Source: Diabrotica undecimpunctata (Eukaryota > Arthropoda > Insecta > Coleoptera > Chrysomelidae). Taken from it: a DNA stretch of 64,000 nucleotides. The stretch lies in NCBI RefSeq assembly GCF_040954645.1, contig NC_092810.1, positions 76,984,160 through 77,048,159 of the forward strand, given 5' to 3'. Shown in pieces: positions 1-64,000 of this stretch; positions within the stretch are counted from its first letter, which is position 1; each line of letters starts with the position of its first letter. A program made the translations under genes and the position numbers. The notes under the pieces were generated by a model, which was given only the letters and a program-made list of their open reading frames with translations, did no database searches and was not told where the DNA came from.

Positions 1-76
1 TATTACCGAACTGTAAACTTATAAATAAATATATTTATAAAAATTCGAACCGCTCGTTTTATTTAATCTCGCTACA
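1..76 (+). mobile_element. End fragment of a gypsy-type LTR
   Basis: The first 76 bases match the reverse complement of the outer end of the LTRs at 26,795 and 29,960, with about six mismatches by eye. The piece stops at the LTR terminal sequence CGCTACA. In element sense this is the 3' end of an LTR, so the copy lies in the opposite orientation to the complete element and is cut off by the window edge. No primer-binding-like TGGTGTTACG follows, so this is a solo LTR or a 3' LTR rather than a 5' LTR. It is clearly older than the 26.8-30.2 kb element. Confidence 0.75.
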
Positions 77-585
77 ATATCCTTAAACACCAATAAAGAT
101 AATCCATTTGGCACTACTTTAACCACTTAATTCCATTTCTGATTAGCTACTAATTACATCTCTTTAAATGATACTATTTAACTGCCTACTTAAATGACTG
201 CTATTATCGAGAAGCAACGCGATATAAAAATTTCATTCTCTACGAGAATTAGTGGAAATTTCTTGAGTGGATTTTTATTTATTCTCTGCGTAGATCGCAG
301 CATTTATTTTAAAATCTCTATAGGCGAAACAGAGAAAAGACGAATTGAAAAACTAGACAGTAAATGATTCATTTTAAAAGCGACACTCAACAATTATAAA
401 CAGACTCTTGAGGTTTGTTTAGTCTAACATTTTAAACGATTTTTATGATTTACAGGGGGAAAAGAAACTGCTACACGTTAAACATGCTAAACCATAAAAA
501 AAAAAAATAAGACCAAGAGAAGTGGTACAAAAGATATAACGTCGAATTATACCAATTCTTTAATAAACCAGACTAAGGGCCGATT
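77..585. other. AT-rich stretch, nothing recognised
   Basis: No open frame, repeat family or RNA gene can be supported here. The stretch contains poly-A runs and many short stops in all frames. Confidence 0.5.
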
Positions 586-864
586 GTTCGAACGCTAATC
601 AAAACTTGATTGTAATCAAATATTTAATTACAATCAAATACGTCACAGCAGCTGTCAAAATTATTAAAAATTGCTTATTATTACTGATTTGTGAATAAAA
701 ACATGAAATTAACATCAGAAAGATTTTAATTATGGTTTATTTTAAATTAAAACGCAAAATAATAAAACTGAATAAAATAAATCAGTCAACATAACTTCAA
801 AATGTGACGTATTCGATTTTAATTAAATATTTGATTACAATCAAGTTTTGATTAGCGTTCGAAC
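586..864. mobile_element. MITE-like element with about 60-bp terminal inverted repeats
   Basis: The sequence starts GTTCGAACGCTAATC and ends with the reverse complement of that. The two ends share about 60 bp of imperfect inverted repeat containing several ATTACAATCAAAT-type subrepeats and ending at a GTGACGTA/TACGTCAC motif. Length is about 279 bp with no coding capacity. This is the form of a miniature inverted-repeat element. I cannot see an unambiguous target duplication, so the superfamily is not assigned. Confidence 0.65.
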
Positions 865-879
865 ATTAATGTTCATTAA

Positions 880-1150
880 AACACAGCAATTTACATTCGC
901 TGGACCCGTAATACGAATGTCAGACAACACAATTGCTAAAAAGCTAATCACAGGAACACCTGTATGAAGAAGAAGCAGAGGCCGACCGCGAATTAGGTGG
1001 TTAGATAGAATTGAGACCAACTTAGGGATATTAAAAATCACAACATGGCAACAGGTCGCCAGAAACTGAACACAATGGCGACGAATCTTAGAGCAGGCCA
1101 GGATCCACAAAGGATCGTTGAGCCAAAGATCATGATGATGATATATTTTG
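880..1150 (+). pseudogene. LINE 3'-end fragment (C-terminal tail)
   Basis: Translation gives a degraded LINE C-terminus: an AGPVIRMSDN segment, the basic RRSRGRPRIRWLDRIE motif, and a W..ILEQARIHKG ending, with two in-frame stops. It ends in a GATGATGATG tail typical of LINE 3' ends in this window. The family is RTE-like; the upstream reverse transcriptase is missing, as expected for 5'-truncated insertion. Confidence 0.65.
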
Positions 1151-1179
1151 TAGTTGAACCTTCTCGTCCTTTTCACATG

Positions 1180-2400
1180 ACATCAAATACTCCTATTGTC
1201 GTACGGTCGTAGCGTCCTCCAGGTTCTCTGGACGCTCTACGACCGCCGCTCATGAGGAGGATCTTAAATTCTTTGGTTCCATCCTCGTGTTCGTGGAGTT
1301 AAACGGGATTCCGGCCTCTACGTATGAGAAGTTTCGCCGGGCCTCTGTGGTAGGTGACGGGACACCGGCAATCAGAATACTTAAACAGTTCGAACTTTCT
1401 TACTATGACCGTTTCTTACAATGACTTAATATGTGAGTTAGTATTCTGTTGCGTAGTATATGCCTCAAGTTCCACAGGGATGACGACCTTCTCACCTCTT
1501 GTAGCCGCGTTCCCTCTCCCTCAGAGAGGCACAAGAATGCCGGCAGTGTCGACTCTTCCTACTGCCGGTAGTTTCGTGTCACTACCTTTCGTAAACAGTA
1601 TTTTCGATAGTTACTATTTGCATAAGGTTTCTGGTGACGGGTTCCAAAGAACGCTATGGTCAGTTCGACACAATTTAAAATAGTTCTAAGACCAATGTCT
1701 TTTCTATTTCAAAAAGCCATGTCTTACTGACAGGAAGCGATGAAGTCTTCTTTTATTCGACGATATTAGGTTGTTGGATAAATAATAAACTAATAAAAGT
1801 AGCGTGGTAGCAACACCAGACCAACAAGGTCTAGCGGGGATAGTAGTATATGACGACTGGATCCCGATCGGAAGATGTGCTGCTGTTTTATACACTTAGT
1901 ATTTGAGAATTCGCAGCAATCTTCCGCCGAGAGGCCAATTACAAAACAGTTAATAACGAGCTTTGTGATTGGCCGGCCAAAATGATAATTTGTGTCGTGA
2001 TTGGTCATTTTGGCGACACTATCAGGATCTTTTGTTCAAATATGACTAACAGGTTTTCATCTGATTTGGAGATGGTCCACATTTCGAATCAGTGTCAACA
2101 CTAATAAAATAAGAGTTTTGTTTTCTGTTTTTTACTTTCCTCCCTGCTTTTTACTTTCCTTCTTAGCTCAAAGTAGTACTTGATTGCTAGACCTACTATT
2201 CGTTTAATTTATTATGTCATGAGTTATCATTGGCCACAAGAGAACCCAAACATTTGAGTTTGTCTATTACCCAAAAGCTAGAGAACGATCAAATTATGAC
2301 CAATTATTGTTCTGGCTATGTTGTTGCGTGTTGATGATCACTTTTATTTTTTGTCATTTAGTTGGTAGGCCCATATTTTTATAGGCATTGGAAAAAATAG
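1180..2400. other. Unassigned stretch; 1,190-1,700 unusually GC-rich
   Basis: Bases 1,190-1,700 have visibly higher GC than anything else nearby and contain an imperfect hairpin at about 1,203-1,246 (CGGTCGTAG...CTACGACCG). A 109-codon frame crosses it, but its composition (low complexity, no recognisable motif) gives no support for a real gene. The rest, to 2,400, shows no feature I can name beyond two related segments containing ATTGGCCGGCCAAAATG and ATTGGTCATTTTGGCG (about 1,970-2,015). Confidence 0.4.
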
Positions 2401-2404
2401 TAAA

Positions 2405-2556
2405 TGCATCCAATTATTCTAAATAAAATTTGGTCCGAAGACAAAATCTCCAGAGATTGGGAGAAAGAAATACTCATGCCAATGTACAAAAAAGGGGATA
2501 ATTTAGACTGCAGAAACTACAGAGGAATAAAAATACTTATCAAGATTTATAAATGA
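2405..2556 (+). pseudogene. LINE reverse transcriptase fragment
   Basis: A short frame reads ..W..DWEKEILMPMYKKGD..CRNYRGIKIL. This is the conserved RT block just N-terminal of the fingers (the YKKGD..NYRGI signature). Nothing of the palm follows; the frame ends in a stop a few codons on. It is a relic of an RTE-type LINE. Confidence 0.7.
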
Positions 2557-2764
2557 ATTTTATAAAAAAAAAGATTTGTAACGCAATTAATATCTGGTAT
2601 CATGATACAGTGAAAAGAAGATATGACATTGCGCAGGTGGGTCGGGCTATGTGACGTCAGGCTGTGAGTAGAGCAGCATTGTATTGTGTTGCTGTACAGC
2701 AAACGGTGTTTATTTTTCTGTTCGAAGCAAATTTTAAATATTATTTGTTAAACTTTCTTCAAAA
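2557..2764. other. Spacer before the THAP fragment with a GC-rich core
   Basis: Contains a GC-rich core (about 2,625-2,680, including GTGACGTCA) that could be the terminus or promoter of the transposon whose THAP domain follows. No matching inverted copy was found downstream. Confidence 0.3.
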
Positions 2765-2872
2765 ATGAGATGCGCCGTGTTTGGTTGTAATGTTGACAAT
2801 CAGTCACAAGATTTAAATACGAATATTAAATTCTTTAGTTTTTCAAAAGACAAAAAATTGCGATGTATGTAG
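2765..2872 (+). pseudogene. THAP zinc-finger domain fragment (P-element-like transposase N-terminus)
   Basis: A 35-codon frame starts MRCAVFGCN and continues through IKFFSFSKDKKL before a TAG stop. This matches the start of a THAP C2CH DNA-binding domain: C-x(4)-C at residues 3 and 8, and the F.F.KD segment. The downstream CxxH-bearing half is not recoverable. THAP domains occur in P-element-type transposases and in domesticated host proteins; the setting among repeats favours a dead transposon. Codons after the stop show no continuation. Confidence 0.55.
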
Positions 2873-3309
2873 AAACAGTTATGTAAACGTGCACACAATT
2901 TTAACCTAAAGAAGAAGATGAAATATCTTTTCTCCAATAAGACATTTAGCACCCATAACAAAGCATTTTGTGATGTTACATTATCATCTTTGAGTTGTTT
3001 TAAGGTTGATCTTCACCCACAATTAATTTGTTTCTGATCCTAGAGATGGCTCTACTTTTTTAACTCTAAATTTTTTAACTTAATTGTAGATTTCTACATG
3101 ATGACTCTGTAATATTTTCACACCCTAATATAAATTACAGTTTTCTATCATTATATCCATTGGCTGAGTTGCCAAGTTGTGTAGACAGTAATTAGGTGCC
3201 GTGTCCATATTCAAACGTTGACCCTCATCATGTTTACAATTTCCCTTTGCTATCGCTTCTTAAGTTTCTATAATGGCATTGTATTACTTTTTCTCTATTG
3301 TAAAATGCT

Positions 3310-4035
3310 AAAAACCCAAAATATGTGGTTTATGCAAAATGGTACACTACCACATTCTAGAGAGAAGGCAGTTAGAACATACTTAAATACAACTTTTCTG
3401 AACGTTGGATTGGTCGTGGTAGTCATATTCCTTGGCAATGTGGTGAGATATTGATATAATTATTTAATTCATAAAAAATCCGAAAAGAATACTTATTGTT
3501 TATTACGTAAATTGTTTACCCATTTTTATTAGGACAAATAGAAACTAGAGCACAGGTATTGAATAACACATATGTGTCCTGTTTCATAATACTTTTGCTA
3601 CAAATCTAACCTGAAAGACTCGTAGTAGTAAGTAATGTCATCGATAGGTTATTCCGTGTGTATATAAGTAATCAATGAACGAGATACATCACAGTTTAAT
3701 AAATTATTTAACTTCTGCGACAAATAAGATGTAGTTCTTCCATAATATACCATAAGATTTGGATATGTATCCAAAATAATATATTCATCCATTATACATT
3801 ATAGCCACCACGTAGCCCCGAATTTAATCCGGTTGATTTTGGTGTATGGGGCGCATTAAAACAACGTGTCTATAAGAATCCCATAAACATTCACAACCAA
3901 CTATGGGAAGAAATAAATACTGCAGCAGTTTCTTTAGAACCAATGATGATATTTAATATGGGACGATCTTTTATGGAATATATTGATAAATGAATTAAAG
4001 AAAATGGTGGATATATTGAACACTTACTTTGACAA
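3310..4035 (+). pseudogene. Mariner/IS630-type transposase, split by a ~340-bp insertion
   Basis: Two blocks of a DDE transposase are visible. The first (about 3,310-3,450) contains MWFMQNGTLPHSREKAVRTYLN and, after a frameshift, ERWIGRGSHIPW. The second (about 3,798-4,035) resumes PPRSPEFNPVDFGVWGALK and runs on to an I.NMGRSFMEYID ending. In intact relatives the IPW and PPRSP blocks are adjacent, so the 3,455-3,797 stretch is inserted or rearranged DNA. The second block contains the region of the third catalytic carboxylate. N-terminal helix-turn-helix and the first aspartate block are missing. Dead copy. Confidence 0.7.
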
Positions 4036-4734
4036 AAAGTTATGTTATTTAGTTTAAATATTTCTTAATTTGGTTTGTAAATAAAATGTTTTGATTATGA
4101 CTTTAATTTAACATAAGACGTAAAATGTTTGATGTAAAATCCTATTATTCTGTTATTTTGTCAAATCCTATTATTAATTATCCTACTGATATATTTATTT
4201 TATTTAATATTTCGTTAACTATTTACTTTAGTTAAAGGTATTTTATACCAAAATTCAGAAGTATTAATGTTTTTGTCTATTTTTCTTCGTTACCTGGAGT
4301 AATTGCATTAGATCAGAATTATGCATCTGATTTTTAAAATTCGATTGTCTCGAAAACTGTTGAGTTTTGAAGTTATTAACTGTTTTGGATGGGTTGGAGT
4401 CAATAAAAGGGCTATTGGTTAACTATTTTTTATCTCGAGCTTTCAATTGTGTTTACAATTATTATCAAGAGCTGCTAAAAAAGACAAAATATCTTACAAA
4501 GTTGAACTAGAAAGAAAAAACAATTTTTGTTAACTCACCAAACAAAATTAGTTTAGTAAATAAAAATTGCTGCTAATATATCTCAAAAATAATTAATATA
4601 AAAATGTCCTAATCTAATAAATACTTCTCTGAAATTTCATACTTTGTCGCTTGTACAAGCTTTCATTATTTTCAACTTTAGATAATTGTGTTTTTGTATC
4701 TTTCGTTGTCAGGTATATCAAAATTTAAAATGTC
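4036..4734. other. AT-rich spacer; 4,600-4,717 matches repeats at 38.6 and 63.6 kb
   Basis: No gene seen. The last part (about 4,630-4,730) contains TTGTCGCTTGTACAAGC and is closely matched, inverted, at about 63,540-63,640 and more loosely at 38,620-38,700. It belongs to an unclassified interspersed repeat that flanks the family-B LINE copies. Confidence 0.45.
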
Positions 4735-5212
<478 letters not shown>

Positions 5213-5314
5213 CTTTTTTCTGTCACTTGGTTTAAATATAGTTGATTTATATTCTTCTTGTTTATTTATTTTTATTCGTAATACTTATTAACGTACGTAA
5301 TAACGTACCCGTTG

Positions 5315-5842
5315 TTGCAAAAAGCAACACCAGATACGAAAGATATCGGGTATCAGGGGTGGTATTTGTCAATCTAAATGCCACTTACGACATATTAAAT
5401 TAGAGGACATTTCTCCAAAAACTGTATGACATCCCCTTAGATAAAAAAATCACTTGTTTTGTCCGCGTATATCTACAGAACAGAAGATTTTTCGTATCAT
5501 TCAATGGTAAGATGGAGAACGCAGACGAACGGTCTCGCTTGGGGTAGCGCAATGGCACCTACACTATATTACATTTACACAAATGATCAACCGATACCAG
5601 TAGATACTAGAACTTTAATGTAGACGATACATTGCACAACCAAAACTTTTGTTGCTGAAGTGGAAAAAAATTTAAATTATGCCTTAAATATAATAAAAAT
5701 AAACTACGAATTAATTTTAAGCCAAACCCCGAAAAATCTTAGGAGCGCTCCTTCAATTTGCCTAAGACAGGCGCTTTCACAAAACTGAACATCCAATAGT
5801 GTAATGAAATCCTTGAACTCTAGATTTCCTCTAAATACCTTT
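5315..5842 (+). pseudogene. Family-B (Jockey-like) LINE, RT fragment, upstream half
   Basis: Broken frames give RT pieces: a VSGVVF..NLNATYD-like block, a KLYDIPLD..TC block, an R.FFVSFNGK block and AMAPTLYYIYTNDQP, which are consecutive in the RT of Jockey/I-type LINEs. Many stops are present. The copy is interrupted at 5,842 by the I-clade LINE and resumes at about 20,553 in the same orientation. Related copies lie near 21, 43.6-44.6, 46-47.8, 49, 57 and 63 kb. Confidence 0.7.
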
Positions 5843-5993
5843 TTTTTAACAACGCATCTACCACGCAGAGGCATTAGCGTATTTAGATTGATGTTACAGT
5901 TGATACAAATAGTGTATATTATACATTAGTTTACAATTAATAATAATAATATGCATGTGTATTACAATGTATGTTTTAAATCTTATGAAGAAG

Positions 5994-6183
5994 TTGACAG
6001 TCTTTAAGATAAGAAATTATTCTTTGGGTATCTGTATTTTCTTCTAGGGCAGTTGGGTATGCTATGTTTGAGTCGTTCACTGTTATATTTAGGACACTGT
6101 ATTAAAAAATGTTTTACCGTTAGAACACGGTTGCACACTTCACACAATTGTTTATTTTTGCGCTGTAATAAATAGCCATGAGT
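5994..6183 (-). pseudogene. I-clade LINE ORF2, C-terminal end (first piece)
   Basis: The minus strand encodes THGYLLQRKNK..CEVCNRVLTVKHFLIQCPKYNSER: a C..C...H....C zinc-knuckle-like ending found after the RNase H domain of I-type ORF2 proteins. The rest of the RNase H domain lies beyond the RTE LINE, from 12,453 onward. The same region is intact at 62,560-62,765. Confidence 0.8.
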
Positions 6184-6249
6184 AATTCGTGTGAAGCAGA
6201 AGGAAGTGGGGCCCACTGCGTTACTTTGCCCCAAGAACTATCATGAAAG

Positions 6250-7625
6250 ATGACCTCTAAACATATCAGTATGCCGAGCGATCCAACTAGCAATTGGCGC
6301 CAATCAGCGTCCGGGGCTGATGGTGTGAAATGGGTTACCGGCCATGATGTTGTGAGAAACCAGGCACGCCATGGAAACTCTGAGTCTGGAATAAACATAA
6401 AAATATGGAGCACCCTTAAAATTGGTACGTGGAATGTTCGAGGATTGCTGGAACCCGGAAAATTGGATGTAGTGGAAAACGAGATACACAATTATGCCAT
6501 TGTAGGTCTATCTGAAACCCACTGAAAGGATAAAGGACATTATACGTCAAAAAATGGCAATGATATTTATTTCTCCGGCAATGATAACGAATCTCGGACT
6601 GGCGTGGCAATGATAGTAAATAAATGATGCCATTAAAACCTCCGTAAAAGAATACATAACCGTCAGCGATCGGATAATTGTTGTCAGAATGAATGCCAGT
6701 CCAGTTAATCTTAATGTAGTACAAACATATGCCCCAACAAGCGAAGCTCACGATGAAGAGATCGAAACATTTTATAGTACGTTGGAGCAGACGCTTAGGA
6801 AGCTTCCAAATAGAGAAATCACAGCAGTCGTAGGCGATTTCAACGCTAAAATTGGTGTAACTACAGAAGATCATTACTTGCGAGAGACCGTCGGATTATA
6901 TGGACTTGGCCAAAGAAATGACAGAGGAGAACGCTTGCTACACTTTTGTATAGACAACAACCTGTTTGTTACTAATACAGGCTTTCAACATCACCCAAGA
7001 CGACTATACACTTGGATATCACCAGGAAATAGATACAGAAATCAGATAGATTTTATACTGGTAAAAACCCGTTGGAGGAGCGCTGTTAAGGATGTTAAGA
7101 CCTATCCAGGAAAAGATTGTAATAGCGACCATCAGTTTTTATCAGCTGAATTCCGCATGAAGTTAAGAAACAGTCCAAAAACAGGAAATACAACAACTAA
7201 ATGGCATCTAAGATATAACGATCCGTACAAAAAAGCCGCAATGCAAAAGCTATGTGACCTCAAACAATCATTAAATCCAGAAGAGTCCTCAAATAGCATA
7301 TGGACAAAAACAAAATCCATATTGCATAATGCTGCGAAAAACATTAAGAGTGATAGAGAAGAAAGAAGGAAACAATGGATAACAGACTTCACGTGGACTA
7401 AAATACAGGAGAGGAAGTGCTTAAAAGCCACAGGACTGAACAGTGAAAGTGATAAAGAGGCCTATAAAGCGCTGAACGGTCAAATAAAACGACTCTGCAA
7501 AAAGGACAAGAACACACACTTGAACAAAATCTGCATGGAAATAGAAGGGCATAAAACCAAAACTGAGACCAGAGACATGTTTAAAAAAATAAAGCAGAAA
7601 CACGTTCCTTTACACCAAACTACCT
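6250..7625 (+). pseudogene. RTE LINE ORF2, APE-type endonuclease region
   Basis: Starts near MTSKHISMPS and contains IGTWNVRGLLEPGK (first conserved EN block), then IVGLSETH followed by a TGA where a Trp codon is expected. A frameshift near 6,620 follows, then a long open stretch (6,689 on) with VVGDFNAKIG, TWISPGNRYRNQIDF and the terminal SDHQFLSAEF block (catalytic Asp-His). These are the usual exonuclease-endonuclease-phosphatase fold motifs; such proteins are often mis-annotated as craniofacial development protein 2. The EN-RT linker is basic and lysine-rich. Another frameshift occurs near 7,625. Confidence 0.85.
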
Positions 7626-8124
7626 TGCTATCAAAGATGATAACGGAACTCTACTCACTTCTAAAAAAGATATTTTACACAGATGGAAAGAATACTGTGG
7701 ACGACTGATGATGGAGGAAAGCACAGACGCCCCATCACAACAAGAAGATGCCAGTTTTGTGACGGAACCTGACGTACTCAAAAGTGAAGTTGAAGCAGCA
7801 ATTATGAGGCAAAAAAGTCAGAAAGCTGCCGGTCCAGATAACATACCTATTGAAATGATTTGGGCCCTAGATGACGTTGGAGTGGATATAATACATCAAA
7901 TTTGTCAAAGAGTGTGGGAGACAGGTAAATGGCCTGAGGACTGGACACAATCACTATATATTCCCATACATAAAAAGGGAGCGAAAGATTTATGTAGCAA
8001 CTATCGCACAATTGCTCTAATTGCGCATTGCAGTAAGATACTCTTACACATAATTCTCGAGAGGATAAAGCCCTTTTGACTACCTAACATTGGAACAAGC
8101 AGGTTTCGTCCCCGGACGTGGTAC
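7626..8124 (+). pseudogene. RTE LINE ORF2, RT N-terminal part
   Basis: Continues the LINE in the next frame: W.EYCGRLMMEE, then SQKAAGPDNIPIEMIW (RT block 0), WPEDWTQSLYIPIHKKGAKD..SNYRTIALI, and after a one-base slip near 8,074 the EQAGFVPGRGT block. The mariner-type element enters immediately after GRGT at a TA dinucleotide; the reading resumes at 10,540 with REQI. Confidence 0.85.
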
Positions 8125-8157
8125 TATACAGCGTTCCACGTTAAGAAAATAACATTA

Positions 8158-8640
8158 GGCTTATGGAGATCAGTGTTGCCAAAACTCTTAGGCATGCGGT
8201 TTATTAGATTGTCGATATATGATTCATTCTAATCAGAGCCGTATTCAGCACTGTGTACTTGTAGTTATTTAATTTCACTAATAAAAGGATATGTATAGTT
8301 GAATACAAAATAATGCATTATCAATACCTGTTTCTTTAATAGACAGATATAGGTATGCATTTATTATAGGTCTAATAAAAATAGTTATATTTTACTATTG
8401 TTTAACATTACATATTGATTAACGCTTTAAATAAGATATAACTAAAAAAACAAGTGCAGCTTTAATTTTATTTTCATGTAAGTAATAACAACAATTACAT
8501 ACATAAAAATTTTTCCTTGTATACAGGGTGAATCACCACTAATGGAACGAAAGATTACAGCGAAAGAGTAAAAAAATTAAATTACTAGTTTGTAAGTTAA
8601 TAAAAGCTACATTTTAAAATTATTTTGAAATATACAGGGT
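8158..8640. other. Left subterminal part of the mariner-type element, non-coding
   Basis: AT-rich, no open frame. Two TACAGGGTG/TACAGGGTAT motifs (about 8,523 and 8,633) resemble the starts of other mariner-type inverted repeats, hinting at a further small nested element, but no matching opposite end was found. Confidence 0.35.
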
Positions 8641-8649
8641 ATCCCAATT

Positions 8650-8810
8650 ACAGGGTTGTTACTCCATCTTTTGCGCGGTCGGCCGATACTTTTTTTACCG
8701 ATTAATGATTTATCTCTTGCTATTTTGACCACACGTGCCTCCCCCATTCGGCTTATGTGGTTATTCCAGTCTTTTTTCTATTTAGTGTCCATTCATTTAT
8801 ACACTATACG
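8650..8810 (-). pseudogene. Family-A LINE C-terminal tail
   Basis: The minus strand encodes KDWNNHISRMGEARVVKIARDK followed by a SIGRPRKRW motif. This is the last part of a family-A (RTE-like) ORF2, as seen at 38,220-38,340 and 42,700-42,800. It adjoins an (AT)n tract at its 5' side. Confidence 0.75.

Positions 8811-8811
<1 letters not shown>

Positions 8812-8874
<63 letters not shown>
8812..8874. repeat. (AT)n microsatellite
   Basis: About 62 bp of pure AT repeat at the 5' side of the family-A LINE tail. Confidence 0.97.
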
Positions 8875-8876
<2 letters not shown>

Positions 8877-8971
8877 AAAGTAAAGTATTCAACTAGTGAA
8901 TTCAGAGGTTTAATCGGTCATTCAGGTTGGCAAATAAAAAAAGAAGTCAACTACTTCATAAGTTTATCGAA

Positions 8972-9005
8972 GACGTTTCGCTTTATATATCTAAAGCTTC
9001 ATCAG
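8972..9005 (-). ncRNA. Hammerhead-like core motif (candidate)
   Basis: On the minus strand CTGATGA is followed by a 6-bp hairpin GCTTTA...TAAAGC and then GAAACGTC. This resembles the conserved hammerhead ribozyme core (CUGAUGA, stem II, GAAA). It departs from consensus by one extra A before stem II, and I cannot draw a convincing stem I or stem III. Penelope-like retroelements are known to carry hammerhead motifs. Treat as a candidate only. Confidence 0.3.
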
Positions 9006-9309
9006 TTCTCTAAAATATAAACAGATGACATAGAATTTATAAGAAATACAGATGTTAATAGTTCATAACTTACAACTAATATGTAGTATATTATCGATGT
9101 TATTATATATCTACTGTAAACTTTACTCATTATTTAAAATTAACTTAACAAAAAAAAAAACAAAAAACACAAACTTTGCAAAAAATGATGTTGATATTCA
9201 TAGATACGAAGATTAAAAAAAAATTTAAACGAACATTTGGCTTCATTTAAAGATGGTTCTCCAATGAAAATAAACAAAGCACTGATTTATTTCAATCGAC
9301 GCGATACCG

Positions 9310-9412
<103 letters not shown>

Positions 9413-9779
9413 TGCAAAATACAAAGTTCATTTCATGGAGTATTCTCCACATTGTTGTGCGTGACATGTTTGCTAAATCTTTGTCTTTTTTAACCAGTGC
9501 AAAAACTTTGTTCAATGTCGGCGGTAAATTTTTAAAGAAAAAACTATGCACGATGGCACGTAGTCGCGTATGAACTACGTGCGGATTTTAAAAATACGTA
9601 CGGATTTTAAAAATACATAGTACTAAAACTTACTCCTGTCATAGCACTTACTTTATGGGTTAAACTTCTAACACTTTCACCACTTCTTAAGTTTAGATGA
9701 TAATTAAATACATTTAAAACAATTCGTTTTGCACGGATGTCCAAGATATTCCCTTGGCTTAATTTTTGAATTTCCATTT
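9413..9779 (-). pseudogene. Mariner-type transposase, N-terminal DNA-binding region
   Basis: Reading from ATG at 9,779 the frame gives MEIQKLSQGNILDIRAKR and an RSLTHKVSAMTGVS block, then a stop; a second block (9,413-9,540) gives [22 protein letters not shown] followed by [13 protein letters not shown]. These are the two helix-turn-helix units of a Tc1/mariner-like transposase. The frame is broken by at least one stop and ends at the (AT)n tract; no DDE catalytic domain is recognisable to the left. The gene is oriented so that the 194-bp repeats lie just upstream. Confidence 0.7.
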
Positions 9780-9787
9780 TCAATTAA

Positions 9788-10172
9788 CATTTAACTGTAA
9801 AGTCAGAATAACAACTGAAGAACCACAAAGCCTTATTATTATTATTTAGTCTCAGAGAACGACATAAAATCGCTGACATACGCACACCGTATTATTTTAA
9901 GTTGCAATTAGTAATTAGATATATGCGTTCCAAGCGGTCCGTTTATTTGCTTTTAATTCTTTAATAGCCGACAAAGTGTAACATTTAACTGTAAAGTCAG
10001 AATAACAACTGAAGAACCACAAAGCCTTATTATCATTATTTAGTCTCAGAGAACGACATAAAATCGCTGACATACGCACACCGTATTATTTTAAGTTGCA
10101 ATTAGTAATTAGATATATGCGTTCCAAGCGGTTCGTTTATTGCTTTAAAATCTTTAATAGCCGACAAAGTGC
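9788..10172. repeat. Two tandem ~194-bp direct repeats upstream of the transposase
   Basis: Copies at 9,788-9,981 and 9,982-10,172 are nearly identical (a few substitutions and short indels). They start nine bases upstream of the transposase ATG, in its promoter/5'UTR position, so the duplication doubles the putative control region of this element. Confidence 0.9.
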
Positions 10173-10539
10173 ATGATTTAACTAAGCAATATTTTCTACT
10201 GATTTCTATGATTCATGGTATATGGTATTCTTACCGAAAAACAAATAAACTGTCGTTACTATAATTAAAATAAGATAAAATAAAATTATCTTTTGTAAAT
10301 ACTATTTATTTAATTAAAATCATTTTCCCTACTTTTCATCTCTTGTTTCGAATGGGCACTTTTGGCCAATTACGTTAAAAAACATTAATTTAATTCATGT
10401 CTGTGGAAACTAAAATACAAATTATACAGCCCTGACTCGTGCTTGTGTTCATCGTGGCATCGTCGCGCTTCTATCGTCCATAAGAAATACATGGCCCTAT
10501 CTCCGCAATGTTATTTTCTTAACGTGAAACGCTCTATAG

Positions 10540-11065
10540 AGAACAAATTTTAAACGTACGACAGATTGTAGAAAAATCCAGAGAATTCAACATCACAACA
10601 TATTTTTGCTTCATAGATTATAGTAAAGCTTTCGATTTGGTCAACTGGAGTAAAATGTGGCAAGTTTTGTCTGAAATGGGAGTCGCCAATCATCTGATAC
10701 TGCTAATTAAAAGCCTGTACAATAACAATTATGCCAGAGTTAGAATAAATGGGGAACTAACCGATAGTTTCAGGGTCACAAAGGGCGTGAGACAAGGCTG
10801 CATACTAAGCCCAATTCTATTTAACATCTATAATGACTGGATAATGCGGAAAGCTACTAAGGACTGGAACGGTGGCATCACCGTTGGCGGGAAGAAGATT
10901 TGCAACTTGAGATATGCAGATGATACTACTATCCTCGCTAGTTCTGAAGCTGAATTGATTCACCTGCTACAACGGATAGAAGACGTAAGCTTAACGATGG
11001 GCCTTAAAATAAACAGACATAAAACGAGAATCATGATAATTGACAGAGCTAACAACAATCAAAAT
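10540..11065 (+). pseudogene. RTE LINE ORF2, RT palm
   Basis: Directly continues the frame left at 8,124: REQILNVRQIVE, then YFCFIDYSKAFD (motif A, catalytic Asp), TKGVRQGCILSPILFNIYND (motif B) and LRYADDTTILA (motif C, YADD) and GLKINRHKT (motif D). All RT catalytic residues are present in this stretch, which is open from 10,571. It is cut at 11,076 by the truncated LINE. Confidence 0.9.
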
Positions 11066-11076
11066 CATCTGGTCAT

Positions 11077-11790
11077 CTTCTTCTTCTTCAAGTGCCCTGT
11101 CCGTTGCGAACGTTGGCTATTAACATGGCAATTCTGATCTTATTTGCGGCGCTTCTGAATAGTTCGACCGATGTGAGCCCGAACCACTTCCTCAGATTTT
11201 GGAGCCACGAGTGTCTTCTCCTGCCTGGCCCTCGCTTACTGTCTATTTTTCCCTGGACAATCAATTGCAGTAGACGGTACTTATCGTGTCTCAATATGTG
11301 GCCTAGATATTCAAGCTTTCTTTGTTTAATTGTATTCACGATTTCTTTCTCCTTTCCGATTCTTTGGATTACCTCTGTGTTGGTGACATGTTCGGTCCAG
11401 GATATACGAAGAATGCGTCGGTACACCCACATTTCGAATGCTTCTAGTTTTCTCGTGAGCGTCTCCGTCAGCGTCCAGGCCTCCACACCATACAGTAAGA
11501 TCGGAAAAATGTAGCATTTAACTAGTCGTAGTTTTAGGGGAAGAGACAAATCCCTGCTTATGAGGAGCTTTTTCATATTGCTAAATGCTGCTCTAGCTCG
11601 TTCTATTCTCGCCTTAATTTCTGTGGCCTGTTCCCATTTTGCATTTACGTTGGTGCCAAGGTACACATAAGATTCTACATGGTCAATTAGTATGTTACTT
11701 ATCCGTAACTGTCGAGCAGGCTGTTGCTTCCTGCTTATCAGCATCCACTTTGTCTTCTTGAAGTTGAGGCTCAGGCCGTGGTCGCTCAGG
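11077..11790 (-). mobile_element. 5'-truncated LINE (C-terminal RT tail) nested in the RTE LINE
   Basis: The 714-bp insert is flanked by an 11-bp target duplication CATCTGGTCAT (11,066-11,076 and 11,791-11,801) and ends in a GAAGAAGAA tail on the minus strand. It is open throughout: it starts at CLSDHGLSLNFKKTKWML, passes VYLGTNVN, CYIFPILLYGVEAWTL, AFEMWVYRRILRISW, LEYLGHILR, and ends KIRIAMLIANVRNGQGT. This is the thumb and C-terminal tail of an RTE-like LINE in an apparently young insertion, because no stop interrupts it. Confidence 0.9.
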
Positions 11791-11801
11791 CATCTGGTCA
11801 T

Positions 11802-12387
11802 AATAAACAATATCGCTGTTGTAGATAAATTTGTGTATCTGGGCTCATTAATAACCAACAAAGGAGGCTGTACTGAAGAAATAAAGCGGCGGTCAGCAAT
11901 CGCAAAAAGCGCTATGGCAAAATTAACAAAAATTTGGAAAAGCCATGAAATAACTACCGATACAAAAATGAGACTAGTAAGAAGTCTAGTTTTTCCAGTT
12001 TTTACTTATGCATCGGAATGCTGCACCCTTACTGAGAAAGACAAAAAGAACATAGATGTATTTGAGATGTACTGCTGGAGACGAATGCTGAGAATACCAT
12101 GGGTGGCCCGAAGAACAAATGAATCCATACTGGACCAGCTAAACATAAAGAAAAGACTAAGAACACAAATATCAGAACAAATAATAAGCTATTTTGGACA
12201 TGTGCTTCGAAGAAATGGTCTTGAAAAACTTACCATCCAGGGAAAAGTAGAAGGCAAAAGAAATAGAGGTAGATCTCCTACACGATACACGGACCATATT
12301 GTTGCTACCATTGGCGCTCCATTGTCAGAATGTGCTAGAATGGCAGAAGATAGAAAAACGTGGAGGAACATTGGGAAATTTAGCTAA
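11802..12387 (+). pseudogene. RTE LINE ORF2, C-terminal region
   Basis: Resumes after the nested LINE with VDKFVYLGSLITNKGGC, then RSLVFPVFTYASECCTL, EMYCWRRMLRIPW, and the RNRGRSPTRYTDHI tail, ending ...WRNIGKFS and a stop at 12,387. The 3'UTR and (GAA)n tail follow. This region is open. Confidence 0.9.
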
Positions 12388-13318
12388 TAGCTTCATGATA
12401 TCACGATACCTGCATCAGGTTAACGGCTAAGAAGAAGAAGAAGAATTCGTGTATGGCTTATACGGAGGCGGGTAAGTATCACTTGTTCTCTTCTGTCTTT
12501 TATTTTTAGTTTCCAAAGATGTGGATGTTTGTTGACTTTGTATAGCCTCGATGGAGTGTTGTTCTAAGTTTGTTGCCATTTTTGAATTATTTTTTGTTTT
12601 AAGTATGGTTTTAAATCGTTTTGTACCAATATGTTACTTTCTTCAGGCATCGGGTTAGTTGGTGCGTTTTTAGCTAGTTTATCTACAACTTCGTTACCTT
12701 CAATTCCGACATGAGAAGGCACCCATAAAAAGTGAACTGGGATGTTCTGATAATAAGCTATTTTGGACATGTGCTTCGAAGAAATGGTCTTGAAAAACTT
12801 ACCATCCAGGGAAAAGTAGAAGGCAAAAGAAATAGAGGTAGATCTCCTACACGATACACGGACCATATTGTTGCTACCATTGGCGCTCCATTGTCAGAAT
12901 GTGCTAGAATGGCAGAAGATAGAAAAACGTGGAGGAACATTGGGAAATTTAGCTAATAGCTTCATGATATCACGATACCTGCATCAGGTTAACGGCTAAG
13001 AAGAAGAAGAAGAATTCGTGTATGGCTTATACGGAGGCGGGTAAGTATCACTTGTTCTCTTCTGTCTTTTATTTTTAGTTTCCAAAGATGTGGATGTTTG
13101 TTGACTTTGTATAGCCTCGATGGAGTGTTGTTCTAAGTTTGTTGCCATTTTTGAATTATTTTTTGTTTTAAGTATGGTTTTAAATCGTTTTGTACCAATA
13201 TGTTACTTTCTTCAGGCATCGGGTTAGTTGGTGCGTTTTTAGCTAGTTTATCTACAACTTCGTTACCTTCAATTCCGACATGAGAAGGCACCCATAAAAA
13301 GTGAACTGGGATGTTCTT
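12181..13318. repeat. Two tandem 569-bp copies spanning an RTE/I-clade join
   Basis: Unit 12,181-12,749 is repeated at 12,750-13,318 and appears identical by eye. Each unit contains the last about 263 bp of the RTE LINE plus about 305 bp of the I-clade RNase H region. Because the unit crosses the insertion junction, the duplication happened after the RTE insertion. Perfect identity means it is very recent, or an assembly artefact. Confidence 0.9.
12453..12747 (-). pseudogene. I-clade LINE ORF2, RNase H segment (duplicated at 13,022-13,316)
   Basis: The minus strand encodes VHFLWVPSHVGIEGNEVVDKLAK, containing the last RNase H catalytic Asp, followed by ILVQNDLKPYLKQKI. It continues in the second tandem copy and then, across the next LINE insertion, at 15,016. 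Confidence 0.8.
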
Positions 13319-13362
13319 ATTTGAAATATTTTAAGTTCTTTTTTAATAAGTAAGTTTTTATT

Positions 13363-15003
13363 GATGAGGGAAATATAAACCTGATTCAAAATAAAAAGTG
13401 GGAAAAATATTACGAAACGCTATTAACAGAAAGTAGGCACGAATTTATGGAAAGACCTGACCATATCTCAATGACAGAAAACTCAGAGGTGCATAAGATA
13501 AACAAAGAAGAACTGAAAAAAGAATTGAAACAAATGAAAAATGGAAAAACACCCGGGCCTGGAGACATTCCCATCGAGTTGGTGAAACATGGACCGGATG
13601 CTCTTTTGGAAAGCTTAGTGAATATTTTTAATAAATGCTTAATTGAAGGCCAAACGATTCCAGACGATTGGAATTTGGCCCACATTAGCCCCATTTATAA
13701 AAAGGGAGACAGAAAAGAATGCGGAAATTATAGAGGCATTAGCGTAACTAGCTCGCTGGGAAGGTTATATGGTCGTATATTGAAAAGAAGAATAGAAGAG
13801 GAGTATAAAGAAATTGAAGAACAAAGCGGCTTCAGAGCAGGAAGATCGTGCGTGGACAACACATTTACCCTTCAACAAGTAATTGAAAAACGAACAGCTC
13901 GAAACCTCCCTACGCATCTGGTATTTATAGATCTGGAGAAGGCTTATGATACAGTTCCTTTAAAACTCTTATTTAGTGTCTTGACGAAAACGGACCTTAG
14001 TAAAACATATCTAAAAGCAATACTGAACATCTATAAATGTCCTCAAAGCACTGTAAAAACAGGAAATACTTTCTCAAGGGTATTTACAGTAACGAAAGGC
14101 TTGAGACAAGGATGTTGTCTTTCCCCCACCCTATTCAAAATATATATCCAAGAAGCACTGCACCAGTGGAGACAAAAATGTACGGGAATGGGGTTGAAGC
14201 TTAACAACCATTATCTGACAACGCTGTTCTTTGCAGATGATCAAGTACTAATTGCAAGCTGTGAAGAAGATGCAGATTATATGCTTAGAAAGCTCAAAGA
14301 TGAATACGAAAAATGGGGGATGAGTATGAATATGTCTAAAACAGAATATATGCGAATAGGCAGTGAAGACGAAGACCCGGATTTGGAAATTAGACAAATG
14401 AAAAGGTGCTACGAATACAAATATTTGGGAAGTATTATCTGCAGTAAAGGCACAACGGAACGAGATATAGACTATAGAGTGCAACAAGGCAGGAAGAGTG
14501 TTCAAATTCTGAATTCGATACTTTGGTCCAACAAAGCTACTATGAAAACTAAAATGACTATCTACAAAGTAATTGTAGAGCCCATTCTTACATATGGAGC
14601 AGAATGTTGGCAAATGACAGTAAAAGGAAAGAAAAAAGTTGACACGGTTGAAATGGACTACCTAAGAAGAGCTTGCCGTATATCAAGAGTAGAACGTATA
14701 CCTAATTCTGAAATTAGAAGAAAAACAGATAGAGTACATACAACTTCTGAAAGAATAGAAACTAGACAGTTAATATGGTATGGACACGTACAGAGGATGG
14801 ACGACAACAGATGGCCAAAAAGAGCTATGGAATACAATCCAAGTAATAGAAGGAAACGAGGAAGACCAGCCAAGTCTTGGATACAAGGTGTTATGGAAAC
14901 CATGAAAGACAGAGCCATTGATGAAGACACCTGGAGAGATAGAAAAAGATGGCGATCGAAATGCGGGAAGCGGCAGAAGCTGTAGGATCCCCGCTTATAT
15001 ATA
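13363..15003 (+). mobile_element. 5'-truncated RTE-type LINE with intact RT frame
   Basis: Inserted in the I-clade RNase H region with a 12-bp target duplication TAAGTTTTTATT (13,351-13,362 and 15,004-15,015). It ends in a short TATATATA tail after the stop. The copy is open from its truncated 5' end to the natural stop, so it is among the youngest LINEs here. Confidence 0.88.
13447..14985 (+). CDS. LINE reverse transcriptase (partial ORF2, 512 codons open)
   Basis: The frame is actually open from the insertion point at 13,363; ATG 13,447 is just the first methionine. Domains: GKTPGPGDIPIELVKHG (block 0, residues about 36-52), ISPIYKKGDRKECGNYRGI (about 79-98), EQSGFRAGRSC, LVFIDLEKAYDTVP (motif A), TKGLRQGCCLSPTLFKIYI (motif B), LFFADDQVLIA (motif C, F-ADD), YLGSIICSKG, LTYGAECWQM, and a C-terminal RKRGRPAKSWIQGV tail. 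All RT catalytic aspartates are present. The endonuclease is missing by 5' truncation, so the copy is not autonomous. No promoter is visible. Confidence 0.9.
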   Translation: MERPDHISMTENSEVHKINKEELKKELKQMKNGKTPGPGDIPIELVKHGPDALLESLVNIFNKCLIEGQTIPDDWNLAHISPIYKKGDRKECGNYRGISVTSSLGRLYGRILKRRIEEEYKEIEEQSGFRAGRSCVDNTFTLQQVIEKRTARNLPTHLVFIDLEKAYDTVPLKLLFSVLTKTDLSKTYLKAILNIYKCPQSTVKTGNTFSRVFTVTKGLRQGCCLSPTLFKIYIQEALHQWRQKCTGMGLKLNNHYLTTLFFADDQVLIASCEEDADYMLRKLKDEYEKWGMSMNMSKTEYMRIGSEDEDPDLEIRQMKRCYEYKYLGSIICSKGTTERDIDYRVQQGRKSVQILNSILWSNKATMKTKMTIYKVIVEPILTYGAECWQMTVKGKKKVDTVEMDYLRRACRISRVERIPNSEIRRKTDRVHTTSERIETRQLIWYGHVQRMDDNRWPKRAMEYNPSNRRKRGRPAKSWIQGVMETMKDRAIDEDTWRDRKRWRSKCGKRQKL

Positions 15004-15015
15004 TAAGTTTTTATT

Positions 15016-15290
15016 AACTTAAGAAGTAGAAGGGGGTTGTCACACTACAATTGAGTCAGTAAGGATAATGAACTTAGAGAATCTGTGATTATTATACATC
15101 TTTTTTTTTTTTGTTTTGTATTAACGATAGTGATTTTAGAATTGCGAATAATTCAGCCGAAAAGATGGTTGTAATTGACGACAATTTGAAACTAACTGAG
15201 GAATCTTCCGAATAAATTGCTGGCTCCAACTCTGTCTTCATTTTTTGACGCATCGGTATATACATTGTAGGTATTGCCATATCTGTTTAA
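15016..15290 (-). pseudogene. I-clade LINE ORF2, RNase H N-terminal part
   Basis: Minus-strand pieces match the start of the RNase H domain, with SITTIFSAELFAILKSLSL (catalytic Glu) and a shifted version of the YTDAS start. A T-rich slip near 15,100 and other frameshifts break it. Compare the open version at 61,930-62,765. Confidence 0.75.
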
Positions 15291-15455
15291 TGGTGTATGA
15301 AACTTTTGTTTAATGACGGTTGATGATATCTCTGATTTTCTTAGGTTTGTTAGACTGTTGTCGATAGCCGGAATAGATATTGTCCATGGTGCAGGGTTTT
15401 GGATTGAAGAGGTATCATAAGTTTTTGGAAATTGAAAATTTAATTTGGATAAGTA
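15291..15455 (-). other. I-clade LINE, RT-RNase H linker remnant
   Basis: Same strand and order as the linker preceding RNase H in the copy at about 61,840-61,960 (NPAPWTIS-type segment). Not independently open. Confidence 0.6.
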
Positions 15456-16032
15456 TTATCGTATACGAAAGTAAAAAGGATGATCAATTTGATGTGTTTG
15501 TTGAAATTTATTTGTAAATCGATCAGCAAAAACGTTATGCAGTACTGGATTATTTAGGTTTGATGACAATGCTGCTGCATATGTTAATTGTCTTCTGAAA
15601 GAAAGTATTAAACTTGCATAATCGGCACCCCAGTTTTTAAATGCAAGTGATCGTAGTAAAATTATACCAGGTAGATAGGATTTTTCAGCTGTTGAATATG
15701 TGTCTTCCAAGTTAATTTTTTATCAAACGTCATACCCAAGAATCGGATTTCTTGTCGGGTCCAGGACAAGTGTTTTTACAATTCTGAAATATATTTTCTA
15801 ACTCTTCCTCTGTTATTGGTATATTAAGATCGTTATTGTTTTGATCGTAATATTCTATAGGATTTTTTTCTTCTTTTATTTTGATATCTAAGAAATTGGA
15901 AGTATAATTTAAGTTACTTGAGTTATATTCATAAGTAGATGCTAGTATATTGGATATTTCTTCAGGGCTTTTATAAATAGTGTTATTTTGAGTTAGAAAG
16001 TTGATTGATTTATGGAGTTTGGATCTAGACAT
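15456..16032 (-). pseudogene. I-clade LINE ORF2: RT block 0 fused to the thumb, palm deleted
   Basis: Reading on the minus strand, the frame to 15,757 ends in NTCPGPDK, the RT entry block. The next residues in another frame are EIRFLGMTFDKKLTWKTHI, which belongs to the thumb some 200 residues further on. The RT palm, including motifs A-C and the YADD box, is therefore deleted at about 15,756. Downstream pieces (LLRSLAFKNWGAD) continue the thumb. The element cannot supply its own RT. Confidence 0.8.
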
Positions 16033-16039
16033 TTTGTTG

Positions 16040-16430
16040 ACTTTTTTCCATATATTTGTTATATGAGTTGAACTATGTATTGTGGTGACATATCCTCTCC
16101 ATGAGTCACGTTTGGCTTTTTTAATGGTATACCTAGCGACTGCTTTTAATTTTTTAAATTCTATAGAATTTTATTGAGTATTATGTCGTTTGAATTTATT
16201 AAACTTGTTTTGATTGTTTTAATGCTTCTTTGCAGTCATGATTCCACCAAGGTACCGACTGATGTTTGTGATCGTACTTAATTATTCCAACGTACTTATT
16301 TGCTGATTCTGTGATTACGTTTGCCAGAGAGTATATTGTTTTGTCTATATCTACATTGTCATTTAGGTTTTGCAGATTGTTTTCAACGTAATTTTGAAAT
16401 TCTGTCCAATTTGCGCCTTTTAAGTTCCAT
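16040..16430 (-). pseudogene. I-clade LINE ORF2, EN-RT linker
   Basis: Degraded minus-strand translation shows WNLKGANWTEF, INQWYIG-like and VPWWNHDCKEA segments typical of the linker between endonuclease and RT in I-type ORF2. Several stops. Confidence 0.65.
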
Positions 16431-16435
16431 TTTAG

Positions 16436-17115
16436 TTATTGCCAGGTAGTTGATTGTAGTTCATTGCTTATTATAATAGGGTAGTGATCACTATCATATA
16501 GATCTGGTAACACATTCCACGTAAGAGTATGTGTAATTGATGGTTCGCAAATACATAGATCTATACTAGGGCCTTCACCTGTTCTTATGTCAAAGCGCGT
16601 ATGTTGTCCGTCGTTAAGGATATTTAAGTTAACTTCTTCTATTATCTTTTCCATTTTTCGACCTAGAGATGTTAGTTTTGCTGAACCCCATAACTGATTT
16701 TGTGCATTGAAATCGCCAATTATTATCCGTGGAGCAGGTAGTTGATTTAATAGGTTTGAAATTTCTTTTGAATCGGGTTCTTTATTGGGGGAATGTAAAT
16801 ATTGCAAATTGAAAAAGAAATTGTGTCTGTGACCCTAATTCCAGTTGCTTCGATAGTTGTTGTGAGTTTTTTTGGTTTAGCATCAAAGTTATCTCTTATG
16901 TAGATTGCTACCCCTCCGCTTGCAATTTTCGCATTTTCTCGATTTCTAAAGAAACAATTGAAATTCTTTAAGTCATGAGTTTTGTCGTTTTTGAAGTTGG
17001 TTTCTTGTAAACATATCAAACATCAAACTAGGTTTATGTTTTGAAATTAATAATTTTAACATTTCTAAATGGGTATAATACCCATTTATGTTCCACTGAA
17101 TTAGAGAGTTGAAAA
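16436..17115 (-). pseudogene. I-clade LINE ORF2, APE-type endonuclease
   Basis: Two overlapping minus frames give the whole endonuclease. They contain SLIQWNINGYYTH near 17,100, CLQETNF (catalytic Glu), GGVAIYIRD, IIIGDFNAQNQLWGS, GPSIDLCI, and YDSDHYPII with the terminal Asp-His pair. A frameshift near 16,800 and a small disruption near 17,020 separate the parts. The fold and motif order match I/Jockey-type LINEs. Confidence 0.85.
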
Positions 17116-17672
17116 TGATATATTAATAAGTTTCTGTAGATGCGTCGCTTTCTAAGTCTGTTTGAAGGTCTGAGTTGATTTGCTTTAATATTTTATTTTT
17201 TATTCGAGTGCATTTGACTTTAATTTTTCGGTCCTTCAGGTAAGGATATATATTAGTTAATAGATCTGTGATCTCTGCTGTTTCTTCTGTATACATTTTG
17301 GCGATACTTAACGGGTCTGGTGAGTTCTCGCAGTTTGTCTAATAACTGTTCGTAAGTTATAGGGTAGTTAGATTTTGGGTTCTCAAATAAAGTTTTACAG
17401 TATCTTAGTATTTCTTTTATTGTTTTTTGTGGTTTGACATTTTAACTGATTTTACTTTTTGCTCTTTATTTTTTGGTTTATTAAAAATAGGTTCCTCTGT
17501 AGATGTAGTAGCTGGTGGAGAGATTTGGGATATTGTGCGTTTGTTTTGTGCTTTGCTTGTGTTTATATGCGTTGTCTTATTTTCTAGATCTATTTTTGGA
17601 TCGTTTGTTGTTATTGAATCTTCTTTGGTTGGCTGCATGTGTGGTTTTTCTTGTTGGGTAGTTTGTGGTTGG
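17116..17672 (-). pseudogene. I-clade LINE ORF1, C-terminal part
   Basis: The minus strand is open at 17,417-17,638 and gives a polar, Thr/Ser/Lys-rich tail (ISQISPPATTSTEEP, NKPKNKEQKVKSVK). Further downstream, at 17,130-17,300, degraded frames show LRELTRPVKY and KIKVKCTRIKNKIL. The ORF1 is split at 17,672 by the hAT element. Confidence 0.65.
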
Positions 17673-17680
17673 GTTTCTTG

Positions 17681-19447
17681 CAGGGGCGTGCGGTGTATGG
17701 AAGCAAGGGAAGCATTGCTTCCCTAGGTTTCCGTAGTAATAGCGTACTAGCCGAGTAACTGAGAATATTTAACAAAAAATAATAGGGGCAATTACATGGA
17801 TCTTGTTTCAATAATTTCTAAGTACTATCCTTGTTTAAAAACTCATTTAGAATAGTCCAGTGTGTTTCAAGGCACCTCAAATCGAATTCAGAATGATTTG
17901 ATTTTTACTATTTCGGCAGTAGTTTCAAACAAAATAATTGATGAAATTAAACAAGCACGCTTCATTGCAATTATTTTAGATAAAACAACTGATGTTACCA
18001 ATTTTAGCCATCTCTCTGCAATGGTACGATTTGTTAAAACAGACGGAATTATACAGGAAAGATTTTTAGGTGTTATTAATGTATCAGAAGATAGGACGAC
18101 AGACGCATTATATAAAATTGTTTGTGAACTTTTAAAATCGATTAATGGTCATGACAAGTTAATTGCCCAAAGTTATGACGGTGCTGCGGTTATGGCTGGG
18201 TATTTTAAATGGGTCTACAATTGAAAGTGAGATAAACATGTCCTAGTGCGATATTTATACACTATTTTGCTCACAAACTAAACTTAGTTTTATCCCAATC
18301 GGTCATGCAGATCAAAGAATGCAAAGTTTTTTGCAACTTTAAGTGGAATGGCTACTTTTCTAAATCCTCTAAACGAACTCAAGCTTAGATACAATTGTAA
18401 AAGGAAGACTACCAAAAGTTGCAGTGACGCGATGGAATTATAACGGCAGGCTAGTATTAACAGTCTTAGAACACCGCCATTCTTTAATTGAATTATTTTA
18501 GAGTGTTTTGGAGAATGGTGAAAAGTGGGATACAGAAACCATAAATAGCTCGAGAGGATGTTTGGATAGTTTAGATAGTTTAAAAAATGATTTTAATTTA
18601 AATTTTTTAATCTTGCTTTTTTCTGAAATATTTCCATTCTCAGATAATTTATTTAATGTACTATAATGCAAGATAAACGATATTGGCTTCTGTATAAAAA
18701 AAATTAACGAATTTAAACATGTTATTAACAAAAAGAGAGATGACTTTGAAAAATGCTGGAATAATATGATGGCAAGAAGTTTTGAGCCTTAAAGGAAACG
18801 CATACGCACTGATAATGTTGATGTTGAATCGTGCTACCGCCGACTATATTATCAGATTTTAACCAAATATACCAACAAATGAAAAATTGGTTTAAGAATT
18901 TTGATGATCTAGACTTTCTTGCTAGAGCTGTGCAATTTTAATGCATTTAAAAAAACACATTTTCCTGAAAAACAAATAAAATCTTTGATACGTCTTTATG
19001 GACAATATTTTGATTTGATTTCATTACGTTTTGAGCTAACAGCTTTATACGAAACTGAGGACATTGACACAAAAAATAATGCCAGTGAGTTACTAACGTT
19101 TTTAAAAACAACTTTGGACAAAGCATATTCGGAGGTAGTGAAATTATGTGAGTTAGTACTGACCATTCCACCTCTGCCTCTGTAGAACGTAGTTTTTCAA
19201 CACTAAAACGAATAAAGACTTACTTAAGAAACTCGACAGGACAAGTTCGACTCTCTAATGTTTCCCTTTTGGCAATTCAAAATAATCTGGTTAAAGAAAT
19301 GTCACAATATCCAAGTTTTTACAATGAAGTTATAGACGAGTTTGCGAAAAATGGTAGAAGAATTGAATCACATTATAAATAGGTGAGTTTTTACATTTTT
19401 TTTTTATAAATTGCTTCCCTTGTTTTAAATTTCACCGCACGCCCCTG
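17681..19447 (+). mobile_element. hAT transposon with perfect TIRs and 8-bp target duplication
   Basis: The ends are CAGGGGCGTGCGGTG and its exact reverse complement (17,681-17,695 and 19,433-19,447). The 8-bp flanks GTTTCTTG (17,673-17,680 and 19,448-19,455) are identical, the hallmark of hAT insertion. At 1,767 bp it is shorter than an autonomous element. Inserted in ORF1 of the I-clade LINE. Confidence 0.95.
17862..19380 (+). pseudogene. hAT transposase remnant (ZMYM-type)
   Basis: The first block (17,862-18,224) encodes SNKIIDEIKQARFIAIILDKTTDV, with the first catalytic Asp, RFLGVINVS and LIAQSYDGAAVMAG (second Asp block). The sequence then degrades through several frameshifts. The last blocks include LTALYETEDI (18,919-19,185) and, after a slip, ASVERSFSTLKRIKTYLRN, the hAT C-terminal dimerisation region. 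The N-terminal BED/TTF zinc-finger portion is absent, so the copy lost its 5' coding region. The type resembles transposases related to zinc finger MYM-type and DUF4371 proteins. Confidence 0.85.
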
Positions 19448-19455
19448 GTTTCTTG

Positions 19456-20265
19456 TGTGCTTTCTTCTTATGATTGTTGTTGTTTAGTCTGGATTTTTTG
19501 AGTTGATAGATTAGTTGTATTTTCAATTGGGTCTATATTTGGAACTGGATTATTTGATGTTGAATTATCTGTTGTAATCGCGGTAGACATTGGGCAATTT
19601 TTTGTTAAGTGGTTGGTTTGCTTACATGTTTGGCAAGCTTGGTTATCTAATGATAGGCAAATCCTGTATATCGTTACAGGTAACAGGTACAAATCAGGTA
19701 AGGGCTGGTTATTTAGTGGAGATATGTATGTTTGGCGTCTGAAACTCAAAATATGCTGGAATTGTGGTGTTGATGTGTCTATTCTTAGGAATGTTATAGG
19801 TGACAGAAGATTTAATCCATGTGATTTTAATGCAGATATTAGGACTGAGTGTGGGATTGAGGGACAGACATTGGACAATACTAATCGCTGACTGGGGCTA
19901 ATTAGTCTACGAGCTTGTAAGAGTTGTTGGTTTATTTGAATTTTTTCATTTTTGTTTATAAAATCCTCGGCTAGTTTTTCGTTTGCTAAATATATACATA
20001 CTCTATTATTTGATAATTTTGAACAGAAGATGATCTAGTTTGGTTGTATCAAACAACTCAGAGCTGACAAGTAATCATCTAGTTTTGTATTTTCAATTGA
20101 ATAAAAAATAATTACTTGTTTTCTTGATAGAAATATAATTTTCTTGGTGGTGTTTGATTGGTTACGGAAGAATATGTAGGTGATCCATTAAATTGATTTG
20201 ATGAGCAGCTGTTTGGTGTATTATTAGTTGTAGGAATTTCAGATTGAATAGAACTATCCATTTTT
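19456..20265 (-). pseudogene. I-clade LINE ORF1 (Gag-like, CCHC knuckle)
   Basis: Minus strand. A likely start lies near 20,264 (MDSSIQSEIPTTNNTPN), followed by a low-complexity Ser/Asn/Pro stretch and a stop near 20,120. From about 20,040 the frame gives RVCIYLANEKLAEDFIN, LISPSQRLVLSNVCPSIPHS, and in 19,468-19,878 a CQTCKQTNHLTKNC knuckle (C-x2-C-x4-H-x4-C). This is the RNA-binding ORF1 protein of I-type LINEs. It is broken by one early stop and by the hAT insertion. Confidence 0.75.
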
Positions 20266-20552
20266 AATAATCAATTGTAATTGGAGTACGGTTCTGACCA
20301 AACCTAGTGGAACAGGTTTGGTATACCTGTCCTAGCCTTTGTAGGTTAAATGATTATAATCCGAAATAATATTTGATAATAGTAAAAACTGTTATGATTA
20401 AAGTAACTTACCGTCTCTGTTGTATTTATTTTTGTAATTTCACTACTGGATCAATAATAAACGAAACGATTTTTAGTATTACACTAGTTTTTAAATTAAT
20501 TTTAAGAGCTCGATTTTAAAACACGTATTAGTTACTATGTTCAGAGTCGAAT

Positions 20553-20880
20553 CCTATAAACACCTTGTAGATAGTTTATATCGTACGTTGTCAATCACAG
20601 AATATTGTTTGAAACTAAAAGTCTAACTAAGGACCAAAAATAATATGCTCCGCAAGCTTGTCAGCTAAAAATAGTACGCACATACTTCTACCCTTAAAAC
20701 TTTAATGCTTGCACTCTATGCTTTGCTGCCAAATATACCTCGCCAGTATGGGTGGTACCAACATATACTTAACACGTAGATTTAGCTATAAATTACTACT
20801 ATAAACAATAATATGTCACTAAAAGACTTGATTGTTAACGATTATCAAAATTTAATAAAAGTCATAAATGTCATCCGATT
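20553..20880 (+). pseudogene. Family-B LINE, second half of the interrupted copy
   Basis: Continues the copy left at 5,842. It matches 47,211-47,470 over a GATAGTTT..TGTCA..TCACAG core and the SLSAKN/HPSTPKT-like region (CTTGTCAGCTAAAAAT). No open frame. After about 20,820 it passes into a short segment also found, inverted, at 61,380-61,450. Confidence 0.6.
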
Positions 20881-20881
20881 A

Positions 20882-21330
20882 ATTTGGCTTGTCTCTAGAC
20901 TTTGGGTATCTCCATAATTTGAATACAGTTGTTCATCATCCGGATAAGCCATTGTAGTGTTTTTGGTCCAAATTTCGTAATAAGCTTTGTGTTCAGATTC
21001 TCAATGTCGGTAGTTGTAATATTTTTCATTAAATATGTAGATGGTGGATCCAAGCTCAACATCGTTAAGAGGTTCTCTCAGCTGACTGGTTTTGTCCTTT
21101 CTTACTTTGAGTTATTCTTTGCTTCTTTTCCGACAGAAATAGCATGTCTATATCTATAATCTGGTTTTCATCGATCAAGTATTATATACCAAATACCCTA
21201 GGTTAGGCCCTATATGTGTTTCCTGCACTAGAAATAAGTCAGATTCGTGTTTAGCTCATAATATGTCTGATAAGTTTAAGTAAAGTAAAGTTTCTTGATC
21301 TCTATATATACCCTTAACAGTGTCCAAAGC
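20882..21330 (-). pseudogene. Family-B LINE, upstream ORF2 segment
   Basis: Minus-strand match to 43,630-44,062: the SRENLLTMLSLDPPSTYL-like block followed by IPKIWRQAKVV. It precedes RT block 0 in family B. No open frame of its own. Confidence 0.65.
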
Positions 21331-21340
21331 TATGACAAAT

Positions 21341-21435
21341 ACTCTGTCCTCTGCTATTCTACATTAATATGACTGATTCATTATTTTCTCTAAACACTCT
21401 GTCCTCTGCCATTCTACATTAATATGACTGATTTT
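21341..21435. repeat. Two tandem ~40-bp motifs, 55-bp period
   Basis: ACTCTGTCCTCTGC followed by TATTCTACATTAATATG occurs twice (21,341 and 21,396). The same doubled arrangement is found inverted at about 42,915-43,020, so it is part of the larger duplicated block. Confidence 0.85.
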
Positions 21436-21439
21436 ATAT

Positions 21440-22240
21440 TTCTTGCAGCTGTTTTAATGTTTATCCTGTGTATCTTCTTCTTCTTCTTTTTATATATACA
21501 TGACTGTCTGTTTTTCAATGTGCCTTTAGTAAGTTGCCATTCCATGGTTTTCGTGATCTTCTTACTGATCGTCTTCTTATGGGTTAACCATCTCTTGCCG
21601 TCTTTACTACTCTATTTGTTGTCATTCGACTTATATGATCGTTCCATTCTACTCTTCTATTTCTTAACCAGTTCTTGAGGTTTTCCACCTTGCATTTACG
21701 TCGTATATCTGTACTTCTAGCTCTGTCCCATAGTGTCTTACCATCAATTTTTCTAAGTGTTTTCATCTCTGCTGTTTCTAACATCCTTTTTGTCCTCTCT
21801 GTGTCAGGTCTTGTTTCTGCCGCGTATGTCATTATTGGTCTGATGACTGTTTTGTAAATTCTGCCTTTCGTTTCTTTCCCAATATTTTTATTTCTTCATA
21901 TTGTTTCATTTAGGCAGCCTATGGCTCTGTTTGCTCTATTCACTGGATCTTCCACTTCAGTTTCGAGCTTTCCGTAGCTAGATAATGTGATGCCTAGATA
22001 TTTAAACTCCATCACTTGTTCTATTATCTGACCTTCCAGCTCCAATTAACATCTTAGTAAATTTGCTGTTGTAACCATGCATTTTGTCTCTTTTGGGGAA
22101 ATTAACATGTTAAATTTTCTGGCAGTTATATGAAATTGGTGCAGCATACGTTTTAAATCATCTTCACTTTGAAAGAGTAGTATTGCGTCGTCTGCACAGC
22201 AGATTATTTTAATTTGTTTTCTTCCATTTGATATACAGCT
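21440..22240 (-). pseudogene. Family-A LINE, RT thumb and C-terminal tail
   Basis: The minus strand encodes [51 protein letters not shown], and EWNDHISRMTTNRVV. Upstream (21,860-22,230) degraded frames contain CCADDAILLF-like (RT motif C) and FKYLGITLSSYG-like blocks. It ends in a (GAA)n tail at about 21,475-21,490. A 95%-like copy lies inverted at 41,757-42,840. Confidence 0.8.
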
Positions 22241-23040
22241 ATTCTAACATATTTATATTTCACTAAGTGCGCTATCATTTGGTTTTTATCTCAAATTTGC
22301 ACCTATGACGAAATTTATAATATGTAATATATGGTGCTTTCATAATATGAAACTGGAATAAAACACTTGGTAGATAATATTTATTTGTTTTGAGTACACT
22401 TTTTTAGAACCTACTACATAAAAGAATAAATATTTGACTGTTCAGTGTTTTCCAAGTCTGTAAAACATAAACAGGCTTAAATATTAGATTACACATTTAT
22501 TAAGAATGTTCAATATCTAAATTGAAGATTTTATCTCAAAATATGAATAAGTTTTTACATTTTGTTTGACGTTTTAATCTTTGAATCGGAGTTCATTTTT
22601 CGAAAAACTATAAAATTGTGAGAACAAATTGCTATAAAAATGTACGAGGCAATATTCTCATGCTGTGATTTTTGCTGCTCTGTTACTTTTATAACGCTAA
22701 GCTATTTTTTATTTATTGTCAATATTTTTGAGGTGTGTTTCCTTAAATGACCATGTTTAAGGTTAGTACGTTTGATTAAATGAAATTGACATTAATTTGA
22801 TAGTTTCCATTTTATTACTAACTCTTGTTAGTAATTTCAGTGTAAATTATAACGAAACCAGAAATAACCCATAATATTCTCCCCATGTGATCTTAGTATT
22901 TCCGTTGATTGAATAGTATAGGATATCCAATATTTCAATCAACGGTATGTCAGAGTGGTTTTTATTAATTTTTATATATATTTGCAAAATGAAGAAGAAA
23001 GTTCCATACAGGAAGTTAAACAGCTGATCTGTCAATTTAG
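22241..23040. other. AT-rich spacer with the left part of repeat R
   Basis: About 22,690-22,830 resembles the left end of repeat R (TGTCAATATTT.TGAGGTG, GTTTGATTA, TTGATAGTTTCC) seen at 51,965 and 55,835. The remaining bases show nothing recognisable. Confidence 0.45.
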
Positions 23041-23540
23041 AAGTAAGAGCAAGTACCAACTTGCTGAAAAGCATACCCATACACAAAAGGAATAATAAAA
23101 TGTACTGCACAAACTATAGCGATATAAGCTATATTAATTATATTAATTAATTATTAGGATATACAGTATTTTTTCTAATACACCTTAAACGATTGAGTAA
23201 ATAGGTGAACTATAAAATAGATGAATATTAGTGTGGAATTAGAAAAACTTAATAAATCTTTGATCAATTATTCACTATTAGGCAGTTAATGAGAAATGTT
23301 GGGAATACAAAAAAAACATTAAACTAGTTATTTATAGATTTTAAACAAACATTGATATAATCATAAGAATAAAACTATGAAATACCATGGCAGAACTAGG
23401 CTTACCTAATAAACTAATTAATTTAACAAGGAGTAATCTGCAAGTCAAGTAAGACTTCAAGGAAAACTGTCGACTTATTTTCAAATATACATTGATTTCA
23501 AACAGAAATATTCCATTCCAAACCCCATTTAAAAAGTAAA
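23040..23540 (+). pseudogene. Decayed LINE RT fragment
   Basis: Multiple frames and stops, but in order CTNYSDIS, a KRLSK..NYKIDEYQCGIRK block, KLVIYRF (motif A region) and ELGLPNKLINL are recognisable as RTE-type RT. An old relic. Confidence 0.55.
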
Positions 23541-24220
23541 ATCAATAAACAAATAATTATATACATAAAGATTATATAAATCCCTAATATTGGAAAATCC
23601 AAATATGCGTCGTCAAGATACTAAAAATAGTCATAACCCAAAGTGCTTTAAAAAAGGTGAACGAATTAGCGTAACAGCTGTTTTGAAAACTAAATATTAT
23701 GAAACGAATTGGGGATATTATATTACACAAACTAAACCGCTTGTCTACAAAAAAAAATCAAGAAAATATGATACGACAGGAAAGACTAATGACTTTACAG
23801 CTAATTGCCACATAAATATCAATGTAACGCAAATATTAGGACGATTTTGTATATAAGACAAATAATATTATATTATAAATTATACCTATATAGATGCAAA
23901 TAGTAAAATAAAACTACAGCTATTACACCATATAGTAAATACTTATTTAGATAAACGTAAAATGTTCCACTGAACGTTAACGATAAATGTTACAAATAAA
24001 GGTTAAAGCATGCTTTTCAATTCGCGGTAAAAGATTTAACAGAGTTCTGCACACAAGAAAAATTCGTAACAAAATTGATATACCAGTAAACGGTACTCGA
24101 TACAGCAGCAAAGTAATGTTAGCAACAAATATGTAGGTTGTACTTTACCCCATTGGAATCATGGCAACCGGTATATAAAATGGTGTCTTCTTTGACATCC
24201 AGCAATCACAAATGTGAAAT
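23541..24220. other. Unassigned stretch with an unrecognised 88-codon frame
   Basis: Bases 23,590-23,856 form an 88-codon plus-strand frame starting MENPNMRRQD, basic and Asn/Thr-rich. No motif is recognised and there is no supporting signal around it. I regard it as probably fortuitous. Confidence 0.3.
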
Positions 24221-24224
24221 TATT

Positions 24225-24840
24225 AAAATTCAATGAATCGTTGATCAAATATTAACTTAATGAAAAATGTTGGAAATAAAAAAAAAACATTAAGCTAGTT
24301 ATTTATAGATTTTAAACAAACATATGATATAATTATAACATTGTAACTAAAATGCTATGGAAGAACTAGGCATACCTAAGAAAATTAACTGCTAAATGTC
24401 CAATCAAATGTCCAGTGACCTCAAACAGGAAGATGCGGTGTCTCCAATCGTGTTTACCATCGTTTTAGAGAGCATCGCCCGGAAAACAAATGCAGAAAAT
24501 CTCACAGTTTAATAATTAGGGTCCTCATATTATACGGACTTTCGACGATGAGTTTAATATAGTAGCGAGTATAATTATTAGTAAAAAAAAACATTAATAC
24601 ATTCAATAGAAAAAAGCGCAAAAAGGGTTCTCCAAATCAACGATAATAAAAAAATATATGGCTATCATAAGAAGACTATCATAAGAAACAGAATAGTACA
24701 TAATATTTCAATAGACCAGTATAACTTTGAAATGTTTCATCGGTCTAAATATTTGGGATTTAAGAGCACTTTTAACAAAAAAAAACTACAAAAGAGAATA
24801 ACAACAGAATACAAGCTGGCAGTTGCTACGTTTTAAGCAA
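24225..24840 (+). pseudogene. Decayed LINE RT fragment (same family as 23,040-23,540)
   Basis: Shares a long near-identical stretch with 23,285-23,350 (AACATTAAACTAGTTATTTA region). Later it shows LKQEDAVSPIVFTIVLESIA (RT motif B) and FEMFHRSKYLGFKSTF (thumb). Frameshifted throughout. Confidence 0.6.
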
Positions 24841-24989
24841 AAAAATAAAATCCAAAAATACATCCGCAGTAAGAAAAATAAGAATCTACGTATGTAAGTA
24901 AAACACGAAACATGAAAAAATAAAATAAGAGCCGATTGAGCGTCGCAGAAAGAAGAATTCTTAGAGAAATATATAATTCTGTTATGAAT

Positions 24990-25760
24990 AAGATCACAAA
25001 TCAATATAAAGTGCAAAACAATAACTTTAGCGTTGAGATTTAGTTTCTTGTACGACGGTGCAATTTTTATATACCTGTTTGACCTTAGCATTAGTTCCCG
25101 GTCGTAAAACACTTCTGAGGGCTTTTCTAGCAATCCTGATCTAATTAATACCTGAGTTTTACTTACATTGTTTTATATAATCTGATTTTAGTAGTTCGTA
25201 TTACACTTCTGGATTTAAAAGTGTTAGTTTTAAATCCAGAAGCAAACTGATATATGAGGTTATACATATATCAGTTTGCTACCTGAATTTTCCCTTTTAT
25301 CTCTTATGTGACAACGATATCTGCGATATCTAAAACGCTCCAATTTTTCAAAATTATATGGGTCTATTGTTACGTTATATGCCCTATTCTACATCGCCTC
25401 TTTTGTCTGTTAAGGATCATTTATTTGGTTTTCTCGTTACTATTATAGCTTTTTTCTTGCTGGTAATAGCATTATTCTATAGTATTCTAATATTTAATCT
25501 ATGGATTAAATCCAGATAGCGGATAGATATTCTTTACTTTCTCGGAGAAATTATATTGTAACACACAAAAACCCTATTAAATTGCCAAAAACTTCCTTGC
25601 ATATTCTATTTACTTATGAGGGACAGCAGCAATATCAGTACCATAATAATGCATATAGTCCTGGACTGGCTAATCATTGGATAATAGGAAGCATGAATGT
25701 AGCAGTTTTATTGGTTTGGTGACTGCTTGCTGAAATCGGGGAGCAGAGATATCAGTACCG
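24990..25760. repeat. Repeat R copy (partial), containing twin hairpins
   Basis: Matches the R copies at 51,930-53,050, 55,800-56,740 and 58,130-58,860. On the minus strand parts of it look like an RTE LINE (an IDPYNFEKLERFRY segment), so R may be a decayed LINE plus flanking sequence. The right end (GTCCTGGACTGGCTAATC) is shared by all copies. Confidence 0.6.
25206..25278. other. Two back-to-back perfect hairpins
   Basis: Hairpin 1 (25,206-25,242): 15-bp arms CTTCTGGATTTAAAA, 7-base loop. Hairpin 2 (25,243-25,278): 14-bp arms CAAACTGATATATG, 8-base loop. They touch without a gap. Other copies of the same repeat lack the inner 30 bases. Confidence 0.9.
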
Positions 25761-26390
25761 AGTTAATGACTAGGAGTTGCGTAAGTTATTTAGACATCGT
25801 TTTTTGTAAAATGAATGTTTTAGATTTTCAGATGTATAAACTTGACGTTAATTAATTTGGACTCATTTAGTTTAGTTTTCCAATTTTAAGTACATATGAA
25901 TTTTATTTAATAACAGTTATATTTTTTTTGCTGCTACTTTGCTGTTGTCAAATACTGTGAGGATAACATTGTCATTTCCAACTGTGACCATGTAGGTATA
26001 CTATTTACAGGTTAAACTCCCATGCTATACTTTAGCAAAGGCCTAAGCTATGTCAAAAAAGACTAGCACAATTTTTTTTTCTAAAACGTATTTCTCAACA
26101 AGTTTCTCACTTAGTTGTATCGATAATTCTGTATATTCAATTAATCATAGAATATTTTTTATCTCTGAATAAAAATTATCGGTTTGGAATCAGCTCTTTT
26201 CTTTTATTATTGGTTTCATTAACTTTAGGTGTTTCTCAAACAGTTTCAACATTACTGATATAACAAATATGAACAATTTGTTATATAATATTTTGAATAA
26301 ATCGAGTAGCTAATAATTAATAAAAATAGGCGATTAATTTATTTTGAAAAATTATGTATATCTAAAAGTATCACCATATTTTACTGATTC
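25761..26390. other. AT-rich spacer
   Basis: No gene or repeat family recognised. Confidence 0.4.
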
Positions 26391-26394
26391 TTCA

Positions 26395-26790
26395 TCATCA
26401 TTCTCTTTGCCTTTATCCCTTTATGCCTTATCCTTATATACAGGGATATCTTTCTATCTTTCGCCATATCAAGATGAATTCCTTTCATAGACATATTTCT
26501 CCTATCCGTTTCCCGTCATCTCTTTTTCGGTCTTTCTCTCCTACTACTTCCTGGGACCTGGAAAACCAGAATCCTATGTATTGTATGACTCTCGTGTCGA
26601 CGCTCAACATGCCCTAATTATCGTAACCTATGCTCCGTTATTTTTGCATAGATGAGGTGCTGCGCCTAGATTTCTCGTAGTATTTTGATTTTTAATTCAA
26701 TATTTTCTTTTTAAGCCACTCATCCATCTAAGCATTGTCATTTCGTTCAAATGCATTTATTGTTCTTATTTTTTAACAGTCCAACATTTA
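26395..26790 (-). pseudogene. Family-D LINE C-terminal end (3' part, split by the gypsy element)
   Basis: Minus strand gives INAFE, MLRWMSGLKRK, LGHVERRHESHTIHRI, RRERPKKRWRETDRR and a DMAKDRKI ending: the C-terminal tail of an RTE-like ORF2. It joins the part beginning at 30,247 when the LTR element is removed (an RPATLYG block spans the join). Stops and frameshifts present. Confidence 0.75.
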
Positions 26791-26794
26791 ATAC
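26791..26794. repeat. Target-site duplication ATAC (left) of the gypsy element
   Basis: ATAC precedes the left LTR and is repeated at 30,243-30,246 after the right LTR. A 4-bp duplication is normal for gypsy-type integration. Confidence 0.85.
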
Positions 26795-27077
26795 TGTAGC
26801 GTGATTAAATAAAACGAGCGGTTCGAATTTATATACATACATTTATTTATAACTTTACAGTTCGGTAGTATCTTAATAACTAACTCTACTTCTAAAATCG
26901 CGTCATATATATACCAAAAGTATTAAGTTCCAGAACATTCGGGAGTTGTCCCACCTCTAATTCGCCTACGTGACCTGTTGTTCTGTCTCTCACTCGATGG
27001 ATCTCGAAGCTTCTCGAGGTGTATTAGAGATGCAATGCAATCGTTACCTGGGCAATCTCGAAAGCATGTTCGTAACA
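26795..27077 (-). repeat. 3' LTR (283 bp)
   Basis: Identical to 29,960-30,242 except one base (GGGCAATCTC here, GGGCCATCTC there). Ends are TG...CA. In element sense it holds two palindromic nGAAnnTTCn/nTTCnnGAAn motifs, a TATA-like run and an AATAAA. Confidence 0.95.
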
Positions 27078-27090
27078 CTGCTCCCCTCTT
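27078..27090 (-). other. Polypurine tract
   Basis: On the minus strand AAGAGGGGAGCAG lies directly before the 3' LTR, the position of the plus-strand primer in LTR retrotransposons. It overlaps the stop codon of the macrodomain frame. Confidence 0.8.
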
Positions 27091-27685
27091 AAATCTGATC
27101 GTCCCGATCAGCAACTCTATATGTAGACACAGGATGGCGGAATCTACAGGACTCTCCAGCTCTGCATGAACCCTTTAGAAAGAAATAACAGTCTACTGAC
27201 TTTGAAGGATACGATTTCATCGGGTTAATGCAACACACAGTAATTCGTACGCCGGTTTCTCGGAAGATCACTTCAAGCATGCTTCTGACAATCTTCCAGT
27301 CCAGATTATCTAGTGCATGACCTATCTTGAGTAAGGCCAAATTCTTGATGTCGTAATTGCACACAATTTTCTTCAAATTAGTTAGAGCACGCCATATATC
27401 CTCGTAGCTTGCCCTGTCTGTATACGACTTCCTGGTCACCATATACATCAAAGATCGAGAACCATCTTCTAATCTCATTACTCTTCCAACTTTAGGCTGC
27501 TGGTTTTTTAACTCGTCCAAACGACCGAATTTCTTAAAAAATACGGATGAGATTCCTTTAGTCATCTCAAGATCTTGAGCAACACAGTGGGCTAGAGAGA
27601 CGTTATGCGGAACACTAAAAAGATCCTGCTGAACTTCTGTGGTTACGCCGAATCTAGCACTCTTTCTCTCTGCGTAATTTGTCAT
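27089..27685 (-). CDS. TARG1/OARD1-like macrodomain plus CCCH zinc-finger protein of the gypsy element
   Basis: 198 codons, fully open. Residues about 12-153 match the OARD1/TARG1 class of macrodomains: DLFSVPHNVSLAHCVAQD, then VFFKKFGRLDELKNQQ, an LMYMVTRKS strand, YEDIWRALTNLKKI, and LLKIGHALDNLDW. That family binds ADP-ribose and removes it from proteins. The Asp of the ALDNLDW block (D126), equivalent to the catalytic Asp, is kept. The catalytic Lys of the TKK motif in human TARG1 (from memory) aligns with Arg85, with Lys86 beside it. Residues 166-184 form a C-x7-C-x5-C-x3-H zinc finger (C166, C174, C180, H184), a class that usually binds RNA. The ATG overlaps the upstream stop as ATGA. 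It occupies the env position, but no signal peptide or membrane segment is present. Role inferred: ADP-ribose handling on RNA or host factors. Confidence 0.85.
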   Translation of the reverse strand: MTNYAERKSARFGVTTEVQQDLFSVPHNVSLAHCVAQDLEMTKGISSVFFKKFGRLDELKNQQPKVGRVMRLEDGSRSLMYMVTRKSYTDRASYEDIWRALTNLKKIVCNYDIKNLALLKIGHALDNLDWKIVRSMLEVIFRETGVRITVCCINPMKSYPSKSVDCYFFLKGSCRAGESCRFRHPVSTYRVADRDDQI

Positions 27686-29853
27686 AAATTCATTAAAGCT
27701 TGGTCGCCGGTCATCTTTGATCTCATGTTGAAGGGTTCGTGCTTCTTCTGTTTCATTTGAGCAAGACGATTTATGTGAACTACTTTTGGTTTACCTTTCG
27801 GCAACTTCTTAATTCGGTATATTACGTCATTTATTTTCTTTTTAATTTCATACGGACCTTCCCATTGTATTTGTAGTTTGGGAGACAAGCCTCGACGACG
27901 TTGTGGATTATAAAGCCAAACAAGATCACCTACTTCATAGCTTTCACTCTTGCATCGAGAATCATATTGATCTTTCATTCTGTCATTGGCTATCTGGATA
28001 TATTTATTTCCATCATTTGTCTCTGGAAGTGGACCTGCAATGTCGATTGCTACTCTTTCCATAGGACTACCAACATTGTACTGTTTCATGGGTGCCCCCT
28101 TTTTACCAGCTGGACCATTACTGGTTGCACACAGTTCACATTTCCGGCACCATCTTCTTACATCATCTTTACAGTTCACCCAATAGAACCGTTCTCGAAC
28201 CTTTTGCAGAGTCTTCGTGATACCAAAGTGTCCACCTGATGCACCGTCATGCAACTGACGCAATACTTCTGACACTTTACTTTTAGGTACAATTAACTGA
28301 AGCTTAGTTTCTGTACCATCATCGTTCTCAAAGGTTCTATACAGAAGATCATCTTTCAGTACTAGGCAATTCCATTGGCTCCAGTAACACTTAACTTCTG
28401 GACTACATGCACTAATGTCTTGCCAAGAAGGTCTTTCACTTTGACGCATCCAATCCAATACTCTTTTTATACATGGATCATCTGCTTGAGCGTCTTGTAG
28501 CTGTTGAGGCTGCCATTGCTCATTAATGACGGTGGTTCGTCTCACGGGGCAAAGTCGTTCTTCTAATTCAAGACAATGATTACGATTTGCACTGTATGGC
28601 CGTCTTGACTGAGCATCAGCATTTGAATGACTTTTTCCAGCCCTGTGTTTGATTTGTTCTAGCTTTCTGACTGTTGTATTATTTTCTTGCAATTTACGAC
28701 GAATGTGACCTACGTCGTTACCATTCCAACATCTGGGTTCACGTCTCTTCGGCATCATGTCACGAACTACTTTCCGTACGATTTCCTCCAGACGTTTTTC
28801 GTTTTGTTCGTCGCTCTCTTCAGAGGTTCGTACTCGATAGCTCCGTGAAAGTTGACTAGCTGTTTCATGTTCTAAGGCAATAGCGAGCGCTTCATCTAAA
28901 ACTTTCGGTCTTGCTAGTCGTAAAGCTTTCTGTAGTTCAATGTCTCTTAACCCATTGACGAAGGCATCTACAGCAATTTCTTCCAAAATGTTGTCTGGTA
29001 CCTCTGGATAGGCCAACAGCGCTATACGAGCAATATTTGCTTCAAATTCTTGCAAACTCTCACTTGCTCGTTGGATTCTACTTCTTATTTGTACTTTGTA
29101 GACTGGTTGTAGATGGGCATCTCCGTAACGTTTATCTAGTCGAGTGAACAAGGTCTGGTAACATTTTTCTTGACCCTTAGGAATTGATCTTAGGATATCC
29201 GCAGCATCACCTCGTAAAGCAGCAGTCAAGGACACAGCTTTTTCTTGTTCTGTCCAATGATTGGCTGTCGCAATAGCTTCAAATTGTCTAAGGTATATGG
29301 ACCAAGAGGACTTTCCATCAAATGGTGGCAATTTGAATCTCATATGATGTGTCATTTCGTCTCTCGGTGATTCTTCTTTCACTACCGGATCTAAGGCTAC
29401 CGTATTAACTGGTGGTAGCACTTTTGTGTTACTTATCATGGTCTCTAATTGTTTGATCTTCTCTTCTACTTTATCGAATGTTCTTGAGACTTCTTCAAAT
29501 TTCTCATTGTTTTGAATACATATTTCTTTAATTATTTGTGAAGTCTCGTCGAATCTTCTAAATACATTCTCGAATGTTTCATCGAATCTTTTGGGAACAT
29601 TCTCTAATTTATTATCATCTCTTTTAGAAGATTCTTCAATTTTTTTCGAGACATTCTCAAATTTTCCATCAATTATTTTCGTTAAAACTGCTTCTTCTGT
29701 TGATTGAAACTGGAATGTCTCTGGGTCTTCTCCATTCTTGTTAAGCACAGTCTTCAGTCGTTCTTGGAGTATCTTCTTGGACCCACTGCAGTCTTCATCG
29801 CGTTCTTCTAGCTGCTCACGCAACTGTTTTACTGACAGTTCTACTAGCAGCAT
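27682..29853 (-). CDS. Gag-integrase fusion polyprotein (gypsy), RT and IN core deleted
   Basis: 723 codons, open. Residues 4-38 look like a SAP DNA-binding motif (LSVKQLREQLEER). Residues 60-140 form a coiled coil of repeated KxFENV/RRFDETS units. Residues about 172-335 are a retrotransposon Gag capsid (LPPFDGKSSWSIYLRQFEAI onward). A zinc knuckle at 375-387 is degenerate (CWNGNDVGH; later Cys lost). At about residues 388-400 the frame jumps to the end of RNase H (AGKSHSNADAQSRRP), so protease, RT and most of RNase H are gone. The integrase zinc domain follows (H535, H542, C572, C575) and the first catalytic region (VAIDIAGPLP, D604). After GNKYI (about 619) the frame jumps past the rest of the core to DRMKDQYDS and a GPY-type C-terminal module (WEGPYEI, 664-670). 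Both joins keep frame. Confidence 0.9.
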   Translation of the reverse strand: MLLVELSVKQLREQLEERDEDCSGSKKILQERLKTVLNKNGEDPETFQFQSTEEAVLTKIIDGKFENVSKKIEESSKRDDNKLENVPKRFDETFENVFRRFDETSQIIKEICIQNNEKFEEVSRTFDKVEEKIKQLETMISNTKVLPPVNTVALDPVVKEESPRDEMTHHMRFKLPPFDGKSSWSIYLRQFEAIATANHWTEQEKAVSLTAALRGDAADILRSIPKGQEKCYQTLFTRLDKRYGDAHLQPVYKVQIRSRIQRASESLQEFEANIARIALLAYPEVPDNILEEIAVDAFVNGLRDIELQKALRLARPKVLDEALAIALEHETASQLSRSYRVRTSEESDEQNEKRLEEIVRKVVRDMMPKRREPRCWNGNDVGHIRRKLQENNTTVRKLEQIKHRAGKSHSNADAQSRRPYSANRNHCLELEERLCPVRRTTVINEQWQPQQLQDAQADDPCIKRVLDWMRQSERPSWQDISACSPEVKCYWSQWNCLVLKDDLLYRTFENDDGTETKLQLIVPKSKVSEVLRQLHDGASGGHFGITKTLQKVRERFYWVNCKDDVRRWCRKCELCATSNGPAGKKGAPMKQYNVGSPMERVAIDIAGPLPETNDGNKYIQIANDRMKDQYDSRCKSESYEVGDLVWLYNPQRRRGLSPKLQIQWEGPYEIKKKINDVIYRIKKLPKGKPKVVHINRLAQMKQKKHEPFNMRSKMTGDQALMNL

Positions 29854-29940
29854 CTTTGGTCAGGCACGCGTACTTTTTAAAATGTTAAAAAGTCTTTTTC
29901 AAAAGTCACTGCTGAATTTATATTTAAATAAATCAATTAT

Positions 29941-29958
29941 CCTCACACCGTAACACCA
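29941..29958 (-). other. Candidate tRNA primer-binding site
   Basis: One base inside the 5' LTR the minus strand reads TGGTGTTACGGTGTGAGG. It starts with TGG, as expected for pairing with a tRNA CCA end. I cannot assign the tRNA. Confidence 0.55.
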
Positions 29959-29959
29959 C

Positions 29960-30242
29960 TGTAGCGTGATTAAATAAAACGAGCGGTTCGAATTTATATA
30001 CATACATTTATTTATAACTTTACAGTTCGGTAGTATCTTAATAACTAACTCTACTTCTAAAATCGCGTCATATATATACCAAAAGTATTAAGTTCCAGAA
30101 CATTCGGGAGTTGTCCCACCTCTAATTCGCCTACGTGACCTGTTGTTCTGTCTCTCACTCGATGGATCTCGAAGCTTCTCGAGGTGTATTAGAGATGCAA
30201 TGCAATCGTTACCTGGGCCATCTCGAAAGCATGTTCGTAACA
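29960..30242 (-). repeat. 5' LTR (283 bp)
   Basis: See the 3' LTR; one difference in 283 bases. Promoter-like features in element sense: palindromes AGAAGCTTCG and GTTCTGGAAC, followed by a TATATATATG run. An internal leader of about 106 bases separates this LTR from the Gag start at 29,853. Confidence 0.95.
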
Positions 30243-30246
30243 ATAC

Positions 30247-32430
30247 TATACCTACAACGTAGCTGGTCTTATGGCCGTATTATGGAATTTACCTTTCAGT
30301 TTCGTAGGAAGCTTTCTATCATACAAGACATCACTTGCTTTTTCCATTTTATCCATCCTAATTTGACTACTATATCTCCATCTATTTCTCCATTGCTTTG
30401 TAACACTAAATCTAGGCTCCTACCTAAAACGATTTTTTTTTCAATAATTTCACCAAACATTACAACCTGATTTAAAGTGAAGTTGAAGTTGATTTTTAAA
30501 TGCACACTTTAGATACTTTGTTTTTGTCTGCCTTAGTTTTAGACCTTTTTGCTCAAGCACCCATCTCCATTGTCTCAATCATTAATTCAATTCTCTCTTC
30601 TTCTCTCTTACTAACACCACATGTTTTCGATAATATGTCCTTGACATGTTTTCGATAATTTTTCCAACACTAATTAGAAGAGATAAGGGATTAACACTGA
30701 CTCCTGATGCAATACTATTCTCAAATAAAATTTATCAGTCTTACCCTCACCTGTTCTAACATTAGTTTTCCATTACTTGCCTTATGATAAAAATTGCATC
30801 CGTTGTTGATTTGCCTTGCATGAATTTAAACTGATTTCCTAATATTTCTGTTTCTTCCTGTATCCTATCATCAATTATTCTCTCCCAGAGGTTCATGGTG
30901 TGACAGAGTAGTTTTAGGGCTCTATAGTTTGTACATAGTTTAACATCTACTTTGTTTTTGTATATAGGTACATAGTTGTACATAGTTTAACATCTACTTT
31001 GTTTTTGTATATAGGTACTAAAATGCTACTTCTCCATTCATCCGGTATTCGCCCCACTTTCATAATTCTATTAAATAGTCCTGTTAGCCAACTTTTTCCT
31101 GATTTTCCTAATACTGATCATATATATCCAGGGATGTCAGCAGGACCTATGCCTTTTCTTTTTTCATCTTATTAGCTTTAGCTCTTGAATACTTCCGCGG
31201 TCGTCATTTTCGGCACCATTGCTATTACTGTTTCTTTTGGCTCTATAGATGCTTTCTTAGTCTTAATTGGCCGTCAAAGAACTCCTTCCAGCGATTTTTT
31301 ACATCCTTTCCTTGCATAAATAGTTTATTGTATTTATCTCGTATACATTTAATCTGATTAAAATCTTTGGTTTTCTTTGCTCCACTTTTAGCAATTTTGT
31401 ATATGTTTTTTCTTAATATTCAGTTCATTGTATAGCTTTTCATACGCTAGTACCTTAGATTGTGCTACCGTTACTTTTGCTTCCTCATTATTTATTTGAT
31501 ACTTTTGATAATCTTAGTCTGATATATTTTCTTGCCCCTCCTTATATAACCTTCTCTTTTCTTTTATATTGTCTTAAACATCGTCTGACTACCTATATTT
31601 ACCAATTTTTAAGTCAATTTCCTGAGAATTTTCCAAGTATTTTAGTTGCACCCCCTTTAATAATTTTTGACACATTTCTCCAAATTTCATTATGACCTTT
31701 TTTCATGTTCCAATACCTTCTTTCTTCTATTTCTGTTCTAAATTAAACTTCTTTGTCGCTTGTTAACGTCAATTAATTCGTTTTGTGACTCACCTCGATA
31801 TTTTGGTTTTATTTCATGTTTTACTTATATCTAGTACCAGCACTTTATGCTGTTGGCTTACAGTTTCACTAATGATTACTTTAGAGTCTTTACATAAGGG
31901 ATTGGCTTACGATCCATATTTGGAATTGATTTTGTCTGCTTTTGAATTTGATAAGTTGGCTTTCTCTCTTCTAAAAGCATGTACTAACAGTGGCCATACC
32001 TAGTACTACTGCTGATTCCAACATATTATTTGCTGCGCTATTTCTAGTTCCAATGCCGTATCCTCCATCTATATGTTCATTTCATCTGTTTAGTTAGCCT
32101 ATATTAGCATTGAAGTTACCTTCTATTATAAGCTTTTTCTTAGTTGGAATATTTCTAAGTCTACCACCTAACTGATCATAGAAAGCTTTTCTTTTATCGT
32201 CACCTAGTCCCACATATGGTACATAATACATACTATATTCAACTTTTCTCTGTAAGTACAAATTTCACGGATATTATTCTGTTAGTCGTTTTTATCACGT
32301 TTACAACTTTCTCTTTTATATCTTTTTTAGCAAATACTCTTATACCTACGCAATTTGGATTCTTCTTCTTTTTGTGCAGCAACTAACGCCATTGTTTTAC
32401 TTGCTAAACTACAAAGATTATAAATTCTTG
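30247..32430 (-). pseudogene. Family-D LINE (RTE-like), 5' and central parts
   Basis: From right to left on the minus strand: degraded endonuclease at 32,000-32,350 (VGIRVFAKK, YAPQVG- and EGNFNAN-like pieces), a linker, then RT: IPIYKNKVDVKLCTNYRALKLL (30,762-30,983), EILGNQFKFMQGKSTTDAIF, and toward 30,300 a thumb block (DGW.KWRQ..VLYDRKLPTKLKGKF). The C-terminus is across the gypsy element at 26,395-26,790. Many stops. The 5' end is near 32,430, so the element was close to full length before decay. Confidence 0.75.
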
Positions 32431-32789
32431 TTCTTAGTATTTCTTTCTTAATGGAATGAGTTTTTGCTCACCCCATAGCCGAGTACCGATCATCAATAGG
32501 ATGTGTTGTTAGTAAAGGACCGAATCTGCTAGGGGCAAGGGATTTGGATAGGCCCACACCATCCTGAGGACAATTTGGTTTTGTTGGTCATTGATTTACC
32601 CACAGACCAAATGCATATATGAAGGTATTGAATAACCTGACAATTGATCGATGCTTGAATGCACTTTTTATCAGTATTATGTCGAGTAGGATTCAGTCGT
32701 GTCAGAATTTTATGAATGAACCGAATTTTACCGATTCTCGTAAATAATAAATTATAAAAACTGTCACAAAAGTAATAATTTAATTATTT
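32431..32789. other. Spacer, possibly LINE 5' end and flank
   Basis: No gene seen. Bases 32,460-32,600 are less AT-rich (CCCATAGCCGAGTACCG) and may be the 5'UTR of the family-D LINE. Confidence 0.35.
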
Positions 32790-33336
32790 TGCTTTTTTCA
32801 AAATTTTGAGAACTATTTAAAAACATTAATTAACGAGTCCATTAAGCTGTTATATTCTGATGTGATGAACAAATGTGCGTTTCAACATCTAAGTGAAGGA
32901 ACCTTTTGTAGTGTGCTTCTATTCAATAGAAAAAGAGTTGGAGAATTACAGAGGGTTACTGTTGAAGATTTCGAAAATAATTTTGACAATACTTCCTCTT
33001 CGGAATTTCAAAAGTTCATAACAGATACGGAGAAAATTTTGTTGAGCGGATTAAAAAGAATTGTTCTCAGAGGAAAACGAGGACGGCCCGTTCCAATTTT
33101 ATTTCCTAAAAGGATATTTAAATACCATACAAATTCTTATATCCGTAAGAAGTAAGCCTATAAAAATAATGCTTTTTTGTTTGCAACTTCTAAGTCAGAA
33201 AATTTCATAATTGGTTACCAAGTGGTAAAGAAGCATGTAACAAAGGCATTAGGAGATGCAACAACATCGTTACTATTAACATCTACAAAAGTAAGAAAAC
33301 ACTTGGCAACTGTTGCTAAAATATTGATAAAATAGC
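32790..33336 (+). pseudogene. Tyrosine-recombinase-like (Crypton-type) protein, partial, one nonsense codon
   Basis: The frame runs from about 32,790 through LLFNRKRVGELQRVTVEDFE and VLRGKRGRPVPILF, meets a single TAA at 33,153, and continues in the same frame with NNAFLFATSKSENF, KKHVTKAL and LLLTSTKVRKHLATVAKIL before ending at 33,336. This pattern (FNRxR.GE..R, RGKRGRPVP.L, LRKHLAT) is that of arthropod and cnidarian transposon proteins with a tyrosine-recombinase-like domain. The usual C-terminal FMGH..HR..Y block with the last catalytic His/Tyr is missing. No intact neighbours or TIRs were found. Confidence 0.55.
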
Positions 33337-33585
33337 TTTAAAATTAAATGTTTAGTAAAAATCTCTACGCAACTTTAATGCATTAAATATTTTGTTAATT
33401 AAAAATCGACATACTTATATCTATTAAAATTAGACAGTAAAAAATTATGTTATTAAAGATTGATTAATAAATTATTGTAGTTTAAATTCAACTACGCTAT
33501 GAAACAAATATTGTATGTCATAAACTGCAGAATCGAAAAATTACAAAGATCTCCCTGTTGTTCAGAGTTTTCTTTAATTTTAAAG
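33337..33585. repeat. AT-rich repeat also present at 63.8 kb
   Basis: Bases about 33,400-33,545 (TTAGACAGTAAAAAATTA, ATGAAACAAATATTGTATG, TCATAAACTGCAG) match 63,800-63,940 in the same orientation. Non-coding. Confidence 0.6.
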
Positions 33586-34187
33586 GGTAACAAACATTAT
33601 AATCCTACCGAAGGGGCTTCTACTTTGATAAACTGTTACTCGATTACTCTATTCGATGTATTTACATTTATGGACTAAATGTTTCAATGTATTTTAACAA
33701 AAAATACTAATTAATAAAAATGGAAACTTCCCTTTTCCAAGTTTATAATAGACACTTTTTTATGTTTGAAAATATATTAAGCAAGTAATATTAATTACCG
33801 CCTTGTTTATTAAAACTAAAAAGTAAAATAAATTTATACGTCGGTTAACAATTTATATTTAACTACATTAGCCAAATAGTCCTGAAATTCCTTCATGACT
33901 AAATTGATGGATATTTAAATACTTTTCAAGTTCCAAAATGTGCCTGCTGTAAAATTTGAAACTCTACTACTAATACAATTATTGGCAACACCGCAGGAGT
34001 TTAAATGTGAACGCAAAATGGTTAATACGGATCCCAAAAATGGTTTATCCTGTTGAGGAGTCCACTTAGTCCTACGTGTTGGTCGGAGTCTACATAAAGC
34101 GCTACCCAGATAATAATATACACGGTGTATATTCTACTATACGGAGTTCGTATAATACCTTTTAATACGGAGCCTACATTAACCGCT

Positions 34188-34282
<95 letters not shown>

Positions 34283-34826
34283 TAGCGGTTAATGTAAGCT
34301 CCGTTCTAAAACGGTATTATACTAACTCCAGTAGAATATACACCATGTATTTTATTATCTGAGTAGCGCTTTATGTAGACTCCGACCAACACGTAGGATT
34401 AAGTGCACTCCACAAAAGGATAAACCATTTTTGGGATCCGTATTTACGATATTGCATATACTTCTAAACTCCTGCGATGTTGCCAATAATTGTATTAGTA
34501 GTAGATTTTCAAATTTTACAGCAGGTACATTCTGGAACTTGAAATTTATTTCAATATCCATCAATTTAATCATGGAGAAATTTGAGGACTATTTGACTAA
34601 TTTATGTAGTTAAATATAAATTGTTAACCAACATATACCTTTATTTTACTTTTTAGTTTTAATAAGCAAGGCGGTAATTTATATTACTTGCTTTATATAT
34701 TTCCAAACATAAGAAAGTGTGTATTATAAACATTTAGTACATAAATGTACGTATATCAAATAGAGTAATCGTGTAACAGTTTCTGAAAAACCCTTACCCT
34801 TCGGTAAGATTATAAAGTTTGTTACC
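33586..34826. repeat. Foldback palindrome with a (TA)n loop
   Basis: Left arm 33,586-34,189 and right arm 34,279-34,826 are inverted copies, roughly 80-85% identical by eye with indels. They start GGTAACAAAC and end GTTTGTTACC. The centre is about 89 bp of pure TA repeat flanked by CCGCTAGA / TCTAGCGG. No coding capacity. This is the form of a foldback-type DNA element or a large inverted MITE. Confidence 0.85.
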
Positions 34827-35340
34827 ACAAAAAATCTACTAGCATGCACAGAGATGAGAGAGACCTACACAGAAGAAGATCTATTTTTAGCGAATGACAG
34901 GGCCATCTATGTAGCCAACCATTGGAAATACAAAATTTAAAGCTGTTGGTGTTCCGGACACGGAAAGTAAAGTAAGTATAAAAAGAGGTAAAAGTAAAAT
35001 GAAAAGAAAAATAAAACAAAAAAAATACATATATAATATGTAGACCTGAAAGTGCGCCGGAGGGTTTGAAATAAGAATTTACCTAAGGAATGAAATGAGA
35101 ATTTACCTAATATAAAACAGATCTGAAAGAGAACAAAAAACAGATCAAAGAATTAATACAGATTAAGTACATCCTTAAGTAACATATCTCAAATCCGCCT
35201 GCAGTTTTGTTGGGTAGATCGAGTAGCTCGACAGAACTGTTGCCGGTCCCAAGCCCAAATAAAGGAGGAGGGGGTCTACAGCCCGTTTAGCACTCTACTG
35301 ATAGACTTTAAAACCATACAGCTCATATAAACAGAATTAT
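34827..35340. other. Spacer, probably 5' region of the family-A LINE
   Basis: Contains a less AT-rich run at 35,200-35,290 (GGTCCCAAGCCC, GGAGGAGGGGG) that probably belongs to the LINE 5'UTR. No open frame of note. Confidence 0.4.
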
Positions 35341-35695
35341 GCCTCGGGACAGGAATGATTTCATTACGACGACTAACGGGAGAAAGAGGACAACGAATTT
35401 GTGGTAAACGAGAAATACACTTCGCATCGGTGCTTTGAACGTAAAGTCTCTACAAGAGAGCAGAAAATTACAAACGAGCTTGTAGAAAAAAAATATAGAC
35501 ATGTGTGCGCTAAAAGATACAAAGAAAAACGGAAAAGTGTCAAATTATTATAGATGACCATCTCATGATTTACAGTGGTGTTGCCAAAGAAACCAGAGCC
35601 AAAGAAGGAGTCGCTCTATTAGTACACAAAAATTTTTTACACCAAGTATAAAAATAGTAAGTGTAAAAATTAAACTGGATGTCAAACCTCTGAAT

Positions 35696-36043
35696 GTGAT
35701 AGCAATTCATGCACCAGAGAACAACAAAGATACCACCACAAGGGAAAACTTCTACGAACACCTTCAGACTGTAATAAACGAGAACCCAAATGATAAATAT
35801 ATAATCATTATGGGTGATTTTAATGGCCGTGTTGGCAATGATTTAGTTCCAGGGATAAAACAGCGATATAACGAAAATATCAGAAATGAAAACGGAAACC
35901 TTCTAACGGACCTCTGCAGCAAAAACCAGATACGTAATAATAATACATTTTTCCCTCACAAAGAACAATACAAATACATTTTTGAAAACAGTAGAGGACA
36001 AAGATCTATTATAGACTATATTCTGTTGAATAGAGAGCACTAA
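35696..36043 (+). pseudogene. Family-A LINE endonuclease segment
   Basis: 115 open codons with HAPENN, IIMGDFNGRVGN and IIDYILLNREH; a TAA follows where the SDHKLV block should be (IESDHKLVLC is readable at 36,060 in another frame). Upstream stops remove the catalytic Glu block from this frame. Confidence 0.8.
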
Positions 36044-36680
36044 CATCAGCAGAAATAGAAAGCGATCACAAATTGGTATTGTGCCGAATGAAAACACGTA
36101 TATGTGATAACAAAACACCGAAATACACCACAAAGATAAAAGTCGAAAGCTTACAGGATGACTCAACAAGATACCTATTCCAGAAAAGAAGAACCGAAAA
36201 AAACAGAAAAACATATATCACAGAAAGTGATGGAGTCGAAGAAAGCTGGGCAAAAGTTAAGTCTAATATCTTAGCCTCGGCCAAGAAAGTTCTTGGTAAA
36301 AGAAATATAAATAAAGTGAAGGAAAAATGTAAAGAAAACAAAAAAGCTTACCTGAAATACATGTCAACCAAAACACAAGAGGCATAACATAATTACAAGA
36401 CAATTAGAAACGAAACACATGCACTTATAAGAAAAATAAAAAATGGTCACCGGGAACGTTTTTCGAAAGAAATGGAACATCATTTTTCTCGTCTGCAAAA
36501 GGAAATATAGCGCTTCATCGGACGTCAAAGAACGGAGGTAAAGTAACTAATAGAACTAAAATACATAGAAAATGATACGTGGATTGACTACCTAAAGAAG
36601 CTATATACAGGAGAAAAACAAACGACGCTAGAACCGGAAACATCAGAAATTACAACATACATATAAAGAACTTAATATAA

Positions 36681-37549
36681 ATGTACAGGAAGTTCGGAAA
36701 ATACTTGAAAACCTGTGGAACAGAAAAGCAGCAGGTAAAGAGGGATACCAAACGAATACTGAAATATTGTGGAGCAGCAATGACAGAAAAATTAACAACA
36801 TTAATTAATAAAATTATAAAACACAATAAAATGCCGGAAGAATGGAGAAGGAGCGAACTAACTCTACTATTTAAAAAAGGAGATAAAAACAGACAAAAAG
36901 CTACAGAGGTATAAACTTGTTAAATACTACGCTAAAACTTACAACTAAAATTTTACAAGTGCTAATTAATCACAATATAAGTTTAGCAGATGAACAACCG
37001 GGTTTTTTTAGTGGTAGATCATGTACAGATGCAAAATTCGTGATAAAGCAAATTACTGAGAAATCACTGAAGTATAATAGACCAGCATTCCTGTGTCTGA
37101 TTGACCTAAAGAAAGCGTTTTACAGAGTAAGACTGGAAGATGTAATCCATCTTCTGTATAATAGAGAAGCTCCCCTAAATATTATAAAAACTATCGAAAA
37201 CATCGACCAAAACAACAAAATTGAAGTCAGAATATAGGGACAACTTACAGAATCTATAGAAATAGGCAGCAGAATAAGACAAGGGGATTCGTTGAGATTG
37301 AGCCCCATGATCTTCCATTTGATCATGGATCAAATCATCAAAAGCGTTAACAAACGAAGAGGATACAGAATGGGAAACAAAGAAATTAAAATACTCCGTC
37401 ACGCAGATGACGCAATATTAATAGCCCAAGATGAAGATAGTTTGCAAATACTGGTCCACAAATTTAACATGAGAGCAAAAGAATTTAATATGACAATCTC
37501 ATCTCAGAAAACTAAAACAAGAGTAGTCAGCAAAGGACCACAGATGTAA
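36681..37549 (+). pseudogene. Family-A LINE reverse transcriptase segments
   Basis: Three consecutive frames (36,681-36,914; 36,917-37,237; 37,292-37,549) cover RT blocks 0 to D. The motif A aspartate following KKAF is replaced by Tyr in this copy, and a TAG separates motif A from motif B (GDSLRLSPMIFHLIMDQII). Motif C reads HADDA. Confidence 0.8.
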
Positions 37550-37850
37550 AATAGAAATTGATGGCATTAGCAGAAACAAGACCCGACACAGCCACAACGC
37601 AAAGAATAATGGACGCGGCAGAGATGAGAGTACTGAGAAGAATTACAGGAAATACTCTGAGAAATCGAAAAGAAAATGTAAGGTATAGTGTATAAATGAA
37701 TGGATACAAAATAGAAAAAGAGAATGGAATAACCACATAGGTAATGAAAATAAAATACCTGACATTATGAATTTATTATGACAATTTCATCTAAGAAAAC
37801 TAAAACAATAGTAGTCAGCAAAGAACCAACTAGATGTAAAATAGAAATTG
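37500..37850 (+). repeat. Internal partial duplication in the family-A LINE
   Basis: The ATGACAATCTCATCTCAGAA region (about 37,490-37,590) recurs at about 37,770-37,860, separated by a piece of the downstream AETRPDTATTQRIM region that itself recurs at 38,060-38,110. The copy is a patchwork of two overlapping versions, as from template switching or recombination. Confidence 0.75.
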
Positions 37851-38341
37851 ATGGCATCAGTATTGAACAAATAATGGAAATAAAATACCTGGGAATTACA
37901 CTGTCTAGCTACGGAGACCTGGACAAAGAAGTGAGAGATCAAGTACTAAAAGCAAATAGACTGGCAGGATGCCTTAATAACACTATATGGCTAAACAGAC
38001 ACATTAACACTGAGATGATATCAATTTATAAAGCCAGTGTAAGACATATAATGACATATGCCTCAAAAACAAGACTCGACACAGCCACAACGCAAAGAAT
38101 AATGGAAAAGGCAGATATGAGAGTACTGAGAACAATTATAGGAAATACGCTGAGAAATCAAAAGAGAAGTGAAGACATTAGAAGAAAATGTAACGTAAAG
38201 TGTATAAATGAATTGACACAAAATAGAAAAAAAGAATGGAATAATCACACAAGCAGAATGGAGGAGACCCGTGACGTCAAAATTGCAAGAGATAAGTCAC
38301 GAATCGGCAGAATAAGTATCGGACGATCGCGCAAAAGATGA
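37778..38341 (+). pseudogene. Family-A LINE thumb and C-terminal tail
   Basis: Open for 187 codons: IEIDGISIEQIMEIKYLG, LSSYGDLDKEVRDQV, YKASVRHIMTYASKTR, KADMRVLRTIIGNTL, and EWNNHTSRMEETRDVKIARD. It stops at RSRKR where related copies continue RW. Confidence 0.8.
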
Positions 38342-38345
38342 AGTG

Positions 38346-39099
38346 ATAACCTTCCATAGAGGCATTATTCCGCCAATGAACAAGTAAAATTGCTTATAAA
38401 GAGAAATAATAACAAGAAAAAAAGTAACATCTCTCAGATAAATAAGCGGAACAACAGAAACTGAGTATAAACGTGAAATTCCAGAATTAACATTAAATAA
38501 ATTACCGCAAATCGTACGAACTGAAATAAGTGTTATTTTCTGCACATACATATATATAATATAATAAGAACTATATTTAAACCAAGTGACAGAAAAAAAA
38601 TTATATATACATTTACTTCTAAATGATTAAGGTCTATAAAATTATTATTACAGTTAAAGCTTATACAAGCGACAAAATTTTTAAAACAATTAGACCGAAC
38701 ATAATATCATAACTGTAAAACATAATATATACGGAAACAATAAAGAAATAGATATGTTTAGTGGTTATGAAACCGCTTGTCGTCTGCCATGAATTTTATT
38801 ACAGAATCAAGTTACCATTAGACACCAAAATATTTTGTCTCAGTAATGACTTACTACGATAAAAAGAAATAGAATACTTTTATAATACACAACGTTATAA
38901 AGGTAAAACTATAAAAAGATATACATATAATATAATAATGATATATATGATGATTCATAAACGCATGTTAATAACAATTGGTAATAAAGACATAAAGATA
39001 CCCACTAGAAAGTTTATAATTTCAAAACGACAGTAAAATAACGTTCAATTCAAAGGTTCAAATCGCGACATAATATGAAATAATTCAACAGCAAGTAAA
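38346..39099. repeat. LINE tail and interspersed repeat shared with 4.6 and 63.5 kb
   Basis: Bases 38,565-38,710 (CTATATTTAAACCAAGTGAC, TATACAAGCGACAAA) match 63,480-63,660 in the same orientation. The remainder is AT-rich with nothing recognised. Confidence 0.55.
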
Positions 39100-40410
39100 A
39101 GTACTTTTTCTTTACCTATTTCTTTGTCGTCTTCTGAATCTTCATTTCCATTCGTTCCTATCTAAGCACATGTTATCCACAAGGTACTTCTTCATTTTTT
39201 ATTCACTACTCTTTTTGCTATGACTTTCGTCATTTTATTTATTCATATCGTTCTCACTCATAACACATATTGGGTAGTTTATTGTTTCATTAAACTTTTT
39301 TTGTTTATATCCGTATCATATAAGTTTTCTAGTTATTATAGCGTATATAGTGTATGTTAATTCCATTGTATTTCTTATATTTTCAATATTAATTCTTTCC
39401 AATCAAGATTTTCGAGCAGCTCTGAACCATTGGCCCATTTTTGTTGCTTTTGTCACTGTTTCTCCTTTCTTTTAACTACAACTTTTCTCCACGTTGATCG
39501 GTCTTCTACATATCTGCAATCAAATGAATTATTAACTTTTTGAGATATCCGAATATCATTATAAGAGCTTTCTTCATGCAGTATCTGTTCTTAATATATA
39601 CAGATTTGTAGCATTATACTAATAAGGCCTTATTTGTTTTATTCATTCTTCCTAATTTGCATCAATATATTAAAATAGGTCTGAAGTTTGTATTATGCTC
39701 GTTATTCCTTCAGTGACGGTATTATTAACTGTGATTATTGATCCAATAATATTTAAAAGTGTTCCATACTTTCGAAATTGCAGTTGTAGACTTTTTTGTT
39801 TTATCTAGATTTATTTAATTGGTGTCTTCTGTGTATTTGCTTGTATTTGGTTTTCACTTCGTTGATGTTTTAGTTTCTTATGAAGTCGATATCATCAGCA
39901 TTATGTTAGGAGCTGCTTTGTACATTGGACCGTTAACGGATTACATGTTAAATGGACGTTATATCTATTTTGGTAAGCTGTTCGTTAATTTTTTAACTAT
40001 TTGAATCGAGAATTTGTATTTTATTAGATCTCTGGTTTATTTATTTTATATGTCTAATGTTTTGTTTCCTGTATCGTTACTACAAGGATTTTGCTGGATA
40101 CCGACATAGGGAACCTGGTGGTACGTACATGATGTTTTGATTACCAACAGTAGAAAATTTGTCCTGCTGTAAAATCATGATTATTTTACTAGGAAATATA
40201 ATGTTGTTTAATAATAATAAAGTTGTTTCACTTTGCTTTCTCCATCGAGGTCGCAGTGAGACTGCTACCATTATACCTTCTGGTATTTAATATTTTGCCG
40301 ATCAAGCAGCACTTCCTATAGTCATTAACTTGGTACTGATATCTCTACTCCCCGATTTCAGCAAGCAGTCACCAAACTATTAAAACTGCTACATTCATGC
40401 CTCCTATTCA
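39100..40410 (-). repeat. Composite repeat C/R, inverted relative to 58.7-60.1 kb
   Basis: Minus strand. 39,680-40,020 is repeat C, whose translation shows a NADDIDFIRN RT motif-C-like block and shared TIRYTITVNN-like tails. 40,080-40,250 and 40,290-40,410 match 58,870-59,000 and the right end of repeat R. 39,100-39,420 matches 59,870-60,110 (a LINE C-terminal region with NMCLIRNELRYIIRRR). Non-functional. Confidence 0.6.
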
Positions 40411-40413
40411 GTG

Positions 40414-41500
40414 GCGGCTCGTGGCTTGAGAGACAAGGTCGGCAAGGTATTTTTTGTCTCCTCAGATAGGTATACCGTCTAATTAAGACTTAAGTAAATT
40501 ATCATAGGAGATTTTTTGTTTTCTTGTTTTTTGTTTTTTTTTCCTATAAATTTAGAACCTAAACATGTTTATAAATTAACTCAAGTCTACGTTGTTTGGA
40601 AGTAGCAAAATGGGTTATAACGTCATCGTAAAATTTATTAGAGTTTTGGAGAGATTTTAAAATGTTTTTCTATTGACATTTGAGACAAGCTTGACATTCT
40701 CTCTTGTTTCATGGTATTTCGACAATAAGTTTTGATTCTTTTGAGGCAAGAGAAATCTCGTTCATTTGAGGCAGACGTTGGTGGTAATGAGAGAATTAAT
40801 GACAATAATTTATTAATTTCGGTAACAGTTTGTTGTAATGAATTGTAGTATATAAAATTATATATATCTTGTAACTTATCCCATCTTCCGAAAATATTTG
40901 GATCAGCATATAAAACTTTTAATTCATTTTCTAATTTTATTTTATTAAAGAATGATGGATAATTTTTAATTAACCTGTCCAATAAATATCTTGGAAATTC
41001 TTAGGCGTAACTTTTAAATTTTGAATCGTCAAAGAGGTCAAAAATTTGCAAATCTTCAAAATTCGAAAAACGAGTATCTATTTGCATAATAATAGTATCC
41101 AAAATTTCAAAATATACTCGTTTTTCGATATCTGTTTCTGTGTCATGCCTTTGGCTTTTTTTTGGGGGTTCGGAAATATCAAGCGAGTCCAAAACTTCAC
41201 TGCGTATATACTGGAAATTACTGTCATTACGAAAATCTCTGAGATTTTGCACCACTCTTGTTATTCTATTTTTGGAATGAATAATATCAGTTAACTGATT
41301 TTGAACAACATTGAATATCAAATCGGTTTGGGTAAACACTTTCTTAAAAATATTAAAAGTATGTTAAAAGAATAATCATTTAATAAAGTTTTCAAACCGA
41401 TTGCTTCACGGATCGAGATATCATCACTTTGAAAATCGTCGCATTCAATAATAAAATCAAAAACTTCCAAAAGCTCCAAAAATTTAACTTTTAATACACA
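40414..41500 (-). mobile_element. Truncated hAT transposon
   Basis: The left end CAGTGGCGGCTCGTGGC (40,412-40,428) looks like a hAT inverted repeat. The minus strand encodes hAT transposase pieces. No matching right end was found; the element is cut near 41,500 where a family-A LINE begins. Confidence 0.7.
40638..41339 (-). pseudogene. hAT transposase C-terminal region
   Basis: Two frames separated at about 40,990-41,003. The upstream one (41,001-41,339) contains IEKRVYFEILDTIIMQIDTRFSN. The downstream one (40,638-40,982) contains LSLPPTSASNERDFSCLKRIKTYCR, the dimerisation helix with the conserved E-R-F-S-like core (here ERDFS). The DDE residues are not present. Confidence 0.8.
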
Positions 41501-42211
41501 GAAGAAATAATTATATGCAGAAGAAACACAAATTAAAAAACGTTATCCACTTATTGTACGCAAGAGAGATACCTCTAGGAAAAATCAAAACGACCGAAAA
41601 TATATACCAAAATAACACAATAAGAGTAAAAGTAGAAGAAGAACCAACCGACCCTAATAAAGCTGATAATGGGATAAGACAGGGATATTTCCTGAGTCCT
41701 CTATTGTTCAACCTGATTATGGATGAAATAATAAAAAAGTAAGAACTAAAAAAAGATACCAAATGTAAGAAAAACAAATTAAAATAATCTGCTGTGCAAA
41801 CGACGCAATACTACTCTTTCAAAATGAAGATGATTTACAACGTATGCTGCACCAATTTCATATAACTGCCAGAAAATTTAACATGTTAATTTCCCTAAAA
41901 GAGACAAAATTCATGGTTACAACAGCAAATTTACTAAGATGTTAATTGGAGCTGAAAGGTCAGATAATAGAACAAGTGATGGAGTTTAAATATCTAGCCA
42001 TCACATTATTTAGCTACGGAAAGCTCGAAACTGAAGTGGAAGATCCAGTGAATAGAGCAAACAGAGCCGCAGGCTGCCTAAATGAAACAATATGAAGCAA
42101 TAAAACTATCGGGAAAGAAACGAAAGGCAGAATTTACAAAACAGTCATCAGACCAATGACATACGCGGCAGAAACAAGACCTGACACAGAGAGGACAAAA
42201 AGGATATTAGA

Positions 42212-42216
<5 letters not shown>

Positions 42217-42293
<77 letters not shown>

Positions 42294-42564
42294 CGGTATT
42301 TAGGCGGCACACGCCCTTCCGGTAGGGATCTATGGAGGAGTATCACCGAGCCGCAAGCCCTTATCTCTTGCCGTACTGCTCCACCATAGGCCGATCAGAT
42401 ACCAGCATATTCTAGACTAAGCCGCAGATTCATTTTAGAATTTTAAGCTGCTGCGTTAGCCTTTTTGTTTTCTGTCACCGAGCTGGGGATCGAACTAACA
42501 TCTCTCGCAGTGAAGCGAAGGAGAAGCCAGCCGCCCAGCCCGCTTGGCTATCCGATGGACATCT
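42217..42564 (-). mobile_element. tRNA-derived SINE
   Basis: Flanked by a target duplication GATATTAGAAACAT (42,203-42,216 and 42,565-42,578). On the minus strand its head starts near 42,564 and contains a pol III box A TAGCCAAGCGG (42,540-42,550) and box B GTTCGATCC (42,487-42,495), both fitting the consensus exactly, followed by a roughly 200-bp non-tRNA body. It ends in an (AT)n tail of about 74 bp. The body is GC-richer than its surroundings. Which tRNA it came from cannot be said. Confidence 0.85.
42487..42550 (-). promoter_or_regulatory. Internal RNA polymerase III promoter (boxes A and B)
   Basis: Box A at 42,540-42,550 and box B at 42,487-42,495 on the minus strand, spaced as in tRNA genes (about 44 bases apart). 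They would drive transcription of the SINE through its body. Confidence 0.75.
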
Positions 42565-42899
42565 GATATTAGAAACATCAGAGATGAAAACACTTAGAAA
42601 AATTGATGGTAAGACACTATGGGACAGAGCTAGAAGTACAGATATACGACGTAGATGCAAGGTGGAGAACATCAAGAACTGGTTAATAAATAGAAGAGTA
42701 AAATGGAACGATCATATAAGCCGAATGACAACAAATAGAGTAGTAAAGACGGCAAGAGACGGTTAACCCGTAGGAAGACGATCAGTAGGAAGATCACGAA
42801 AACGATGGAACGGCAACTTACTGGAGACACATTGAAAAATGACAGTCATGTCTATATAAAAAGAAGAAGAAGAAGACACAGGATAAACATTAAAATTGC

Positions 42900-43028
42900 T
42901 GCAAGAAAGATAAAATAAATCAGTCATATTAATGTAGAATAGCAGAGGACAGAGTGTTTAGAGAAAATAATGAATCAGTCATATTAATGTAGAATAGTAG
43001 AGGACAGAGTATTTGTCATAGCTTTGGC
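42900..43028. repeat. Doubled ~40-bp motif, inverted partner of 21,341-21,435
   Basis: CAGTCATATTAATGTAGAAT occurs twice with a spacing like that on the left. Part of the larger inverted duplicate. Confidence 0.8.
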
Positions 43029-43600
43029 CAAGTGCCCAATTAAAAAAAGAGCACAGGTCGTTCAAAAAAGATGGAACTCTAAAAAGAAAATAGAATAGAT
43101 TTAAAAAAATAAAAGCATAAACATGTCTTTTCCTACTTTTTTAATATTGAAAATACGTAAATAGAACATTGAATTAAAATGTAATCTTTGATAATCTGTG
43201 ATAAACCCATCACCTGAACAGTGGCGCCGATATATGTAGTTGAAATTGTTTACACTTATTTTAACTGTTTATTTTGTTATTATCTAGATATGAGTTGCGA
43301 CCGATATCACAAACTTATTTAATTTTCATAAAGAGGCTCTTTAATACCTAAAATTATTACTATACAAATCTGATTCGAAATATCGTCAAAAAGTAATACA
43401 CGGCATGTAAAATTTAAATTTCTAATAAAAAGTAAAAGATTAGGCATTACTTATGGGATTCAACGAACGAGCGTTAAGGAAGATTGAAGTACTAATAAGA
43501 TCACCGCAATCGGACATACCCCGGGTAATGATGAATTAATTAATCGGCTAATTCTTCAGTCACCCCTTTAATATGATTTTGTCAAATTGGTCCTTTTTAG
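43029..43600 (+). repeat. Family-B LINE 5' region
   Basis: Matches 57,300-57,750 inverted (GATTCGAAATATCGTC, CACCTGAACAGTGGCGCCG area). It is missing from the 21-kb copy, where flanking sequences join directly. No open frame. Confidence 0.55.
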
Positions 43601-44575
43601 GACCAACTATTCTAATAACATATGTCTATAACTGTTAAGGGTATATCTAGAGATCAAGAAACTTTACTTTACTTAAACTTATCAGACATATGAGCTAAAT
43701 ACGAATGTAACTTACTTCTAGTGCAGGAAACACATATAGGGCCTAACCTAGGGTATTTGGTATATAGCTGATCGCTGAAAATCACATCATAGATATAGAC
43801 ATGCTATTTCTGTCGGAAAAAAAGCAAAGAATAACTTAAAGTAAGAAAAGACAAAACTAGTCAGCCGAGAGAACCTTTTAACGATGTTGAGCTTGGATCC
43901 ACCATCTACATATTTAATGAAAAATAATACAACTACCGACATTGAGGATTTGAGCACAAAGCTTATTACGAAACCTGGACCAAAAACACTCTACAATGAC
44001 TTATCCGGATGATGAACAACTGTATTCAAATTATGGAGATACCCAAAATTTAGAGACAAGCCAAAGTTGTTACCTTGCTTAAACCTGGCAAAAAAAAGAC
44101 CGGGTACGAAAAACATCCGGTATCAGGGGTGGTATTTTTCAATCTAAATGCCGCTTACGACACCTTAATTTACAGAATATTTCTCCAAAAACTATATGAT
44201 ATCCCCTTAGATAACAAGCTCACTTACATTGTCTGCGTATGCCAACATAAGAGAATATTTTTTGTATCACTCACTGGTAAGAATAGCAGATGAAGAACGG
44301 GGTAGCATAAAGGCACCTACACTGTATAACATTTACACAAACAAACGATCCATACCGGTAGATACTAGGACTTCTATTATATAGACGAGACACCTAATAT
44401 TGCACAATAAAAATAAACTATGAATCAATTTTCAGCCAAAACCCCTGAAAAACTCGTGGGTGTTCCTTCAATTTCCTCAACATAGACGTTTTCACAAAAC
44501 TGTACATCCAATCTTGTCATAAAATCATTGAACTGTAGACTTCCTATAAAGAAGGCTATTTTGAGATAGCCTTCT
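43601..44575 (+). pseudogene. Family-B LINE ORF2 fragment
   Basis: Contains ENLLTMLSLDPPSTYL, IPKIWRQAKVVTLLKPGKKK, and VVFFNLNAAYDTLIYRIFLQKLYD (RT motif A region with the catalytic Asp) at 44,075-44,293. Then APTLYNIYTN-like and LDETPNIAQ-like pieces with stops. RT block between LLKPGKK and VSGVVF is deleted. Confidence 0.75.
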
Positions 44576-45147
44576 ATCGAGATATCATATGTAGTACACA
44601 AATAAGACCAGAACTAAAATATTAAAAAAGCTTTATACAATATATCGCAGAAGATTGGATAAAATAAAAGTAGTTTTTATTAATCAGATGCTTACATAAA
44701 ATATACAAAGACATACTCACGTAAACAAAATATATTACGAAATTTCTGTAATTAAAAAAAAATCAAGGTCGGCATTGAACTAATAAAATTATATTAAATA
44801 AAAAAAAGAACATCTTTAAAAATACAGAAAAAATAAAATTTTCTATGCAAGCGAACATTCCATTAAATAATAAGCTCAAAATCTTTTTGTATCTACATAC
44901 CTGTTTTTTAAAGAACCAGTTACATTTTAGTACTTAGTTATACCAGGTAATATGATATCCTCTGTTACACAGTGTAATGCGTATGACATTCCACTGTCTA
45001 CAAACAGTAGATAAAAATAAGGAGCCCATATAAACCGTTCCGGGTATATGTTGAAAATATACGGTATAATCGCACAGTTGCCAAACTCTCAGAGCTTACT
45101 TAAACCGATAAACGTATGGTTCAAATATACAATGAAGAAGATCTGAA
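44576..45147 (+). repeat. Direct repeat copy 1 (pair with 48,110-48,614)
   Basis: Starts with a small hairpin AAGGCTATTTTGAGATAGCCTT and runs to GATCTGAACGACC. Copy 2 at 48,110-48,614 is about 75-80% similar, ending in the same words. The left palindrome arm begins exactly at this shared end. Confidence 0.7.
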
Positions 45148-46537
45148 CGACCAGCTTCACCTTCTATCCAAATATAACAATGACCTTTGTTATCCTTGGC
45201 GCTATGGATACCAAGATTGTAAATACATAATTGACGCTTATAATATACAATATTTATTAGAATTCTCGGAAGGGGAAGAGTTTTTCTTTAAATCAAAACA
45301 AAAGGTTTCCACTTCTGGTTGATAGTTGCTTATCTTTATGTCTAGCTTTCTTCTAGATTGTGCATTTTCAGCTTCTTCTAAGTGCACATTTTTTCTTTTT
45401 TTAACTTGCTTAATTGTTCGTTATCTGCGCAACTTTTAATTTCTAATTCGAAACAATCACATCTACTACAAGTAACTTCTTTCAACTTTTTTCTTTGAAG
45501 ATTAAATCGTGTTAAAAACATTTTTTTGTAAAACAAAAATTTAACAAGGTCATTGTCTGCTTCTTTAATATACAATTCATACATTTTACTTAGTGTTATG
45601 TCTTTTGTTAGGTATTCTCTTTCTGCGTTAGCTCTTCTGTAATGTGACTGTTATAGAAAAATTTAAGCAATAACTGCCACTACTTCTTAATCTAAACGCC
45701 TCAACAAGTTGCCAACGTCACCATTGTTAACAACGTTTATGTACATATGTTGCCAAATATTCGATTTACAATCATTAAAACGCTCGCAAGAGGCGCTTGG
45801 TCTACTGATGCAAAACTAATACACAAAAATTAGTCGCTTGCTCTAGTTATGCAAAATTCAAAATCCAAAATAAAAAGAAAGGCACTTAATCTTTTTAAAT
45901 ATATTTGGTTATCCCTTACTAACAGGTTAATGGGATTTATTACGTAGATAGTTTATGCTTTTTTCCACCTTCTTCTTTAAGTGCCATCTTCTATCGAAGG
46001 TTGGAAATCACCATGGCTATACGGACTCTGTTGACTGCCGCTCTAAAAAGTTCTGCACTACTGCTTTCAAACCATTCCCTTAGGTTTTTAAGCCAGGATA
46101 TTTTTCGTCTATAACTATTCTAATTATGTGTATAAATATTAAGAGTATATCTAGAGATAAAGACACTCCACTTTACATATGCGCTTAACAAAATGCAGAA
46201 AGCACATAGATGGCCAATCCTATGGTATTTGGTATTAAGCTGATCGCTGAAAATTACATATTAAATGCAGGCAAAGAAGCAAAGAAAAACTTATAATGAA
46301 AGAAAACAAAACCAGTCAGCTGAGAGAACCTTTCAACGATGTTGAGCTTGGATCCGCTATCCACGTATATAATGAACAATATTACGGCTCCTGGCTGAGG
46401 ATCTGAGCACAAAACTAACTCTAAAATTTGAACCAAAAATACAACAATGGCTAATATCCAAAGTCTTTAGACAAGCAAAGCAAAGACAAAGTTGTTGCCT
46501 TGCTTAAACCTGGCAAACACTCCAACGACCACAAAAT
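45148..46537 (-). repeat. Left arm of a 1.39-kb inverted repeat
   Basis: Nearly identical to the reverse complement of 48,865-50,255: I see four or five substitutions and one single-base length change. It contains part of the CGGQN transposon (cut in mid-gene at 45,148), a LINE 3' end and the family-B ORF2 start. Confidence 0.93.
45378..45584 (-). pseudogene. Transposase-like protein, N-terminal fragment in left arm
   Basis: Same protein as at 49,818: MYELYIKEADNDLVKFLFYK and the CSRCDCFELEIKSC pair, but a one-base change in a T/A run shifts the frame at residue 63 and ends it after KEKMCT. The arm stops before the catalytic region. Confidence 0.7.
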
Positions 46538-47840
46538 CTATCGGCCAATATATCTATTTATTTTGTCAGCTATACAAAATACTTCTGCACGTGATCCTTA
46601 ATATAAATCGATAATAGAAGAAAAACTCAAATTAAAAAAAAGTGGCTATATATGACAGGTTAAATCATATACGTCTCAAATACTAAATCTTGCCCAACAC
46701 AGCAAAGAGAAGTACGAAAAATATCAGGTATGAGGAGTGGATTTGTTAATCTTAATGCCACTTACGACACCTTAAATTATAGGGTATTTCTTCAAAATCT
46801 ATGTAATATCCCCTGAGGTAATAAACTCACTTGTATTATCCGCGTATGCCTACACAACAGAAAATTTTTCGTATCACTCATTGGTAAGAATAGCAGATGG
46901 AGAACGTAGAATAACTGTCTCTTTGGGGTCCTGTAATGGCACCTACTCTGTATAACATTTACACAACTCATACCAGTAAATACTAGGACTTTTATTATGT
47001 AGACGATACATTATCTATTGTTGCACAGCCAAAAACTTTTGTTGGTGAAGTGGAGAAAAATCTAAATCATACCTTAAATACAACAAAAATAGATTATAAC
47101 TCAATTTTAAGCCAAACCCCGAAAAAAGTCAGGTGTGCTCCTTCAATGTCCCTAACAGAGACACTTTCACAAATCTGAATATATACCTGAACCAATAGTG
47201 TCATGAAATCCTTAAACTCTGGACTCGCTATAAATAGCTTGAAGATAGTTTCTATCACACTTTGTCATTCACAGTACTTTTTTTAAAATCAAATGCCAAA
47301 CTAGAACCAGAAAATAATATTCTCTGCAAACTTGTCAGCTAAAAATGTGAAGCACATCCTTCCACCCCTAAAACGTAGACGCTTGAACTCTATGCTTCTG
47401 CTGCCTAATATACCTTGATAGTATAAGTCACACCAACACATATTTAACACGTAGATTTAGTTATAAATTAGTCAGCCAAATTCTGCAAATATTAAGACTC
47501 ACATCCATACATAAGCTATACAATATCGTAGCTATCAATCCACCTAATATCCGAAGATAAGTAGCTAGAGAGCAAAAGAAACAAAGTCCAGATTCGTAAC
47601 ATCCACTCCACGAATATCAGCCCATTTTATGACTAAAATCAAGAAAAAAATGGCTATATCAACAAATCTGCAAGATATTAAACAAAAATAAGCTGCTCCT
47701 CGCCATCTGATCCCTCGAAAGGAACTTCCTTATGGTAGTTATCTTTATTAAATCTGCCAGGAGGACTCTGGCCTGCAAACACCGGTTAACTTGTGTGCAT
47801 GTGGGGTGGTACAAGACTTATTACACTTTCTTAGTAAACT
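46538..47840 (+). pseudogene. Family-B LINE RT to 3' end
   Basis: Continues directly out of the left arm: VVALLKPGKHSNDHKIYRPI, then NLLPNTAKRST-like, motif A (VNLNATYDTLNY-like), SLGSCNGTYSV-like motif B, and a C-terminal AAPRHLIPRKELPYGSYLY and CACGVVQDLLHFL knuckle near 47,690-47,830. Many stops. It shows that the left arm's inner end is native sequence. Confidence 0.7.
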
Positions 47841-48864
47841 TTACCATTCGAATCGCTCTTTTCTGAAGGGACAAGGTTTATTTATGTGAACTGAACATGT
47901 ATAGTACAGTCAGAAAGCTATTACTTATAAAGATCATTGCAAATTTGACACTAACTCCACTTATATTGATTACATATTACCCATAAATAGGAGATAAAAC
48001 ATTCAGAAATATGTAATATTGGTGAAGTTGTATAATTCGTGTTCGATAAATTAATCAGTCTTCCCCTTTTTGTGCACTACTACCCATTTTAACAAAAAAT
48101 ATCTATTTTAGCACATAAATATTTATTTTGAGATAACCTTCTATCCAGAATTATATGTAGTACACAGATAAAAAAAATAAAATAATAAAATAGAAGAAAT
48201 AAAATAATAAAAAGCTGTATATAAGATATCATGAAACAATGGATGAAATAAAAGAAGTTCTTATTAACCGGATTCTTAAATAAAACGTATAAAGACATAC
48301 TCACGTTAAAAAAATATATTAGATAATTTTCGCATATGAAAAAACACATCCAACTTGGTAATGAAATCCTTTTGTATCTATAAATCTATTTTTAGAAAAG
48401 CACGTACCTACCAAAAACAGGTATTTGGTAGTACACATATCTGTTACATACTGTAATGCGTATGAATGATAACAAAAGTAAGGAGTCCATATGAACCGTT
48501 TAGAATATCCGCTGGAAATAAACGGCTTAATCCCATAGTTGCCAAACTATCAGAGCTTACTTAAACCTATATACTTATGGTTCCAATATACACGGAAAAA
48601 GATCTGAACGACCCCTATAATATATACACGTGAACTAAGCGATATACATTCATGATACAGGGGTACTTAGGGGCTCCACAAAATTTTTAAAAATTATGAA
48701 ACTATACATGTTGACGAATCGACAGAGCCAATATTATGGAATGGTCAAGTGAGCTCCGTATATCGGTGGCCACTTGACCATGGAGCTCACTTGAACCCGA
48801 ATTTTAACATGGGCGGAGTCCACTTTATGCCGTAGATATATATATATATATAATATATATATAT
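47841..48864. other. Spacer with direct repeat copy 2 and a short AT run
   Basis: 48,110-48,614 is the second copy of the repeat at 44,576-45,147. 48,836-48,866 is an imperfect (AT)n run that borders the right arm. The remainder is unassigned; it includes an imperfect inverted pair (GGTCAAGTGAGCTC / GGAGCTCACTTGA at 48,740-48,795). Confidence 0.55.
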
Positions 48865-50255
48865 ATTTTGTGGTCGTTGGAGTGTTTGCCAGGTTTAAGC
48901 AAGGCAACAACTTTGTCTTTGCTTTGCTTGTCTAAAGACTTTGGATATTAGCCATTGTTGTATTTTTGGTTCAAATTTTAGAGTTAGTTTTGTGCTCAGA
49001 TCCTCAGCCAGGAGCCGTAATATTGTTCATTATATACGTGGATAGCGGATCCAAGCTCAACATCGTTGAAAGGTTCTCTCAGCTGACTGGTTTTGTTTTC
49101 TTTCATTATAAGTTTTTCTTTGCTTCTTTGCCTCCATTTAATATGTAATTTTCAGCGATCAGCTTAATACCAAATACCATAGGATTGGCCATCTATGTGC
49201 TTTCTGCATTTTGTTAAGCGCATATGTAAAGTGGAGTGTCTTTATCTCTAGATATACTCTTAATATTTATACACATAATTAGAATAGTTATAGACGAAAA
49301 ATATCCTGGCTTAAAAACCTAAGGGAATGGTTTGAAAGCAGTAGTGCAGAACTTTTTAGAGCGGCAGTCAACAGAGTCCGTATAGCCATGGTGATTTCCA
49401 ACCTTCGATAGAAGATGGCACTTAAAGAAGAAGGTGGAAAAAAGCATAAACTATCTACGTAATAAATCCCATTAACCTGTTAGTAAGGGATAACCAAATA
49501 TATTTAAAAAGATTAAGTGCCTTTCTTTTTATTTTGGATTTTGAATTTTGCATAACTAGAGCAAGCGACTAATTTTTGTGTATTAGTTTTGCATCAGTAG
49601 ACCAAGCGCCTCTTGCGAGCGTTTTAATGATTGTAAATCGAATATTTGGCAACATATGTACATAAACGTTGTTAACAATGGTGACGTTGGCAACTTGTTG
49701 AGGCGTTTAGATTAAAAAGTAGTGGCAGTTATTGCTTAAATTTTTCTATAATAGTCACATTACAGAAGAGCTAACGCAGAAAGAGAATACCTAACAAAAG
49801 ACATAACACTAAGTAAAATGTATGAATTGTATATTAAAGAAGCAGACAATGACCTTGTTAAATTTTTGTTTTACAAAAAAATGTTTTTAACACGATTTAA
49901 TCTTCAAAGAAAAAAGTTGAAAGAAGTTACTTGTAGTAGATGTGATTTTTTCGAATTAGAAATTAAAAGTTGCGCAGATAACGAACAATTAAGCAAGTTA
50001 AAAAAAAGAAAAAATGTGCACTTAGAAGAAGCTGAAAATGCACAATCTAGAAGAAAGCTAGACATAAAGATAAGCAACTATCAACCAGAAGTGGAAACCT
50101 TTTGTTTTGATTTAAAGAAAAACTCTTCCCCTTCCGAGAATTCTAATAAATATTGTATATTATAAGCGTCAATTATGTATTTACAATCTTGGTATCCATA
50201 GCGCCAAGGATAACAAAGGTCATTGTTATATTTGGATAGAAGGTGAAGCTGGTCG
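48865..50255 (+). repeat. Right arm of the 1.39-kb inverted repeat
   Basis: Mirror of 45,148-46,537. Left to right: family-B ORF2 start (inverted), a LINE C-terminal tail (SWLKNLREWFESSSAELFRA, plus strand, 49,305-49,410) and the start of the CGGQN transposon. Its outer end runs without a break into the rest of that transposon, so the outer end is native here. Confidence 0.93.
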
Positions 50256-51133
50256 GGGAGCCCAGGACGTAGGCATTTGTCTTAAGAAACATATTGAAGA
50301 AAATGTTACTTCTGCGAGACATGTAATTTTTTGGTCAGACTCTTGTGGCGGCCAAAACCGCAACATCAAAATAGTTTTGATTCTGAAAACGATTTTGGAA
50401 ACTCATCCTACCATTGAAAAAATTACATTACGCTATTTCCTTCCTAGTCATAGCTTTTACCCAGTGGTAGTGATTTTGGAGATTTTGAAAATGCCCTAAA
50501 ATTTCAACAACGTTTATATATATCGTTGATGATTAAATAAACGTGATGAAAAAATCCCGTAAAAAGAAACCACTAGTAGTTCACAGAATGAAAAAAGAAG
50601 AATTCGTTGGAACAAAGAAGTTAGAAACTATGATTACAAACCGTAAGTCAGACATAGAAAACAGTAAGGCTGGTTTAAAACAAGAGAAATTTAAATAAGA
50701 AAGGATATACCACTCATTATTTTTATGAAAACTTAACACTAGTGAAGTTGAAGTAAATCTTTACAAGGATTTTTAAAAAGGACGGCATGTTGCAATGCAA
50801 TCCGTAAGTAACCACTTGATTCCTCTTTGGCCCACAGGCAAGCCACTTTTTGTGCCCAAGCTTAACGACAATCTTTAACGCACCTAATACCAAATGATGC
50901 AAAACCTTTGTATTGCTCTCTTTTCAGAAACAATACAATAGAAGACGACATTAAAAGATTTTATATTTTTGATTAATTTCTTAAGTAATATAAAATATTC
51001 AAAAACAACGACTATTTTTGTCATACCCAAATAGCTTGAAATAGCTTGTGGCCTACCAATAATTCACTAAAAGTGATATTTTAGTTACTCATCACTAGAC
51101 CAAACGACCTCCATGTCGCTTGGTCTACTGATG
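49592..51133 (+). mobile_element. DNA transposon with CATCAGTAGACCAAGCG inverted repeats
   Basis: CATCAGTAGACCAAGCG at 49,592-49,608 is matched by its exact reverse complement at 51,117-51,133, with weaker similarity continuing outward. Extra copies of AGACCAAGCGAC-like words occur near both ends (49,557; 51,098), resembling subterminal repeats. It encloses the CGGQN protein. Superfamily not assigned; no clear target duplication. Confidence 0.65.
49818..50960 (+). pseudogene. Putative transposase with CGGQN motif (DUF7869-like)
   Basis: 49,818-50,165 is an open frame: MYELYIKEADNDLVKFLFYK, a CSRCDFFELEIKSC Cys pair, then a charged helix with RKLDIKISNYQPEVETFCFD. After a frameshift near 50,150 the reading continues YNLGIHSAKDNKGHCYIWIE, GRGAQDVGICLKKHI, and VIFWSDSCGGQNRNIKI, then LRYFLPSHSF. 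Near 50,780-50,940 a C-terminal part (PLWPTGKPLFVPKLN) remains. This architecture, with SDxCGGQN following a beta strand like a catalytic Asp of an RNase-H-like fold, is shared by many uncharacterised arthropod transposon proteins (DUF7869-type, from memory). At least three frame breaks. Confidence 0.55.
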
Positions 51134-51929
51134 TATAACACAATTACACAATGTGGCGAAAATCGTAAGTCGACCAAAAGACTTTTTTTTTTTGTTTTTC
51201 TTTAATATTGGACAAGTTACTATTTCGCACTTATAAGAAACATAAAAAACTGTATTCGAAAACAAAAAATTAGGACAATTGTAACATATAGTGAATTTTA
51301 ATAGAGTGAATACTTTAAAGTCAAATATCTCCAAATCATATTTTGGCACTTGGTCAAGTGATGAATTACGCCGTCCATATAAAATTACGAGACAATATTC
51401 ATATGCTGTGGACAAATCGTCATAATTGCGTTATATTGATATGTATACGATAATCAGCTGTAAAAGTCATTGCCTTTTTTTTGCCGTATCATATTTTAGC
51501 ATAGTCTTCTGATTTATTTTGTAGTATGTTAACTAAACCGGTTTAGTTTGCGTGAAATGAATCCACAATTCGTCTAATAATATTATGTTTTTAAAACAGT
51601 TGTGTTTTTATGCTCATCCGTTCACTTTTTGTAAAGCAGTCTGTGTAAATATTAGGGATTTATTTATATAATCCTTTTGTATATATAATTTTTTTATTGA
51701 TTTTACTTTTTAGATAAAGTTTCATAATTATAGTCCTCTTGCTTTTATTATCTATGGTAATACATATACATACCCAATTCGAAAGGGAGAAAACCAGCGG
51801 TTTCTAGATTAAACATAGACATTCTTCTCTCTATCTCCCTCTATGTTATATAAAGATCATCGTCATCGCATAGTTAAAACACAGCAAGATTCTATTGCCT
51901 TTTCTTCTTTTTGTCTCCTCATTTCTATT
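51134..51929. other. AT-rich spacer
   Basis: A minus-strand frame of 96 codons (51,125-51,415) has no recognisable motif and is probably chance. Nothing else identified. Confidence 0.4.
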
Positions 51930-53050
51930 GTAAACTCAGCCACGTAAATGACGTTTTAAAAATTTGTCAATATTTCTGAGGTGCCTTTCCTGGGATAATT
52001 TTTTTAAGCCTAGTTCGTTTGATTACAAGTAATTGATTTGATAGCTTCCAACAGAGAAGTATTGATTGTAGGTAGAATAGCAAGTGTTGATAAATATGAT
52101 GGGTCGGTAGGTAGTCTCATTATTCCTAAATCTGATCATATGTTACCTCCACCCTTCATTTGTAGACATCGTCTCGTGGCATTCTCCCAATTTAACTTGG
52201 TAATGCAGTTATTGAGAGAGCCTTTGGATATAGCTAGCTGAACGTTGGAGTTGAGATTGAGTTTCTTGTACGACATTGCTATCTTTATATATGTGTTTGA
52301 CATTGGCATTAGTTCCGTTCGTATTGGTTAGTACTCGGACCTTTGTAAGTCGGAAAATACCTCTGATGGCTTTTCTAGCAATCCTGATTCCTGATCTAAT
52401 TAATACGTTCTTGTCACATATCCACACATTAGCATTGGTTTAATCACTGTTTTATATATCCTGTTTTTAGAGATTCGTATTAGACTTCTGGATTTAAAAG
52501 TGTTATAAAGGTTATATATACATCAATTAGCTACCTGAATATTCCCTTTTATTTCTTATGTGACAACGTTATCTACGATATCTTAAACGCTGCAATCTTT
52601 CAAAATGATATGGCTTTATCGTAAGGCGTTACGTTATGCCCCACTCTACATCCTCTCTTTTGTATGTTAAAGAACATTTATTTGATTTTTTTATTAGTGA
52701 CTATTAGACCGTTTTTTTTGCTGCTAATAGCATTATTTTATAGCATTCTAATATTTAATTTATGGATTAAATCCAGATAGCAAATAGATATTCTTCACTT
52801 TTTCGAAGAAATATTATTCTAACACACAAAATTAATAAATTGCCAAAACCTTCCTTGCATATTCTGTTCACTTATGAGGGGCAGCAATATCAGTACCAAA
52901 ATAAGGCGTATAGTCCTGGACTGGCTAGTTGTTGGATAATAGGAAGCATGAGTCTAGCAATTTTATTGCTTTCGGGACTGCACCAGGTATCGGGGAGCAG
53001 AAATATCATTACCAAGTTAATGCATATAGAAATTGTTGCTTGAACTTTAT
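51930..53050. repeat. Repeat R, fullest copy
   Basis: Aligned copies: 24,990-25,760, 55,800-56,740 and 58,130-58,860. On the minus strand it has weak protein-like readings (KHIYKDSNVVQETQSQLQRS, 52,209-52,427) conserved between copies with substitutions, so it may derive from an old coding element that I do not recognise. It normally continues into repeat C; here family E has inserted at the junction. Confidence 0.65.
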
Positions 53051-53317
53051 TATTATTAACATCATTTAATCTTCGCTTATCCACTGCTAGACATAGATCT
53101 CCCTCATGATTTTCCATCTATTTCGATCTTGTGCCTCTTGCATCCAATTCCTATGACAACGTTTTAGATCGTCAGTCCAACGTGTTGGTGGACGACCTCT
53201 GCTTCGGTAGGCATCATCTCTTGGTCTCCATTCCAGTATCCGCTTGTTCATCTATTATCTGTCATTCGAGCCACGTGACCTGCCCAGTTCCATTTCAGTG
53301 TTGCTACTCTCTCTACT

Positions 53318-54053
53318 AGGATACAGTTTCTATGCTACATTCGCTTAAAAGTCTGTCTGAAAGAGCAGGATTAAAGATAAACTTTGAGAAAACTAAACTT
53401 ATGACAAATCTCGTAATGAGTGGAAATATAACTATCGACAATAATACCATACAACAAACAGACACTTACAAATATCTGTGACACGAGATCAAAATAAACA
53501 GAGACAATCAAACAAATGAAATACAGAGGCGAATAGGCCTGACATGGGCAGCATTTGGCAAACTAAGCCATATTCTAAAAAGTTCAATTCCCATGTGTCT
53601 CAAGCGAAAAGTTTATAACCAATGTGTTTTGCCTGTACAAACTTATGGAGCAGAGACTTTAACACTCACGCAGAAATCTGCGAATAAACTAAGAGTTACA
53701 CAACGAGCCATGGAACGTGCAATGCTGAATGTGAGCCTCCGAGACCACATAACAAACCGACAAATCAGGCAAAGATCAGGAGTTCAAGACGTCATCGAAA
53801 GAACCACGAGACTTAAGTGGAACTGGGCAGGACACTTAGCCAGAACACAAGATGGACGATGGACAAGACGAATTATGGAATGGAGGCCCAGAAATTATAA
53901 AAGAAGCCGAGGACGACCACCGACTAGATGGACCGACGACATAAAAAGAGTAGCGGGAAACTGGCTACAAGCGGCCCAGTGTAGAGAACACTGGAAAGAA
54001 CTGAGGGAGGCCTATGTCCAGCAGTGGACGGGATTGGCTGATTGATGATGATG
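53318..54053 (+). mobile_element. Family-E LINE copy nested in another family-E copy
   Basis: A 12-bp target duplication ACTCTCTCTACT (53,306-53,317 and 54,054-54,065) and a GATGATGATG tail define the insert. It is inverted relative to its host copy. Confidence 0.88.
53340..54047 (+). pseudogene. Family-E LINE RT thumb and C-terminal tail
   Basis: KSLSERAGLKINFEKTKLM, TYKYL followed by a TGA, then from 53,593 open to the end: CVLPVQTYGAETLTL, QRAMERAMLNVSLRD, WNWAGHLARTQDGRW, RSRGRPPTRWTDDIKR, and HWKELREAYVQQWTG. One stop separates the blocks. 5' truncation removed EN and most of RT. Confidence 0.85.
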
Positions 54054-54065
54054 ACTCTCTCTACT

Positions 54066-54783
54066 GCATCAGCCACTCCGGTTCTTTGTCGTAGCTGGCG
54101 ATTTGGGATCTTGTCTCGTAGTGAAATGCCCAACATAGCACGCTCCATCGCCCTTTGACACACACGGATCTTTTGAACTGTTCTCCTTGTCATGGTCAAC
54201 GTTTCCGCACCGTAAGTTAACACTGGCAAAACACACTGATTAAACGTTTTTCTTTTAAGGCATATTGGTATATCAGACGATTTAAAAATATGGTTCAGCT
54301 TGCCGAAGGCTGCCCAAGTCAGTCTTATATGACGGAGAAGCTCAACGGTTTGGTTATCTTTTTCTATGCGAATCTCATGACCTAGGTATTTATAGGCCAT
54401 TACCTGGTCTATGGATCTTGTTCCTACGCATATATCTTCGCTGACTACAAGATTTGTCATCATCTGGGTTTTAGATATATTTATTTTCAATCCCCCTTCT
54501 AGCGAGGAAAGGTAGAGCTGATTTAAAAGTTCTTTGGCCTCATCTATCCTATCAGCTATTAGTACAATATCATCTGCAAACCTTAGATGGCTAAGCTTTT
54601 CTCCGTTTATATTTATGCCCTTGTCGGTCAGTTTTGCCCTTTTACATATATATTCCAAAAGCGTAGTGAACAGTTTCGGTGATATGGTGTCCCTCTGGCG
54701 TACTCCACGTTGTATCGGGAATTTCTGGGTTTGACGATCACCCACTCTAACACTGGCTATTGCGTTTTGGTATATGTGTTTAA
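54066..54783 (-). pseudogene. Family-E LINE RT (motifs B-D) and thumb
   Basis: Open frame on the minus strand: IQRGVRQRDTISPKLFTTLLE (motif B; R-D where G-D is usual), LSHLRFADDIVLIAD (motif C, FADD), GLKINISKTQMM (motif D), YKYLGHEIRIEKDNQ, CVLPVLTYGAETLTM, RQRTGVADAVERV. The frame leaves the LINE at 54,065. The motif A region is lost by 5' truncation at 54,783. Confidence 0.88.
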
Positions 54784-55760
54784 TTAAACACATTATTAAA
54801 TAACACTATATTTCCTAGTAAAATCATCATGACTTTACAATAAGACAAATTTTCGATTGTTGGTTATGGAAATATCATGTACATACCACCGGGTTCCCTA
54901 TGTGGATATCCAGCAAAATCCTTATACTCATGATACGGGAAACAAAAAACCAAAGATGAAAATATGCACCAAGAAACACTGAGTTATAAAACAGTCGAAT
55001 AAAATATAAATTCTCGATTCAAATAGTCAAAAAATTAATGAACATATTACTAAAATAGAAATGAGGCCTATTTAAGATGTAATCTATTAACGGACCAACG
55101 TACAAGTACTCCTAGCATGTGCTAATGATATAGATCTCATAAGAAACTCTCCCGTCCGCAAAAATCTTCAATAAAGTGAAGAGAGCACGAAAAACGTTTT
55201 ACTTAAAATCAACGAAATGAAAACCAAATACAAGCGAATCAACAGAAAAGACCAATTTAATAAATCTTGATAAAATATTAAAGTTAACAACTACAATTTC
55301 ATTAATATGGAACACTTTAAATATTTTAGATAAATAATCACGGTTAATAATAATGCCACTAAAGAAATACAGATCATAATTTAAACTTTTTACCTATTTT
55401 AATACATAGATGCGAATCATGGACATTGACTAAAACAGATAAAGAAGAACTACGAATATTTGAAAGGAAAATAATAGGAAAATTGTTTTAACCTCATTAT
55501 CATATTGCTACAAATCCGTATAGAAGAAGAACACATACTGAATAAAGAAAGCTCTTATAACGATATTGTTTAGGAAAATAAATTGCTTAAGGTAGATCGG
55601 ACACATGCATAGACGCCAAGATGTCAAACTTGTAAAACTGGTATGGAAGGAAGTTAGCACAGAAGAATGCCACTTGGGCGTCTCAGTATGCAATGAAGAG
55701 AAAACATCCAATCATATCTCAAAAAATTAACATCGTGAAGGTTCTTCTTTGAACCCTATA
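54784..55760 (+). repeat. Repeat C (decayed LINE family C)
   Basis: Plus-strand fragments: VLACANDIDLIRNSP (RT motif C-like), NYNFINMEHFKYFR, and near 55,590-55,700 GHMHRRQDVKLVKLVWKEVS and ECHLGVSVCNEEK. About 85% similar to 58,870-59,690 by eye. Broken by stops. Confidence 0.65.
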
Positions 55761-55799
55761 ACAAATGGCTAATCTTTTACTTTTCATTAAAAATTTAAA

Positions 55800-56740
55800 T
55801 TTTAATAAGCCACGTAAATAACGTTTTAAAAATTTATGTCAATATTTCTGAAGTGCCTTTCCTGGGATAACTTTTTTTATTCTGGTTTGTTTGATTACAT
55901 GTAATTGATTTGATAGTCCCCAACAGATGAGTATTGACTATAGGTAGGATAGCAGGTAGTTGAACAGGCATGTGTTGATAAATATGATGGGTCGGTAGAT
56001 AGTCTCATGATTCCTAAATCTGACCTCAGGTTACCTTCCCCCTTCATTTGTGGAAGTCCTAAGGACATTTTTTCTCTTGGGGCATCCTCCCAATTTAACT
56101 TGGCAATGCAGTTATTATAAAGCCTTTGGATATAGCCAGCGCAACTTTAGCATTGAGATTTAGCTTCTTGTACGACGTTGCTGTCTTTATATACGTGTTT
56201 GACCTTGGCATTATTTCCGTTCGTTAATGGTTAGTACGCGGACCTTTGTAAGTCGGAAAATACTTCTGATGGCTTTTCTAGCAATCCTGATCTAATTAAT
56301 ACCTGAGTTTCACGTACATTGTTTTGTCAGCGTTCTCGTCACATATTCACACATTAGCACTGGTTTAATCACTGTTTTATATATCCTGATTTAAGAGAGT
56401 CGTATTAGACTTCTGAATTTAAAAGTATTATAAGAGTTATGTATACATCAGTTAGCTACCTGAATATTCCCTTTTATTTCTTATGTTACAAAGTTATCTA
56501 CGATATCTAAAACGTTTCAATCCTTTAAAATTATATGGGTTTATTGTTACGTTATGCCCTTCTCTACGTCATCTCTTTTGTATGTTAAAGAACATTTATA
56601 TGCTTTATTACTGACTATTAGACCGTTTTTTTTTTCGCTAATATCATTATTTTATAGCATCCCATTATTTAATTTATGGATTAAATCCGGATAGCAAATT
56701 GATATTCTTCACTTATGACATTCTGCAATTATTGTTGGAT
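55800..56740. repeat. Repeat R copy
   Basis: Matches 51,930 on, from GTCAATATTTCTGA to the GATTAAATCCGGATAGC region. It ends by about 56,720, where family B begins. Confidence 0.65.
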
Positions 56741-56789
56741 AGCCCAAAATTGACGAAGTAAGTCGAAGTAAGTTAATCACAAAAAACTT

Positions 56790-57750
56790 ATCGGTAAAAT
56801 TATATTAAGGATTATGTGCAGAAGTATTTTATATAGCTGACAAAATAAATATATTGACCGATAGCTTTTGTGGTCGTTTTTTGCAGGTTTAAGCAAGGTA
56901 ACAACTTTGTCTTTGCTTTGCTTGTCTGCAGACTTTGGATATCAGTAATTGTTGTGTTTTTGGTACAAATTTTATAAGCTTTGTGCTCAGATCTTCAGTC
57001 AGTAACCGTAATATTGTTCATTATATAGGTAGATAGTGGATCCAAGCTCAACATAGTTGAAAGGTTCCCTCAGCTGAGTGGTTTTGTCCTCTCTCATTTA
57101 AGTTTTTCTTTACTTATTTGCCAGCAGAGATAGCACTTTTACATTTATTATGTGTTTTTCAGGAATCATATTAATACCAAATACCCTAGGTTTGGCCCTC
57201 TATATGTTTCCTGCACTAGAAATACGTTACATTTGTGCTAAGCACCCTTAATATTTATAGACATAATTAGAATAGTTGGTCCTAAAAAGGGCCGATTTGA
57301 CAAAAATCATATTGAACGGGTGATTAGCCGATTAATTTTTTGTTCATTACCCAGGGTACGTCAGATTGCGGTGGTCTTATTAGTACTTAAATTTTCGTAA
57401 AGGCTTCTCTTTTGAACTCCATAATAAATGGCTAATCTTTAACTTTTCATTAAAAATTTAAATTTTACATACTGTTACTTTTCGACGATATTTCGAATCA
57501 GATATGTATAGTAATCACCGTACTTAATATAGAGTCTCTTTGTGAAAAGTAAGTGAGTTTATCATATCGGTGACAACTCATATATGGATAATAAGGACAT
57601 AAACGGGTAAAATAAGTGTACACAATTTCAAATAAATATATCGACGGTATTGCTCAGAAGATGGGTTTATCCCAGAAATCAAAGGTTACAGGTATATTAA
57701 AGGTTCTGTTTACGTATTTTCGTTACTAAAAAAGTATATTTAAAATAAAA
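56790..57750 (-). pseudogene. Family-B LINE, 5' region and ORF2 start
   Basis: Minus strand. 56,860-57,130 matches the KVVTLLKPG...REPFNYVELGSTI region of the other B copies. 57,250-57,750 matches the 5' region at 43,080-43,630. No open frame. Confidence 0.6.
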
Positions 57751-58130
57751 GCCTTAAGGTATTTTTAGATTCTATGGAAATTAGAATTTAGGGAAATCAG
57801 CAAATTAAAAAATACAGCCATAATTCTAAATCACCAACTTGAGACAAACAGTTGTCCCCTCTTCAACTTATTCAGTTACAGGCTATAACATGTAAACGCA
57901 TACCTGTTTTATTGTCAGATAAAATAAATTTCCATCAAGTGACAGTCGAATCCATCACTTACTTAAAGAGTAGGAAAAGACATGCTTATGCTTTAGAGTA
58001 CGGGTACTTTATTACAAAGTACCCTTTGCTTTTGGCAATTAGTTTCTCACTTTCTCAGCGATGGATCTCTCTTTCCTCATCAATAATGTTTTCGCTCGAT
58101 ACTGTCTGAATATCTTATTCTACGATATTT
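57751..58130. other. Unassigned
   Basis: An 85-codon plus-strand frame (57,852-58,109) shows no recognisable motif. No other feature. Confidence 0.35.
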
Positions 58131-58865
58131 AGATTTCACTATATGCTCTACATTTCTTGGCAATACTTCTAATGGGTTTTCTGGTAATACTGATCTAATT
58201 AATACCTGAGTTTTACTTACATTGTTTTGTCGGCGTTCTCGTCATGTATCCAGTCAATAGCATTGGTTTAATCACTATTTTATATATCCTTATTTTAGGG
58301 ATTCGTATTAGACTTCTGGATTTAAAAGTGTTATGAGGGTTATATATACATCAGTTAGTTACCTGAATATTCCATTTTATTTCTTATGTGACAACGTTAT
58401 CTACGATACCCAAAATGCTGCAATCTTTCAAAATTATATGGGTTTAGTGTTACGTTATGCCCTACTCTACATCCTTTCTTTTGTATGTTAAAGAACATTT
58501 ATTTGGTTTTCTGATTACTGACTATTAGACCGTTTTTTTGCTGCTTGTAACATTATTTTATAGCATTCTAATATTTAATTTATGGATTAAACCGGGTAGA
58601 AAATAGATATTCTTCACTTTCTCAGAGAAATAATATTCTAACATACAAAATCCTATTAAATTTTCAAAACCTTCCTTGAATATTAAATTCACTTATGAGG
58701 GGCAGAAGCAATATCAGTACTATAATAAGGCGTATAGTCCTGGACCGGCTAATCGTTGGATAATAGGAAACATCAGTGTAGCAGTTTTAATGTTTTCCTG
58801 ACTGCTACCTGGGATCGGGGAGCAGAGATATCAGTACCAAGTTAATGCATATAGGAATTGTAGCT
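58131..58865. repeat. Repeat R copy (right part)
   Basis: From CTAATTAATACCTGAGTTTT to the shared right end GTCCTGGACCGGCTAATCG and TTGTAGCTTGAACTTTATT. It continues into repeat C without interruption, showing the native R-C arrangement. Confidence 0.65.
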
Positions 58866-59690
58866 TGAACTTTATTATTATTAAATAGCACTATATGTTC
58901 TAGTAAAATCGTCATCACTTTACAGTAAGACAAATTTTCGAACGTTGGTTATAAAAACGTTAAGGACATACCACCGAACTTCCTATGTCAAAAAAACAGA
59001 GATTAAAATAGGCGCCAAGAAACTGTATTATAAAACAGTCGAATAAATACAGATTCTCGATTTAAATATTCAAAAAATTAATGAACAGCTTACTAAAATA
59101 GAAATAACGCATATTTAAGATGCAATCCATTAATGGACCAAGGTACAAAGCACTCCTAGCATATGCTAATGACATTGATCTCATAAGAAACTCTCTCCCA
59201 TCCGCAAACGACATCTTTAACAAAGTGAGGAGAGTACCAAAACTGTTTCACTTAAAATCAACAAAATGAAAACCAAATACAAGCGAATCAAGAGAAGAGA
59301 GCAATTCAATACATCTAGATAAAATAATAAAGTCAACAACTACAATTTTGAAAGTATGGAATACTTTAAATATCTTAGATCAATAATCACGGTTAATAAT
59401 AATGTCACTAAAGAAATACAGAGCATAATTCTTCTAAAATTTTTTAACCTCATTATTATATCACTACAAATCCGTATAGAATAAGAACATATACTGAATA
59501 AAGAAAGCTCTTATAACGATATTATTCAGGAAAATAAATCGCTTAAGGTAGATCGGACACATGCATAGCCGCCAAGATGTCAAACTTGTAAAACTGGTAT
59601 GGAAGAAACTTAGCACAGAAGAATGCCACTTGGGTGTCTCAGTATACAATAGAGAGAAAACATCCAATGGAGCACAGCTGCTTCAAAATC
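58866..59690 (+). repeat. Repeat C copy (decayed LINE family C)
   Basis: Contains ALLAYANDIDLIRNSLPSA (RT motif C-like, YAND), STTTILKVWNTLNIL and, near 59,570, the GHMHSRQDVKLVKLVWKKLS tail. Stops throughout. Confidence 0.65.
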
Positions 59691-60460
59691 ATGATAAGAA
59701 ATACAATAGATGATTGACGGATTCGAGAAACTTGAGACTTGAGAAAGGCACTCTGCCGAAACAGCTGTAGTGATAAGATACAATTAATTTGGTGTAAGTT
59801 TTGAAAACAAAGTTTTTAGTATTTTGTTGTTAAATAAAATGGAATTAACATACGACATTATATACGCTATAATAACTAGACAACTTGTATGATACGGACA
59901 TATAAGGAGAAAGTTTCATGAAACAATAAACTACCCAATATTCGTTATGAGTGAAATCGATATGAATAAAGAAAATGAGGAAAACTATGGCAAAAGGTAA
60001 AAAAAAGTAGTGATTAAAACATGAGAGAGGTACCTTGTGGACAACATGTGCTTAATTAGGAACGAATTGAGATACATAATCAGAAGACGACAAAGGAAAA
60101 TCTATATAATATATAATAATCTATATAAATGTATACCATTTTTAACAATGCATATTTATAGCTCATTTCCAGAGCCAACGTGCTAATTGTATGTAAAATG
60201 AAACTTTTTAAGGTTTTTAATGTTTGTATGAAAGATGAAACCGTATGACACATAACCGTGAAATTTATACACCAACCTATAAATCTCTTTTAAAAGAATA
60301 CTGACACCTACACATTATCACAATACTACATATCATAATACTAAGAAATTTGTTATTTTAATCTAAGAATAGGCTTTATAATTTACGAGAGATTTAATTT
60401 AACGTATTTAAAATTTTACAGGATCCGGTATAGATATATTAGATATTCTTTTAGATTTTT
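59691..60460 (+). other. Decayed LINE tail and unassigned AT-rich DNA
   Basis: 59,870-60,110 has broken plus-strand readings (INYPIFVMSEIDMNKENEEN, NMCLIRNELRYIIRRRQRK) matched inverted at 39,100-39,420. 59,735-59,775 (GAAAGGCACTCTGCCGAAAC) is hairpin-forming. 60,111-60,460 shows nothing. Confidence 0.4.
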
Positions 60461-60468
60461 TAGATATA

Positions 60469-61660
60469 TTATTTCTTCAACACTGAAGTTAGTCCAATCT
60501 CTGTTATTTCTCTGCCAGATTTTGTCTTTCTTCCCAAGACTTTTCTTCCCTCTACTCTTCCTTGCATGATGACGCGTAGAAGAGAGTATTTATCGTTTCG
60601 AACTGTAGCCCAGATACGATGTCCAGATAGACAATTCGTCTTAACGCTTCTTCGTTTGAGACTTTTACAGTCCAAGGAATTTTAAGAATACGCCTATATA
60701 GCCACATTTCGAATGCCTTTAATTTTTTTTACAGATTTGGCTGTCAGGGTCCAAGCTTCTACCCCACATAGCAGTTGCGACCATACATAACATTCGACGA
60801 TCTCAATCTAATAACCACACTCAATTTCTTATTTGTAAACATTGACTTTTATCTGTTTAGTTTAGTCCTATCTTTTTGTTTTATCTGTTAATGATTTCTA
60901 TAAGAATTTGTAAATCCTCTATATTTTCTGTCATAATTGGGGTTTAGTTTGCAAATTTTATGTTATTAATGATGCTCACTCCATTCCTTACTTCTTTCCC
61001 ATAGTGTCTCCTAAAATACCTATTAGTTGACAACACACATCTCTGGCTGACTCATTTTTGAATTTCTGCTTGATTTGTTTCTCTATCTTTCACCCGCATG
61101 ACCGCTGTTTGAGTTTAGTAGATTTTTTAGTAAACTAATATCTTGGTATCTAGGTGTATGTATTTTAATGCATGTATGGGCTTACTAGGTTGAACTATGT
61201 CAAATACTTTTGAAAATCTATATTAGATATGAATATGTTTTCATTATAATCTCTGCATTTTTGTAATAGTACCTCCATTGCGCACAATTCCTCTTTTGTT
61301 CCCAATCCACTTCTAAATCCAAACTATGTGTTGTCCAATTGTTCTTCACATTTTTTATTGACAGACGATTTAATGTTGTTATTAATCGGATGACATTTGT
61401 GACTTTTATTAAATTTTGATAATCGTTACAAATCAAGTCTTTTAGTGACATATTATTCTTTTAATTTTTACTTCTCATTTAATGTCTATCTTTTGTTAGT
61501 TATTTTTAGAGTAAATATATGATGACTGACATTATTTCCAATTGATTCTTTTGTTTCAGTTATTGCTCTAGCCTAATTTGACATTTTCTTTCTTCAAATC
61601 ATCAAATTTTCATGGTTTGTTTATATTTCGTTATAGTAAAATTCATATTTTCCACTAAGC
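60469..61660 (-). pseudogene. Family-F LINE RT fragment
   Basis: Minus strand: FGFRSGLGTKEELCAMEVLLQ, ENIFISNIDFQK (motif A) near 61,230, VSQRCVLS (motif B-like), a NNIKFAN region replacing the ADD box, then thumb/tail pieces RNDKYSLLRVIMQGRVEGRK near 60,560. RTE-like. Frameshifts and stops at many points; motif C lost. Confidence 0.7.
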
Positions 61661-61669
61661 CTAACATAA

Positions 61670-62894
61670 GCAGCAGCAGTGTCATCAAACCGAAATAATC
61701 CAGTTGTGCATAACGTTTTTGCTGATCGATTTACAAATAAATTTTAACAAACACATCAAATTGATCATCCTTTTTACTTTCGTATACGATCATACTTATC
61801 CAAATTAAATTTTCAATTTTCAAAAACTTATCATACCTCCTCAAACCACAACCCTGCGCCATGGACAATATCTGTTCTGGCTATCGACATCAAACAAACC
61901 TAAGAAATCAGAGATATCGTCAACCGTCATTAAACAAAAGTTTCGTACACTATTAAACAGATATGGCAATACCTACAGCGTATACACCGATGCATCAAAA
62001 AATGAAGACAGAGTTGGAGCAGCAATTTATTCGGAAGACATCTCAGTTAGTTTCCAATTGTCGTCAATTACAACCATCTTTTCGGCTGAATTATTTGCAA
62101 TTCTAAAAGCACTATCGTTAATACAAAACAAAAACCAAGAAATATGTATAATAATCACAGATTCTCTAAATTCATTTTCCTCGCTGACTCAATTATACTG
62201 TGACAACCCCCTTCTACTTCTTAGTAAAAAAGAACATAAAAACATTTCAAATAAGAAAATCCAAGTTCATTTTTTATGGGTACCTTCTCATGTCAGAATT
62301 GAAGGTAACGAAGTTGTAGATAAACTAGCTAAAAACGCACCAACTAACCTAATGTCCGAAGAAAGTAACATATTGGTACAAAACGATTTAAACCATAAAC
62401 TTATACTACAAAAAATAATTCAAAAATGGCAACAAACTTGGAACAACACTCCATCAAGGCTATATGAAGTCAACAAACATCCACATCTTTGGATACCAAA
62501 AATAAAAGACAGAAGAGAGCATGTGATATTTACCCGTCTCCGTATCGGCCATACACGACTTACTCATGGCTATTTACTACAGCGCAAAAATAAACCAGTT
62601 TGTGAAGTGTGCAACCGTGTTCTAACGTTAAAACATTTTTTAATACAGTGCCCTAAATATAACAGTGAACGAGATATAGCATACCCAACTGCCCTAGAAG
62701 AAAATACAGATACAAAAAGAATAATTTCTTATCTTAAAGACTGTCAACTTCTTCATAAGATTTAAAACATACATTGTAATACACATACATATTATTATTA
62801 ATTGTGAACTAATGTATATACACTATTTGTATCAACTGTAACATTAATCTAAATACGCTAATGCCTCTGCTTGGTAGATGCGTTTAAAAAAAAA
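61670..62894 (+). mobile_element. I-clade LINE 3' part (second copy)
   Basis: Corresponds to the region 5,843-6,183 plus 12,453-15,600 of the large I-clade copy but without the nested insertions. It begins in the RT thumb/linker and ends in an A9 tract followed by GGTATTTATA. The element is truncated at its left end by the family-F fragment. Confidence 0.8.
61930..62765 (+). pseudogene. I-clade LINE RNase H domain and C-terminal knuckle (open fragment)
   Basis: Open from about 61,905 to the stop at 62,763-62,765; the first ATG in frame is 62,058, but the domain starts earlier (NRYGNTYSVYTDASKNEDRV). RNase H catalytic residues are all visible: Asp in YTDAS, Glu in SAELFAIL, Asp in IITDSLNS, and Asp in GNEVVDKLAK. 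It ends with HGYLLQRKNKPVCEVC and CPKYNSERD. An upstream frameshift (near 61,890) detaches it from the RT linker. No start signal suggests that it is expressed alone. Confidence 0.85.
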
Positions 62895-63420
62895 GGTATT
62901 TATATTAGACTATAGATTATATTAGATTAGATATTCAGTTTTGTGAAAGCGCCTGTCTTAGACAAATTGAAGGAGCGCTCCTAAGATTTTTCGGGGTTTG
63001 GCTTAAAATTAATTCGTAGTTCATTTTATTATATTTAAGGCAATCATTTAGGTTTTTTTTCACTTCAGCAACAAAAGTTTTGGTTGTGCAAAGTATCGTC
63101 TACATGAAAGTCCTAGGATCTACTGTTATCGGTTATCATTTGTGTAAATGTAATACAGTGTAGGTGCCTATGCGCTACCCCAAGCGAGACCATTCATCTG
63201 CGTTCTTCATCTTACCATTGAATGATACGAAAAATCTTCTATTCTGTAGATATACGCGGATAAAACAAGTAATGTTTTTATCCAAGGCGATGTCATGCAG
63301 CTTTGGAGAAATGTTCTCTTATTTAATATGTCGTAAGTGGCATTTAGATTGACAAATACCACCCCTGATACCCGATATCTTTCGTACTCGTTGTTGCTTT
63401 TTGCAAAAACGGGTACGTTA
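62895..63420 (-). pseudogene. Family-B LINE RT fragment joined to the I-clade tail
   Basis: Inverted, about 93-95% similar by eye to 5,320-5,840: the same NGLAWGSA-type region (63,165-63,200) and FCRYTRIKQ strand. The join to the I-clade LINE falls at the same bases (A-tract then GGTATTTA) as at 5,842. Confidence 0.75.
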
Positions 63421-64000
63421 TTACGTACGTTAATAAGTATTACAAATAAAAATAAATAAGCAAGAAGAATATAAGTGATCTATATTTAAACTAAGTGGCA
63501 GAAAAAAGAATATTATATATACATTTACTTCTAAATTAAAAATTAAATTTTGATATGCCTGACAACGAAAGATACAAAAACACAATTATATAAAGTTGAA
63601 AATAATAATAGCTTGTACAAGCGACAAAGCATTTAAAACAATAAGACCGAACATATTATATGTAATTGTAATAGATATGTTGCCGAGAATCAAGATACCC
63701 TAAGGAACCCAAATATTTCTTCTTTTAGTATCTGCCATAAGTGTATCCATGTGTTTATGTGTATCTAAAATATAGTATATAGGATATTGAATTCCCTACA
63801 TTTAAAAATCGAAATATTGAAATTAGACGGTAAAAAATTGGAATTTTAAGAATGATTTATAAATTGTTATAATTTAAATTTTACTACTCAATGAAACAAA
63901 TATTTTATACGTCATAAACTGTAGCAATCGAAACATCGGAACGTTCATTTATATAAAAAATATTTCAGTGCCAACGCATTTAAAAAAAAAACTAATAAAT
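63421..64000. repeat. Interspersed repeats shared with 5.2, 4.6, 38.6 and 33.4 kb
   Basis: 63,421-63,530 mirrors 5,209-5,315. 63,540-63,650 mirrors 4,620-4,730. 63,800-63,960 matches 33,400-33,560 directly. The LINE fragment and (AT)n present at 4,735-5,208 are absent here, so the left copy gained them. No coding sequence. Confidence 0.6.

Follow-up and report, generated by a model that had tools for sequence, protein, structure and literature searches.

Evidence that a TARG1-like macrodomain and a CCCH zinc finger form the C-terminal tail of Gag-Pol in a lineage of beetle Ty3/Gypsy retrotransposons

Analysis of a 64,000-nucleotide stretch of the Diabrotica undecimpunctata genome (contig NC_092810.1, positions 76,984,160 to 77,048,159; hereafter the window) revealed a TARG1-like macrodomain joined to a CCCH zinc finger, a module which almost certainly follows the integrase C-terminal domain as the C-terminal tail of the Gag-Pol polyprotein in a beetle Ty3/Gypsy lineage. 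The copy in the window is young, non-autonomous and frame-broken, and copies with the Pol-macro frame open exist elsewhere in the genome. The best explanation as a whole, which we favour with some reserve, is a module carried in the Pol tail with an ADP-ribose role linked to integrase. The module seems to derive from an ADP-ribose enzyme that an LTR retrotransposon captured behind its integrase and that selection has kept across the lineage.

Table 1. Features of the retrotransposon copy in the window (positions of the window, forward strand numbering)
Feature	Position	Strand	Remarks
Target-site duplication ATAC, one copy	30243..30246	.	
5' LTR, 283 bp	29960..30242	-	1 difference from the other LTR
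Putative primer-binding site adjoining 5' LTR	29940..29958	-	by eye
ORF1 (Gag, Pol remnant, integrase tail), 725 aa	27682..29859	-	
SAP domain	29749..29841	-	Pfam PF02037, 25.2 bits
Gag (Retrotrans_gag)	28942..29223	-	Pfam PF03732, 29.6 bits
Integrase zinc-binding H2C2	28117..28290	-	Pfam PF17921, E 4.1e-21
Integrase C-terminal domain (p58_C)	27760..27858	-	Pfam PF22938, E 2.3e-12; match extends to the frame break
Short deletion site, relative to four other copies	27762..27763	-	frameshift between integrase tail and macrodomain
Macro-CCCH module, 198 codons	27092..27685	-	stop codon 27089-27091
TARG1/OARD1-like macrodomain (residues 12-153)	27227..27652	-	Lys84 position is Arg85; Asp125 position is Asp126
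CCCH zinc finger (C166, C174, C180, H184)	27134..27190	-	Pfam match and residue reading
Polypurine tract adjoining 3' LTR	27078..27090	-	by eye
3' LTR, 283 bp	26795..27077	-	
Target-site duplication ATAC, other copy	26791..26794	.	

The 3.4-kb element is flanked by two 283-bp LTRs with a single difference and by the 4-bp duplication ATAC (Table 1). Together with the SAP, Gag, integrase H2C2 and integrase C-domain sequences upstream of the module, these repeats bear out the Gypsy LTR context proposed in an earlier note on this DNA. Missing from ORF1 are PR and RT, the greater part of RNase H, and the integrase core, and a Pfam search of ORF1 itself returned no matches to PR, RT, RNase H or the IN core. 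Other traces of retroelements occur in the window: positions 1-76 are an LTR piece of the same family at the window edge (92% identity over 76 bases), 19468-20034 on the minus strand is a remnant resembling retroelement coding sequence with no Pfam match, and 30762-30986, also on the minus strand, is a retroelement-like remnant whose RVT_1 match is weak and below the cut-off (E 0.004).

The open 198-codon frame described in the earlier note is present on the minus strand; coding by the plus strand at 27089-27685 is excluded, that reading being riddled with stops. The assignment of its product to the TARG1/OARD1 type of macrodomain was confirmed, human C6orf130 being the top PDB match (E 5.2e-27), and by fold and sequence kinship the domain belongs to the TARG1 class. 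Profile searches recovered the expected zf-CCCH match (PF00642, 25.9 bits against a cut-off of 20.5), but the Pfam Macro model was not listed for the window copy. Among related element proteins this model scored above its cut-off of 22 in P0006 (24.1) and narrowly below it in P0008 (21.6) and P0009 (20.7). The residues named in the earlier note, D126 and C166/C174/C180/H184, are as claimed; the Cys-Cys-Cys-His ligands have CCCH spacing and are intact in all 59 Diabrotica copies compared, and the CCCH part of the module's structural model is of low confidence.

The proposal that the module is a separate gene in the env position did not hold. In all nine other copies read, ORF1 and the macro frame form a single frame which the module terminates, so that an env-type third ORF after pol is ruled out. 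The separate 'ORF2' of the window is damage, since a short deletion near 27762, recognised against four other copies, splits a Pol-macro frame that is single elsewhere. The nine copies were chosen by frame length, so that their split into three classes of three is not a frequency: three have a Gag frame overlapping a 1414-aa Pol frame by 31 nt, three have one 1857-aa frame, and three have internally deleted frames of 921/927 aa. In L034, of the 1857-aa class, Pfam searches on pieces gave the order SAP, Gag, protease, RVT_1, RNase H, H2C2, rve, integrase C-domain and CCCH, which is the Gypsy arrangement of Gag followed by PR-RT-RNase H-IN. Aligned with L034, the window copy shows two large gaps, one of 2103 nt and one of 525 nt, each a multiple of three. 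Its nearest relative among the nine, L039 (99.1% identity over 2895 columns, with one gap), has one 927-aa frame that passes through the module. In this non-autonomous class, of the type found at 26791-30246 of the window, Gag stays joined to the integrase tail, macrodomain and CCCH finger.

Of 6067 candidates in the genome search, the best 150 were scored, and copy number is therefore given as a lower bound only. Among these 150, 37 lie in frames of 1413/1414 aa, 12 in frames of at least 1700 aa and 26 in frames of 913-934 aa, the length of the internally deleted class, and five contain an internal stop; because best matches were scored, intact frames are over-represented and these counts are not population frequencies. 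Identity to the window LTR is 79-99% in the nine copies (in three over part of the LTR) versus 97-99% for the module, which suggests recombination among subfamilies. A regular-expression scan of the 31-nt gag/pol overlap in three copies found no canonical slippery heptamer.

The CCHC knuckle of Gag is kept in all three copies of the 1414-aa type scanned (L031-L033), with separate Gag and Pol frames, and is absent in L034 (1857-aa type) and L039 (927-aa type); by eye, ORF1 of the window has the same broken stretch as the latter two. This loss is a lead towards the role of the CCCH finger, which may replace the Gag knuckle in a module that chiefly binds RNA or DNA. The ligands, preserved in every one of the 59 copies, and the shared changes in the finger (two non-synonymous to six synonymous, p 0.0016) agree with such nucleic-acid handling, but among 26 open copies pN/pS is 0.59 for CCCH and 1.05 for spacer plus CCCH (few changes in either), and three related polyproteins discussed below continue beyond the macrodomain without a CCCH match. 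As the chief function of the module, nucleic-acid binding is considered improbable.

The earlier note stated that the catalytic Asp is retained. This is correct for D126; an intact TARG1 dyad in the window copy is rejected, its Lys84 position being Arg. The dyad of TARG1 is given as Lys84 and residue 125 in PMC7050489 (where the latter is printed as Glu125), PMC5087735 and PMC9411070. By alignment to TARG1, all 59 copies read from the Diabrotica genome (49 + 10) have Arg at the Lys84 position, while at the Asp125 position 51 carry Asp and eight Glu. Where TARG1 has Lys84 and a Gly-Cys-Gly loop, the Diabrotica module thus has Arg and, in 58 of the 59 copies, Gly-His-Ala (Gly-His-Thr in L064). 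In P0004, from D. balteata, the Asp125 position appears by eye to be Val.

Outside Diabrotica, 17 element proteins are readable at both positions and 15 of them retain Lys84 as well as Asp125, although the 17 are not independent (P0014 and P0018 both come from Aquatica); P0016, P0017 and P0029 cover one catalytic position only, and P0004, P0019 and P0020 are left out of the residue table. The two exceptions are P0010, without the Asp, and P0011, without both dyad residues. In these two proteins the Asp125 loop is lost while the CCCH finger and the integrase C-domain joined to the module are kept, a loss within the dyad besides that of Diabrotica.

Hydrolysis by the TARG1 route is doubtful for the Diabrotica module, as judged from its residues, and likelier in the relatives that keep the dyad. 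Because the Lys84/Asp125 pair is incomplete in Diabrotica, the module is treated here as kin of TARG1 and not filed as an active TARG1 enzyme. Arg at the Lys84 position is nevertheless no proof of inactivity, since the bacterial ALC1-like protein SCO6735, as described in PMC9411070, is a hydrolase without TARG1's Lys84 and Asp125, in which Gln85, at the Lys84 position, is needed for activity. SCO6735 acts on thymidine-linked ADP-ribose, and the comparison establishes no more than that activity can survive the loss of Lys84. The Arg and the changed catalytic loop could also weaken ADP-ribose handling altogether.

A selected role, which the earlier note had proposed, is upheld for the macrodomain. 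In the 26 copies with open Pol-macro frames, pN/pS is 0.11 for the macrodomain, 0.09 for RT, 0.06 for both RNase H and the integrase core, 0.19 for the integrase C-domain, 0.34 for the linker and 0.81 for PR. A larger set comprised 59 copies (48 distinct), assembled non-randomly from 30 top rows of the genome search, 19 picked for open Pol frames and 10 upper rows of a further list; a change was counted as shared when present in at least two distinct sequences. In the macrodomain, nine shared changes are non-synonymous and 23 synonymous, compared with a site ratio of 3.53 (p 2.7e-9), and singletons, mostly recent, are nearer neutral at 48 to 29 (p 0.002); these p-values, like that for the finger, are optimistic, as copies share ancestry and linked events were counted as independent. 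Singletons are 9 to 3 in CCCH, and in the spacer shared changes are 4 to 2 and singletons 7 to 3. Pairwise dN/dS of ten more divergent copies against two main-group copies is 0.04-0.59 in the macrodomain.

Captured host sequence may be carried without any function, and open frames alone say little against this, as young copies are nearly identical and the best matches were scored first. The shared changes, however, are non-neutral, and the active-site residues are conserved in relatives just 37-47% identical to the window module. A functionless passenger is thus disfavoured and regarded as very improbable. Purifying selection after the loss of the Lys suggests that the function kept in Diabrotica is not TARG1-type hydrolysis alone.

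A protein search for relatives yielded 20 proteins, query rows included, the named sources outside Diabrotica being Gonioctena, Pyrocoelia, Aquatica and Aromia (P0012). A polyprotein search gave ten polyproteins, nine of which have a C-terminal match to the module profile; two of these are from Callosobruchus. Among viral contigs and prokaryote genome contigs no relative could be confirmed. Because the searches for relatives were word-based and restricted by length, the family may have hosts other than beetles. P0022 and P0026, beetle-type element polyproteins, are recorded as sequences of Klebsiella pneumoniae and Erysiphe pulchra, and most likely represent insect DNA in those assemblies. In P0003, P0005-P0008 and P0021-P0024 the reading continues beyond the finger into LRRGQCN-like residues. 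The corresponding stretch of the window copy consists of the polypurine tract followed by the first bases of the LTR, and a position next to a 3' LTR is therefore probable for these modules as well.

The macrodomain tree comprised 21 rows; P0014 and P0029 were omitted from it on account of their short length but are included in the residue table. On this tree the 18 element rows are separated with support of 100/99 from the host-type rows P0012, P0015 and human TARG1, which is consistent with one capture. Inside the element clade support is mostly weak and relations are mostly without resolution. P0012 and P0015 are judged to be host genes from their place on the tree and the lack of integrase sequence in them. 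Two Diabrotica gene models named 'ADP-ribose glycohydrolase OARD1-like', P0001 and P0002, are 80 and 82% identical to the window module, and P0001 groups with the element clade; at least these two are probably transposon pieces, so that the finding bears on gene models of this name.

The RT-IN tree comprised 11 rows, with P0030 of Pieris as a single long outgroup row. The polyproteins P0026-P0028, which extend beyond the macrodomain without a CCCH match, are nested in it as one clade, and the finger was therefore probably lost in them. Nothing firm about the finger follows from P0025 and P0029, which stop inside the macrodomain or shortly beyond it, or from P0009, which lacks a CCCH match.

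The position of the module suggests how it may work. Made only with Pol, it would enter the particle and the pre-integration complex together with integrase, and would act there on ADP-ribose put by host transferases on chromatin, silencing factors, or cDNA/RNA ends. The ancestral mode would be removal of ADP-ribose via the Lys84-Asp125 dyad; in Diabrotica, with Lys84 changed to Arg, binding would be more probable than removal, and the CCCH finger would add nucleic-acid contact. This integrase-linked role is put forward tentatively, and the element protease could free the module from integrase, which counts against it. That the macrodomain is an integrase-carried reader or eraser by which the element chooses or clears insertion sites according to ADP-ribosylated chromatin is a further idea and an unlikely one.

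The module may instead remove or mask ADP-ribose that the host attaches to silencing factors, to Gag or to element RNA, in the way that viral macrodomains counter PARP-based defence. The dyad kept in 15 of 17 readable element proteins outside Diabrotica is in keeping with this, as are the internally deleted copies that retain Gag in frame with the module, and a review of mono-ADP-ribosylation (PMC4695847), which deals with retrotransposons in connection with SIRT6 and L1 and according to which ADP-ribosylation of KAP1 by SIRT6 aids L1 silencing, indicates that such marks can matter to retroelements. Against counter-defence stand the loss of the catalytic Lys in 59 of 59 Diabrotica copies while the domain is under purifying selection, and expression within Pol, which would yield little free protein. 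Moreover, we know of no PARP defence against retroelements in beetles. Counter-defence is held to be rather unlikely; Gag or RNA may be shielded from ADP-ribosylation, as the earlier note suggested. The integrase-linked, counter-defence and nucleic-acid roles are not mutually exclusive. The elements offer an entry point to whether ADP-ribosylation restrains or guides insect retroelements, and their natural proteins, some of which have the catalytic lysine and some of which lack it, can be compared.

A limited search of the open-access literature found no report of an LTR retrotransposon with a macrodomain; the general type, in which a Gypsy element carries a captured domain behind its integrase, seems to be known, and its macrodomain version was not found in print by this search. 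Among the closest known systems are TARG1/OARD1 (C6orf130), a hydrolase of the ALC1-like class from which the element module differs in being fused to Pol and CCCH, and the viral macrodomains of alphavirus nsP3 and others. In chromoviruses, the chromodomain-bearing Ty3/Gypsy elements, the chromodomain likewise sits behind integrase. The likeness lies in the capture of an additional domain at the C-terminus of integrase, whereas the captured domain there is a chromodomain and here a macrodomain plus CCCH, for which a targeting role is hypothetical; if it does read insertion sites, such as PARP-marked, open or damaged DNA, the module would be the ADP-ribose counterpart of the chromodomain.
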